64,000 nucleotides of DNA from Mesodorylaimus sp. YZB2_4 (lineage: Eukaryota > Nematoda > Enoplea > Dorylaimida > Dorylaimidae), in assembly GCA_030248295.1 (NCBI GenBank), contig JASANH010001563.1, forward strand, positions 744,001 to 808,000, read 5' to 3'. The first letter of the stretch is position 1; every line of letters starts with the position of its first letter. The position numbers and the translations under genes were made by a program. Shown one piece after another: positions 1-64,000 of the stretch. The notes under the pieces were generated by a model that worked only from the letters and a program-made list of their open reading frames with translations, searched no databases and was not told the DNA's origin.

Positions 1-29
1 AAGCAAGCCATTGTGTGAATCGCATCCCC

Positions 30-3000
30 TCAGAAGACTTGCAGGCGATGGTTCTCACGATCAGTCAACACGATCTTGCCATCGGCGGTCACGACCACCC
101 CTTCCACGCCTTTCAGTTGGCCTTCGCCACTGCCCCATTGACCAAACGAGGCGTAGAACCTTCCATCCGGATAGAATATCTGGACACGATTGTTGCCACT
201 GTCAGCCACCACAATGAAGCCCTGCTCGTCCACAGCCACGCCACGGGGGTACTTGAACTGACCGTCGTGGAAGCCCTCCGAGCCGAACGAGAACAGGAAA
301 TGGCCGTTGTGGTCGAAGACCTGCACTCGGTGGTTACTGCTGTCGGTCACGATCAACTGGTTCTGTCGATTGCAAGCAACAAAATGGGGGTTCTGGAATT
401 GCCCCTCCCGGTTGCCAATGCCCCCGAACTTGCCAACAAAGTTGCCGTCAGCCTGGAAGATCTGCACGCGATGATTGTCCTTGTCGCACACGTAAATGAA
501 TCCTTGCTGGTCGACGGCCACGCCCCACGGACTGTTAAATCGACCATTGGTCTGCCCGTGAGCGCCAAATTCACGCAAATGACGACCAGTGGAATCGAAG
601 ATCTGGATGCGGTGATTGTATCGATCAGTGATCACGTACTGCCGATACTTGTTGATGCACACTCCAGCCAGACAATCGAATTCGGCGCGGCCACTCCCGT
701 AACCACCCATCGTCTTCAGGAAACGACCTCGCTTGTCGAAGATTTGCAGTCGGTGGTTGCTGCTGTCGCACACTGAAGGTCAAAGGGGCTAATAGAAGGG
801 TGTGAGAAAGACGTAAGGAAAGGGAGCGGACCTGACCTTCTGTGAGCAGCACTGTGATTTCTGCGAATTAAACGCCCAAGCTCCTGGCTATGACAAACGT
901 ATGCATCTATGTACTTACAGCAGTCAGGCGTGTTTCCATCAGTGACCCAGTGGATGACGTCCGCCTCTTACAAGAGGCGCTTAGTTGCTTAGCTGTAAGC
1001 TCAAGTGTCGTTCCACCTGAGTCGTTCTGCACGGAGCCGGCAGCTGGGAGCGCCACCCGTCAGGGTGATGTTTCAGCGATGGACTAGATCGGAAGACTTG
1101 GTTGACGGTCATGGGTTTTTAGCGCGGTGCTAAAGCTCCACCAGTCACCCTATTCAGTAATACGTATCCAGTCGTATTACACCGCGAATGTGCATACCCC
1201 GTGCCTTTGGTTATGCTTTCAATCGTAACTGTGACCATCTTACTCCCCACCTCCCATAAGAAGTTTTTTTTCTGTTTTCCCCACTCTGAGGACTCCGCCC
1301 ACTTTAGCGGATCTGTTTGCCTACAGCTGGCCAGCAGTCAAACCTAAGCAAGCCTGCGCGGGAACTGCACATAAAGCGCCCACTGGGAGCGCCTCCACAC
1401 GCGGGCATCCTGGACTGGACACTGACTTCTTCGGACGATGGTGGGTGGGCTGTGAACCCTATCGGTGGTCGACAGCCGAGACTGTCAACTCGTTTGGCTT
1501 CCGTCTCTCCTATTTAGGTACCTCGACTGTACTGGGTGAGTCACCCACGTCCTGGCGTGCAGGGTGTAACCAAGCCTGGCAGGCGTAGAAGAGAGATGGC
1601 CGACAAAAGTCGGCGGGACAAAAACTCCGACTAGAGAAGGCAAGTCTTACGACTTACGACGAGCAGGCAAGTCTCCAGCCAGGGGAGAGTATCGATTAGT
1701 CTCTACCGCTCGCTACGGCCTACCAGCACGAGGGTTACAAAGGTCAGGGTGGGTTAGGGTTTGCAAACCGACCTCCGTCACCAGGGATTGAACCCGGGAA
1801 GAACCCAACCGTTCACAACGAAGGAATTAGGATAGAGCCAAACCCCAGCACCATCGCCATAAGAGCTTGGCTGCGAGTCGAACACTCGCTGTCTGTGAGC
1901 ATCAGCCAACGCCTAACGAGTCCAGCCTCTGACCGAAGGTTCCCTCCTGTGGCCAAGCTCGAACCGCAGTACTCACCGACTATCTCCTCAGTCGTCGGCA
2001 TGACGGCGACTCCCCGCGGCCAATTGAACTGCCCATCCCCATTTCCCTTGCATCCAAACTTCAGTTGGCACCGTCCCTTCGATAGGTAATCGATCTTGGG
2101 ATTGGTGAAAACGCGATAGAATCTCGCCCCTGGTCCGCTGGCCGAATGGTGATTGGACTCGTTGTTCCCGCCAATACAAATCTCGAACCGTTGCGGTTCG
2201 CCCGAGTAGTGCTCGTCGTCACTCTGTCCTCCGATCCCCGTTGTCATGGCGTATCCACTGTGACTCCGTTCCGCCTTCCTCCTGTATCTCGTCTTGGCCG
2301 TCCCCGTCGCTCTCTGCTCTGTTGTCGTCCCGTTTTCTGGATTCGCAGCGCTATCAGCCCGATATCCATACCTTCGACGACGTTCTCCAGAATCGCTGTT
2401 CTCTGGCGGCAAATATCGACTCGCTCTGGTCGAGTCTGTCGCAGTGGTAGTCGTGGCAGTGCTCGCGATCGAGTTCACGTCGACACTGAAATCTGGATTT
2501 GTCTTGCTTCGTACGAACCGTCGTCTCCGCTCGTTCCACGAAGACTCGTCCGTGTTGAAAGTCCTCGAATCAGTAGTAAATCGAGGGATCGATGTGCTCG
2601 AATCAGTACCCCGCTGTACCATATCGCTGATGGCTGACGAAGACGAAGCTGCAGTCGCCATCGACGATCGCCGGCCTGCCGCGTTCTTGGCAGAGCTGTC
2701 GGGTGGGCTAGGTATCAAGTACTTCTTCCAATCGATAGCCCCGCTCGATTGGGGTTGAGGGGGTTTTCCGAATGGATTACTAAATTTTCTGGACGTTTCG
2801 TGCTTGTTTGCGGAACTCGAAGAAGTCTCGGCAGTGTTCACGTGCAGTGGGCGGTCGATGGAAGTGTCTTCTTCGGAGCTCTTTCGCTCCACCTTCGGTT
2901 CAGGTTCGGAGGTAACTGGTCTCGGATAGACATGGACTGGTATGGCCTCTCCTGGCGTGTCATCGCTTTCCTCTTCCTCCTCCTCCTCCTCCGAGCTGGC

Positions 3001-5594
3001 CGTGGCAGCCGAGGCCACATCGACGGGCAGCCGATGGGCTCGAACTCGTTGTTGTATCTGCAGTATGGTCTTCTGTTGTTCCTCTTGACGTTGTTCGTAT
3101 TCCTTTCGGATGTTGGCCACTCGTTGATCCAATTCCCGATCTTCGCTGTTCGATTTCTTCCCAGTCTGGCCCGACGATGCTGCCGGCGATCCGCTGGATG
3201 CACTCGTCGACTCTGGACTCGAGGTTTTTCCGGATGCACTTGTTAATGATGGCGGTACGGCAGTTGCAGCAGTGGGCGATGCTGGTGGCTTCGTCGTCCG
3301 TGGTGACAATCTCGGAATTGCCGACTCGCCAGTCGGACTTGGCGCGGGTGTCAGGGTTGGAGTTGTCTCGTCAGCCCCATGCTGTTGTTCACTCGGAGTC
3401 TTCTTCACTTGCGGCGGCTTCAACCCACTCTTGGACGTACTCGGCGGCACCAACTGTCTCCTCGCCGCTCCACTCGAATTTGACGAAGGAGGCAACGGTG
3501 GTAAGGTCGCTGTTGGTGCGGGAGCTGGCTCCGGCACCACTTCCGGCGCCACTAGCGCATTGTTCGCATTGGCCGAGTCGGCACTGGCCTGCTGCTCGTT
3601 CATTCTTTGCATACGCGACCACGGACTATTGTCGAAGTGCATCGGCTGCCTCGCGTTGCCTTGTTCTTCCAGCGCCGTCGTTCTGCTGGGCGAATGTCTT
3701 TGCTGCCTTTGTTGTTGTTTCTGAGGGTGCTCGCCTCGAATTCTGTTCCACGCCTGCTCTTCCAACATCTGACGACGTCTATACCTCGACGAATAAGCGT
3801 CCTCGTCCGTTTGTTTTTGCTGATTCGGTTGCGCCTTCACGTTTGACTGTTGCTGCTGCCACGTATTCGAGTCACTCGGATCCCAGGCCCGTCGTTTCGT
3901 TGCATAATTGTCCGATTCCAAGCCCAACTGAAGGAACCTTGGCACGTAGATTTGCTCCGCCTGGGCCAGCTTGTGATTGTATTGCGGAGTACACACCTTA
4001 AATGGACAGGAGAACAAGTGAGTGGCAGAACGAATCTGGCCAGCATAATGCCCTTCCATCACGCTTGCACCCAACTTTATTGCAAACTCGCAAATCAACC
4101 TCGAAAAGCTGATTTTCAAATACTGTTATGCATAAAATGTGACCCTTTTAACCAGGCCACGTGGCAGTTACAAACATGGTTAGCAGGCCTACTCGGCCCC
4201 ACACGCAGCCATACAAGCCAATTCACAAATGGTTAGCCGACGGGAAAGTGAAGTAAACTCAGTGCAATCACGCCGGGAAAAGTGCCAAAGCATAACAGCG
4301 AAAGCGTCTCCATGCGTTCCCCATTCTGGCTTACAGTCTTCTTTGAACACCACAAACAGCTCGCACCTGCAGTTCTCCAAATTGCGTGATGGCGTGGGGC
4401 AGGAGGTGGGCGTCATTGACCATGAATCGTATCTTCTTATTGGTCAGATCATCCGCGTCCGGGTTCACCGTCCTCAGGTAGTCCAGTCCCTCCGCGAACA
4501 TTTGCTTGTATCGAACCAATTCCTCGTCGCTCATTTCTCGCTCCCCTTTCAGACACGCTTCCACTCGAGCGCACGCTTCGTTGATGTTACTGGAAAGAGC
4601 GGATGTGAGAGCCTAGTCCACCACAACGACATGTGCTTACCTCGATTCCAACTCCAGATTATCTCGCACAGTCTTGATCATACGCGTTTCGGCATTGAAG
4701 AAGGCCTCCACCTCGCTCACCAAGGAGTCCTCTCGTTTCTTCAACTCTTTGATATACCGCTTGACGTAGTCTCGTATCTCTTCCTTCACATTCTCGCAAT
4801 TCACCGTCAAGCTATCGGCGCCTCGTGCCAACGTGTCGGCCGTGTCTGTGATGCGTGTACACACACGTTTCACTTGGTTCATTAGACGCCCCAGGTCCCT
4901 CTTCAACATGTCCACGTGAGTGGCCTTGCATTCGAGACAAATACGCTTCTCGCAATGCGGGCAGTAGTCCACCTCCGATTTCTCATCGCATACTTTGCAT
5001 CGTTCAAGGTTGTATCTGGAAAGAGAATACCAAAACGAGTGATTGCGAGACCACGGGCCACTCCTGTCGGGCCCAGTCCGCCAGTCTGCGCTGGAGCACT
5101 CACCTTCGAATATAGGATTCCAACTCGGAGGCATTCTCCTCGGTGGCTTGCAAATGAATCTCCAAGAATCCCATCAACGTGTAGTTGGTCTGGAAGGCTT
5201 TGACTCCGTCGAAGGGCAACGGGTGTTCGGCACGGCACTCCGGACATCGAACCAGACGTCGCACGATGTCTATTAGACCATCAAGGCACGGCTCCATGCA
5301 GAACGAATGTTGGCACGGCAGTAATTTCGGATTTCTACAATTAGAATTCAAATTTCAAGCGGTGCAGATCTTCCTGCACAACTATGCTCACTTATAGCGA
5401 TCCAAACAAATGGCGCAGGTGAGTAATTGTTCGATTTTCTCCAACGGGTTTGAAAAATCGGGTGCACGATTAGCCGGTGGCACATTCAACATGGTCCTTA
5501 ATCTTTCCAAGGCCATCGTGCCACTCTCAACCCCGCCGCCGGATGTCGAGCCACCACTCCCAGCACCGCCGGAATCTCGTATATTTTGAGGCAT
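30..5594 (-). CDS. nhl-1: TRIM-NHL protein, thin / NHL-1 / TRIM32-like (RING, B-box, coiled coil, 6 NHL repeats)
   Basis: Six exons join in frame: 5594-5392, 5334-5104, 5015-4641, 4589-4367, 3996-1977 and 772-30, giving about 1264 aa. The RING (residues about 60-101) has C60, C63, C75, H77, C80, C84, C98 and C101, including the CxICLDRY and LPCQHSFCMEPC signatures typical of Drosophila thin and C. elegans NHL-1. A B-box-like zinc site follows (C151, C154, C163, C166, C171, C174, H178), then a coiled coil to about residue 270. A very long Ser/Thr/Gln/Pro-rich, probably disordered linker fills exon 5. Six NHL repeats (xNHRxQIF) then form a beta-propeller. The chain ends at a TGA right after the sixth NHRLQVF motif, so the gene looks complete. 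Family role: E3 ubiquitin ligase with a protein- or RNA-binding propeller; thin and TRIM32 act in muscle and cytoskeleton turnover. The start is the first in-frame ATG upstream of the RING; a further 5' exon cannot be excluded. Confidence 0.88.
1661..1730 (-). repeat. Dispersed repeat, copy 1 (family shared with 54.7 and 55.7 kb)
   Basis: Read on the minus strand this stretch runs CTGGTAGGCC, TAATCGATACTCTCCCCTGG and ACTTGCCTGC. The same blocks occur in the same order on the plus strand at 55657-55775. It is non-coding here, inside an intron. Confidence 0.55.
1866..1915 (-). repeat. tRNA-like SINE head fragment
   Basis: The minus-strand sequence contains GTTAGGCGT and GCGAGTGTTCGACTCGC, the same B-box region as in the SINE-like copies at 47.9 and 63.5 kb. 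No intact tRNA fold is visible. Confidence 0.45.
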
Positions 5595-8410
5595 CCACGT
5601 CTCCTGACGACAAATAAGCGAATTGCCCGAGCACCGAGCACGCCGTGCACAGATCTAAGACCTAGTGAAAAAAGTTATGAAGAATATTCCAAGTATAAAG
5701 CGTAAATTCTTATGAAAAGGACTCACCTTCTGGCACACAGGTCGTAACTAAAGCTCGAAACTCGCTTGACCAGATGCGAGCAACGGCGGCTCGTCTTAGA
5801 TTTGTTCGCTTTCGACTTTTCTTAGCTATGAATACGATTTTATTATTACTTTCTGCCCAGCAGCTGCTGGCGGCGGGCCGAGGCTCGATCGCACCCTCGC
5901 TCTCCTCAGAGCCGTTGACCAGCTGCAAAAGAAGAAAGAAAAGAAAATAAAAACTTCAGGTATGTAGATGAAACTGCTCGACTAAACCCTCGCATATCCA
6001 TCAATAACCCGCTCCTGGCCGAGCTTACACACTCGATGCCAGTCCTAAGACTAGAAGAACAACGTGATCAGCCGCCTTTGCACACTCAAAAATACTCCAT
6101 CCCACCTTGTACCCAGGGCAGAGAAAGAAGAGCGAGGGGACCACGTTCATGAACACTCCCCCACTGACCAATCTTCGACAGTTCATCCGAAGAAAACGCG
6201 CAACGTCAGTTGGTCTCACTTCTTCCTCTTCAAGTCAGAAATAGCGTGTCTGCGGCAGTCGCATCGTCTGCCTTCAGCCCTAAATGTTTTAAAGATGACA
6301 TGGGTTTCTCTCGGAGACAGGGTGCTCCTCTCCAACCATTCCGTCTTCGCTAGCTAGGCTTAGCTGCGTCGGCACAAACCAACCGGGGGAGTCGCTGAGA
6401 TTATTTGCTCACTCGACACAGGCGATGGTGAAAAGGCGGAACCAGCCTCTTGACCAAACCTCTCGTTGGGCCCGGCAGAAGAAAACTAGAATCACTTCAA
6501 TGACGCAAGTCCAAAGAAGCATCGAATTTCAACTTCCCTGAAGAACAATGTCATGAAGTACTAAACTGCGAATACCCCCAACTTCGAGGTGTCACTTTGA
6601 ACCGTCATGTTGGCCACGCCATGGTCTGTCATCCACATTGCAACACAATTTGAGGTGCACCTCGGGCGTCGAGATAGATGACTCGACCATGCTGTGTCAC
6701 CCACATTGCAACACTCCACCATGTCCTAATAACCTTGAAACACGACCACCATCAGACCCCACGCAGCGCCTCACAGGCCTCTCCTACTTCCCTTCTAACA
6801 GAACCCGCAAACCACGAATCCATTCTGCGCCATCCTCTGCTTGACTCATCGTCAGCGCCTTCACTTGTTTTACTTCATCCCATAGCTCCTGAAGATGCCA
6901 GCCAGAGTCGTTCGTGAAAAAGCTAGCACTCGTAGGCACTCGAACCCCCCCCCCCTCCGAATACTCGACTGTTCTTTGCACTTACCAGCAACCGCACGTT
7001 CGCCAACCTTTTCATTCCTTTTAAAAACCAATCGATTCCAACCACCCACATTTCAAGTACCTAAAAAGTCAAGCCTATTCTGATTCACGCTCTTAAAAGC
7101 CTCCGTATCCCCTGAGTACATTTCAATCATCCGACTCCTTTCTCCATCAGATGCTACAGCATTTACTGTCCGCAAAACCATCCAGGAATGAAACAGAAAA
7201 GAAATCCGAATCCAAATGCGGTCATTAAAACTCGCCTACTCATACCCAATACTGTATCAAAAAGAGTCAAATATTGACATCAAAGGAGGAAATACCGAAT
7301 AAACACTCGAGTACATAAAGCACATTCCCTGTCCGTACGTGGAATCCATACACAGCTGATCGTGAGTGGCAGCCTATTGCAACGGCAAAGTACAAAAAGA
7401 CGTGCACTTCTATCAGCACTACTAGCCACCTATTCCATACACAAGCTAAGGTATAAGACTTAGTTACATACACAAATAATAAGCCAGTCCCAATCTTACC
7501 ATGCCATAAAGAAGTTGAGCAGAAAGAAAACGCGCACAACGGAATCAAAAAGAGGAAATTGAATAGGCACGCCACAAAAACAGCACCTGCTGAATTATTT
7601 GGCAGCTTTGTAATGACCTGACAATATCGACTGTCCGCGAACGTCTCTTCGATAAAACGGAGCCTATCGAAAAACCACAACTCATTTTTGTGCGATTGAC
7701 GTACTGCCCTGCACTGTACCACGCAACGAGCCCCTCTCTTGTAACCAGCACACCCACGTGGTGGGAGATACCCGAGACCTGCGAGCAGGAGTACTTTCCA
7801 GGCGAACTGGAAAGACGACTGGAACATTAAACCGACAGGTCTGATCCTTCATTGCATTGGCTCTGCTCAACCGTTTCGTAGGAATGTTGGTTCCACTCTG
7901 ACCCTGGGTCGTGTCCTTAGCGGTTAAGGTGTCTGCCTCTCAAGCTGGGTGCGCACTGACGGGGGCTCGACTCCCGTCTGGATAAAACATGATTGCAATA
8001 TTGTATATGTGTTCCATAGCCCTCGAGTGCGCTGTATAGTGCGTGGATACAGTCTGTCATGATGACATCCCACATGCGTATTTCCCAGTACTGTACCCCC
8101 CAGTCTACAAACATACCTCGTTCGTTGTCGCAGCCCGTTCTCCCGCTGGTGATTTGAATAAGTACAAGTGCAATGCGTTCTTAATTTCGCAACAGGCATC
8201 GCCATTGGCCTGCACCTTGTCCATTCGAGCGTCGTATATGTAACTACGCTGAATGCGACGCGAAAAGATATCATTCCTGTAGTCCGATTCCCGATCGTAG
8301 CAATAATAATAATCGTTTCTAAAAGCAGGAACGAAAAAGAAATTACTGATCAACCGATCAAGCATAGGCAGAGAGCAAGGGATCAGAGATCCGATTATGG
8401 CGGAACATTT
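5595..8410. other. Intergenic region upstream of the TRIM-NHL gene
   Basis: No convincing coding exon was found. The stretch up to about 5930 could hold the 5' UTR or promoter of the TRIM-NHL gene. Around 6945 there is a run of ten C. A tRNA-derived repeat lies at about 7902-8036. Short open frames here lack recognisable motifs or paired splice sites. Confidence 0.5.
7902..8036 (+). repeat. tRNA-derived SINE-like repeat (plus orientation)
   Basis: The head has an A-box-like TTAGCGGTTAAGG and a B-box-like GGCTCGACTCC, followed by a GGATAAAACATG linker and a CCCTCGAGTGCGC tail. The tail is also found in the minus-oriented copies near 47.9 and 63.5 kb. The paired arms are too degenerate for a functional tRNA. 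Confidence 0.6.
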
Positions 8411-9181
8411 GGTACTTATGCATTTTACGGGGCGAAGAAAAATTTTCTTAGCCCGAAACGTTGAAATTTTTAAAGTCCCGTCCCGTTAGAGATAAAAGAC
8501 GGTTCATCGCTAGGTGGTCTAATATGCCTGAAACCTCACCCTGACGGGTTTGAGAAGATAGTGGTGCCGCTGCTATCGATTGGGGACTACAACACGTGCT
8601 ATATGCTATATACTCGCCCACATGGATTTCGTCACTATCAATTGTTGGTGTCCCATTTGACGTTAACAAAGTGTGCTGTGATAATGCGGTCACTCAGCTG
8701 CGTATTTTGACTTTAAATTATTTTTCATATTCCTTCCAGTCCTGTCAGCTCATTCCATCCATATCCGTCCGAGTCTATACATCTTATCTTGAAACTTATA
8801 ATCTTTCTAACTCATTCTATCAAACTGGGTACAGTTCCCTAATCTGAGACACTAAGTGATGAAAAGCATTCGTAGAAAACAACTTTCTCCTCATAAACTC
8901 TGGAAGGCAAGTGTCTAACGCCGCTATCGAACACTACATGGGTGCATCAGCAATTTTTAGGTGGTCTTTCCCACTGTCATTCCTATCTTGCCTTGCTGCC
9001 CCTAATTCATTCCGCGCGCCATGCCCATCAACTAGTTTTTTTATCCAGCCAGGCCCGGGCCTAGGTCATATTTACACACCGACTGGTTCTATCAGCACAG
9101 CTTGTCGGACTTTTATTTTTTTCCCGAAGTCCTGACGGGACTTGGAAAATTTTTCTGCGCCCCGTAAAGTGCTTAAGTGCC
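8411..9181. mobile_element. MITE-like element with 36-nt terminal inverted repeats
   Basis: The left end (8411-8446) and the reverse complement of the right end (9146-9181) align over 36 nt with five mismatches. They share TTTACGGGGCG and AGAAAAATTTT. The 700-nt interior has no credible ORF. No clear target-site duplication was seen, so the true boundary may lie a few bases outside. Confidence 0.6.
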
Positions 9182-9327
9182 GAACAGATTAAATTGAACC
9201 ATCCAACCCAGTCCCTCAGTTTCTGCAGCTTTGAGTAGGAACCTAGGAAGTAAACAATTTGCAGGGGACCTTTGACGGCTTTGATCAAGGCCGAAGTCTC
9301 TCTCTATGCCCACACATGGAAGCACTC

Positions 9328-10305
9328 CTACCTGCTCCGATAGTAGTCGTTCCTCCCGCACGTATTACGGCGATTTCGAAAACGAGGCGAACTGCTCCGA
9401 TAAAAATCGCCCCTCACCGCAGCCGCGCCTAGCTCTTGCTGTTGTCGAATAGCCTTAGTTTTCTTCAACGTCAAGTTTCTAAGCAAATCGGCCGCATCGG
9501 ATGGCTGGAAGACATACACGGCGTTGTCCTCTCCCTTGTTCCCATGTTCGCCATACTGCCAATACGCTTTCGGATAACATCGAAATGCGTGAATTTCCAA
9601 ACAGCGATCCTTCTGACGTGGCTGATCGTCTGACTGACGATAATCATCCGATCGATGCTGCATATAGTAGGGCTTTCCAGCGATGGCCAATCGATTCCGA
9701 CGCGACAAGCTTACGTTACGTGCCACAAAAGTTGTACAATTCTTTGGTTCATGCAATTTCTGGTTCGGGACTTCCGGTTCGACCGGTGGCGTCCTCGATT
9801 GATCCGCGTCCAATCCATTGCTGCTGGCGAAAGTAGACGTCGAAGAGCACTGTGAATGTTTCGACCGATCTGTGAAACCAATGCTAACCGTCGAGTCCTT
9901 CCTGCCAGCACTCGACCGCTTGGCATCGTTTTCCTTTCCGTCGTTCAACTGGCGCTTTCTACTTTTCAGTTTAGCCATTTTCTCTTCTCCAGGAATCAAA
10001 GATCCCGGTGCTGGTGGTGTCCAATTGAAAATTGCATTGGCATTAGCCCGTTGAATATCATCGATGGCCACTGAACGCAATGATCCAAATTCTCGCTGAG
10101 CGATTTTGAGCAAATCGTTTGATGCCAAACTGAAAACTCCTGATTTTGAATAAAACGGAGCTGATGCCCATTCCGTACCGTGCTTGGCCATTACGTGCAG
10201 ATCGTGAGCCAATTGTGGATGAAATTTTTCTTTGCAATATTTACATTCAAAAAGTTGCGCGGCGTCATTGAGTGGCGCCGAAGTGCTGGCCGTGGTCGAC
10301 GCCAT
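9328..10305 (-). CDS. Single C2H2-type zinc-finger protein, basic C-terminus, function unknown
   Basis: An uninterrupted frame of 325 aa starts at ATG 10305 and ends at TAG 9328. Near the N-terminus (residues about 20-43) there is one C2H2-like finger: C-x2-C followed by HDLHVMAKH. The middle is charged and Ser-rich, with KSRKRQ and KRSS stretches that could be nuclear-localisation signals. The C-terminal third is rich in Arg, Tyr and Gln and ends in YYRSR. I do not recognise an ortholog. It lies about 730 bp downstream of FBXO42 on the same strand. A splice event that alters either end cannot be ruled out, but the long frame with start, finger and stop suggests a real gene. Confidence 0.6.
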   Translation of the reverse strand: MASTTASTSAPLNDAAQLFECKYCKEKFHPQLAHDLHVMAKHGTEWASAPFYSKSGVFSLASNDLLKIAQREFGSLRSVAIDDIQRANANAIFNWTPPAPGSLIPGEEKMAKLKSRKRQLNDGKENDAKRSSAGRKDSTVSIGFTDRSKHSQCSSTSTFASSNGLDADQSRTPPVEPEVPNQKLHEPKNCTTFVARNVSLSRRNRLAIAGKPYYMQHRSDDYRQSDDQPRQKDRCLEIHAFRCYPKAYWQYGEHGNKGEDNAVYVFQPSDAADLLRNLTLKKTKAIRQQQELGAAAVRGDFYRSSSPRFRNRRNTCGRNDYYRSR

Positions 10306-11034
10306 TTTGAGATATTTCTGAAAAGAAAGCGAGAGCTCCTAACTTTTTCGATGAAGCTCGTAACTCGTAACTTAATTTTCGTTCAAGTTCGCGAAACGAC
10401 CTCACTCAAAAAATAACATCGGAGGAAGCAGCAAGACAAAATCGGCCATTCTACACCCTAGTTCGCATTGGCCTACAAATGCCCCAAACTGCACGATTTA
10501 CGGGGATAAAATATAAATGAAATCAGATAAACAAATGGGTCCTAACAAGTCCCAATGACCTGAAAAGTTTTGTGTTTCGTCCGTTTCGTCCTTGGACTGA
10601 CCGCCGCCAACCGGTTTTGTCTTCAGCGTGTTCCCGCATTCAAGCAGCAACATGATATAAGAAGTTCCATGCCTGCGCATCAAAGGCGGCAACTCGAATT
10701 TGAAAAGTAAGCAACAACAAACGCAAATCATTCGGACAGCCAACGGCGCAGACGCCTGTTTGCGAAAATACTGTACGTTTAAGCAAATATTTTACTTGAC
10801 AGTCGCAAGAAAAGCAGCACCGTCATCATGTGTTCCATAAGAAACTGTCTAGGAAATGGCCCAAACACAAAACGGGAGAGCACTGGCCACCAGTGCCCAA
10901 CAGGCCTCTCCACTAGATCCAAGCAGCAGGTAACGTAGCACTGGCTAAACGCAATATGCGTTCCGCAGGTAACCGACCAAATCAGGCATCTAATTAATAT
11001 TCGTGTGTACACAATCACTTTTCGTCTTTGGAAC
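10306..11034. other. Intergenic spacer between FBXO42 and the zinc-finger gene
   Basis: This holds the FBXO42 3' flank and the zinc-finger gene's 5' flank. No coding exon, RNA gene or repeat was recognised. Confidence 0.5.
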
Positions 11035-14000
11035 TCAGAACGAGATGGGAGGACGCAAGATGTACGTCTCATTGGTGATGGTGTGGGAGAAGGGCGTCAC
11101 GTCGAGCCCCTGGTTGGCCTCCATCGGATTGCTGCGCATTCCGCCGAACAGGATTAGCTCGCCTCGCCCTTGCACCAGCGAGTACAGGATGGTGTCCTCG
11201 GGCGCATCGTAGTTGCTCTCCAACACTCGCCAGGCCACCGTCTTCTCCGTCAGCACTCGGCTCAAGTCCATAACATAGACGCACATTGGATTCTTTGACG
11301 GATGGAAACTGGATGGCCGATGTTGCTTGGGCTTCGGCGGCGGGCTACTCGGCCGGAACTTCATCTTTTCTCCACCGCCCGACCCACCAGTCGCCGACTC
11401 GTGATGCTGCTGCGATTTTGATCGAATATACTCCTCCATGCGTCGTAGCACTTCCAACTGCTTCTCTCGATTCCTTTTGTCCTTTCCACTCGGTGGCGGC
11501 CCCACCCCCGCCCGGCCACTCGCCGATGCTCCCTTCGCTCCTCGACTCGATGCTCCGCCCGAGGCACCCACGCCACTCACTTCGCCCGACGACACTGGCA
11601 CAGGTGGCGGAGGAAGTTCGACGGGCGTGGCGTGTTGTGGAAGCAGGCTAGAAGCTACGACGGCAATACAAGGCGAAGGCCAAGAGCGTGAGTAACTGGC
11701 TTCTTCCAAATTGCTAACTGAAGCACCGCCACTCGTTCCCGCTTCCGCAGTGGCGTTGGCGAACGCATTTGACGTCGACGGGTTCTCGCCACCGCTGCTA
11801 TTGTCTTCGGTCACCACCAGTTTCGGTATCTCGCCCACTATGATGGCTGGTATACTGTGAGCACGTTGTAATTCCGCCGTCTTCTTGTCCTCCGCTGATT
11901 TGGGTGATGGCGACGGATTCTCCTCATCCAACGAACGGGACGATATCAACTTACGCCTGGGCGGTATGAGATTGCCTTGCGGGGGAACCCACGTTCCTCT
12001 GGCCCGTATAGTCGCAGCACCTGCGTTACCCAGTCTCGCCGAGGCACTCATAAGACGGTAATTGTTGATCGCCGAGTGTGAACTGGTGCTACCAGCAGCC
12101 CCCATCGACGACCGCGGCTGCTTGCTCAGAACTACGAGCTTGTCGTTTCCCACCTAAGGTCAATCAACATTTGCACCAACGCATCAGCAGGAAAAATCAG
12201 TTCGTACCTTGCACGCGGGATGAGACCACAACTGAGGCGCACTTAAATGGCTATTGACCACCGTGACTTCGTGCCACTGCCACACATCGCCCTCCACCAT
12301 GGTCAGCAGCCAAACGTCTGAAAAGATCAAATTCGGCCCGCCGCATCCGCCAATAATTAATACATTCGATGGATTGATCAGAATCTGAAAACATTCAGGA
12401 ATTGGCTAACACATTCACAGCATGCAAGCTTCAAGACTTTTGTTCGGGTGTCATAACCTCTGCCTACCTGGGACTGCCCATACCGCGGCAATGGTTTGGG
12501 CGTTGATGTGGCTGGTGTGAACCATTGTCTCGACGGTATGTCGAACACCCACACCTGGTTGCTACTGACGGTCCCGTGAGACCCGCCGAACACGATCATC
12601 CTATCTCCGACGATCGTAGCAGAATGCCCGGCCAAGTGGGGAGCCATCCCATCATTGGCGATTTGTGTCCAGAAGTTGGTGACTGGATCGTAGACGTGCA
12701 ATTCATTGTAGAACATTGCCGTTTGGTGAATAGGATTTGGCGATGACTTGGACCACCCACCGAACAGAATCAGACTGCCTCTGTATTCGACCATGGTCGA
12801 GCACGCCTTCGGGGTGGGATACGTGCCCATCGGCACTGGGCGAAACCATGTTCGAGTGGTTAAATTGAATCTCCACAAATCGTTAAACGTCGTATAAGCC
12901 GCCGTACAACCTCCGAACACAAAGACGGTCCCTAAATAAGGAAAACGAACACTGACTATGTAATCGGAGGCCTGATATTTGTCGATATCCCTTTTTTCAC
13001 GCTTCGCTCGCTTACGCACCTCGCAAGGCGTCCCCTTCCGAATGCACCCTATAGTTCTTTTCAAGCTATAAGCCAAGGCCTAATCCGTCTTCGTTTCTCG
13101 TTTAAGCCCTAGCCGCGGAGACCTCTCATTATGTACAATGTCCGAGGCCAACTCCCACTCCTACTCATACAATCATAATCCGCTCCCTAGTCGTCGAATC
13201 ACAGAATCCTAGACGGCCGAAGCTCGTTGCGTCTCCCTCTCCCTTATTCCATCAAGCACGCCAAACTATGACGACTGAACGAAGCTTTTTTCATCCATAA
13301 GAATGGCTGCACTCAATTAACGTTCGATCACTGCAACGCTTTTGATGCGTACCAGCACGCCCACTTAGCAGCAGCCGTAGCCTCGCCCTATTGATCGAGC
13401 TTCCTGCACGCCATGAACTTTATAGTAATAGGATCTTTCGTGGGAAATAAGGACCTTGGTTGAAGATTTTTTATGCGCTGTCCATTCGTCCCGGCCAATC
13501 CGCCCTCCCCAAACCACTGAACATAGATAATCGCCACAAGCAATTTTTGAGCGAGCCCTTCTTCGTCTCGTTAAAGACCTCGTACAACCTGACTGCGACG
13601 AGCACAAAGAAGCGCTCGTAAAAGGCCACCGATTCAGCAGCGCTCCTCACCCACATTATTTCATAATAATCAATCGTCTTTATTACGAAACAATCCGCCT
13701 CCCTCCTTGCCGATAGCACGAACCTGTTGTGCCTTATTACAGGGACAAAGCGCATGATTGCCTTTAGGATACACAATGCGAGCCCGGGAAATAATAAGTT
13801 CAGTCAGCAGCTCTGACAAGTGAGACGAGTCACACTCAGCCTTAGAAAATCACAAACACGGCTACAAAATCGAGCTCTGATAGACAAAAAGGAACACCGG
13901 TAGATCAGAGATACTCTCTGCCCATTTTCAAAGAGCTCCAGGAAAATAACGCGACCCGTCCAGACATTTACAGCTTACTGTCACGCAACTTCCCAATAAA

Positions 14001-14313
14001 ACAAGTACATATGTTACGGCACAGTACTATACCTATAGCTGCTCCTCTTACCTGAGGGGTGATAACACGCAGCGTGTGAACACCGTTCGGCGATGTTCGC
14101 ATTGAACTTTTCGCTATCTGATCTCTGTAAAAGGAACCAATCGAAGGCAGAACAGCGTAAGAACAAAGTACGCAATCGTTCCAATGCGCCGTCGGCGAGA
14201 CGATTCCAACGACGGCACACTAATCGGCACGTTTGCAATTCACCGTACGGCGATAAATGCAGGAAAATGTATTCCACCAGATCCTCTGGTAAATCCGAAA
14301 ATGACGCCATCAT
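11035..14313 (-). CDS. FBXO42: F-box only protein 42 (F-box plus kelch propeller, SCF substrate adaptor)
   Basis: Four exons join in frame: 14313-14052, 12931-12468, 12384-12208 and 12153-11035, giving about 673 aa (human protein about 717). The F-box is at residues about 4-45 (LPEDLVEYIFLHL, CRLVCRRWNRL). A SHAACY block precedes a kelch propeller with repeated FGG/IGG blades (VFVFGGC, LILFGGW, MIVFGGS, VLIIGGCGGPN). The APQLWSHPACK motif ends the propeller. A Ser/Pro/Gly-rich linker follows, then the diagnostic C-terminal domain (MCVYVMDLS, VAWRVLES, LVQGRGELILFGG). Block order and the C-terminal domain match FBXO42, which recruits substrates such as p53 to the SCF ubiquitin ligase in mammals. 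The substrate in this organism is unknown. The first intron (12932-14051) is long; the others are 83 and 54 nt. Confidence 0.93.
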
Positions 14314-15374
14314 CGACAGCTGATAGCCAATTCTAATTTGCCCGATTTTTTATTGCTGAACTCTCTTTTCTACAAAATGAAACAAAACAAAAGCAAAACC
14401 GCGAATTCCTTCTGCAGGCCAAAAAAATGAAAAAATGCGCACATGTGTGTGTAAAATTAAGTTTCAGATAAAACAACCGCGGTAAGTCGATAAAAGCGTC
14501 ATATGCGGAGGAAATTTCTGGCCAAAAAATTGACAATAAAAACGTCCTCGTTTTTAAGAATACAAAACTAGGCAGATCTGAAAAACTTTTTTACCTAAAA
14601 CTTTTATATGCACCACATTCAGCTAGACCAACCATTTTGAGCAGCTTCTCTTCTCTCCCCTCAGCAGTTTTCCCTGCTTATCGGTGTCTGTCCGGAAGAA
14701 CCGCATTAACAATGAAAGACCATGATGGATGTTGACTCTGGTGACATGCGCAGTACAACTGCTGCTCCTTCTCTTTGTCTCGTACTTTGATGGCGAGTGC
14801 AGTTGCTTATTGGATCATTGACAAACAAAAACAAGCACTCTGTGCCAACAATCACGTGGCTTCACCAGTTCGAATAGGATGCGCACTAATCTGGCGTAGG
14901 TATCGATTCAGCTTGGATCAGTTTGTGATCCTGCTGATTCAGTCTACTGCAATTTACAGTACATGCAGCTCTGCGATCGCATACCGTGCCAAGCTGACAG
15001 CTGGCCAGTATGCACTCACAGGCTGCTCACCCTACGCTACCCGTGCGGTCAGGATTGTGAGACTGTGTTTCTTCGCCTCGGACTTGAGATAGTAATGTCA
15101 CGAGGTGTTATTCGAGTACTTTCAGGATTACGGTCAAAATTGGTGCACTGGATTGTATGTTCAGACACATAACATGGATGCTTTTTTGCGTAAACTGTGT
15201 GCATCCATTTTATGTGAGTGCGCATAATGGACCGCGATCATTCAGTATGCATACATTTGATTATAACCCTCCAAACCCACATAATCCATCCACCGTTCCA
15301 TCCAGTTGCCATTAGGTACCTGACCTAGCAGGTCAACAGGTAGCCGACAGACAGACACAGTGCAAAAACTGTAG

Positions 15375-15402
15375 GCTTTCTGGATCAAGTGATCCAGAAA
15401 GC
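15375..15402. repeat. Perfect palindrome, 13-bp arms
   Basis: GCTTTCTGGATCA is followed after two bases by its exact reverse complement. It lies 10 bp from a longer palindrome. Confidence 0.9.
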
Positions 15403-15412
15403 ACCCACTTCA

Positions 15413-15460
15413 TGCAGGGGCGGAGGACATTTACTGTAGTAAATGTCCTCCGCCCCTGCA
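15413..15460. repeat. Perfect palindrome, 23-bp arms, 2-nt spacer
   Basis: The arms start TGCAGGGGCGGAGGACA and are perfectly complementary around a central GT. The 2-nt spacer argues against a miRNA hairpin, which needs a larger loop. It is better read as a recent inverted duplication or replication-template-switch product. Confidence 0.9.
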
Positions 15461-17162
15461 CACAGATGTACAGCTCACAGTCACTGCAGATGATGCTTCG
15501 CGAGCATAATGTACATAATTCGAAAAGAGCGCCTAAGTACATATTGTACAAATCTATGCGCTAATTTTAGGCTTCTGTACACATTTATGAATAGCATCCA
15601 AATTTGGCCCCAAATGATGGACAGGAGAGAACCGGCCAGCACCAATACGACCCCCCCCCCAACACCACACAAATCATTCGTCTAGATATTGTCTTATTTC
15701 CGAATATCTTCTATATACGAGCATGACCTTGTTTTGCTGTGCTACTTCTCCAATATTCCTTCGCAATTTCTTCTTACCCAAACATCGCGCTCTTAGGATC
15801 TTTGCTTTTTATAATTCCTCCTCCTGTTAAGTACTGTACTCAAATAATATCCCAAGCAAATTATTATTTAAAATAAGTCCGAGGGGACAACAAAATTTCT
15901 GAGCACATGGGTGGCTAACAGCGTGCTTATAAGTTTTGGTCACCTTATTACTGGTTATAGCTGACAATTAGTTGAGATCTAGAGAGCTACAGTAGCACGC
16001 TAGACCTCACAGAATTACTAAAACGGATCAGAAAACGCTTCTGGAAGACTTCTTTTGCTTTGCACTCCATGGCGCACCCTTGGAACTTCCAACCCTTTTA
16101 CCGATGTCTGACTGTTCAAAAGGTCATGACGAGAAGTACAGCGCATACTGCATGTGAGCTTTGTGGAAGAGAAAATCTCACAAAAAGCATCCTTCGACTT
16201 TCTGTCAAGGTACTCCACACTACTCGATCGGTAATGCCTGAATGACTACTCAGGATTTGTTTTCCTTAGTGCAGACCAAAATGATCTTATCTAACTTTAC
16301 ATCGCTCCAGACATGAGCTAAGAATATCTGCCGCAGGAAATATTGTAACGTGTCGGTGTCAGCGTCAGTTTCGAATGGACCAAGTGACCTGAGGATGAAA
16401 CGGTTTCACCAGTTTGGGCATTCGCGCTGCCTCTAATCAGGATAATGAGAGATGCAGCGTAACACGTGCCCACTTTCCGTCCATCCGAGTGGTCTCATGA
16501 CGTGAGTCGAGGCGCCTGACATCATTAGGAGTGAGATGTTTCACGCGCCTATTCGATGGACGCGATGAGGTTACGCAGTGGTGTCAATTGAGTGCACATT
16601 GTACGAATTCTGTGACCATACGTTTGCCCCACTACATCTCTTGGCGCACCAACTTCGTCCATTCACTGTTCATTTCCAGATGGAATGATGAACAAACACT
16701 ATTCTCTTCTGGTCTGGTCTGTCCTCGCAGTGCCCCTTCGCAACATCGACCAGACCAGCTTGTCCCAATCTCAATGCGGTACAAGCCCACAGATGGATGC
16801 GTAATTTTATCCTTCTGCGCTTGTGTTACTCACATGCGAGTATCGGCTAAGTAATCCTCCTCCATGTACCTCCAGGACGCCTGCTCCCCGCGACACGTGA
16901 TCCCCCTGCCTAATTATGTATGGTCTAATCGATGAAGAAATGCAATAGCCATACTCTACTCCTATCTTGTTCCACAAAGGCAGCATGGCACTTACTTGTT
17001 AGATGCCTTCAAACTCGGAGGCAGTCGTGTTCTACCACTTGTGCGGCACACCCTTACTATAGGTCAATCGATTCGCAGCATTGAGCCATTGAACTGGGCA
17101 CTGAAATTAGGAGATGCTCACTTGAGTCACTACTTCCTGATAGCTCTATTGAAACACCAATT

Positions 17163-19656
17163 ATGACCAATAATTTTGGATCCGCATTTCTCAAACCCAC
17201 CAAACCTCCCACGCCACCACCGGCCCCACCCAGCCCAGCAAAACCAACAATTTTCGCCCACTGGTGCCAAATGACCACATTTCACGGTGTCCTGGAATTC
17301 CAATTAGCGACCTCCATATTGGCCAAGGCGGCCTGGCTAATAATCTTGGTGACTGCTCTCTTATTAGCCGTCAATCAGAGCACGGAACTGATTCTGAACT
17401 ACGCATTGGAGGACGCCTGGGTCACGACCATGTCTACTGAATCGGCCCCCGATGGCAACATGAATTGGCCCAACATACTGATCTGTAAGATTAGCCAAAC
17501 TGAGTTGCGTGTTGACGACTTGTATCGACGGGCTTTGACCAGCCCCTACGACATTGCCTACATCGACACTGAATGGGATGGCGTCGAATTCTTTGACCGT
17601 TACCAAGCCCCCTTTCCGATCCTTAACGGCACACGAACGAAGGACGAGGCGATGGACGAGCTGCGGTCAAGGCACAACTGCTCCAAGGCTTATCCCTTTT
17701 GTCTTCAAGTAACCCCCCCCCCCCCCCCCGCCCGCCTCGGTCTTTTGATTCAGCCATGTCTTTTTCAGGATCGCCTATCTTGCGAGGACACTGTAATCGA
17801 CTGCGGTGGTGGACCCGGCCGAGTCAGCCCGCCAGTCAACTGCGATTGCTCTAAGTACGCATCGGAAAGCAAGAAGCCCGACTGTTTCAAAGTCAATGCC
17901 ACGGCCATTCTCGATGACAAGCCTTCTCCTAGGCCTGATAAAGTTGGTAAGAGTTAGGCTGCCCAAATGGCTTTGTCCATGCACAGAACATTGTCACTGC
18001 ATGGGCACCACAACATGGCAGGCACTGCGTACTTTTCAGGCTTCTACTCAGGAATTTACCTACTTCTGAATCCTCGAATGTACGATTCTTATCCGTATCT
18101 CCTCTACGAGGACGAATTGCCACCAGCGGGACTCCGTGTGGAGATGTACTATAATCACGAAGTGCACGATGGCCACTCGACACCTATCTTCCTGTGGCCG
18201 GGTGGCCACATGGCCATCGCAATGACAGTTGAACGTCGGCGTGTCAGGACACGTACAAGGAGGACCTTGGTTTTACAGCAACCTGAAAGGCCTTGTGTCG
18301 ATAAGGGCGAGTATAAATGGTTTGATACAGGTTGGTGCAATTGGCGCTGTTTGGAACCTGTCTTGGGGCCCTTTTGTCAATCATCCAGGACTTCTAGCAA
18401 CTTGCCCATGGCGCAATGATGTAGCATATGACTCCCGATGTCCTAAGATGTAGGGCATGTCTAAACTGATTGTGATAATGGGTTCAGAGTGCGGAGCCAC
18501 ACGCAGTAATTCAATGGCATCACTTGGAGGTGACGTCGTGCAGCTCTTTCAGAGGTTCCGTCTCGTCAGTTATGCCAAACCAATTGTTTCGTCGAATTTT
18601 GTGCGCAATACTCTAATTGCACTCTGGATATGCTTTCACCCCGCTCTGATATACTTGAACGACAGTGTTCTGATGAAGAGGAGCGGAACTGCACAATGGC
18701 AAGGTAATTCAGGGGATCATCCGGCAATCAACCCTTTGTATAAAGTCGCAGCTTGGCTGGGAGCACACGTTTACGATCAGGTCACACACAAGGCTGGTTT
18801 GCTGCTCCAGTTTTGGCCTGGTGTTAAAGATCCACCTGTAGCATGGGCTTATATGGATCACAGGATGTTTTTGCGTCGCTATATTGCGGAAAGATTGCCG
18901 AATGGCCCTGTCAGTCTCGTCAGTGCTGTGGTTGTCTTGGTTCCTGTCATATCGTTAGGAAGTGGGGCATCACCAACTTGGACACTGCTATTGCAGAAGG
19001 CCTGAAAACGGCCGCGTACCATGTATGAGCATCTATGAGAGCTGGTCGCCCATCATAAACACGCATAGTCAGAGTAACATCCTTGTCATGTACAGCAATT
19101 ATATACACACCTTTCAGAGGAGCTTTCACCAAACTAGCCAGCGTTCATCCGAAATACTGTACGCTAAGTTCCTGCTCGAAAATTCGGTTTCAGGAAGCAT
19201 CTCCGTGGCCTTATTCCAAGCGGTTTCAACGTCACCGAGTGCGAGAGTTTGTGCAAAGAGCCTTGCGAGACTGACTTCATCAGTACTAAGCTTACCACGT
19301 CACAATTCCCAGCGCCTGCCAAGGTGGACGCATTTGCAACCTATTTGAGCCGAGCTTATGTGCCCCCGAGTGACAACCAGACCACCAGACACTTCACCCG
19401 GCAGGACATCGAGCAGTTGATCCTCTTGAATATATTTTATGAAAGTAACGAATACAGGGTGGTCGAGAAGGTCAATCGTGCTTCTGTGGATGAGCTGATC
19501 AGCAGCATTGGTGGTGTGCTGGGAGTGTGGACGGGCATCAGTATGATCACCGTTTTTCAAGCTTTCCTCTACGCTGCTCGTGGAGCGAAGAAATTTCTCT
19601 CCTTTGCCATTTCCTGCATGAGAGACCATTGCTGGAGGGCTGCCGAACTGAAGTGA
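17163..19656 (+). CDS. DEG/ENaC (amiloride-sensitive) sodium channel subunit
   Basis: Reliable exons are 17163-17708, 17769-17946, 18040 to about 18380, and 19194-19656. A further Cys-rich exon at about 18869-19021 is likely. The N-terminus has a Pro-rich cytoplasmic stretch, then the conserved FHG gating motif and TM1 (SILAKAAWLIILVTALLLAV). The extracellular part carries paired cysteines (CSKAYPFC, CEDTVIDCGG, CDCSKYASESKKPDC), then GLRVEMY and a Cys-containing EYKWFDTGWCNWRC segment. The last exon has CESLCKEPCETDF, IEQLILLNIFYES, SSIGGVLGVWTGIS and TM2 with the GxS-type selectivity region (here GIS). Subunits trimerise in the plasma membrane as Na+-permeable channels for mechanosensation, acid or peptide sensing. 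The middle exons are not fully resolved, so the protein length is uncertain. The second intron starts after a run of C in intron 1. Confidence 0.8.
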
Positions 19657-20249
19657 CAAGAGTGAGTGTTATGTTTAACCTGTGTCTTTGCTGGTTTTGG
19701 TTGTACAGTCAGTCTTCACACATCAGTGGGACTGAAATAGGACAGATACAACTATGTATGGCCATAATGCAGAGTATACAATACACACTCCATACTACTC
19801 TATATGCTCAGCAGTCATTGCCATTCACCACCAGCGCTAACACGCCATCCCTTCATCACACAAAGTCGGGTTTTTGCGTCTGCTTCAGGTTACCTGTAAA
19901 GGGGGGTTCAACCAATAAGTTTCGGCACTGAATTTCACCTTTACATCATACCTGCTACTCCAGGCAAAGGTGGACCGAAAAACTGATCAGCTGGCGATAT
20001 TTCTAGAACACAAGCTGTGCCAATGGAGAGGCTCCACCTCAAAATGTACTGTTGACATGCCATACCCTACTTACCCGAGAGCACATTTGCACTGCGCGTT
20101 GGCTGATAATACCATGGCGGTGTGGCACCTAAAAAGGGTCTGCCGATATGAATTCATCTCTTGAACTACCCTTTCACATACTCGGTTGCCGACCGACATA
20201 AGATCCAGCAGATGGGCACCAATCGCCCACACAATTTCCTGAAACAGCA
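19657..20249. other. Intergenic spacer between convergent genes
   Basis: This carries the 3' flanks of the channel gene (plus) and the Thr-rich gene (minus). Nothing else was recognised. Confidence 0.5.
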
Positions 20250-21857
20250 TCAAGCTACACCATGTGCTTTGGAACACGGGGCAAATGGGTTACCACTCTG
20301 TCGAGGCGGCACTGTGGCCCCAGAGCAAGGACAGAGGCACATTCCATCGGGGGCCCTTGTGGGAATGGGCGGTAGTGGGTAATGAACCATGTCATTCCTG
20401 ATCGAAGGGATGGCATGTAGCGATTCTTGCGGGCCCTGACTGTGGCTAGGGGGCGCGAATGACTGAATTAAGTTCGCCACTGGAGTCCTTGGAATGGTGT
20501 CTGGTAACAGCATTGATGCGAGTGGGAAGATTTCTTGTGGGCTATTCTGGATGGTTTTTGGTTGGTCGGCGTCCTGCTGATTTTGGAACAATGACTGGGC
20601 AATCACAGATCGCGGCCCAGGGGTTGTTAGGGGTTGGAAAGCATTGATAGAAGTAGTCTCGTGCAGGAGTTGGGAAAACCGATTATTAGATGTGGTTGTG
20701 GGAGCTGTTTGGAACTGGTTTGCCAGGAACGGTCTAGCCGTGATCACTAAATCATGCCTGTCCGTGGTCCTGACCAAAGCATCGATTGACTTATCACTGT
20801 CAACCAAAAATGGGCTTCTGTCCCTGCCCACTTCGAACTGGAGGCTGGCTCGGCGAGGACTTTCCTTTTCGTCCTTTCTAGGCTTCCCTGCCAATTCTCT
20901 CCTCGGAGTCGTTGTAGTGGTCGCTTGTACTCGGCGCTTGGTAGTACTCGGGACTGTGGTGGTTCTCCTAGTTGTGGCGGTCGTGGTGGTCGGGTCAGTA
21001 ATCATGATTATCCTCACAGGAATGGTGGGGCTGGTCGCGGTTGTCGCATCTGAAGATTCTCCCTCCCCTGTCGCTGCATTCTTCATTTGCTCAATCGCAC
21101 CTTGCGCCTCGGCCAAGACACTCTTCCCCTCGGCTGCTGTATTTGGGGGCTCGGTATTTAAAGTCGTAGGCTTTGTCCGGTAGGTGACTGTCCCCTCGCT
21201 AGAAGTCGAATTTATTTGGAAATCTCCAAAATGCCTGATTTGGCTTTCATCACTATCTTGCTCAGCATCTTCTTCCGAATCCACTTTGGGTGCTATCCCT
21301 CGCCTCACTGTCTCCACTACTGGTGCAGTAACCGGTTGTGAAGAAAGGGTTGGCCAAGGTGTAGTTGAAGTGGCAGAGGGGGCACTGGTGTGAGTAGCAC
21401 TGGAGGTGGATGTAGTTGGCGTGGTTACAGCAATGGTACTTTGAGATGTGGTCGACGCCCCTCCATGAGCACTGCTCCTTCTTCCCCCCACTCTCTTCTT
21501 CTTGCCATTTCTGGTCGTATTCTGAGGAACTGATACTATCGGATCCCACTTTTTGTGAGGCAAATGATCGTTCTCATTTATGGACTCGGAAGGGACTCTC
21601 GGTGATCTCGGCCCATCGGGCGGTAGCGTGATAGATGATATGGCCAGGAAATTCTGATCCACAAATGATGAGCCAGCGAAACGGGGAATCCCAAAACTGT
21701 CGTACTTCACGTTCAAAGCACCGCCTCGTTTAGGACGCGATCGGATGCTCGTAATCGAATGTTGATCCTGTGAATCAATTTGTGAACTACAAATTCCCAA
21801 TGACCAAATTTGGGCAAATAGGAAAGTTGATGCAACCAAAGGGAGCAATCTTGCCAT
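20250..21857 (-). CDS. Thr/Ser/Pro-rich secreted (mucin-like) protein with dibasic sites, function unknown
   Basis: The frame is open without introns to 21956. I chose the ATG at 21857 because it begins a textbook signal peptide (MARLLPLVASTFLFAQIW, cleaved near GICSS). The product is about 535 aa. A furin-like RSRPKRG site lies shortly after the signal. Several long Thr/Ser/Pro tracts (TTTTATTRRTTT, TTSTSSATHTS) predict heavy O-glycosylation. Basic blocks such as NGKKKRVGGRR are further possible cleavage sites. The C-terminus has a small Cys cluster (MCLCPCSG) about 25 residues before the stop. No known domain is visible. Extracellular matrix, cuticle or mucus protein is the natural reading, but that is inference from composition. 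Proteolytic processing into peptides is an alternative. Confidence 0.6.
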   Translation of the reverse strand: MARLLPLVASTFLFAQIWSLGICSSQIDSQDQHSITSIRSRPKRGGALNVKYDSFGIPRFAGSSFVDQNFLAISSITLPPDGPRSPRVPSESINENDHLPHKKWDPIVSVPQNTTRNGKKKRVGGRRSSAHGGASTTSQSTIAVTTPTTSTSSATHTSAPSATSTTPWPTLSSQPVTAPVVETVRRGIAPKVDSEEDAEQDSDESQIRHFGDFQINSTSSEGTVTYRTKPTTLNTEPPNTAAEGKSVLAEAQGAIEQMKNAATGEGESSDATTATSPTIPVRIIMITDPTTTTATTRRTTTVPSTTKRRVQATTTTTPRRELAGKPRKDEKESPRRASLQFEVGRDRSPFLVDSDKSIDALVRTTDRHDLVITARPFLANQFQTAPTTTSNNRFSQLLHETTSINAFQPLTTPGPRSVIAQSLFQNQQDADQPKTIQNSPQEIFPLASMLLPDTIPRTPVANLIQSFAPPSHSQGPQESLHAIPSIRNDMVHYPLPPIPTRAPDGMCLCPCSGATVPPRQSGNPFAPCSKAHGVA

Positions 21858-22434
21858 TTTCTGCTCCACTATAACCACACTAACACCCGTCTCGTCTTTC
21901 CTATCAATGTCTCGCCTACTCTCCTCAACATACTCATTCATTTTGTCCGATGCCAAAAGTTCATTGTCACAACGCGACTAGCAATTTGACTTGCTCCCTA
22001 TTCTTACTATTCACACAATCTCAAAAGCGAGGTCGTGTCGCATCTTCACTCGAGCACAGGCACGAGTTGCTGCCAGGGGTCAGTGAACGAGCGTACCTAC
22101 CAATATGTCAGGCAAGGGGATATCGTGTACCCGCCTTATCCATAAACTATGACCCAATTGACCAATCAAAGCCCACTCACTACGACCTGCACTGCCAAAG
22201 TCCACCATCTTTGACACGACTAAATAAGTGGCAATATGCCCGAGGCCTACTTCAGGAAGGGGGGGGGCACAAAATACTACGTTCTTTTACAATGTCAAGT
22301 CTCGATTCGGTCCTTTTGTGGCAGTGTTTCCCAATAGACGCGCTTCTTTTGACCGTGAACAGAGGCAGTAGAACGAGCACCGAAGACAAGCAACTACAAA
22401 CCAGTAGCACGCACTGCAACCACTACATCCAAAA
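21858..22434. other. Intergenic spacer
   Basis: Region between two minus-strand genes, with a run of G near 22259. No further gene recognised. Confidence 0.5.
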
Positions 22435-23784
22435 TCAAAGGTTTTTGCGTGCGCCTTTCATCGTACCAGATTTTTTTCCGCGCATTTCTTCCAAGGCTTT
22501 CAACGAAGCTGCGATTTTGTCCATGGACACTCTGACCGTCTTTGACTTAGTCTTCGCGCTTATTTTCTTCACCTTCCTCCGGCCTCGGTGCTTCGAATCA
22601 GATGACACACCGGGCGAATGTGCTGGCGATCGGGTGACAACGGTTTTCATGCGCCGTTTCTCACCCGTTTTCGAAGCCTCTTTCTCGGGATTCGAAGCAG
22701 ACGACCCATCGAGCGAGGCGTTTAATCGTCGATACATGACCGTGACCGCTATCACGGTCACTGTGACCATAGTCACAGCGAACATGGTCAGCAACACAGC
22801 TTGCCAAATCGCAAGGCCGCCCATCTGGGATGTTCCAGCCACCGTCGGCTCAGCATCGGCTTTGACTTGCGGGCTTTTTCGCACACAGGGTTTGAGCATG
22901 GATCGTGGACAGTCTTGGAGCAAGTCTTTCAACGGATCGATCAATTTTCCTTGTCGATACACCGTTACCAGCTCCAGCACGTTATCATCTTTGTTGAGGC
23001 ATGGCGCAGGTTCTTGCCACGGCCATTCCCTGTCACACATTTCCTTGCACGTCATGGGATCGCACCACCCTCGATAGCCGCTATCCGGATTGACATTCTT
23101 GCATCCGTTTTGCACTTGGTGCGCTCGTGTCTGGTACCAAATCTCATCGCATGTCCGACCGTGATATCGGCATGTCTTCTCAAACCTGCACGCGTATTCG
23201 AGGAAGGTCCATCCGATCAGATCTCGTTTAAACGCCTCGAAATCGGCTGATGAGTAGACACGTTTTTTGCCCTGTCCGCTCGCCGATCCATTCAGTGTTC
23301 CGGCATACAACACCCATACCGAATTCGGGTTTTCCGTCATCTGCTGCACAGTGTTCATGTTGGCCGTCACGATCAGGATCACCGTCGTTTGGGCCCCTTG
23401 ATCGAACACGCTTGCACTGAAATTTCGAGCGATTTCTTCCACCGTCATTGTTTCGTTGGACACTGTTTCAGCAAGAAACCAGTTTCGGATCATGTTTTCA
23501 TCGCTGGTCATGTACTCATTGACGTAAGCAGCGACATCGCGTTCATCGCACTCGACCACGGCCGCTCGAACTTTGTCTTCGCCAAATTTAAAATGGTCGG
23601 GCAGACTTTGAATGACCTGCTCCATCCTGGAACGTTCATCCCCGTGCGTGAATCCGTGCGAACAATCGACGAGAACGATCAAGTCCAGTCGGCCATCCAC
23701 TTTCCACTGAGGGTTGGAAAAGGTGGCAAGGGGACCCAAAAATATAGCGAGTAAGAGTAGACCTGAAATCGGAGGCAGCTCCAT
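22435..23784 (-). CDS. Single-pass membrane protein with vWA-like domain and Cys-rich ectodomain
   Basis: This is an intronless 449-aa frame. A signal peptide (MELPPISGLLLLAIFLGPLA) precedes a von Willebrand factor A-like fold: beta-1 LDLIVLVDCSHG, later TTVILIVTANM as a core strand. The metal-site motif reads DCSHG rather than the canonical DxSxS, so metal binding may be altered. A Cys-rich module follows (FEKTCRYHGRTC, GCKNV, GWCDPMTCKEMC). One membrane helix is clear (IWQAVLLTMFAVTMVTVTVI), followed by a basic cytoplasmic tail with KHRGRRKVKK and KTKSKTVR. Several NxS/T sites suggest glycosylation. The likely role is cell-surface adhesion or ligand binding. I do not recognise a named ortholog, and the fold assignment rests on pattern only. 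Confidence 0.65.
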   Translation of the reverse strand: MELPPISGLLLLAIFLGPLATFSNPQWKVDGRLDLIVLVDCSHGFTHGDERSRMEQVIQSLPDHFKFGEDKVRAAVVECDERDVAAYVNEYMTSDENMIRNWFLAETVSNETMTVEEIARNFSASVFDQGAQTTVILIVTANMNTVQQMTENPNSVWVLYAGTLNGSASGQGKKRVYSSADFEAFKRDLIGWTFLEYACRFEKTCRYHGRTCDEIWYQTRAHQVQNGCKNVNPDSGYRGWCDPMTCKEMCDREWPWQEPAPCLNKDDNVLELVTVYRQGKLIDPLKDLLQDCPRSMLKPCVRKSPQVKADAEPTVAGTSQMGGLAIWQAVLLTMFAVTMVTVTVIAVTVMYRRLNASLDGSSASNPEKEASKTGEKRRMKTVVTRSPAHSPGVSSDSKHRGRRKVKKISAKTKSKTVRVSMDKIAASLKALEEMRGKKSGTMKGARKNL

Positions 23785-24563
23785 CTTCTCCAGTCAACTG
23801 CTGCCAATGGTTTCTGGGTCTAAGAGTTGTTGGAATCAGCGCTTTGTTCTCATAGTGTGAAGTGTGTGCATCGTCTAGGCATCCTGTGCAAAGAAGGGAA
23901 CTCACTGTGGGTGCGTGTTTGTGCGTTCATGCAGTGTGCGAATACCTTCCTTTGTTTACAGTGTACGCGTATGACACTACCAGAAGAGGTTCTCAAAATT
24001 GCCTAACAATATGTTATGCCTATCTCTGCGGTTCGTCATCTTTTCAGGAGCTTTTGTTTTACTGCGGCATCCATGGCACTTGATCCAAGAACCCTTCTGC
24101 TTGACGATGATGCACATGTGTTCATTGAACACCAATTCCACCTATTGAGTGCCTGAGCACTGGTGCGTATGGTGGCCATATTTGTGACCCCAACGCGGAA
24201 CAAGTTTTCATATTAGAAAACAGGCGCGGATTTTGATAGGCACTGGTGACATTTGAGTCCAGGTGACATAAAGTCGGTAGGGCGTACCAAAAGTACAGCC
24301 TGACCTGCCAACAGGTACCTACCTAAGGGCCATCACTAACGGTCGGGTACTGTGCTAACCTTTGGCACACATGTTCCTGTGGTCGCACTTGTTTTGCGTG
24401 GTATGGCCGCAGTAGCATGCGTAGCAGTCAGCCGAAGGGCCACGATATTTTCTCTTTTTCTCGAGTACCTACCGTACTCTGCGAAGTCTCCCAAGAGCCA
24501 TAGAAAGATGATGTACAGTATTTACAGCCACACGTGCCTCGGCTAAATTCTGCGCAACCCAGA
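23785..24563. other. Intergenic or possible last-exon space of the GPCR gene
   Basis: No clear exon seen. The GPCR frame upstream stops just after TM7 begins, so a short C-terminal exon may be hidden here. Confidence 0.4.
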
Positions 24564-25805
24564 CTACACAATCAAGCACACGCCACTGACGATAGGATAC
24601 AACAAAAATAGCATATAAGTAGGTATGGTGATACTGAGCGTGTCCGGGTGTACATCCCCACGCGCCACTAGTAGGTACACCACAGCATAGGGCAGCCAGC
24701 ATACCACATAAGTCAGGGCCACGATAGCAGCTATCCTGCATATCTTCCACGACGATGCAATCTGGTTCCCATTATGCTGCTCGGCAAAAGTGGTGCCTTC
24801 TACAATCTCAAGCTGCGGGCCCCCTGCACTGGTGGTCAGGGGTATCTTCTCCTTTTTTCCCACGGTTCGAGGTTTTGAAGGACGTTTGACGGCTGGTTCA
24901 TCGTCGATATAGGCAGTAGGCGCGGGTGGCCGTGAGCGTGGGTTTGATCTTAAATGACTGCTTTCGCTGGATAATTCATCAATTTCGTCCTTGCCACTTC
25001 CACTTGGTGACTGAGGAGCGAATTGGACGAGACGTACTGATGAGACGGGGCTGCCGTCAGACGACCGACGTTGGTCCAAGATCCTGCGCCCTGACAGCAC
25101 GTAGCAGATGATCATGGCCACAACGGGTATGACCAGGATGGTCCCTATTAGGAAATAGGGATAATAGGCGAAGACCACGTCCGCACTGGCCGGATCGTGG
25201 GGTCGTACAGTGTAGCACACACGACGTGTTCCATCTCGGTCCAACGTTTGCTTGTTTGTCGAGCCCTCTCCCTCCTCCACCTCACCTAGTCCGGATACGT
25301 GATACAAGGGAGCACAGAATGCCACTGCCAAAGCCCACGAAACAGCCACGATCATGCCAATACGATTCTGTTTCGCCACGCTCCTTCTCCTACGACACGC
25401 GTACCAGCACGTGCATGCCACCATAGCCAGCACACTGTAGGAAGCGAGGTGATAGGCCAGGAAACTAGTGAACTTGTACAGTTTGCACGTAAAGTTGGTC
25501 GACCTCCAATCACCACCCGTGGCAGTCTCTAACAGGTGCCCCAGGTCACGCGTGATCAGCAATAGTAGATTTGTCGAGGCCACGAAGCAGGTGAGGATGG
25601 TGAATGAGAGGTAAAAGCCAGTCAGTCTGTCAGAACTAGAAGATAGGCTAATGGCGAGGACGTCCCGTCTGTGTGGCCATCTTCCCCGACGACGATCATG
25701 GACTATTCTTCCGATGGCAACCAAATTGACCACGAATCCGATCAGAATGAGAGCACCACAGTAACTGTATCGATAATAGTCCCACTCGCCCGAGTGCAAG
25801 CTCAT
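24564..25805 (-). CDS. Rhodopsin-like (class A) G protein-coupled receptor, probably peptide receptor; C-terminus likely in a further exon
   Basis: The frame is open from 26273. I chose the ATG at 25805 because it directly precedes TM1 (YCGALILIGFVVNLVAIG). TM2 is the FYLSFTILTCFVASTNLLLL segment and TM3 the TSFLAYHLASYSVLAMVACT segment, preceded by the Cys of NFTCKLYKF. The basic CRRRRSVAKQNR loop follows. TM4 has the conserved Trp (AVSWALAVAFCAPLYH). TM5 is YYPYFLIGTILVIPVVAMII. A long Ser/Pro-rich third loop leads to TM6 with CWLP (VALTYVVCWLPYAVVYLL). TM7 begins YMLFLLYPIV, but the usual NPxxY and tail are absent before the stop, which suggests a splice near the end. The general look is that of invertebrate neuropeptide receptors; no ligand can be named. 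The upstream extension to 26273 is less GPCR-like and may be intronic or 5' UTR. Confidence 0.72.
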   Translation of the reverse strand: MSLHSGEWDYYRYSYCGALILIGFVVNLVAIGRIVHDRRRGRWPHRRDVLAISLSSSSDRLTGFYLSFTILTCFVASTNLLLLITRDLGHLLETATGGDWRSTNFTCKLYKFTSFLAYHLASYSVLAMVACTCWYACRRRRSVAKQNRIGMIVAVSWALAVAFCAPLYHVSGLGEVEEGEGSTNKQTLDRDGTRRVCYTVRPHDPASADVVFAYYPYFLIGTILVIPVVAMIICYVLSGRRILDQRRSSDGSPVSSVRLVQFAPQSPSGSGKDEIDELSSESSHLRSNPRSRPPAPTAYIDDEPAVKRPSKPRTVGKKEKIPLTTSAGGPQLEIVEGTTFAEQHNGNQIASSWKICRIAAIVALTYVVCWLPYAVVYLLVARGDVHPDTLSITIPTYMLFLLYPIVSGVCLIV

Positions 25806-28744
25806 TCTGCTCGTGAAATCCGATTTGCTTCCTATCTTTTCACTCAGCTCTTCGTCTCGAGCACTTTTCACAATTTTAAAATAATCCAGCTTTGCAAATT
25901 TTTTGGACAAAATCCACTCAGAAACTTTTTGGATTAAGACGTTGGTTGAGGAAGGAGAAAATGAAGACGGGGGTTCGCCGAGTTCAGACTTTCTTCCATA
26001 AAAGGACAGGAAAAATATGATTAGTGTTGTGCACACTTGGTAACAGGGGAGACATCGAAATGGTGCCAATGTCCGCCCAACGAATGCCTCTGTTCTCGCT
26101 CCCGCTGCAGCCAGTCCTGGCCGTGTGTGACATAGATTTGGGGGCGAGATTATACATTGCTCGTATTTGCAGAAAGTATCGGACGAGATGCAGTGCCCGT
26201 GCAAATTTCGCCAACTGGTTACTACATTCAAAAATGGATGCTCTATTGAAGTGTGCATAGGGACTGGGTGCATGTGAGTAGTGACAGGTAGAATGGTTAT
26301 TAGCTGTACTTGTTCTATTTGAGGAGTAAAGCAAATTTGAGTTCCAGAGGAAGAGGCTAGCAGCTAATCGGAAGTGACGGGGTGAAAACTTGCTGAAAAG
26401 AGCTCTGTGGGGCGAAGAGTGGGCCCTAGTGGGTGGGACAAAACAAGGGCTGTTGTGAGAATGGCCAGGGAATAACGGGATCACACAGGGCAGGCTGGGA
26501 GGGGCGTGGTAGAATAAAAGGGCTTTGCAAGCGAGACTCCCATATTGGTATTGGATTGCGGAGCGGATGGTGCTGATAGGGTGCTGGCGGGACAAGAATG
26601 GCTCCCACTTTGAATCTGACACCGGTACATGGGCTAAAGACAGGGGCTTGAGAATGCATTCTTTAAATTTTCCGCGGCGTATAAGCCACTTGATTCGAAG
26701 TGAGTAGAGATTAACACAAGGTCAAACGGCAGGATTACAGGGAGGTGTTTGGACGAATCAGCAGTGATGATGGCATCCAGATATGTCAGTTTTCTTCGAC
26801 AAAGGAAAGACTTTGAGTACACAGCAATGAGTTATGGTTGTTCGAACAGGACGTTACACGTATCAAGCATACCCTGACATGGGTCAAACACAGCTTGTTC
26901 GTGAACTAAGCACATTCGAATTTGTAATTCGCGCGCAGTTGAGGTTCAGAGTCATTGTCAAGGTAATGTTGTCTGCTAAAACGCGGGCAGCATGCCGCCG
27001 ATGCCAAATTCGTCTGCTGCTAGCTGGTCGGTCAGTCTTCAAAAGTAGACATGGGTCTGCTGCATTATAAATTCGTGTCTTCTGTTTTCATGGTCGGGAG
27101 AACTAAAAAGATGTGTATCCGTCCGCATCCCATCCTAATATTTTTTGTCGACTGCTATAAACCTCCTAATTGTTGCGTGCCAGAATCGCGCAATCTGGCC
27201 CGCCAGCTGATTTGCGCAATTAGTATATGTGGCCTAACTGCAGGATGAAGTGCGCTCTCCTGTAGATGTTATACAAGGGATTCTGTAGTGTTTTGCAGCC
27301 GTTCTAACTTTGTCCAGTCCCATTCTAAAGGTGGCGCTGTTTGGCCTCGCAAACCCAAGGTTTTACGACGAAACCTCGCCACTTCCCGACTTCTTTGTAG
27401 CCTCCTACCCTTGATGCTGTAAATCTTCGTCGATTTGCATGCGAGCTTTTCGAACTCGGCCAATGTTTCGTAGTTAGATCTGTAGCCTAATTCGCGTGTA
27501 CAGTATCTACAGTAAGAAGCGAACTGTGTTGTCCTGTCGATGTGAACTAGTTTAGGTCTCTCGAACACGCGTACTAGCATTCGATATGGGATGAAACAAC
27601 CTATCCGGCCACTGGCCTGGTTATTTTACCGCTCGTGTATATTACTTGATGTTTTTGTATATTACTTGATGTTTTATGGTCGACATTTTTCATATCCTTT
27701 GTTTGGTTTGGACCTGGAAGCCTGCCAGATTGACCGATCTGAGGGGTAGGTCGATTCCGGATTCGATTTGACCGATCGATCGGCGGATCGGCAATGTCTG
27801 CTTCGAAGTCATTGTATGAGCTGTAGGTCCCATTTTCCCAAATATGTACCAGCAGGTGCCTGCAGACTCTGGTCGGTTCTCCTGACTGAGGCGTGCATAG
27901 CTTATTGAACTTGCGCCTATCAGTGCACTGGTTCGCGGAACCCGTCTGCCACTCCTAGGTCACAGGCAGGCTCGAGGTCGAGTGACGTTTTCTTTTTGCA
28001 CCCGGTCTTGAGTTTCTGGTCTGATTTGCAGTCAGGCAATTTTTAACTACTGTGGGACTCTGGCTGACCCGGCTTCTTGACTGTTTCATCAGCCCATGTG
28101 TGGTGAGTAATAATCTAGATTCGAGGGGGGCGTGGCCTGCGTGGGCTTGTTCCTGTAGCTTGAGCCGTCCCGGCAAGCCCTAGTTTACCAGAGAGGCGAG
28201 CCTAGGATTTTACTGTGTGCCTGATGGACAGTTTGGGGAGGGCTTGGCACCCACTCGGCATCCCTGTTAAATTTTTCTTTTTTGGTCGGGATTTGAATTG
28301 TTCGTTGCTGGCTTGTAAGGTAGCAAGCAGGCACGGGCGCTATTAGCGTGTCAGGCGTCATTTTTTGGTTCGCGGTCACCTTTTATGTGCCTCACGGTCA
28401 GCCTTTAACCGATTTGCTCCCTTCGCTCGGCCCGTGTCTTCAGTGAGCATCGCAAAATATCGATGCACTGTTTCAGCCAGGAGTCAGGGCCGAAGACGTG
28501 GCTGGCTGCTCTGCAGTCACTTTTCCAAACAGTGAGCGCGCTTGTCTCGAGCTTGCTGGAATATTTTTTCACCTATTGGACTTGAAAAATTTTTGTTCGG
28601 CCGGTGGTTAAAGTAGGTAAGTGCCGCCAGCTCGACTGTACCTGCTGTACTGTTGTGGAAGTCCGACTCAATATTGGTGGACTAGTGCAATATTGAACAT
28701 AACCCATCTCAAATTGCAGATTGCATTCGAGAGCAGTCAGCGAG
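25806..28744. other. Intergenic region upstream of the GPCR and RdRP copy 1
   Basis: The GPCR (minus) and RdRP (plus) diverge here. A short tandem duplication of about 20 nt lies at 27638-27676 (unit begins GTATATTACTTGATG). No exon, RNA gene or larger repeat was recognised. The stretch just before 28745 probably includes the RdRP 5' UTR and possibly a 5' UTR intron ending TTGCAG at 28717. Confidence 0.45.
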
Positions 28745-31700
28745 ATGGACGACACAAACGAGGTGTCGATCGAAATCAAGCTAACAGTTCCATCTTGTGG
28801 TCGGCCTTTGAATGTGATTCAATATGAAATTGGTTCGCAGGTGGAAGCGGCTGGTGGCATAATCGACGATCATGACCAGCTGCCGTTCGTGCCGTCAGCA
28901 CAGGTAAGCAGAAATGGCTGCTTAGGGGCCATCCATAAAGGTCGACCGCAGGCTGGGGGCAGGGGGAGGGGGATAGCAAAAAAAGGTCAGCTGCGGTCGG
29001 GGGAGGAGTACCGGCCAATGGTCGACCGCAGCAAATTTTTAAACTGTTGATGACAAAAAACACCTTTTTTATCTTCACCAGTAGTGCGCGTTCAAACCTT
29101 CTAAACTTTTTGTCTACTCTTCTCCTTGGTCGTTCATTCTCGACAATGCAATTTCGGGTTCATCAGGACTCTTATTCCCAACTGGAATGGCATCTGATCC
29201 GAAAGAGAAAAGTTTGAAGGCAATGGCTCAGCTGGTTAAGCCGTTGAACTGGCTTGCTGGCCCGAAACCCTGACTGGGAGGCCGAGGTTCTATTCCGACA
29301 GAGGACGGCAGATTAGTAGCTTGTTGCTGGCTTTGGACACCTGGCTCTGGGCGAACCCCTGCTACTGTCAAATGGCGGACGCCCACCCAAGGGGTAGAGA
29401 ATTGGGAAACTGTCCTCGAACACCAGCCCACAAGGTGACAAGAACACCACACCAGAGAAGGTCCCTAAGCTAAGCCTGAACCTATTCTCACCCAGTATGC
29501 CCTCGTGTGGAGATGCTCCCTGAAGACACAGGGAACCTGTCGTGTAGCGTTCGTTCGGGATCCCGATCCCGATAAAAAATGGTCGGGATTGAATGCTGTG
29601 AATATGTGTGAAGAAGGGGAATGGCAGAGGAAGGGATCGGGAAGGGAGTGTTCCAGAAGGGTAAGCCGGAGAAATTTTGGCGGATGATTGAAGTGGTAAA
29701 GTGGAAGGAAGGGATTAGTTTGCTAATTGGTGACTAATTCTCCCCTTTTTTGCTTGCCTGACTTTGAATGCAATTATTAATACTGCGCAAAAAAAGTTTA
29801 TATTTGCTGGCTACTTGGGGTAGACTGTAGGTTACCGAATTAAACGTCTCCGAATTGTAAGTTAAGCGAATTAAAAGTGCAAAAAACACTGAAAATCCCG
29901 ATCCCGAAAAAAGTTATCTCAAACGAACGCTACTGCCGTGAGAGCTGGTCACCTCTAGGGATAGGTCGGCATCACCTGTTTCCAGGATCGGGATCAGGGA
30001 AATCCCGATCAGGATCGGGATTTTTTTGCATTTTTCTGTTTTTGCCCATGAGTCTATTATCCTCACTAAAGCACACTTTAGTCATCCAGATTTTTTAAGC
30101 TTTTTATCAGGCCGATTTTCAGTCATTATAAATAACCTGAAATTGATGAGTACATTCTTAGTTTCGATACGCGCCCAGCAAGGTCAGCCGAGGCTAAGTA
30201 AAATCAGTAATGCTATCATTATCGATTTGAGCCGATGTTGCTGTTGTCTCTTCATCGCTACTGCTTCATGGCAGATATGATGGATTAGAGTGTACCTGCC
30301 ATGCGTATGCATATCATAATTATTAGCAGAATCCCGATGCCTCAATGTCAGGATCAGGACTGGGAGGGGTCCCAGCCTATCCCTAGTCACCTCACAGCCT
30401 CGTTTATCATATCATGACTGCTGGCCAGCTAATATGATTGGCAGTCCCGTGGAGAACTGGGCCTGCGCGGCCCAACCCGCAAAACTTTTTCAAAAATATG
30501 GGAAAAAGTTTGTGGAGGCTTTTACAAAATAAAAATCCGCTCCATGAATAAAAAAAAAAGATTTGTCTTCGAAGGAGAGGACACCTTGTCGAGCTCAAGA
30601 AAGCATAAGATCAAACATTTCACAAAACTGCGTTTCCAGGCGGAGGGGGGGGGTATGGCTGAAGCGGTCGACCATTTTTGAGGGGGGTTCGCGAGAAGTG
30701 GTCGGTAGGCGGTCAGGGCATAGGGGAGTCAAAAAATCGAGATTTTGTGCGGTCAACCTTTATGGATGGCCCCTTATGGGTGGGGCTTTGTTGTAATGTT
30801 GACTCGTGAATTTATTTTTCAGGCCATGTACGAAGAAGAAATACTGGAAGCAGTCTTTTCTGTTCGTTACCCTGGCACTTCGGTGCGCAGCGCGTCCATC
30901 GCATTCGCTCGAGAATGGTGTCCAACTGTAGGCCACGGCTTGCACGAGGCTGTCCGTTTGGAATTCTTGAATCCGGATTCGTACTATCTCCGATGCAAGC
31001 CCAGTCACTACAACGTGCCCGCACTCAGCTTTTCATTCGGTTCATTTCGAAATTGCGGAGTTTTCGAAGATCACTTCAGAATGATAGGCGGAGCTAAACC
31101 GATCACGCTCGATTTTCAACACGATTGCAATCGGATGGATTTGTATTGCATGTACTTGTATCAAGTGGATGAGCCAGTGCTTTATCAGAATCGGGGTCGT
31201 GGTGGACAACAGAGGAGGACTGGCATATTGATCAATCGAATCAACTTTGCTTATTCGTCAATTCATTCGATCATTGTCGACTACACTGGCTATTTTAGCG
31301 ATGAGTCGGGTGAAAATGTCGTCCGAGTCACCACTCTTTACTTTCGTCTCAAGTACCCGCCAAAGATCGAGGCCTCGGTGTGGCGGCAAAACATTGCAGA
31401 TGCATTCGAAATTTGTATGGCCGGGCGACGTGACGTCAGATATGAAAGGGTGATAGAATTGCCCGACTGCGATGCCAAAACGATCGGAAAATCGAACGTT
31501 CTTAAAGTCGTATTGCGAAAGAAATTTCCCAACGACAATCAATGGCATCATTGGGTCAATGAAATATTGAGTCGGGTTCGAACTCGGACTTCGTGCCGGG
31601 TGTATTACACGGGAATACGGAATAATGTGTACGCTCCGATGCACGAGACGGTGACGGTAAGGGTCCTGTGGGAAGTGGCCAAGGCCCGGATGCTGGGATA

Positions 31701-34700
31701 ATCCACTCCTTTCTGAATCCATCATCTTAGGGATAGGGGTAGTACTTTCCCAAGAGCCCCCAGGGGAGGGGAACATGCACCGACACCCCCTATCCCCAGT
31801 GCCAACGCTGCGGGGTTCTTCAGTTTCAAGTTGAGATGCGGCTGGCACTGTTTCAGGTGAACGAGGCTGATATGCCGTCGTTCAAATGCTATTATTTGTT
31901 GAAAGCTTTGATTTCAACGCGAACGTTCACAATCGAAGATCAAGTCAGAGCGCCCTTCATCAGTTACGTATGCGCCTGCGCCAAACAAAACGAACGTGCA
32001 ACTGAGATCGCATTGAGTCAATTGTTATCAGCAACTGATGAGGAACGTTACTTTAGTTTGATGAATGCTTTTCGTAAAATTTTTGAAGTTTACGCAAATG
32101 AAGCTGCTCGGGCTCACGATCAGATTGCTGAAAATCAGTTCGAGACCGAATCGGTAAGTGGGAGATTTCGATGATTGGGTGGTCATAATTGAACGATATG
32201 TGTTTTTTGTATTTTAGATTATCAAAAATTGTGTGAAAGTTAGAAAGTTGGTGGTGACGCCAACCCGGAAAATGTTGCTGGCACCAGAAGTGATTGTGTC
32301 GAACAGAACTTTGCGCAAGTTCGGCGAGGAGTACGCTCTGCGAGTTGTCGTTAGGGATGAAGATGGTCGACATATTTATGGAACGCGTTTGAAGAATGAA
32401 GTATTGAAGGTAAGTGACGAGTGGTGGCAGAAATCCTCGGGATTTGTGTGTTTGAGCAAATAGTTTTATGGCGCTACTCACAATCGAACTGTACGAGGCG
32501 TATGGACAGCACAGCGGTTACTTGATCCGTGGCTTGGCGGGTTATACCTCGGCTTCTCATGCCAGGTGTGTTGTCATTTCAGACTTTATCCATAGCCAAG
32601 CTCTATGCAACGCTCTTGAGGGATAAGGAACGCATGCATCGAAAACCATGTTTTGCCTAGGTGGAAGTTGAACCCTCTTCTGTGAGTGCACCCCTGGCGT
32701 GGGAGGCAGACGCCTTAAAACCAACCCACCAGGCCACCGCACTCGCAGCCGGGAAAATCATTTCTATAACGTGTCCTTTCGCATTCGAGTGCGCATACCT
32801 TCGTTCGGTAAAACGGTAAAACATGAACTTGGTTGCAATGCATCCCAGATATTCACTGTGTACTCTCGATAGTACAATAAACAATTTTGCTGAATATTTT
32901 CTTATTTTCAGGCATGGCTAACTAGTCTCATGAACGGGGGATACGCTGTTGGAAGTCGTCAGTACAAGTTCCTCGGCTGGTCCAACTCGCAGCTGCGGGA
33001 CCACGCCTTCTACATGTACGCGACAACGCCGGACGGAAGCGACATAGCGACCATTCGAAAGTGGATGGGCGATTTCACGGCCATCCAGAATGTGCCCAAG
33101 CTGATGTCCCGAATGGGACAGTGCTTCACGCAGGCACAGACGTCGCTGGACCTGCCGTGGGAGGGCGGGCTGATCGGAGAAGAGGACGATATTATGGGCG
33201 GCGAACCACAACAATCCGGAGAACTCTATTGTTTCTCGGATGGCATCGGGCGTATTTCGAAGAAATGCGCGGAAGAAGTGGGAGGTGAGAGCCCTCGAGT
33301 GCTGACTGTTGACTCGGCTTCTTTGCAGGTGTGCAAGCAACTGGACGTGACGCCCGTTCGTTCGGCCTACCAGATTCGCTATGCCGGTTTCAAAGGCATG
33401 CTCAGCGTGGATCCGTCGATGGACAACGATCCGAGTGGAAAATGGGTCATGCTGCGCAAAAGCATGCACAAGTTCGAATCGGACATGAGCCACACTTTGG
33501 AGATTGTCAAGTACAGCATGCCCAGTAAGTGTTTCGTGGTTCGTGCGATTGTCGGACTGATTGACAATCAATTTCAGGCTCGGTGTTCCTGAATCGTCCG
33601 TTAGTGATGATTCTTGATCAGGTCAGCGAGAAAGCTGGACGACGTCGACAGAGGAATGCTGCCGCCCAGGCTGCTGGATTGTCGGCGGACGTGCATCGAC
33701 GGGTCTGCAATCGAATTCACGAATTGTTGGATGACGAGCTTTTTTTCATGGCCGATATGCTGGTCGATGAGAAAGCCAGTGTGACTGCCTTGTCGACGCG
33801 TACGCCAGTGAAGATTGACTTTAAAGGGTTGAAGGAGGCTGGGTTCACGTTGACTACTGAGCCGTTCTTCCGCGGCCTTTTGTTGGCCATTCATCAGTAC
33901 ACGATCAGTAAGTGCCTTGTTTCTGAAGTGTGCAAATTCGGAGCGGCAGTTATTTCTTTGGTTGTTTTCAGAACAGCAGTTATGGAAACTGAAAATCGAA
34001 GTGCCGCCTCATCTTGGCAGAACCATGTACGGAGTGCTGGATTTAACCAAATCGCTGCAGTATGGCCAGATCTTCGTCCAATATTCGAAAGAATTGAGCA
34101 AACCTGGCGAGGAGCTGATTGTGGTGGAAGGTAGAATAACGCTTAACAATTTGTTATTCTTCGACGACTGGACTTCCTTCTTATGCAGGCTACGTGATGG
34201 TGACGAAGAATCCGAGTGTCGTGCCAGGCGACGTTCGCATCCTGAAGGCCGTGCCTCTTTCGATGGTGCCTGGTCTCAGTCATATGTTCGACGTGATTGT
34301 GTTTCCCCAAAATGGACCAAGGCCTCACACTGACGAAATGGCTGGTAAGGCGTTGGCAGAACCAGGTAAGAGAGTGAGTGGCTGCACGATGTGAGTTTTA
34401 GGATCAGACTTGGACGGCGATGAGTACTCGGTGTATTGGGATCCAATATTGATGTTCGATAGGAGTCAGATGCAAGTCCCGATGGATTTTCCGAAGGAAA
34501 CACCACGTAATGTTGTTGGTGGTGTGAAGGTAAGAATCCTTTATTTCTATGGTACTCACCTTAGGCTTGATGCATTTATTTTAGAATGAAGACATGATCA
34601 AGTTTTTCGTCGATTATCTACAGCAGGATAGTATCGGAGTCATTGCCAATGCTCATTTGGCCATTGCCGATCGTCTGGGCCTGTTTAGTAAGACGGCTGA

Positions 34701-36946
34701 GTCAATCGCCAAGAAGCATACCATGGCGGTTGATCTGCCAAAGACGGGTAAAGCTCCTGAACGTTTGACCGAGGAGGAACATCCGAAGGTGTGGCCAGAC
34801 TTCTTTGGGAAGTATAACAAACCGATGTATCGAAGTCAACGTTTGGTCGGGAAGTTACACAGGTGAGGAGTGTGTGGACGAATTGTGATTGGGACTTGGA
34901 GTATTGTCTTTTCAGGCGCGTGAAGAATGCGTCGGATATTATTCGTTTGGGTCAAGACTCGATTTCGCGCATATCGGCAAATCAAGACTATTTCGACGAG
35001 CATTTGAAGGTGGACGGATACGAACAGTTCCAGGACGATGCCACCGCTCTTCGCAACCAATATTGCCAGCATTTGCAGCTGCTCCTTGATCAGTACGGAG
35101 TTGCGGACGAGTCGAGTTTGATCTCTGGCCATATGGTCATAATCAAAAATAGATTATCGGACAGGGAGAAAGAGGACTTTTCTCTGTTCAATACGGAGAA
35201 GATCATTGAGTGGCGATTGACGCATATTTGTCGGGTGTTCCGACGCAAGTTCTTCAACGAGGACATCGGGGCTGAAAGCGAAGAATTGCTCGAGCATCCG
35301 ACCGAAGCCATGCAACAGAAGGCGAGCGCTTGGTACGTGGTCACGTACGGACAGCAGCAGGCGCTGCGAGGCCGGGTCATGCTCAGCTTCCCGTGGATCG
35401 TGTGGGAGGTGCTGAGGTACATCAAGTTAAAACGAATGTTCAGATTTTTTAATGTTCCTGCGTCAATGCATGCGGCGGCGACAAATCGTTCAGCGCAACC
35501 ATCCGAAACGTGGTCTGTCGATCCGACGGCTGAAGCGTTGAGTAGAATGATCGAGGTAAGCACACGCTTGGGTTTATTGGGGTGGAAAGGCGCAAACAAC
35601 GATTCGATGTGTCCAGTGAGATGGCCGCGCTCGCGTGTGATGTGACCGTTGGATACAAGTCCAGCTTATAGCTAGGAGCCGATCATAGATTGATCGAGGA
35701 CACATGATTTGTGAAAGTTCACCTTATAACCGGCTTAGCTAACAGGGTGATAAAGGACGCATGATTTGTGAAACTGGTTTCGAAAACGTGGGGTGGTCGA
35801 CGGATACGGTTGTCATGTTTCAGACGTACTGTACTAAATCGCGGGAAAATGTGGCTCGTTTCATTCGGATAATTGCGGATGAAGAACAACATGATCCAAG
35901 GAGCGGCAATGTGGTGGCCTTTTACGCCAAGGTGTACTTTCCTGATTTCGGACATTTGCTGGCCGTGGTCCTGAATTGGATCGAGCAAGAAATTGGATTC
36001 GACAAGGAGAATTCGTTGAAGCCGATTTATATCGCCCGCCTCTTAGTCGATTTCTGTCACCAACGCCAGTACTTGGAAAAGAAATCCGTATTGGAGAAGA
36101 TGCCAGTGGAGCGCAGGCGTTTAGTATCGATCGGGGAAATACTGCTGGAATTCTTGAAGTATCTGGCTTCATTCAAGCATCGAGAATCGATGGTGAAAAA
36201 GATCTGCGAAAACGAGGCCGTGATTGATTTAAGGCGACACCAGTTGAGATTGGTGGGCCAGTTGGCGTTCAAGTCCTTTCACCATGTGGCCTGGACGAAT
36301 AGATTCGATAGCTTGCATTTGGAAAGTATGTTGCCCTGATTCCGTGTTTCCTGGTTTACCATATCACTGAACGCAGGGTGAAGGAAGACAGTACACGAGA
36401 CATGATATACCCGACCGCGAGTGCACACTTGCCGCTAACTGCGCACCCACTGTGAGAGCGGACTTCTGCCCTGGCGTAGGACATGAGGTGGATAGGTGGG
36501 TATCGTAGGTGACTGATGGTTAGACTGGTTTCGTAGGTGAAAGTCGACTGGCGAGGGCTGCATTGGCTTGGGACAGAGAAGAAATGGAGGCGGTTACGGT
36601 CCTGTTCGACTACGAGATGGTCCATCAATTATCGGAAGAGGAAGTGGAAAGACGACTCAAGGTGTGGTCCGGAACTGACGACGTTAGTATTCGATGGATG
36701 ATGGTAAGCATGGGGGATGTTGCCAGAGGGCTCCTGGCTCCGTCCCTGCTCCAGTTTTCTTTGGACAGCTGCTTTTTTGTTATAATTTTTCTTTTTCAGA
36801 ATAAAGCGGTCAAAAATGAATTTTCTGTGACGGCGGCGGGTACATTGGAATCTCGACAGGCTCTGCACGATATATTGCTCTCTGATCAATTGAATCATTG
36901 TTTATCGGTCAACAGAAATCCACTGTTGGATGTGTGCGAGGCGTGA
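28745..36946 (+). CDS. RNA-dependent RNA polymerase, cellular RDR/EGO-1 type, copy 1
   Basis: Fourteen exons join in frame: 28745-28903, 30823-31656, 31857-32153, 32218-32409, 32912-33524, 33578-33907, 33972-34130, 34189-34344, 34402-34529, 34585-34862, 34916-35555, 35824-36325, 36537-36703 and 36800-36946. That is about 1533 aa, or 1516 if a 51-nt segment in exon 5 (33278-33328) is spliced. The catalytic DLDGD motif (34407-34421, residues about 916-920, in GSDLDGDEYS) is the metal-binding signature of the two-barrel eukaryotic RdRPs. Flanking blocks FSDGIGRISKK, AYQIRYAGFKG, GKWVMLRKSMHKFES and IVFPQNGPRPHTDEMA are classic for the family. The enzyme copies target RNA to make secondary small RNAs in RNA interference; it acts in cytoplasm or perinuclear granules in nematodes. 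It has introns and the cellular motif, so it is not viral. Intron 1 carries a transposon. Confidence 0.93.
29224..29296 (+). repeat. tRNA-like (SINE head) sequence nested in the transposon
   Basis: The A-box is TGGCTCAGCTGGTTAAG at 29224-29240. The B-box-like GGTTCTATTCC is at 29286-29296. The expected pairing of a working tRNA is not evident. Confidence 0.5.
29540..29935. repeat. Nested inverted repeat (GTAGCGTTCGTT ends, CGGGATC-rich)
   Basis: GTAGCGTTCGTT with following GGGATCCCGATCCCG at about 29542-29575 recurs inverted at about 29888-29932. It looks like a small MITE inside the larger element. Confidence 0.5.
32590..32745 (-). repeat. tRNA-derived SINE-like repeat in RdRP copy 1 intron 4
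   Basis: On the minus strand the head reads GGCCTGGTGGGTT, GGCGTCTGCCTCCCACGCC and GGGTTCAACTTCC, then an AAAACATGGTTTTCGATGC body. It belongs to the same family as the copies at 7.9 and 47.9 kb. Confidence 0.6.
36372..36485 (-). repeat. tRNA-derived SINE-like repeat in RdRP copy 1 intron 12
   Basis: On the minus strand: CTACGCCAGGGCAGAAG, GCGCAGTTAGCGGCAAGTG, CACTCGCGG, then TATCATGTCTCGTGTACTG and CTTCACCCT. The order matches the copies at 47.9 and 63.5 kb. Confidence 0.6.
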
Positions 36947-37312
36947 AGTCTATTGCCCATTTTGTTTTTGAGTGTTTTTGTAGTTTGTAACTTCGTACTT
37001 TTGGCATTATTAGGACTCGCAGTTGGGGACTATGTTGAGGGCACAGGGGAATAAGTGACAGTCTCGGAAGGCCTTGTTTGTTATGGGTTTCTTTTGAGTT
37101 TTCATGCTTTTTATTGTCTGCTGGCCATTTAACTAGGTATTATTCGTGTAGAAGAGTTGGCTTATTTGAGTACACGGACTATGTACCTTGTATGTGCGTA
37201 AAGTGATTTATTAGGAAACGACCGAAATACACGATTCGAAATTAGGTCTGGAAGGCGAAGAGTGTAAAGTAGCGCCACTGGTTTACACTGCCGACGTCGT
37301 TGTAGGCGGCGG
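36947..37312. other. Intergenic spacer between RdRP copy 1 and the phosphatase
   Basis: AT-rich 3' flank of the RdRP gene and 5' flank of the phosphatase gene, both plus strand. No other feature seen. Confidence 0.5.
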
Positions 37313-38121
37313 ATGGGGCACGGTCCAGTGTCCATGTCGCGTTGGGAGAGTCTGTCCCGTCGTTCTCGTCGCATAGTGAGACGGTGGCGAGCAAGGTGTT
37401 TGATGAAGACCATGTCCCGTATCGCCGACAGGTTGTACGTGGGTGCCGAGAGTGATTCCATCGACCGCAAGCAGTTGGCCAACAACAAGGTAGGACGAGG
37501 GAAGGCACCTGGGGAGTACTGTATGGGGGACTGGTTCCAGATAACGCACATGGTACGAATGGACGAGGAGCCCGAGAGTTCGTGGCAAAGCCCGTCGATA
37601 ACGTATCAGCTGATCAAGGCCTCCGACAGAGAGGACTTCGATTTGCGCCCGTTCTTCCCTGGCGTCAACGACTTCGTTCACGAGGCCCGTTTGGGTGGAG
37701 GTAAGGCTATCCATCTCTCTGCTGCCCATTGACGAGCACGGCCGCCATTGCAGGGGTGGTCCTCGTTCATTGTATGGCCGGTGCCAGTCGGAGTGTCACC
37801 ATGACCATCGCTTACCTCATGTCGGTTACTGATTACGGCTGGTCCGACGTGTTCCGTTTTGTCAAGCATGCTCGAACCCAAGCGCATCCCAACTTCGGCT
37901 TCGTGCGACAGCTGGAGGAATTCGAGAAGCAGGTATGCAGCGGGTGGTTCTGCTATTATTGTTTATTTCATACACTTCTCTAGGGACTCGCCGAAGAGCG
38001 CCATCGTCTGCGGGTCAAGTTTTCTTTGACCGAAGGCGAAGATAGGTTGGGCGACAACGCCGCCATCAAAACTGTCCTGGACATTTTGAATGAGAAATCG
38101 GGGAAGCAGAAAGAACAATGA
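37313..38121 (+). CDS. Atypical dual-specificity protein phosphatase (DUSP family)
   Basis: Four exons: 37313-37489, 37541-37700, 37754-37932 and 37984-38121, giving 217 aa. A MSRIADRLYVGAES block opens the phosphatase fold. After a 51-nt intron comes ITHMVRMDEE, then DFDLRPFFPGVNDFVHEA with the general-acid Asp region. The P-loop HCMAGASRS follows, with the catalytic Cys and Arg in HCx5R. AYLM and AHPNFGFVRQLEEFE complete the domain, as is usual for small DUSPs (DUSP14/18/21/22-type). The enzyme removes phosphate from Ser/Thr/Tyr, often on MAP kinases, but the substrate is unknown. The start is the upstream ATG at 37313; the in-frame ATG at 37334 is an alternative. It lies 366 bp downstream of RdRP copy 1 and 291 bp upstream of ETFDH, all plus strand. 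Confidence 0.85.
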
Positions 38122-38412
38122 CAATGTTCGAAATTGATATGGTTGGTGATAATGTCTAACGCTTGCTAAACTGTACTTTTGATCTCTCGATCTTTCGATT
38201 ACTCAAAAAGCAGATTTATTTTTACGATGTTAACGCAAAACGATTTTGAGTTCGCGGTCTTTTTGTCATATAAAGTTTATGCCTGTAAAATGTCTGCTGA
38301 AACGCGCCAAACCGGGTCTGCCTGTTGTCGGTCTGGAATTTGAACTTTGAGACCACGACCAGAACTCTGGGAAAACCATTTTTGCTATCACTGCTTTTGG
38401 ATTGTTGGAAGC

Positions 38413-38903
38413 ATGTTGCTGCGATTGGGCTTCCGTAGTTTCGCAACGGCGGCTAGTTCAACACCTCGAATCACCACTCATTATACCATTTATCCTCGAG
38501 ACAAGGACCCGAGATGGAAAGGTACATCAACATGTTTGTCTTGTAGGCTCAGGATATCAGCATTTTTTCGAATCAGACCATTGCATATTCCTTGTTTCGA
38601 CAGTATAAACTCGCGTGTAGACCCGCCTTTACCGTGAACAGAGCATTTTGCTTGGAATTTCGTTGCAACTGCTACCGACCCGCTATTAAGCCGCAACGCT
38701 TTCTAGCTACTGAAATACTTCTGAGCCAGCGTTTTTATGTCGCTTTTGTTCTCTAAAATGTGTTAGTCTTGCTTTTACTAGTGCTGAAGAAAAACCAACG
38801 GGTTGGTTCGAGCCTTGAGTCCCTGTAGCAGCTCACTGAGATGCTTTTCTTACCTAGACCCCAGCATCGACCGATCCACCGATCCCCAACCCCCCCCAAA
38901 AAC

Positions 38904-38942
<39 letters not shown>

Positions 38943-39164
38943 AAAAATATTAATTAAATATAATATAAATAAATAAAAAAAAATAAAAAAAAAAAAAAAA
39001 ACAACCTCGGGGGTTAGGAGAATATGTCATGTATTGAATTAATTTTCCAGGGGGTCGTCTCCCTTTGGCCCTGCTGGGCCAGGCCGCCCCTTTTGCTTCC
39101 ACCCCCAACCACAACACAAAACAACACCACACCTTTATTTCAAACCCCAACCAAACCAAAAACA

Positions 39165-39201
<37 letters not shown>

Positions 39202-41922
39202 AAACAAACCTAGACCTGTATCGAACCTATTGAATGATCAAAAGTTTCGAATTTTAGTGTGTTCATAGGGTGGGGTGCTCACCTGTTTCACGCAGGCACA
39301 CTTGGCCCACGCGGCTGGTGCAGTTCGGGCTTCGTCTGGGATGGCGTATTGCAGTGCACTTTGGACCTGCATGAATTTTCGGTCGAACTGAACCGTTGCA
39401 TCGCTTTTTTCAGGAATCAATATGGAACGGACAGTGGATGAATGCGACGTGGTCATCGTTGGGGGTGGGCCGTCCGGACTGTCAGCCGCCATCCGACTGA
39501 AACAATTGGCTCAACAAGACAATCGAGAAGTGCGTGTATGCGTGGTCGAAAAAGCAGCATATTTGGGTAAGCCACACAAAACTATTCGAAACTTTAGCTG
39601 TGCAATTATTGTTCTCCAGGAGGGCATACTCTTTCTGGTGCGGTTATCGAAACGAGGGCGTTGGACGAACTGATCCCAGACTGGAAGGACAAAGGAGTAA
39701 GGGCGTAGAGGGGCTTGTGACTGTAGCTTTTTCAGCTTATGCTATTTAGGCTCCGATTACTCAAAAAGTGACGAAAGAGAAGCTGGCTCTTTTGACCAAG
39801 AAGGGTCGTATTCCGATTCCTGTTTTCCCGGGTAAGTGATTTACCCGTTGGTTCGAATGTTCGATCAGATGCTGGTTTGTCTTCAGGAGCACCTTTGTAC
39901 AATGTTGGTAATTACGTGGTTCGTTTGGGAAAGGTGGTCAGTTGGCTGGGTGAACAGGCGGAGGCAATGGGCGTCGAAGTGTATCCAGGCATCGCTGCCA
40001 CGGAAGTATGTTGTGCTCGTAATCACTCAATGCCTAGCACTGTACTTCTAAATTTTAGGTCTTGTATCACGAAGACGGAAGCGTAAAGGGCATTGCGACG
40101 AATGACGTCGGTATTTCCAAAGATGGAAGTCCTAAGGTAAGCAAGGACTGGTGGATCGTGTGTTCGACTGTTCAGGTGAATTTTTTCGCTTCGCTAGGAT
40201 TCGTATCAACCTGGAATGGAGCTACACGCTAAAGTGACCGTGTTCGCCGAAGGATGTCGTGGCCATTTGACAAAATTCTTGAATAAGAAATTACAATTAC
40301 AAGAACAGGCGAAGGCGGAGCCGATGTCATTCGGAATCGGATTAAAAGAGTTGTGGGAAATTGATCCGAAGAAACATATGCCGGGATACATAGAGCATAC
40401 GTTGGGCTGGCCTTTAGTGAGTAACTGTCAAACTGGATTCTTGATTTGACTATCACAGACCAATGATCCGCTTCGTTTTAGTCTTATAACACCTACGGCG
40501 GTTCTTTCCTGTACCATTTGGAAGACGAGGGACAGCCTCTTTGTGCTGTCGGATTCATTCTGGCGTTGGATTACAAGAACCCGTACCTGAATCCGTTCAA
40601 GGAGTTTCAACGCTACAAGACGCATCCGTCTATCAGAAAGCATTTGGAAGGAGGCAAGCGAATTGGATACGGTGCGAGAGCCGTGAATGAAGGTGGATTT
40701 CAGGTACGCCCACCTGCATGGGTCAGGAATGCACCGTTGCACGTGGCGGCAAAACTCCCTCCCTGGTGTGTTTTTGCTCCTGCACATTCGCTGTTGGAGA
40801 GGAATTAAAATAATGCCAGTTTACAAGTACAGTTGTTCCATGAGACTGCAAGGTGTGAGAATTGTCATCGAAATTCGGTAAATACGGTGCGTGCTCCTTT
40901 CTTTTGCAGAGTGTTCCCAAGCTGACCTTCCCCGGCGGATGCTTGATTGGATGCACGGCTGGTTTGTTGAACGTTGCCAAATTGAAGGGAACCCACAATG
41001 CCATGAAAAGCGGCATGGTAGCTGCCGAGTCCATCTTCGATGCGTTGAAAAATGCAGAAAAGTCGCCGACGAAAGGCCTCACCCCAGTCACGTACGAGGA
41101 GAAGTTGAAAGATACGTATGTGTGGAAGGAATTGAAGAAAGCCCGCAATGTTCGGCCGTCGTTCAATACGTCATTGGGCTTGTTTGGCGGACTGGCTTAT
41201 GCCGGCCTTTTCTATGTCGTTGGACGAGGCAAGGAGCCGTGGACGATTTCGCATGGCGGTAAGAATCATTATTTGGGGGAGTTGCCCTTGAAGGTGAAAA
41301 TGTGCCTGTTTAGGTCCTGATAACGCTAAACTGAAGCCGCTGAAAGAAGCCGCGCCAATCGAGTATCCAAAACCGGATGGTGAACTAACGTTCGACATAT
41401 TGACGTCGGTCGCTTTGACGGGAACTAACCACGAGGAAGATCAACCACCGCATTTGACCCTGTTGAACGACAGTGTGCCCACTGACACCAACCTGCCAGT
41501 CTTCGGTGGACCGGAAGGCCGTTATTGTCCTGCAGGTACGTCCTGCAGCATATGCGGGGATACAATGCCCTCCAGGATTAGGCCCCGAAGCTGGATGGTG
41601 CTAGTTTCTTACTTCGTGAGGGCACCTCGGTATTTGGGGTGAATGGGCGCTGATGGCTGTTCATAATCCTCAACACGCATCGATGACCAATGCGAGTGAA
41701 AGCTGTTGTGATAGTTGTCGATACCACAACTGTATTCAAACGTCTGTTCTCATTTTAGCTGTCTACGAGTTCGTACCACGAGAAGACGGCAAGGGCGACC
41801 GATTGCAAATTAACGCTCAGAATTGCATCCATTGCAAAACGTGCGATATTAAAGATCCAACGCAGAACATCAATTGGGTGGCTCCCGAAGGTGGCGGCGG
41901 TCCAGCTTACACTGGTATGTGA
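38413..41922 (+). CDS. ETFDH: Electron transfer flavoprotein-ubiquinone oxidoreductase, mitochondrial
   Basis: Eleven exons: 38413-38521, 39414-39566, 39620-39696, 39750-39831, 39887-40005, 40059-40136, 40198-40416, 40482-40703, 40910-41258, 41314-41535 and 41759-41922, giving 597 aa (human 617). An Arg/Ala/Ser-rich mitochondrial presequence ([16 protein letters not shown]) precedes [15 protein letters not shown]. The FAD-binding Rossmann motif is [14 protein letters not shown]. Then come [66 protein letters not shown] and [16 protein letters not shown]. The C-terminal ferredoxin-like part has the 4Fe-4S ligands: the Cys in RYCPA and the three in [12 protein letters not shown]. It ends [10 protein letters not shown]. 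The enzyme passes electrons from ETF (fatty-acid and amino-acid oxidation) to ubiquinone in the inner membrane. Intron 1 (38522-39413) contains a strange homopolymer-rich stretch. Confidence 0.96.
38895..39205. repeat. Homopolymer and low-complexity block in ETFDH intron 1
   Basis: A run of about 30 A (from 38910), AT-only sequence to about 39000, a GC-rich insert (39005-39095), a C/A-only stretch (39100-39165) and another run of about 34 A to 39200. Composition changes abruptly and differs from all neighbouring sequence. Confidence 0.85.
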
Positions 41923-42209
41923 GCAGGGATAAAATATTAGAGACGAATTCAGCCAGGAAAAGTATTTTATACATTTTTTGCTGATATAATGAGTTTTATG
42001 TTAGAGATGATCAGTAAGGTATCCGAAGTGTATGTATTGGTATGTGAGGGTATGTGGATTGTATGGAGTGGTCAAGCGCGATGCAGTGATTACTGATGGG
42101 TGAACCCTACAGTATGTGCCCTGGACAGCAATAGGGTATCTTCGAGGACACAACACTACACTACATAACTAGCAGCACGACCCAGTTTCCAAAGGCGTGA
42201 TTAGTACTA
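41923..42209. other. Spacer between convergent ETFDH and MSP-domain genes
   Basis: Contains 3' flanks only. No further feature seen. Confidence 0.5.
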
Positions 42210-42301
42210 TCAATCTGCGCCCTGTCCTGGGTACATACGCATAAAATACATAACTGCTGCGAAACCAAACAGGGATACATAAAAAACGATGATAACCAGG
42301 A

Positions 42302-42841
42302 TCATACCATAGCTTCGTCGTCGACTTGGTCCACTTCCATCGCGTCCTCGTCCACACTCTCTTTGCTGACCAAGACGGGCATACGTTTCTTCCACTGGGG
42401 CGCATCCGTCCGTTTGGCTTCTCGCCACGCCTCATCGGCATCCTCGATCCAATCGTCGACGGAAACGGCCGACACGACCACGAGCGGATTTCCACCGAGC
42501 TCTTTCATTTTATTTAGCATATCCAACTGACTCGAATCCAATCGAACGGTGGTATCGGTTTCGGGGGGTAAGAGGCCACGAGCGGGACGAATACGCAGAA
42601 GATGGTTGGAGGTGGTCTTTACCTTGTAAGCCAAACATGTACGATCGCTGTTGTTCTTCAAATTTAATAGCACAGTCCCCGAGGGATCGAATACGATCGA
42701 ATCGGGGGATTCCATATTCTGCAGTCCTATGATGGACAGGGTCAGGGTGGTGGAGGGAAGACTGGTGGCGTTGCGAGCTAGTCGACGAACACGACTTCGA
42801 GAGAGACGATTCAAGGCAGCATGGTTCTGGTCCCCGTACAT
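42302..42841 (-). CDS. MSP (major sperm protein)-domain protein, VAP/MOSPD-like
   Basis: I took the ATG at 42841 (MYGDQNHAALNRLSRSR) as start; the frame is open further upstream to 43039 but loses MSP character, and an acceptor-like AAATAG lies just before 42841, so the true 5' end may be an exon boundary. The product is about 179 aa. The MSP fold is recognisable: SIVFDPSGTVLLNLKNNSD, CLAYKVKTTSNHLLRIRPA, GLLPPETDTTVRL, NPLVVVSAVSVDD, then an acidic tail. Such domains bind FFAT-type peptides or self-assemble, as in VAP, MOSPD and nematode MSPs. The frame stops at 42302, but a strongly hydrophobic helix sits immediately downstream in another frame (42210-42305), suggesting a tail anchor reached by splicing or a frameshift. 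Confidence 0.65.
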   Translation of the reverse strand: MYGDQNHAALNRLSRSRVRRLARNATSLPSTTLTLSIIGLQNMESPDSIVFDPSGTVLLNLKNNSDRTCLAYKVKTTSNHLLRIRPARGLLPPETDTTVRLDSSQLDMLNKMKELGGNPLVVVSAVSVDDWIEDADEAWREAKRTDAPQWKKRMPVLVSKESVDEDAMEVDQVDDEAMV

Positions 42842-44561
42842 TCTATTTGGTATTCTAGAAAACAATTGATGAGGCCGCTCGAATATGATGAAAATCCACG
42901 ACCGACTAATCGCCGGCATGTGCGTAAAGACAGTGGCAGGTGGGGCCGTGTTGCAGCCGCCAGGTGGCGCGATGAGCTCGCCAGAGTTCCCTTTACAAAA
43001 GTTGACACTCTGGGGAAGACCAAGAATAAGAATATGCACGTTTCGGTATCTTTGAACTAGAATCGATCATCGAATTGATAGAGCGATTCTAGTTTGATAC
43101 AATTCCGATGCAACCGTTTATTACACTTGTTTTCTCCAACTCCGCCTCTTCAGGGAGACTGCACCGCGCCTGACCAATTCACCATCCCATAGAATTAATC
43201 GTTCCTCACATACCAGCGCATACACTTCGGACACCTCGCTAATTGTGAGGGCACCTAGTGGGTCCTGGTACCGCATTGCATGGTTCTGCAATGCCTGACT
43301 GTCGTTGGCGCCAGGTTCGACTGAACCCGCTTGTATCCGGACCCGGCCGAAATGAACAACATTTTCTTTCTGTGGTCAGTCCAACTAAACCAGACACGTT
43401 GTAGTAAAGCTGAACAGCTTGTTCGATTGCAGGGAAGACCAAGAGACACCCATGATAATTAAGATACTCACCTCACTCGAAGCGAAAACTTAGCAAGAAA
43501 ACGTGATATTTCTATGGTCATAAATGAGAGACTGTGCTTTGAATGTGCTTCACCAGAAACCTCGACTAATATCTTTTCTGTTTGAATTGTCAGTCACTGT
43601 GAAATGATAAAAAGTACGCAAATAAGATGCATGTTAATCGTGGTTCGGTTTAGCTGGTTGGGCGGTTCGATCGAAGCTAGGCTGGTGGTTTCAGATTCAC
43701 ACTTCCTACACAGTCCACCTATGCCTGAGTAGAGTGGACTCAGCTTTGATGGTAACCATTTTTGGCCACAGGAGCTACAGCATCATCCTAGATGAATTTC
43801 AGGTTCAAGAAATTCGCTAGAAAGTCACTTGTCCCTGACTAATTTGGTGGCTAGGTGACATACCTGTGGAAGATGGGCTGCATGCAGTAAATGCTACTTT
43901 TCCTTCAAAAATCAAACAAGTGTGTCGTCTGGCAGCATTGAGCCTTTGCTTCAATCATGCTCTGATCTGTTTCCCGATGTCCAGCTTCAGGTTTTGCAAA
44001 CACTTTGCGTCTTCTTGCTCGGAATAAAAAGACTGTGCCTGTTCACGGCCTCTTAACATCTCATGAACAGTTACAGCTAAGCTAATTTTAAAAAACTCTA
44101 GATTTCTTGTAATGTACATAGTGGTAGTTTCTATATTTTTAAAATTGTTTCTGACCTAAACCTAAGCAAGTTACGATTTTTTGGCGAAAAATGACCGTTT
44201 TTGACCTTTACCGTGCTTTATTTGCATATATAGGCATTTAAAAAAGTTTTACTCTTATCTAGGCAATCAGTTTTGTGAGTACTCTCGATAGAGTACATGA
44301 AAAAGGGGCCAAAAAATCATTGGCCAAGCATATCCTACATGGGTCAAGTCTCTCAGAAACCAGCGCTTTTATAGTAGTCTTATTGTCGTGAATGAGAAAT
44401 ATTTTCGGGACACGGATAATTTTTCAACAAGAAATACTGCATCCTTCACTGGACTCGCAGCCTATACTACAGTACGCATGGTACATTCTCGCCACTTTAC
44501 ACTGCCCTCGCTGGCCCACTGCTCTGTTGGTAATTTACAGTGCCCTAGCGGCCAATACATA
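42842..44561. other. Intergenic region
   Basis: No coding exon or RNA gene recognised. The proximal 200 bases may belong to the 5' part of the MSP-domain gene. Confidence 0.45.
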
Positions 44562-45180
44562 TTTTTCTAAAAAAATCTGTTATCAGACAACGAAAAGCTT
44601 AGCCCTGCCACCCTACTCTGACCAAATTCGAGGCAAACGAGGTTGGCTGGGCTCCCTCGGCGGCACATGCTTGAGTGGGTTATATTAATGTGGACGTGAT
44701 ATATCTACGTTTATGTTGCGCTCAGGGCGAGGCTCATAATCGTACTCCACACTCCCCACAACGCATGCCTCTGTGATGTACTCGGTGCATCGTGAAGTCA
44801 TGGGGTCGATTCCCTGTGGGATTTTATTCTTCCTGTTTTTCACCAAAGGCACCCACATGAATATACTTATTCGTATTTTGGAGTAAGTCCGGAAGTTGGT
44901 GGTTTTGGAATACGATTCCGTTTTGTTACCTCGAACATACTTGGGAAACAGTGAGGACTTGCTGCAGGAAGGTTGCATCTGCCGTGACAGCACGAGTATT
45001 GCATGTCTAGCACACGCCCTGTTGCACTATTGATTAGTGACAGTGTGGCAATTCTGTTTGATCACAATTTTTCTACAAACGCCGCCGAGGGAGCCCAGCC
45101 AACCTCGTTTGCCTTGAATTTGGTTAGAGTAGGGTGGCTGGGCTGACCTTTTCGTTGTCTGATAACAGATTTTTTAGAAA
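44562..45180. mobile_element. MITE-like element with about 100-bp terminal inverted repeats
   Basis: Arms 44562-44664 and 45081-45180 are inverted copies of each other, sharing CTGTTATCAGACAACGAAAAG, CCACCCTACTCT and GAGGTTGGCTGGGCTCCCTC. I count about seven substitutions. The 416-bp interior has no ORF of note but includes a tRNA-B-box-like GGGTCGATTCCC near 44814. Weaker inverted similarity outside the arms (about 44440-44560 versus 45785-45880) suggests a larger or nested element. Confidence 0.7.
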
Positions 45181-47491
45181 TAATAGTACTTTTTCGCACC
45201 CACATTTGGGCTAGGAATTCAGCACAGATAAAAGAAATTCGTCGTCTAGTCCCTCCTGAGCTGACGCAAATTTCGTACAAAGAAGGTTGCCACGTTATGC
45301 TCTGTCACTGTGGCCTACTGCGCATAAGTTCCAGAGTGGCTGGGCTAAACAGGCAACTAATGTGGCTGTTAATAGGCAGGGGGTTTTCACAATCCATTGC
45401 CGGTTGTGCTGGTGCCGTAATGTGCCGGTTGTGCCAGCAAAAAAATCAACACTCGAGTTATTTTGTGGTGGCAAACGGGCTCAATTTCCGCAACAAATAT
45501 TCTTTGCTACAGAGAATGTACAAAAGATCGCAGGTAGATTCGTCGGTTCTTCTCTCCTGTGTGACGTTGGCCTGATCGGGAGACCAGTTTCCGGCTGCAC
45601 CACGGGGAGGTCGTCACATCGCAGCCATTCCGATACACAGACCCATCCGGCGTTGGCCGAGACCAACATTCGTGGGCGATGGCAACGGACTGACAGGCGT
45701 GGGCAACAAGACCCACATTTGTGCAGCCAATACCATCATTCGTGAACGAGCAGTCAATCGGAATGACCAGACACGGCCAGCAGCACGCTTATATGTATCG
45801 GCTATTATGACAGTGTAAACTGCCGACAGTGTAAAGGCCAGCGAGGCAGCGAAAAGCGGCGAGAATGCAGTATTATCTCAGAGATATATGATGATGTCCA
45901 GCAATTGGTCTGTCGATCGAGGTCCGATTCGACGGATGGATGGGAGGACGAGGACGATTCTCTCGCTAGGGGACGCCGTCGGCGGTCGATCGGTTGGCGG
46001 GTGGGCGGAAATAATGGTCGGTGATTGGCTGATCGGGTCCGGTCGATGAGAAATCGATCAGGAAAACAGGAGAGTGAATGGATCATCCAAGAAGGCGATC
46101 AATTCCCAAACTGAAGCAAAGGATAGTGAAAATTCTTTGCTCGACGAAGCGTGTGTGTCAAGATTTAAAAAGCTCCCATGTAGTTTGATCGTATATTGAG
46201 CGTACGATCATATACGATTTTGAAGTTTAGAGGATTGCAATTGATTAAAACGCGCCAGGAATAATTACGCGAAAAAAAAGCAAGGAAAAGATGGAGAGTT
46301 CGTCCACCTGAGCAACCGCAGATGACCAGGAGAGACTGCGAAAGATTTCGGAAAGATGGCCGCTGTTTCAGTTTATGGGCACGTGGATGTGTGCGATGCC
46401 GCCTCCTCATCTAGTACAACATCCTATTCTTAGCCAAAGCCAACATTAATTCACTCTAACCCTGTGGCGGCTTCGACAGTTCGATGGTGTCAGAAGATGT
46501 AAAGAGATCACAAGAAAGCGAAGAGGATTGCAGTGGGGCTGTAGGAATGTTTGTGGCCAATGAACTAAGGTCCTTTCCTGAAAATACCAGATATAGATCG
46601 ATTAAGGTGATTACCGATATCCTGTACCAGGTGAAAGAAGTGGGGCTCTGGGGGACACAAAACCGTCTATCCTCGAGATTGAAACAGTGTTCGGGGATAC
46701 AAGATGATTTAATCTGTTGCCTCTGTTGTTAAAATGCACGAATGCTGTAGTTCCGGATGAAAAATGATTTTGTATTGGGCGCTGGCCAGCCTCGCATTGC
46801 GTGGCCAAGGCTAACAGTAAGATGCCCAAATGCATTCTGCACAAGTGCTTGCCTAACTGGAGAGGAATGCACAGGCTGGCCAGCACCGTGAGCTGCACAG
46901 GGCGAGGACATAAGCAGTGCTTTGGGCACCTTGGTCACACGCTGCTAGCATTGTTCGCAGTGGGACTAGTTGTCATGCTCGCTGGCCAGTTCTCGCTACC
47001 AATCCAATCTTGTCAGCTGCTATGTCTGTTATCACCTCCTCGGGCCAAGTAAGCAGTTCGACCATGCCTGTCGAAGCAACACGCCTTGTCTCCTGAAACA
47101 GAGGGACCGAGTTGACCAGTTAATGACAGCTCAAAATCAGCTTCCACAAAGACTAAACGTACTTTGCATTCTCATCACAAGGTGAAAATATGGCCAACTT
47201 TGAGCTCTTCGTTGCAATAACAGACCTGAGCTGTGAGTGAACTGCGCACTGGGCCTGCATCCTACACCTAGATATGGGGTCCTTGTCCGCAGACCCATGC
47301 AGTAACATAGGCCAAATAGTGCGAAAAAGAAGAGTTCTTGAATGCGTGTATGACCAGAGTACTGTCCAGACACTTTATTGACAGAAGTTTCCTGTTGGTC
47401 CATGCAGCCGCATCTCACATGCAGAACCTTACAGCATTATACCACGGCAGAGTCTAGTTTGGAAACTGTAAAATAGACCTAGCGAGTGTGT
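45181..47491. other. Intergenic region, no firm gene
   Basis: A plus-strand frame at 46484-46732 contains VANELRSFPENTRYRSIKVI and TDILYQVK, which resembles the C-terminal helical motif of MADF/Myb-SANT-type DNA-binding proteins. No partner exon was found. Nothing else here has recognisable coding or RNA character. Confidence 0.4.
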
Positions 47492-47563
47492 TCCCGGGTA
47501 GTATAGTGGTGAGTATTCCCGCCTGTCACGCGGGCGACCGGGGTTCGATTCCCCGCCCGGGAG
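47492..47563 (+). tRNA. tRNA-Asp (anticodon GTC)
   Basis: A 72-nt cloverleaf: acceptor stem TCCCGGG pairs with CCCGGGA, discriminator G. The A-box is TAGTATAGTGGTGAGTA and the B-box GGTTCGATTCC. Anticodon stem CCCGC/GCGGG closes the CTGTCAC loop with GTC at 47525-47527. A run of T shortly downstream (47568 onwards) fits RNA polymerase III termination. No intron. CCA is not encoded, as expected in eukaryotes. Confidence 0.97.
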
Positions 47564-47696
47564 AGTATTTTTTGTTTAGTTCCGCACCTTACTGTCGGGT
47601 AAGGTATGCACATATTCTGTCCCCAGTGACGCAGATACTCCGGTGGGCACACCCCAACTGCGCGCTGCCATCTGAACGCTGGTCATGAGGGCCCCG

Positions 47697-48695
47697 CCGA
47701 CCGGACGCTAGGTCAACTAGGCGCTGCCTAGGTAGGCGATTCCAGCTGGGCGCCAAGCCACGTAGGCGCTGTCCAATTGGGCGCTGGCCTAGCCTTGTAC
47801 GAACTGAGTGAGCGGCAACTTGACTCATAATTTAGTCTATATGTGGCCATCACTCGTGCTGCGGTGTTCACATTCATGTTTTACCACATCGCCAAACGCT
47901 TATGCGCACTCGAGGGTGAAGGGACGCATTTTACACGAAATGATTTACCGGCCCGCGAGTCGAACACTCGCCCGTAACTGCGCTCTTGGCGTGAGATGCA
48001 GACGCCTAACCCACCAGGCCACGAGACCGGTGGGTTGGGCGTCTGCCTCAGTGTGGTCTGCCTGTGTGGTCAAAACTTTTGAACTTTTGAAAGCTCAGCA
48101 CCGCATTAATTTATTGGAGATGCGAAAAAAAGAGCACAGGTTGTAAAGGCTGAATTTAGACACGTCAGGATGGAACATTTTATTCCCTGAGAACGGATCA
48201 TTCTCGCTCATCTTCTGGTGATGCCACGAAGTCCAAAAGATTGTAACGAGTATCAAGCGACGCGCTGAAGCCACGATGGAGAATCCTGCCCAAATCCGAG
48301 CTGAAGCCATTCAAAATGCCTCCATTGCAGCTTTGGGTCAATATCCCAGTACGAATACGACTCGAGAGCTGGTGGCCGCAAACTCCACGACCAGCCCGCG
48401 AATCCAAATCCACAAAATCGGCAAGCATAGTTGTCTCTGACACGCTTATCGCATGGAGTGATATTGTCGTTTTTTTCGTTTTTTCTGGGACAGATACACA
48501 AATGCATAGGTGTGATCACGAGTGAAATTGAACTAAAAAGAAGTTTGAATTGCCACGCGTCGAGTTTCCGTCAACGCTTTCTGCGCTTTTTTACTGCCCA
48601 AGCGTCAAGATGGCTCGGCGCCTATTCGACCAGCGCCTAGTTAGTTGGCCGTCGGTCAGCTGGCAGCGCCCAATTGACCGCGTCCAGTTGGCCGT
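47697..48695. repeat. Foldback-like region: arrays of a short GGCGCTG repeat in inverted orientation
   Basis: At 47697-47790 a degenerate unit of about 17 nt around AACTAGGCGCTG recurs several times. At 48607-48695 the same unit appears on the other strand. CAATTGGGCGCTG at 47774-47786 is exactly inverted at 48664-48676. The interior holds a SINE-like copy (47897-48035). Foldback transposons have such repeat-built inverted ends, but that assignment is tentative. Confidence 0.45.
47897..48035 (-). repeat. tRNA-derived SINE-like repeat (best-preserved copy)
   Basis: On the minus strand: GTGGCCTGGTGGGTTAGG (A-box region), CGTCTGCATCTCACGCC, AGCGCAGTTACGGGCGAGTG, then B-box TGTTCGACTCGC. The non-tRNA body reads ATCATTTCGTGTAAAATG and CTTCACCCTCGAGTGCGCAT. 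Confidence 0.7.
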
Positions 48696-50204
48696 GACCG
48701 CAGAGACTCGCAATACTGTAGGCGTGACGTACAGTAAGTCTTACGATCATTTTCGGTCCATGTGGTGTGGTGTTGCTCAATCGAGCTTTGTCTGTCGGGT
48801 ATACGATGGCGGAATAACTAATCGAAGGGTGCTGGATGTTTCTCTGTGCAACAGAGCACCACGCGATGTCGGCCGGCGTGGTCCCACCGCGCCCCGTCAG
48901 GATTGGCCGTGTGGTGGCGCTCCAGATGCTCTGGAAACTGGATGTAGTGTGGTCATGAAGCGGGTATCGTAGATTATCAAGCTCGAGGCTTTGGTCCATC
49001 CGTCAGAAGTGGCGGATATCCAATGAAGGTTATCGAATAATAACCCCCTTTTTGAAATAATTTCCTTGCTGAAATATTGATGAAGTATTTATACGGATGT
49101 AATTGCTTAGATGCAGGGTGAAAATCATGGATACACTCCCTAGCGCCTGAATGAAGTATTTTCCTCCTTCCATATGCGGTATGCTATTCGTATCTTGTCT
49201 TATCTCTCGAGTGCACATCCATTCGATTATGGCACCCAAACAGATATCAAGATGAACATACAGGTACCTCACTCACGTGAACTAGCACAAGAGACCAATC
49301 GTTTGTCTTTACTTGCACCAGTGCGTACCAAAAGTAGAATTGTTGACGTCACAGCTTGTCCTAAGCTACTCGTCACTCACCTACCCTACGTCGCATACCG
49401 CCTGCTGCGTAATATGCTTACAGCTCCTAATCGGAGTCCCCTATCCCATCACCATCTTTTGCTTATCTTTCTCACAAATCCTTGCTGAGGCTTTTAATCA
49501 ACCGGAGCTTTTAAACCCCTCAACTCGAGTTTCTATAATCCTGCCAAGAATGTGGCACTTAATTATGGTACAGACGGTAAACATGCTTATCACACGAGGG
49601 AAACGAGCCATCATCACCTTGAAAACGTACCAGTGAATGTGTCTGCTGTCTCCACGTATTTCGACTACATTGCCACAAGTGACTTAGGTATGCGCTGTGG
49701 GTGTCTTCTTTGTTGTACTCTCTGTTTTCTTTGGGAATGTACACGCGGCCTATGCGGTAACGTGGAGGACGCGTATATTCTCAAAGAAAACAGGTTGTAG
49801 CAAGGTGATACGGGTGATTTATTGCACGGCTCTAAATGTTACCACCTTGTAACACTGATGTTGGCACAGAGCCCTCTCTAACTATCGTGTTCTTGAAGAT
49901 GGAAGTGCGAAAGATTAGAGAAAGCTAGTGTAATTTTGGTTCCTTGCAGGATTGCAGGTGCGTGCTGGTGGAACGAGGAAAGGGTATTGCTAGGACGCGG
50001 AGAAGTGGGGTGCATGCAACCATACTGCCGTCAGTATGCTTACGTAATCAAAGATGGACGGATGATGGTTTACGGATCAGCCAGGAGTAATCACTGGTAG
50101 AGAGGTAAAACAAGATTTAACTAAAATGAAAACCATAAATAGCACATTGAGCTGGATTATTTGGCATGGATAACATTTGATTCACTGATAGATACGTGCA
50201 CATT
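48696..50204. other. Intergenic region
   Basis: No gene, tRNA or strong repeat recognised. Short frames lack motifs and splice partners. Confidence 0.45.
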
Positions 50205-50690
50205 TTATGCCTTCTGCTTCTGAGCTTGAGCAAGTTTGGCGAGCATGTTGGCCATGGCGATTTTGGTATTCTTTCTACAGCTGCACGTCTCGGCCACCAC
50301 GCGATCTTGAACCTGGCACACAGCGTCCCATCCCAAATACTTGGTACACGCTATCTTGCACGAATCGCACACAGGGTTGCACATGTCCAGGCCGCTATTC
50401 GGGTGATCACTGCTGCAGTTGTAGGGAGTGACCTTGTTGGGAGCGGCCATAAACCTCAATAAGGACGACTGGCACTGGCAGGTTTCGGTCACAATGCCGC
50501 CTTGGATTTTGCAAGTGGCTGACCAGCCGAGGTAACCAGCGCACGACGTCTTGCAAGTGTCGCACACGCCACGGTCGCACTGGTCGATGCCCGTGGTCGG
50601 GTGGTCATTGTCGCACTTGTAGGACAGGGCGGTGTGAAAAATCACCATCAGAGAGACGATGACGATGGCAAGTCGGACTGGGCGAGACAT
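50205..50690 (-). CDS. Secreted Cys-rich peptide precursor with two tandem CS-alpha-beta-like domains
   Basis: The start is the ATG at 50690, which opens a clean signal peptide (MSRPVRLAIVIVSLMVIF, cleaved near ALS-YKC). The product is 161 aa with no intron. Two homologous domains follow, each with eight cysteines spaced C-x11-C-x3/4-C-x2-C-x3-C-x9-C-x10-C-x-C. Conserved residues are DHPxxGxD, VCDxCK, YLGW and VxETCxC. The CxxxC plus CxC pair matches the CS-alpha-beta scaffold of defensin-like antimicrobial peptides such as nematode ABFs. The tail is Lys/Gln/Ala-rich. The likely role is secreted defence or another extracellular function. The spacing match is direct observation; the function is inference, and no named family was recognised. 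Confidence 0.78.
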   Translation of the reverse strand: MSRPVRLAIVIVSLMVIFHTALSYKCDNDHPTTGIDQCDRGVCDTCKTSCAGYLGWSATCKIQGGIVTETCQCQSSLLRFMAAPNKVTPYNCSSDHPNSGLDMCNPVCDSCKIACTKYLGWDAVCQVQDRVVAETCSCRKNTKIAMANMLAKLAQAQKQKA

Positions 50691-51519
50691 TGTGAGCGAG
50701 GGAACTGCGATCATCAAACAAGCAGAAAGAAAGCACTATGCTGAGCAGAAACCCAGGCAGTTTAAATAGGAGATAGGCCGAAGTCGAACCCGAAATCCCG
50801 CCGACACTGGGAGGTATCTTATCAGGCGGTGATAACAGTTCGCGAAGACACGCTGGGTGCTGGGCGTATTGCGCACTACAATATTTGGTTTACCAAAACA
50901 GAGAGGTAGGCGCGTGTTTTTTGAGTGGTCTTGTTTTGAGATGCAAGCGCATTGATAAACAAAATTTAAAAAATTCTTCGAAAAACGAGCTTGCACGTGG
51001 ACACTCTTGAGAGGCATCTCGTCGCAAAAGAGGACACTGATAACAAAGCGCGGGAGAAAGGGTAAAGTGGAGTAGGCGGGGCCTGTGCTATGCATTATGA
51101 CCCTTGGACCAGTTGGTCATACCACTCAGTTCACCCATCACTCTTGATAAAACCCCGAGTACGAAGTCAAAAGGGCACCAACATTTGAAAAGCAGCGGGC
51201 TCAAAGTTATATCAAAGTCATAATCAAACTTGGCAGCAAGAATCGCCTATGGTACGTCACCCCCGCTTTCGATAATTTCCCCGATTATTATTTGAGACCG
51301 CGCACTTACAACAGAGGACGAGTGCGGTACGTACTTACAACAGATCGTCATTCATCTACACACTGTATCATACGAAACAACATCCGCTCAAACACGTGAC
51401 AAATTGTATGTTGTCGTTTCTTCAGTCACCTGAATCCTGGCTTCTCCCCCCGGAACGCTTGGAATGGCAACCAACCCAAACACGTATTGTATTGTTCGAC
51501 TTCGACTGCATTCGATTCG
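50691..51519. other. Upstream region of the Cys-rich peptide gene
   Basis: No coding or RNA feature recognised; presumably holds the promoter of the minus-strand peptide gene. Confidence 0.45.
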
Positions 51520-52900
51520 AATTTAAACGATCCGGTTCGAGGTCGAGAATTGCTGAGATGGTGTGGCAATCCAATTAAGTGACCGGCGTAGACCGGATTG
51601 ATCGGTGTTAGCAAAACGGGCACTTGGATAAGCATGGTACCCGTGATAAACCTTGTAAAACTGAACGAGTTGTCGACGGCGACGCTCGAGACTATGCCAA
51701 TTCAAATCTTGAAGAATGCGGGAGTAATCGGAATGGCAGTCGCTCTTCATACATTTGGCAGCAAACTTTTGAGAGCGTTCAAGGTCTTTGATTGATTGTG
51801 ATTGAATAGGATCCCACGCAGAGCAGCTGTATTCCAAATTTGGAAGCACGCAGGAAGTGTAAACTGTTTGCAAAACATGAGAGGCGAACTTGCCAATTTC
51901 TTTCTAAACGGACTAACCAAACGACGAGCCGCTGGCAATCAGATGACAATCAGATGATGATCTTTAAAGGAGAGATCCTAAGTGACATGTATCCCGCGGT
52001 ATTTGACCGGGTTGGTGAATAAGATTGGGATTCCTTGAAGAACGATTTGATGATAGTCATGCCTCTTATGATCAAGATGAAAGACGCACGCTGAGTCTTT
52101 TGTTCGTTGAACTCGAGACCACTTTTACTCATAAGCTGATCAATCAAATCGATCGCAGGCTGAAGGGTTTATTTTACGGTTTTGGCCCATTTGGATTTTG
52201 CTAATAAAACGAAATCATCGGCGGATGCTTGTAGAACTATGTCTGGTTTCAAAGTCTCGGCAGACCAAGCCTCGAACTTTTCCAAAAAACGATTCATGAA
52301 CGTAATGAATAAAGTTGGGTCATGGACCCCTGAGGTACACCGGATGTAACTGGAATCGTCGATGAGACAGCTACCATTTGTGCGCAGCCATGTAGATAGG
52401 ACGATATCCAATGTGGACCTTTGGACAGAGGGAATGACGGCTCAATATGACGCCGCGCAATCAGTTGTGATGAACACGGTCTGCTTTTCGAAGATCAAAT
52501 GGCACGGGCCCCACTGCGCGATAAGCTGGTCGAGAAGAATTCAACCAATCTGAATCGTCTGTGACATTCGAATACGTGCAGTAGATGTCGAATGACGAGG
52601 ACGGAAGCCATCTTGATTTCTTGATAGTTTCAGTCGAGGAAGTAATGATGGATTTACATGCTTTTCCACATATTTTAGAGATAAGAGGGAGCAAAGAAAT
52701 AGAGCGGTAAATGGAAGCGACAGCACGGTCCCCCAGCTTTGAGATGGATACCACTTCAGCTAGTTTCTGCTTCGGGGAAGCTTTCTTATTGCAATGATCT
52801 ATTGATAATGATGGTTACTGGGAGTGCAACAGAAGAAATACGTTTAAGGAGGGCGGCAGTGAGACCATCCAGGCCGGGTTCGACATTTGAGTCCGTTGAT
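51520..52900 (-). pseudogene. Degenerate CR1/Jockey-clade non-LTR retrotransposon (reverse transcriptase remnant)
   Basis: Scattered frames in the order of a CR1/L2-like ORF2 on the minus strand: GLDGLTAALLKRISS near 52850; SISKLGDRAVAS with YRSISLLPLISKIC near 52700; the catalytic box as SADDFVLLAK (normally F/YADD) near 52220; SGLEFNEQKTQ near 52115; and the C-terminal YTSCVLPNLEYSCSAWDP block near 51840. Frameshifts and stops separate them, so the copy is dead. The 5' part of the element (endonuclease) is missing. Confidence 0.8.
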
Positions 52901-53580
52901 CATCTTTCTGACCAAGGCTTCATCAGTATAAAAATAACTGTAATCAAGATCTTCAATGGCAGGGAGCTTTAAGGCTATAGGTATTCAAGATGGGAACCAC
53001 AGTTTTTAAAGTGGGATGTAGCCTTCTTCACAGAAAATCATACCTTCGACTAAACTCAACGCCCACTTTACAAGTGGATGATGCAGTAATCAGGGTTAAA
53101 AGTTCCACGAGTCAATGCTCCCGACGCTACAGTACTGAGCCCGCCTGACGTGAGGGTTATTCGACAAGCCGGCCGACCTACTGTATTCGTTACCTTGTGT
53201 TACCTTGTGTAACCCTCTCTTAGTCCGAGTTCCGGGATGACTTACGGAATGAGATAAAAGCTTCTCCCGTGCTTCTCTTTTCTTCTCCGTCACTGTCATC
53301 CGAATACTGTAAGTAGGATCATGCATTCCTTTCACATCTAGCATGTTAGCCCAAACTAACCACACTCGCCAACTCCCCTCTTCTTGTATGGAAACCTTGT
53401 CCCTTGCAATGCAACCATATTTCCTAAAGATCTGCTTGCAACGCTGCCGAGCAGATATTCTGAAACCAACAAAGAGCCTATTCGGAGGAGAAATCTATAC
53501 ATGTACTGTACATTACTTCGAGGCACTTCAAATTGAAACTCATTTGCAGACCCAACGTTTTCATGGAATTTTTGATGCAG

Positions 53581-53676
53581 GGAGGTGTGCTCGATCCTGA
53601 CTTCCCAGACATGAACGATGTGTTTGGCGGTGAAGGCGCGTTCGCAGATGAATCGAGATCGTTCCATCAACAACAG
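53581..53676 (+). CDS. Possible isolated plus-strand exon, acidic peptide
   Basis: A 96-nt phase-0 stretch lies between acceptor TTTTTGATGCAG and donor CAG/GTAAGA. It encodes GGVLDPDFPDMNDVFGGEG and ends with FHQQQ. The splice sites are good, but no neighbouring exon on the same strand was found, and a minus-strand gene is equally possible here. Confidence 0.25.
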
Positions 53677-53689
53677 GTAAGAAATGAGT

Positions 53690-54095
53690 TGACTCAGCAG
53701 TCACTGTCATCGGGATCAGGGCTGTAAAGTCCGCTTGATTTCCACCACCAGAACTCGGCGAGTTCATCATGCTGCTCGTACGGTTCATCAAAGTTGACAA
53801 AGCGGCAGCGGAGATGCTACTGGTAGGCGTACTAGTATTAGGTGTGCTGCTGGTCGTTAGGGTCGTATTCGTTTGTTTCTTGGTAGTTGTTGTGACTGGC
53901 GACGTCGATGCCGGTGCGTAACGGAGGATTTTTCTCGACACTTTTGATCCTTTTGGTCCTGTGGAGCAGTCCGTGTCTATATCACACTCCTGACTCGCAT
54001 AGCCCCTGCAGTATCCTGTCAGACACAGCCCCGAATAACATTGTAGGCTTTCCTCGCATGTGCCACCATTGTCAACGTAGAAAAGGACAGGACTC
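53690..54095 (-). CDS. Possible exon of a secreted Cys-rich, Thr-rich protein
   Basis: One minus-strand frame reads DNGGTCEESLQCYSGLCLTG, then YCRGYASQECDIDTDCSTG, resembling EB-module-type Cys-rich repeats of nematode and arthropod secreted proteins. It continues into a Thr/Ser/Pro tract (TTTTKKQTNTTLTTSSTP). Upstream exons, including any signal peptide, were not found; the exon boundaries are unknown. It overlaps no other firm gene. Confidence 0.35.
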
Positions 54096-54369
54096 GGTTT
54101 GGATCATTTGTAATGATGGCAGTAACCACTAGAGCAACACTTTGCATTCCTCATGCAATCTTTGTTCTCAAGGAATCTTCCTTCGCACACGTCTGTTAAA
54201 CGAAGAGCACTCACTGGTAGTACAGCATGAAGAAAAACAGTGATTTGCGACCCTGAAAATTAGCAGTCGTCTCCCATCACTCCAGCCTACCCACAGGACC
54301 TATCACGGGCAGTACGTACACTGCTGCACGGAGAAACACTGCTCAATTATTTGACTGAAAAATTCTGAT

Positions 54370-54440
54370 TGGGCTTAACACAAGCAACTTATCTGCAATT
54401 CACATGCAGGAAAAAATTGAAGGCATTCTCGTTCCAATAC
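54370..54440 (+). repeat. 71-nt direct repeat, copy A
   Basis: Begins TGGGCTTAACACAAGCAACT. The same 71 nt recur at 54911-54981 with seven substitutions and no gaps. Confidence 0.85.
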
Positions 54441-54667
54441 TGTCTAAAACGTACTGCTTTTTGTCTTTGAAAGTTTGGAGACACGCTCAAATCGTTGAAC
54501 CAAAAGAGTACTCTCAAGACTGCAAAACCCACAAAAATGGACTGCGATAGCAGTGCATGGTGCGGCCTCATCAAGGAGAAAAGGCTGCCTTCCTCCCAAA
54601 GGAGCGGCAAGGTCGTCGCTCCTTCTATCAACGGAAGGAATGCAACCTGCGTGCCTCGGCGAGTCGG

Positions 54668-54755
54668 AGAGAATGATGCATACTCTACCATGGCTGGGAG
54701 ATGCCAACCTCTCGGGTTGATGTTCAGCCGTATGGATGGTCGTACGGCTTGCCCG
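54668..54755 (+). repeat. Dispersed repeat, copy 2
   Basis: Contains CATACTCTACCATGGCTGG and AACCTCTCGGGTTGATGTTC, matching the repeat at 55657-55775 in order. Confidence 0.55.
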
Positions 54756-54910
54756 CTCCAGTCGGAGTTGTCGTCCTCTCCTGTGCCTGCCAGATTCGGT
54801 TGCATTACGAACAAAAGGTATGGTCACAAAGTTTTGACATGTCCCCTTGCAAGTGCTCGCCTGACTCTGCAGGTAATGCTTGCCCTTGGCTCCCACTGGG
54901 ATCTCAGAAA

Positions 54911-54981
54911 TGGGCTCAACACAAGCAACTTATCTGCAATCCACGTGCAGAAAACAATTGAACGCATCCTCGTTCCAATAC
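54911..54981 (+). repeat. 71-nt direct repeat, copy B
   Basis: Begins TGGGCTCAACACAAGCAACT; partner of 54370-54440. Confidence 0.85.
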
Positions 54982-55656
54982 CAATCCGTACTGTCCGTAG
55001 TTGTACCACAGCGAAGCACTCCCGAAGTTGACCAATAGCAAGAGCAGACAAGGTTTTGTTTAAAGTTGGCAAGTCAACAAGATCGGCAGAGAAGAATTGC
55101 AACCAATTTGGGCGTGGGCAGAGAAGCCCATCCTCCCGGCCACCAAGTCATGTGGTACCGATCGCACCAGCCCCACCTACACAATGTACAGTATCGCACA
55201 GACAGAGGTCCATTGAAGTTTTCGTGATCCTTAATTTTGCAATGTAGAGAGTTAAGATTTCAAAATGTATGTTTAGGATCACTCATCGTTGATATGTACC
55301 CCTCAGAGGAATCGAGAAAGATGAAGACTGACCTGCTGGTTAGGTTAAGACAAGCATTTTGTGCCAGCGCAGTAGCTAATGTGGTCTACAATTTTAGACT
55401 GATTTTACTTTATCGATGTTATGTTTTCCTGTGGCGAGTATGCTGTCAGGCTTTACTTATTCTGTCCTTCACCAACCATTCTGCAAACTGCAGCCCAATA
55501 TTACTGTATCTTGTGGCAAACCGGAGTCAGCAAGAAACTGACCTTGAAAAGCGACATGACACTTTGCATATACAGTCTGGTGTACTGTACTCACAATAAT
55601 AAATATATACAATCTGCCAGTGAACACTAGGGGTGGTACCCCCCCCCCCCCCCCGC

Positions 55657-55775
55657 CTGGTAGGCCATGGCGAGTGGGAGGGAGTAATCGATACTCTCCC
55701 CTGGCTGTGGGAGAGGTCAACCTCTCGGGTTGATCTTTCAGCCGTAGGTATAGTCGCAAGACTTGCCTGCTAGCC
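55657..55775 (+). repeat. Dispersed repeat, copy 3 (longest)
   Basis: Follows a run of about 17 C. Contains CTGGTAGGCC, TAATCGATACTCTCCCCTGG, AACCTCTCGGGTTGATCTTT and ACTTGCCTGC. Copies of parts lie at 1661-1730 (inverted) and 54668-54755. Confidence 0.55.
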
Positions 55776-55937
55776 AGGCTTGGTCACAATGGGGTCCTAA
55801 AATCTTATGAGACCCTTGTCTTGTTAGACATGCGAAACGAAAAGGCAGACGACGGCACACATATTTTCGGTTTGACAAAACGGTGCATGAACGTCTGAGG
55901 AGAAAAATAAGCTTAGCGATATCTGGCTCTTTCATCT

Positions 55938-56680
55938 TCATTCGGATATAGAAACGAAATCCTAAAACGATAAAATAAAAATCGCGTCTTATTTTTTGCA
56001 GGTCCTACTTGTTTTAATTTCGTTAGCGTGCTCAGAAAAGTCTTAGCTTTATCGATCGGCACTTCGAATAAAAGTGGGGAGCCGCTGTACATTTCCATGC
56101 GTATCTGAAGAATTGGTTTGTCCAATTGACCGGCCGAATCGGTGGCTAGAATAACCTATAAGAATCATTAGCTATTTTCCTCTAAAAATCCTGCACAAAC
56201 CCAGCAGCATATTCAATAATTTAAAATTCATTGTGTCCCATTATCGATAGGCCTATTGCTTTTTTGGTGGTTATATACTTGAGAGCCAACAAAATTTTCC
56301 AAGTCCAACAGATAAAAAATATTTCATCCCCACAAAATGCAGCCGTACAGACAAAACAGCTTCAAAATACAATTTGCGATGTCCTGAATCCAGCACATTC
56401 AGGTTGCGTGCAAAAAGAATTAGGCCTAGGGATAATATTGCAGAGTCTGCAGTTTTCGGACACTTTGTTGTAACTGCATTTGAACTAGGTCATTTTTACA
56501 TTCGGCACAGAAGGAGAGCCATGGGGAAATTGGCATACGGTATTTACCGTACCGTACAAGCCTTACTTTCACTTTCCAGTCGAATTCTTTTACGACAAGA
56601 ATTTGTGAAGAATCGTGCATCCTCGAAAATGATTTCTCGGAAAGGCTTCCAACAACTTCAAACTGACTTTTGCGACGTTA
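55938..56680 (-). CDS. COMM-domain protein (COMMD family, COMMD8-like), C-terminal part
   Basis: Three exons read on the minus strand: about 56680-56567, 56155-56009 and 55938-55961 (last exon, ends TGA at 55938). Joined they give VVKEFDWKVKVILATDSAGQ, LDKPILQIRMEMYSGSPLLF and EVPIDKAKTFLSTLTKLKQ, then DFVSISE. The EFDWKVK start, central PILQIRM strand and L-rich final helix are the hallmark layout of the COMM domain. COMMD proteins assemble into the Commander complex for endosomal recycling and affect NF-kB. The N-terminal helical domain and start codon were not located; they should lie upstream of 56680. Exon phases agree at both junctions (both phase 0). COMMD8 is the closest by memory, but the subtype is not secure. 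Confidence 0.65.
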
Positions 56681-57691
56681 TTTACTTACTTCTCGACACA
56701 ACGAAACGTCCTTCCTTCCTTCTTGGTTGGCAACATCTCCTAGAACGCAATCCGCGCTCCTAGCATACATTTTGAACACCCTTTCCCGCCAGTTTGCAGT
56801 AAGCAGTTTTCAACCTTATACCTATTCTGCACGGGGAATCGCGCAATTTGCTGCCCTTGGTCGGAGAGAAGAGAAGGGAGAAGTGCACAAAAGAGAAAAG
56901 AAGAATTGTCGATGCGGAAGTTTTGCGAGGTTATTGGATGTGGCAAAGAAAACTTTGTCTTCCTGGGAATGCTTCATGGGCCTACTGGTAAGTCTTGCCT
57001 ATAGGTATGTATGTGGTGGAGGTGAAACCTGGTGGTGGTACGTACACGGGCATAAGGGACATATGAAGTGCAGACGAACCTACTCTGCATCCACCAAGGT
57101 GTAAGGAGGGCGTCGTTGATTTTATCCATTTAAACATAGCGAATGCAATGCATCGAAGACTCACGCGCCATGCCATCACCAGTTCCTGGTCCACCGATGA
57201 GGATGCTTCACAGATTCTGGTTTTCTTCTTTGTTATTGATTAGATAATAGGCCTGCAGCCTGCTGCTTGTCACTCATCATTTGCGTACAGTACGCATAGC
57301 CCAATATAATATGAAATGCCTTCATTCGTTACGCCAGTAGAGCGATACATCGCCACATTCTGTGCGGTCTCCAGTAAACTCGCTGCTCGCTGACTTCGGT
57401 ACTTACAGAAGTATGTAATTAGCCTTTATTGTTCACAAGTTCTCAGTTAGCCTATACATCCCAACTCTGCAGAACATATCAGTCAAAACTCATATGTGCC
57501 CTTTGGGCCGCTGTGAAAAAATAGAAGTGTCCTGTGTTGCAGTCGTGCGGGTTTCTCAACAAGACAGAGTGCCCTGATGTCGCGCATGTTTTAAGGCTTC
57601 TAGTGCGCAATACTTACAGTATACTGTACTCTGCTGGAGTCGGGTTAACTGCCTCGAACAGATTTGTACGATCGTCTTACAGGACGCAAAA
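56681..57691. other. Region upstream of COMMD and RdRP copy 2
   Basis: Should contain the missing 5' exons of the COMMD gene (minus) and the promoter and 5' UTR of RdRP copy 2 (plus). I could not identify them. Confidence 0.4.
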
Positions 57692-60600
57692 ATGGATACC
57701 TTGCAAGCGGGTGAAGCGGTTGGAACGGACGAAGGCAGTAAACCGCCCTTGATAGAAGTCAGGCTAACGGTTCCTTCGAGTGGTCGAACAGTCGACCTGA
57801 TCAAATACGAAATTCGTTCTCAAGTGGAAGCAACCGGTGCGGTGATCGACTCTGATCCGTTGCCCTTCCTGCCGTCAGCTCAGGTATGAACAGGCCAACG
57901 TCACAATAGGCTCGCTTAAAGTTCGCTCCTTCTTGCAGGCGATGTACGAAGAAGAGATCTTGGAAGCGGTCTTTCCGATTCGCTACGGCTGTGCGTACTA
58001 CACAGTTCGCGAAGCGTCCATCGCCTTTGCTCGAAGGTGGTGCCCGACAGTCGGCCACGGATTGCACGAGGCCGTCCGTCTGGAATTTCTCAGCCCAGAT
58101 TCGTTTTATCTTCGCTGCAAGCCCAATCATTTCAACGTGGCTGCCGCCAGCTTCTCCTTCGGCTCATTTCGAAATTACGGCGTGTTCGAGGACCACTACG
58201 AAATGGTGGGTGGTCCGAGGCCGATTGTGCTCGACTTTCAGCACGATTGCAATCGAATGGATTTGTATTGCATGTACCAGGCCAACGACCCCGAGCCACG
58301 GCATCAACGCGGCGCTCGAAACGGGCCCCGCATCTTGATTAACCGACTCAACTACAATTATTCCTCGATTCACTCGATCGTGGTCGATTACGCGGGCTTG
58401 TATCCGGGCGACGACTCGAAGAACGGGAATCCGGAACTGGCGACCGTGCTCTACATTCGTCTCAAACATCCCCCCAAGATCGAAGCTGCCTGGGGCAAGA
58501 CCTTTCAGTCAAACAATCGTGCCACCGCGAGTGCCATGACCGCCTTCGAGTCGTGCATGCTCAATCGTAGGGCAGTTCGATACGATCGTGTTCGAGAATT
58601 ACTCGACTGCGACTGGGAAACGATCGGCAAGTGCAACGTGCTCAAAGTGGTCCTGCGTAAGTTCACTGCGGGCGCCGAGGACGAACGACGAAACCGAGGT
58701 GGAATGGGCGACAACGAAGACGACTGGCACGATTCGGTCAACGAAATACTGAGCCGACTGAGGACTCGCACCTCGTGCCGAGTCTATTATACGGGAATAC
58801 GGAACAAACCGGGCTATCCCCCGGGCGTCACGGTAAGACAAGTGCGGGTTCTGCCGCCCGAACTCGCAGCAAATGACGTTTTTCAGATCAGCGAGCATTT
58901 TCTTCCTTCGTTCAAGTGCTATTACTTACTGAAGGCTTTGGTGGCAACGCGGACTTTCACTATCGAAGACCAGGTCACGCCGCCCTTCTTCGGTTACGTG
59001 CGTTCCTGCGTGATTCAGAACGAACGCGCTGCGGAGATCGCCTTGAGTCAATTGTTGGCCGCGGCTGATGAAAATCGATATTTCAGTTTGATGAACGCCT
59101 TTCGCAAAATTTTCGAAGTTTATTGTAACGAGGCCGCGGTGTATTCTCAGAATGGTCAGACTGGGGCGACGGCTGGGAAGAACCAGAAACGGTCGACCAA
59201 CGTGGCTGTCACCTTCGAAGACGAACCGGTCAGACCTTGATTCCTGCTGCCAACAGCATTCAGACTGCTTTTCGATTTCAGATTGCCAAAAACTGCGTGA
59301 AAGTTCGAAAGTTGGTCGTGACTCCGACTCGGGAAATGCTGCTGGCGCCGGAAGTGATTGTGTCGAATCGAATTTTGCGCAAATTCGGCGAGGAGTACGC
59401 TCTGCGAGTGGTGATCAGGGATGAAGACGGGCAGAAAATTCACGGGGCGCGGATCAAGAACGATGTTTTGCGGGTAAGTGGATCCGGCAGTGATGGGATG
59501 GGGTTGACACGCAAAAATTTCCATCAGGGTTCGACTTTGACGGAGGTCACGAGAATGAGCCGGTGTCTGGTGGCGCCCTCTCTGCGCAGGGGAAGTAGAA
59601 TAACTGCGGGAGGATGAGGAGATTCGTATTTCGAACAAGGCGATATTTAGGTATCAAAAGGGAGGACTTGAATATCAGGTACATGGCATCGGCAGCTCAT
59701 GCGTGGTAACAACATGCCGTTTCAATAGTCGTCCCTGCAGTATGCAGTTTCTGCTTTGCCCCACTTTTCGTATTTTTCACTTTAAAAAGCAGTGCGGCAA
59801 AGCAATGAAGTGGTAAAACCAACCCCGACTTCGTCCCTGATGAGGCCTCATCCCGATCGCTAGTTCTGAGGAGCAAGCAGATGTGCCATCTGTGCCATGC
59901 AGACTGTTCTGAGTTTACCTTCGTAATGGGTGCTCTAACTACCGTTTTGGTTGCAGAATTGGCTGACCAACCTCATGACAAAAGAATTCATTATCGGAGA
60001 GCGCCGGTATCGCTTCCTCGGCTGGTCCAACTCGCAGCTGCGGGACCACGCCTTCTACATGTACGCGACAACGCCGGACAGAAGCGACATAGCGACCATT
60101 CGAAAGTGGATGGGCGATTTCACAGCCATCCAGAATGTGCCCAAGCTGATGTCCCGAATGGGGCAGTGCTTCACGCAGGCACAGACGTCGCTGGACCTGC
60201 CGTGGGAGGGCGGGCTGATCGGAGAAGAGGACGATATTATGGGCGGCGATCCGGACCCAATCACGGGAGAGCTCTATTGTTTCTCGGATGGCATCGGGCG
60301 TATTTCGAAGAAATGCGCGGAAGAAGTGGGAGGTGAGAGCCCTCGAGTGCTGACTGTTGACTCGGCTTCTTTGCAGGTGTGCAAGCAACTGGACGTGACG
60401 CCCGTTCGTTCGGCCTACCAGATTCGCTACGCCGGTTTCAAAGGCATGCTCAGCGTGGATCCGTCGATGGACAACGATCCGAGTGGAAAATGGGTCATGC
60501 TGCGGAAAAGCATGCACAAGTTCGAGTCGGACAAGAGCCATACTTTGGAGATTGTCAAGTACAGCATGCCCAGTAAGTCGCCGTGCTTTGCTTGTGGACG

Positions 60601-63600
60601 CCCTCGAGAGGGACATATTTCAGGCCCGGTGTATTTGAATCGGCCGCTGGTGATGATCCTGGATCAAGTGAGCGAGAAGACGTTACGTGGAAGGCCGAGG
60701 GATGGCGCTGCTGCCGGGCTGTCGGAAAACGTGCATCGCAAGGTGTGCAATCGCATTCACGAACTGTTGGACGACGAGTTGTTTTCCATGGCCGACATGC
60801 TGGTGGACGAAAAGGCCAGCGTGGCCGCACTGACGACGCGGACGACTCTGAAGATTGACTTTCGGCGACTCAAGGAGGCCGGCTTCACACTGACCACCGA
60901 GCCCTTTTTCCGCGGCCTTTTGTTGGCCATTCACCAGTACACGATCAGTAAGTGCAGCCCTGGTGCCCGGGAGGACGAACAGGGTGTTCCCTTTTAGAGC
61001 AGCAGCTGTGGAAGCAGAAGATCGAGGTGCCGCCCCACTTGGGCCGGACCCTGTACGGCGTGTTGGACACGACCAAGCTGTTGCAGTACGGCCAGGTGTT
61101 TGTGCAATATTCGAAAGATCTGAACAAGCCGGGCGAGGAGCTGATTGTGGTTGAAGGTAGGATGAGCGTTGTGGGATTAGAGGATACGAGGGGCAGTCGG
61201 GATGAGTTGCCCACGCCAAAAAGAAGGGCAGAGTTGCTACTCATGTCTAGCTAACTTTAGCTAGCGTCCGTTTTAAAGGACAGAGGCTGGCAGATTGCTG
61301 CTCTCACTTTAAGGCGATGTGATGGTGACGAAGAACCCGTGCATCGTGCCGGGGGACGTGCGTATCTTCAAGGCCATGCCAGCTTCGGTGGTGCCGGGGC
61401 TGGCGCACATGTTCGATGTAATCGTGTTTCCTCAAAATGGACCGAGGCCGCATACTGACGAGATGGCTGGTGAGAACAGTTTCAAACCTGTCCCTCCCTG
61501 CAGCACTCGAGGCTGTGTGTTGGCATTTAGGCTCTGACCTGGACGGCGACGAGTACTCGGTCTACTGGGATCCAATTTTGATGTTTGACGAGCGGCAAAT
61601 GCAGAAACCAATGAATTTCCCAAAGAACAAGCCGACTGACGTGGAGGGTGGAGTGCAGGCGAGTGTTTATATTATCTGTCGTCGATGCGGTCTTAGGACT
61701 TGTTTCAGGACAGGCACATGGTCGAGTTCTTCACTCGTTATTTGCAGCAAGACAGTATCGGGTCGATATCGAATGCTCACTTGGCCACTGCCGACCGGGA
61801 AGGCCTGTTCAGCGAAAAGGCCATGGCGATCGCAGTCAAGCAGTCCATGTCGGTCGATCTACCGAAGACGGGCGTTCCCGCGGAGCCATTGACCATGGAC
61901 GAGAGGCCGTACATTTGGCCCGATTTCTTCGAGAAGTACCATCAGCCGATGTATCGAAGTCAGCGCCTGGTGGGCAAGCTGTACAGGTATGGGCGTGTCA
62001 GAGCTAGTCTCGAGGTTCGACTCGGGGGACTCCTCTTACAGGCGTGTGAAGAATGCGTCGGATATTATCCGCCTGGGCCAAGATTCGATTTCGCGCCCGT
62101 CGGGGGATCGAAGCTGGTTCGACGAGCACCTGGTAGTCCCCGGCTTTGAGCAGTTCCAGGACGACGCCATTCTGCTGCGCAACCAGTATTGCCAGTACTT
62201 GCAAATGTTGCTCGATCAGTACGGCGTTGCGGACGAGTCCAGCTTGATCTCTGGTCACATGGTGGTCATCAAGAATCGGCTGTCGGACGGGGAGAAAGAG
62301 GACTTTAGCATGTTCAATACGGAGAAGATAATCGGCTGGCGAATGTCGCAGGTTAATCGCAAGTTTCGACTGAAATTTTTCGACGAAGACATCGGGGCTG
62401 AAAGCGAAGAATTGCTCGAGCATCCGACCGAAGCCATGCAACAGAAGGCGAGCGCCTGGTACGTGGTCACGTACGGACAGCAGCAGGCGCTGCGAGGCCG
62501 GGTCATGCTCAGCTTCCCGTGGATCGTGTGGGAGGTGCTGAGGTACATTAAACTGAGGCGCACTTTCGAAACGTACGCGCGTCGAATGCAAGAACGGATC
62601 ATCGATCCGACGGCGGAGGTGCTGGCCAGGACGATCGAGGTAAGTGCGCTTTTTTGGTGTTACATTCGTGTCGATTTCGGGTTTTGGTTTCAGGAGTATT
62701 GCACTCGTGCGAGGGACGATGTGGATCGTTTAATCAAGGTTGTTACGGAGGCCGAAACGCAGGATGCGAGGAGCGGCGACGTGGCCACTTTCTACACCAG
62801 GGTCTACCAGCCGGACTTTGGACATCTGCTGGCTGTGGTCCTGCACTGGGCCGAGAAAGAGATAGGCTTCGAGAAAGAGAACTCGCTGAAGCCGATTTAC
62901 ATCGCCCGTCTGCTGGTCGACTTTTGTCAACAGCGCCAGTACTTGGAGAAGAGATCGGTGTTGGAAGAAGAGCAGTCGACGTCGCCCAAGCATTTGGTGT
63001 CGATCGGGGACATTCTGCTGGATTTCTTGAAGTACTTGGCTTCGTTCAAGCACCGCGAATCGATTACGCGGAAAATATGCGACGACGAGGCCACCATCCA
63101 TTTGAGGCGTCGTCAACTGCGTTGGATTGGACAAGTGGCCTTCAAATCGTACAACCACGTGGCCTGGACCAATCGCTTCGACAGTTTGCATTTGCAGAGT
63201 AAGATCGGTTTTGGTGACCCTGCTTCGAAGTAAATTAGTTTTTATGGGTTTAGACGAAAGTCGAATGGCGAGGGCGGCATTGGCTTGGGACCGAGAAGAA
63301 ATGGAGGCCATCACGGTGTTGTTGGATTTTTCAGTCATCCGGAGGGTGCCCGATGAAGAAGTGGAGAAGCGTTTGAAGATGTGGTCTGGTGCTGACGACG
63401 TCCGTATTCGCCATAAAACTGTAAGTGTGCTTATTACGCACTGTACATAGATAGCATTGGAGGGTTGTTGTTGGCCAAAAGCATTTGTCTGACTGCCGAA
63501 TGTGCCTGTTGAGTGATCACATGACTAAACGCCAATGCGCACTCGAGGGTGAAGGGGCACATTACACACGAAAAGATTCATCACCGCGAGTCGAACACTC

Positions 63601-63883
63601 GCCTGTAACTCCCGTGAGCATACCTGAATTCAAGATGGGCGGGCTGGTTGATGTGGATGGCTTTTGCTCATAGCTAATTATACAATATTAGGGGGTCTGG
63701 GGTGTTTGAATTCGTTATGGGCGAAAAAAATCGGTGCTCTTTTCATTTTAGAATGACGAATATTTGGTGACGGCTGCGGGAACGTTAGAAGCTCGCCAGA
63801 TGTTGCGCGACATTCTACTGTCGGAGAATTTGAGTGACTGCATTGTGGAGAATAAGAATCCGTTGTTGGATCAGGAATACTAA
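57692..63883 (+). CDS. RNA-dependent RNA polymerase, cellular RDR/EGO-1 type, copy 2
   Basis: Fourteen exons match copy 1 one for one: 57692-57883, 57939-58832, 58887-59228, 59282-59473, 59957-60572, 60624-60947, 60998-61156, 61314-61469, 61531-61658, 61709-61986, 62042-62639, 62694-63198, 63254-63420 and 63752-63883. That is about 1560 aa, or 1543 if 60326-60376 is spliced. Exons 4, 7, 8, 9, 10 and 13 have exactly the same lengths as in copy 1. The catalytic GSDLDGDEYS is intact (residues about 961-965), as are FSDGIGRISKK, AYQIRYAGFKG and FPQNGPRPHTDEMA. The enzyme should make secondary small RNAs from target templates. The coding sequence looks more GC-rich than copy 1, and introns are mostly shorter. 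The exon 9 donor is GC (GCGAGT) instead of GT. The N-terminus is 11 codons longer and exon 3 ends with an extra Gln/Thr/Ala-rich stretch absent from copy 1. Confidence 0.93.
63525..63625 (-). repeat. tRNA-derived SINE-like repeat in RdRP copy 2 intron 13
   Basis: On the minus strand: CTCACGGGAGTTACAGGCG, B-box TGTTCGACTCGC, then TCTTTTCGTGTGTAATGTG and CTTCACCCTCGAGTGCGCAT. The body is nearly the same as at 47897-48035. Copy 1 has no repeat in its corresponding intron. Confidence 0.65.
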
Positions 63884-64000
63884 GGTCGGGGATAATTTTC
63901 GGGATAAAATGTTACTAACCACGACGTTTGAAGTACTGGGTATGTCAAGGGGTAATATCGTGTAGTAGACACAAGTGAAAGGTTTTGTTTTTTCTGTTTC

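Follow-up and report, generated by a model that had tools for sequence, protein, structure and literature searches.

A segment of about 560 nt in one of three RNA-dependent RNA polymerase (RdRP) genes of the nematode Mesodorylaimus sp. YZB2_4 is, with high probability, an interlocus (ectopic) gene-conversion tract. The gene that carries it, copy A, is an old duplicate of a second gene, copy B. The partner of the conversion is the lineage that comprises copy B and a third gene, copy C, from which the sequence likely moved into copy A. Silent divergence between copies A and B is low in this segment and in one shorter segment further downstream, both sharp-edged, and only there, which supports the proposal, made earlier from the sequence alone, of gene conversion between RdRP paralogs.

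Three RdRP genes on one contig

The window, meaning the whole 64,000-nucleotide stretch of DNA that was analysed, corresponds to bases 744001-808000 of a contig (C25) in a 145-Mb assembly of 1067 contigs. The Pfam domain PF05183 has 14 match places in the assembly, all on C25, and these represent three genes, copies A, B, and C; the domain scores above its cut-off, as expected of cellular (metazoan) RdRPs. Copy A occupies 30823..36946 of the window on the plus strand and has 13 modelled exons in an open frame, with matches to PF05183 and to PF25359 (E=6e-19 in a scan of copy A), a PH-like domain described as associated with metazoan RdRPs, which points to an animal. Its first exon is left out of the model; a tblastn match of exon 1 of copy B (E 7.7e-17) places a probable 5′ exon near 28769-28903. 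Copy B, at 57692..63883 on the plus strand, has 14 modelled exons in an open frame, contains PF05183 and encodes 1560 aa as modelled. Copy C is a third intact RdRP gene, located outside the window on the minus strand at about C25:730783-737778 (L009/L010). No internal stop interrupts the modelled exons of any copy. Both A and B encode the stretch DLDGDEY, which aligns with DLDGDQF in RNA-dependent RNA polymerase 2 (RDR2), a PDB chain, and fits DxDGD, the catalytic motif of cellular RdRPs.

Copies A and B are old duplicates, as 396 of 836 comparable codons outside the two tracts described below differ silently and the introns have diverged in sequence. The encoded amino acid differs in 340 of 1210 codons. 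The two gene models nevertheless share the position and phase of all 12 introns that they have in common. One modelled intron of copy B begins with GC (GCGAGT, window 61659-61664), as does its equivalent in copy C; copy A has GTAAGA there.

Several other features were recorded in the window. The sole match at the Rfam gathering level is a tRNA-Asp (GTC) gene at 47491-47564. Two copies of a 61-nt repeat, 84% identical, lie at 47885-47945 and 63518-63578, the latter in the last intron of copy B, and a direct repeat of 71 nt is found at 54370-54440 and 54911-54981 (90% identical, 541 nt apart). An inverted repeat at 44560-44664 and 45081-45185, with 105-nt arms that are 91% complementary and 416 nt apart, is a possible mobile element. 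The telomere motifs TTAGGG, TTAGG, and GATGGGTTTT gave 0 exact matches.

A sharply bounded tract in copy A

Tract 1 extends over 32969..33530 of copy A on the plus strand; from its start to the end of the exon at 33524 it measures 556 nt, and the donor GTAAGT follows. It corresponds to 60014..60578 of copy B (plus strand) and to C25:734890-735454 of copy C (minus strand, outside the window). The exon that holds it, 32912..33524 on the plus strand, is delimited by splice sites and an open frame, would be two exons if 33278-33328 is an intron, and covers positions 60-238 of the RdRP profile (PF05183 E=7.5e-46). Within the tract, 546 of 562 nucleotides are identical between A and B, leaving 16 mismatches and one 3-nt gap; the comparison of A with C likewise gives 16 mismatches in 562 and 3 gap columns, and B and C differ by 2 mismatches in 565. 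The sequence-only reading had described about eight single-base differences and one short diverged patch over some 560 nt, and those counts prove exact: the single bases are at 33035, 33079, 33118, 33382, 33457, 33478, 33486, and 33493, and the patch is at 33205-33223.

Both edges are abrupt, and the old divergence is kept in both flanks. In a three-way alignment cut into blocks of 60 columns, A and B are 58% identical (35/60) in the block that starts at 32914, 92-100% identical in all nine blocks between 32974 and 33510, and 60% identical in the block that spans the end of the exon and the intron after it. On the left, the tract begins 57 nt into the exon, with 29 A/B differences in 32905-32968 and 0 in 32969-33034. 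The right edge falls directly past the donor GTAAGT, where identity ends at 33530 in A and 60578 in B. The sharp ending inside this donor and the strong divergence immediately outside the tract, in the upstream sequence and in the introns, had both been read from the sequence before and are borne out by these figures. Divergence is again normal in the following exon (9 silent differences in the 15 codons from 33586).

The diverged patch (33205..33223, plus strand) holds 8 substitutions and a codon-sized indel of 3 nt between A and B. It directly precedes the conserved stretch YCFSDGIGRIS, and comparison with the PDB chain RDR2 shows variability in this region too. Point mutation subsequent to the conversion does not fit, as the changes are too many for so short a stretch. 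The simplest reading is an island of A sequence that escaped conversion, or else two abutting tracts, and the patch itself is presumably best read as unconverted A sequence. A more elaborate account, in which both tracts homogenise chosen polymerase segments of paralogs that otherwise diverge fast while selection keeps the unconverted loop before FSDGIGRIS different, so that the paralogs share a core and retain a loop of their own, is unlikely.

Silent sites and a second tract

At silent sites, the identity of tract 1 goes beyond chance. In the tract only 8 of 165 codons differ silently between A and B, whereas 396 of 836 do so in the remainder of the aligned coding sequence, tract 2 excluded (p = 1.7e-29), and the contrast persists when the probable intron is removed (8/148, p = 6e-26). 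A permutation test, in which 1051 degenerate codons with the same amino acid in both copies were shuffled 5000 times and runs of silent identity were scored, returned two segments above all 5000 shuffles: 32969-33583 (as scored) and 35262-35418. The next four best A/B segments were not significant in the same 5000 shuffles, and the longest exact aligned matches between A and B outside the tracts measure 26 nt. A uniform silent divergence along the two genes had been named beforehand as the outcome that would speak against conversion; silent divergence instead drops about tenfold, in these two segments only.

The second segment, tract 2, lies at 35262..35422 of copy A (plus strand) inside a 640-nt exon and contains 1 mismatch in 161 positions. 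Its partner in copy B is 62388..62548 (plus strand), and it is also present in copy C, at C25:732115-732355 on the minus strand. Its permutation p of 0.0002 is the floor of 5000 shuffles; silent differences between A and B amount to 1 in 48 codons in the core and 3 in 50 with slightly wider bounds. A Pfam scan of the exon that holds tract 2 gave no match.

Low silent divergence could also arise if purifying selection at the nucleotide level, on an overlapping signal, an RNA structure or a regulatory site, had kept the segment from ever diverging. Each tract does code for a conserved segment of the polymerase, FSDGIGRIS in the case of tract 1 and AWYVVTY in that of tract 2, as aligned with RDR2. 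The catalytic DLDGDEY block, however, was left unconverted and has 8 silent differences in 19 codons of its 20-codon block, with 9 in 12 in the next block. Nor is the silent rate between B and C reduced in tract 1 (2/171 against 18/1157, p=1, from few events): constraint at the level implied by A and B predicts 0.27 B/C differences there, and the probability of 2 or more is 0.03. For tract 2, the B/C comparison (0/51) holds too few events to tell. Together with an edge that is sharp in mid-exon, a probable intron that is identical as well, and codon usage in the tract that is foreign to copy A, these observations render constraint extremely unlikely, and the identity of tract 1 is not explained by it.

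A probable intron within tract 1

Tract 1 probably contains a small in-frame intron of 51 nt at 33278..33328 (plus strand, GTGGGA...TTTGCAG), as judged from splice signals, size and alignment, although the stretch is also open as 17 codons. It is identical in A, in B (60326-60376) and in C, while the other introns of A and B have diverged. Once its 17 residues are omitted, PF05183 scores 171.1 bits in place of 157.4 and the best PDB match 96.8 bits in place of 80.0, and the alignment with RDR2 has a 17-residue gap at this very place. The donor GTGGGA is weak; the length of 51 nt fits copy B, in which 10 of 13 introns measure 50-61 nt. A coding interpretation of the stretch was set aside in favor of the in-frame intron, which fits the size and improves both the family and the PDB scores. 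Another candidate, a 44-nt intron from GTGAGA (33285) to TTTGCAG (33328), was rejected since it would break the frame.

The identity of this probable intron in all three copies argues against coding constraint and also against a cDNA, rather than chromosomal DNA, as the template of the conversion. Were the 51 nt coding, both tracts would fall within exons, as a cDNA template would have it. Tract 1, however, also shares the intronic GTAAGT and stops at that next donor, and the exon that follows is normally diverged, so that a cDNA template has a vanishingly small probability. If 33278-33328 is spliced, it would be direct evidence that non-coding DNA was copied as well.

Copy C, the partner lineage and the age of the event

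Copy C is inverted relative to copy B, from which it is about 64 kb away, and is located some 6 kb outside the window. The two copies are 98.5-98.8% identical in two aligned blocks; their similarity sets in sharply at about the start codon and extends to approximately 240 nt past the stop codon. Among 1560 codons, 9 differ in amino acid and 23 silently, an excess of silent changes that is expected if both genes are under purifying selection. Intron 7 of copy C (C25:733353-734311, in L009) carries an insertion of approximately 800 bp that is absent in B. With inverted ends CCAGCATCGGCCGACCC and GGGTCGGCCGATGCTGG between two GCTAGCG-like flanks, it looks like a non-autonomous DNA transposon.

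Two nearly identical copies create a situation in which assemblers can err, and reads of B or C might have been collapsed or stitched into A. After such a collapse, A should be identical to one of the two; it differs instead from both B and C in tract 1 at 15 substitutions and the 3-nt indel, which makes an artefact unlikely. Two separate tracts with an internal patch would moreover require several errors, and neither the window nor the loci L001-L013 contain any N. An assembly artefact is accordingly a very improbable source of the pattern.

Copy C carries both tract 1 and tract 2. Of the 16 A/B substitutions in tract 1, 15 are common to B and C, as is the indel; the private changes are at 33079 in B and 33010 in C, and A has the other state at both. 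Since the differences are shared by B and C and A lacks their private states, the exchange took place with the B/C ancestor or before either private change arose. The conversion partner is thus the B/C lineage. The sequence-only reading had placed the partner at 60014-60578, and a matching tract does exist there, though the role belongs to B and C jointly and not to B alone.

Jukes-Cantor distances at four-fold sites are 0.90 for A and B outside the tracts, 0.050 for A and B in tract 1, and 0.025 for B and C. An earlier description of the conversion as recent is therefore apt in relation to the age of the A and B pair (0.05 against 0.90) and not in relation to the B/C split (0.025), compared with which the event is about as old or older. 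Silent divergence in tract 1 (8/165) exceeds that between B and C (18/1157) with p 0.011. When the patch is left out (6/162), p becomes 0.106, and an event before the B/C split is thereby only suggested. On these silent-site counts, conversion of tract 1 may somewhat more plausibly be placed before the B/C duplication than after it. If B and C were later homogenised, their split would be older than it appears.

Probable direction of transfer

Base composition and codon usage indicate the direction in which the sequence moved. In copy A, GC3 is 69% in tract 1 (118/170) and 53% outside the tracts (613/1163; p 5e-5), and the difference remains without the probable intron (109/153, p 1e-5). Copy B has a GC3 of 69% outside the tracts (803/1162) and 72% in tract 1. 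A codon-usage score, defined as a log ratio trained outside the tracts, was compared with held-out windows of the same sizes as the tracts. Tract 1 of copy A scores +17.0 (+17.8 without the probable intron); tract-1-sized windows range from -21.6 to +0.9 in A (n=71, overlapping) and from -2.9 to +30.2 in B (n=76). Tract 2 of copy A scores +7.7, and a score of 7.4 is reached by 0 of 148 windows of A and 29 of 158 windows of B; windows of this size have a maximum of +2.9 in A (n=148) and span -5.2 to +12.1 in B. The diverged patch, with -2.5 in A and -1.2 in B, hardly separates the two copies.

As the codon usage of the tract in A is B-like, the tract looks imported, and a transfer from the B/C lineage into A is likely on the grounds of base and codon usage, in a comparison confined to copies A, B and C. 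Two sequences alone cannot give direction; GC3 and codon usage nonetheless match B rather than A in each of the tracts, and the opposite course, with A as donor to the B/C ancestor, seems unlikely. GC-biased repair unaccompanied by import could mimic part of the raised GC of the tract.

Proposed course of the conversion

Whereas the tract, its edges, the excess of identity over chance and the presence of the same tract in a third copy are direct observations, the repair mechanism that we infer would run as follows. A break in copy A may have been repaired with a similarly oriented B/C-lineage copy, approximately 27 kb distant, as template, and some 560 bp of A, the probable small intron included, would have been overwritten. 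Copying would have halted at the next intron, where A and B no longer match; with introns so diverged and poorly alignable, copying that relies on matching sequence is expected to end where an intron starts. The loop at 33205-33223, with its 3-nt indel and several mismatches, would have been left unconverted. Tract 2, at least 161 bp long (35262-35422), may have been converted along with tract 1 or in another event of this sort. A separate donor gene was also considered: at least three loci matched the DNA of tract 1 and at least three that of tract 2, and no separate donor was found among them.

Relation to known systems and implications

The tracts are an ordinary case of a known process. 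For Caenorhabditis paralogs, a review states that interlocus conversion is usually reported for exons, that diverged introns may impede it, that surviving tracts are mostly 50-200 nt with a range to thousands, and that conversion events in C. elegans often include introns, 15% in one survey (PMC3966223). The RdRP genes resemble those cases in that conversion joins paralogs, and they differ in a tract 1 that is longer than most, and in the animal and gene concerned. For the GOT1Sd and GOT1Sr genes of the copepod Tigriopus californicus, conversion is described as largely restricted to exons, one intron having become unalignable (PMC3728101). Islands of divergence persist amid converted sequence in those paralogs, as in the RdRP genes; the copepod case is supported by several populations (PMC3728101), and the RdRP tracts by one assembly. 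Experimental interlocus tracts in yeast and rodents have mean lengths from approximately 50 to several hundred bp according to a review (PMC3924818). Both RdRP tracts have lengths within or close to this range, although the data tabulated there are mitotic laboratory events. Among the papers listed on RdRP with gene conversion, on animal RdRPs and on conversion in general, titles and abstract openings name no case of conversion between animal RdRP paralogs; an article on bdelloid rotifers (PMC7943196) contains both terms, RdRP and gene conversion.

For the RdRP family, the finding bears on phylogeny and dating. In trees of animal RdRPs based on the tract region, copy A would be drawn towards the other two copies, and the dating of these paralogs should omit 32969-33530 and 35262-35422. 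The locus offers a clean worked example, in which three copies that go back to an old split and a young inverted duplication are combined with two conversion tracts.
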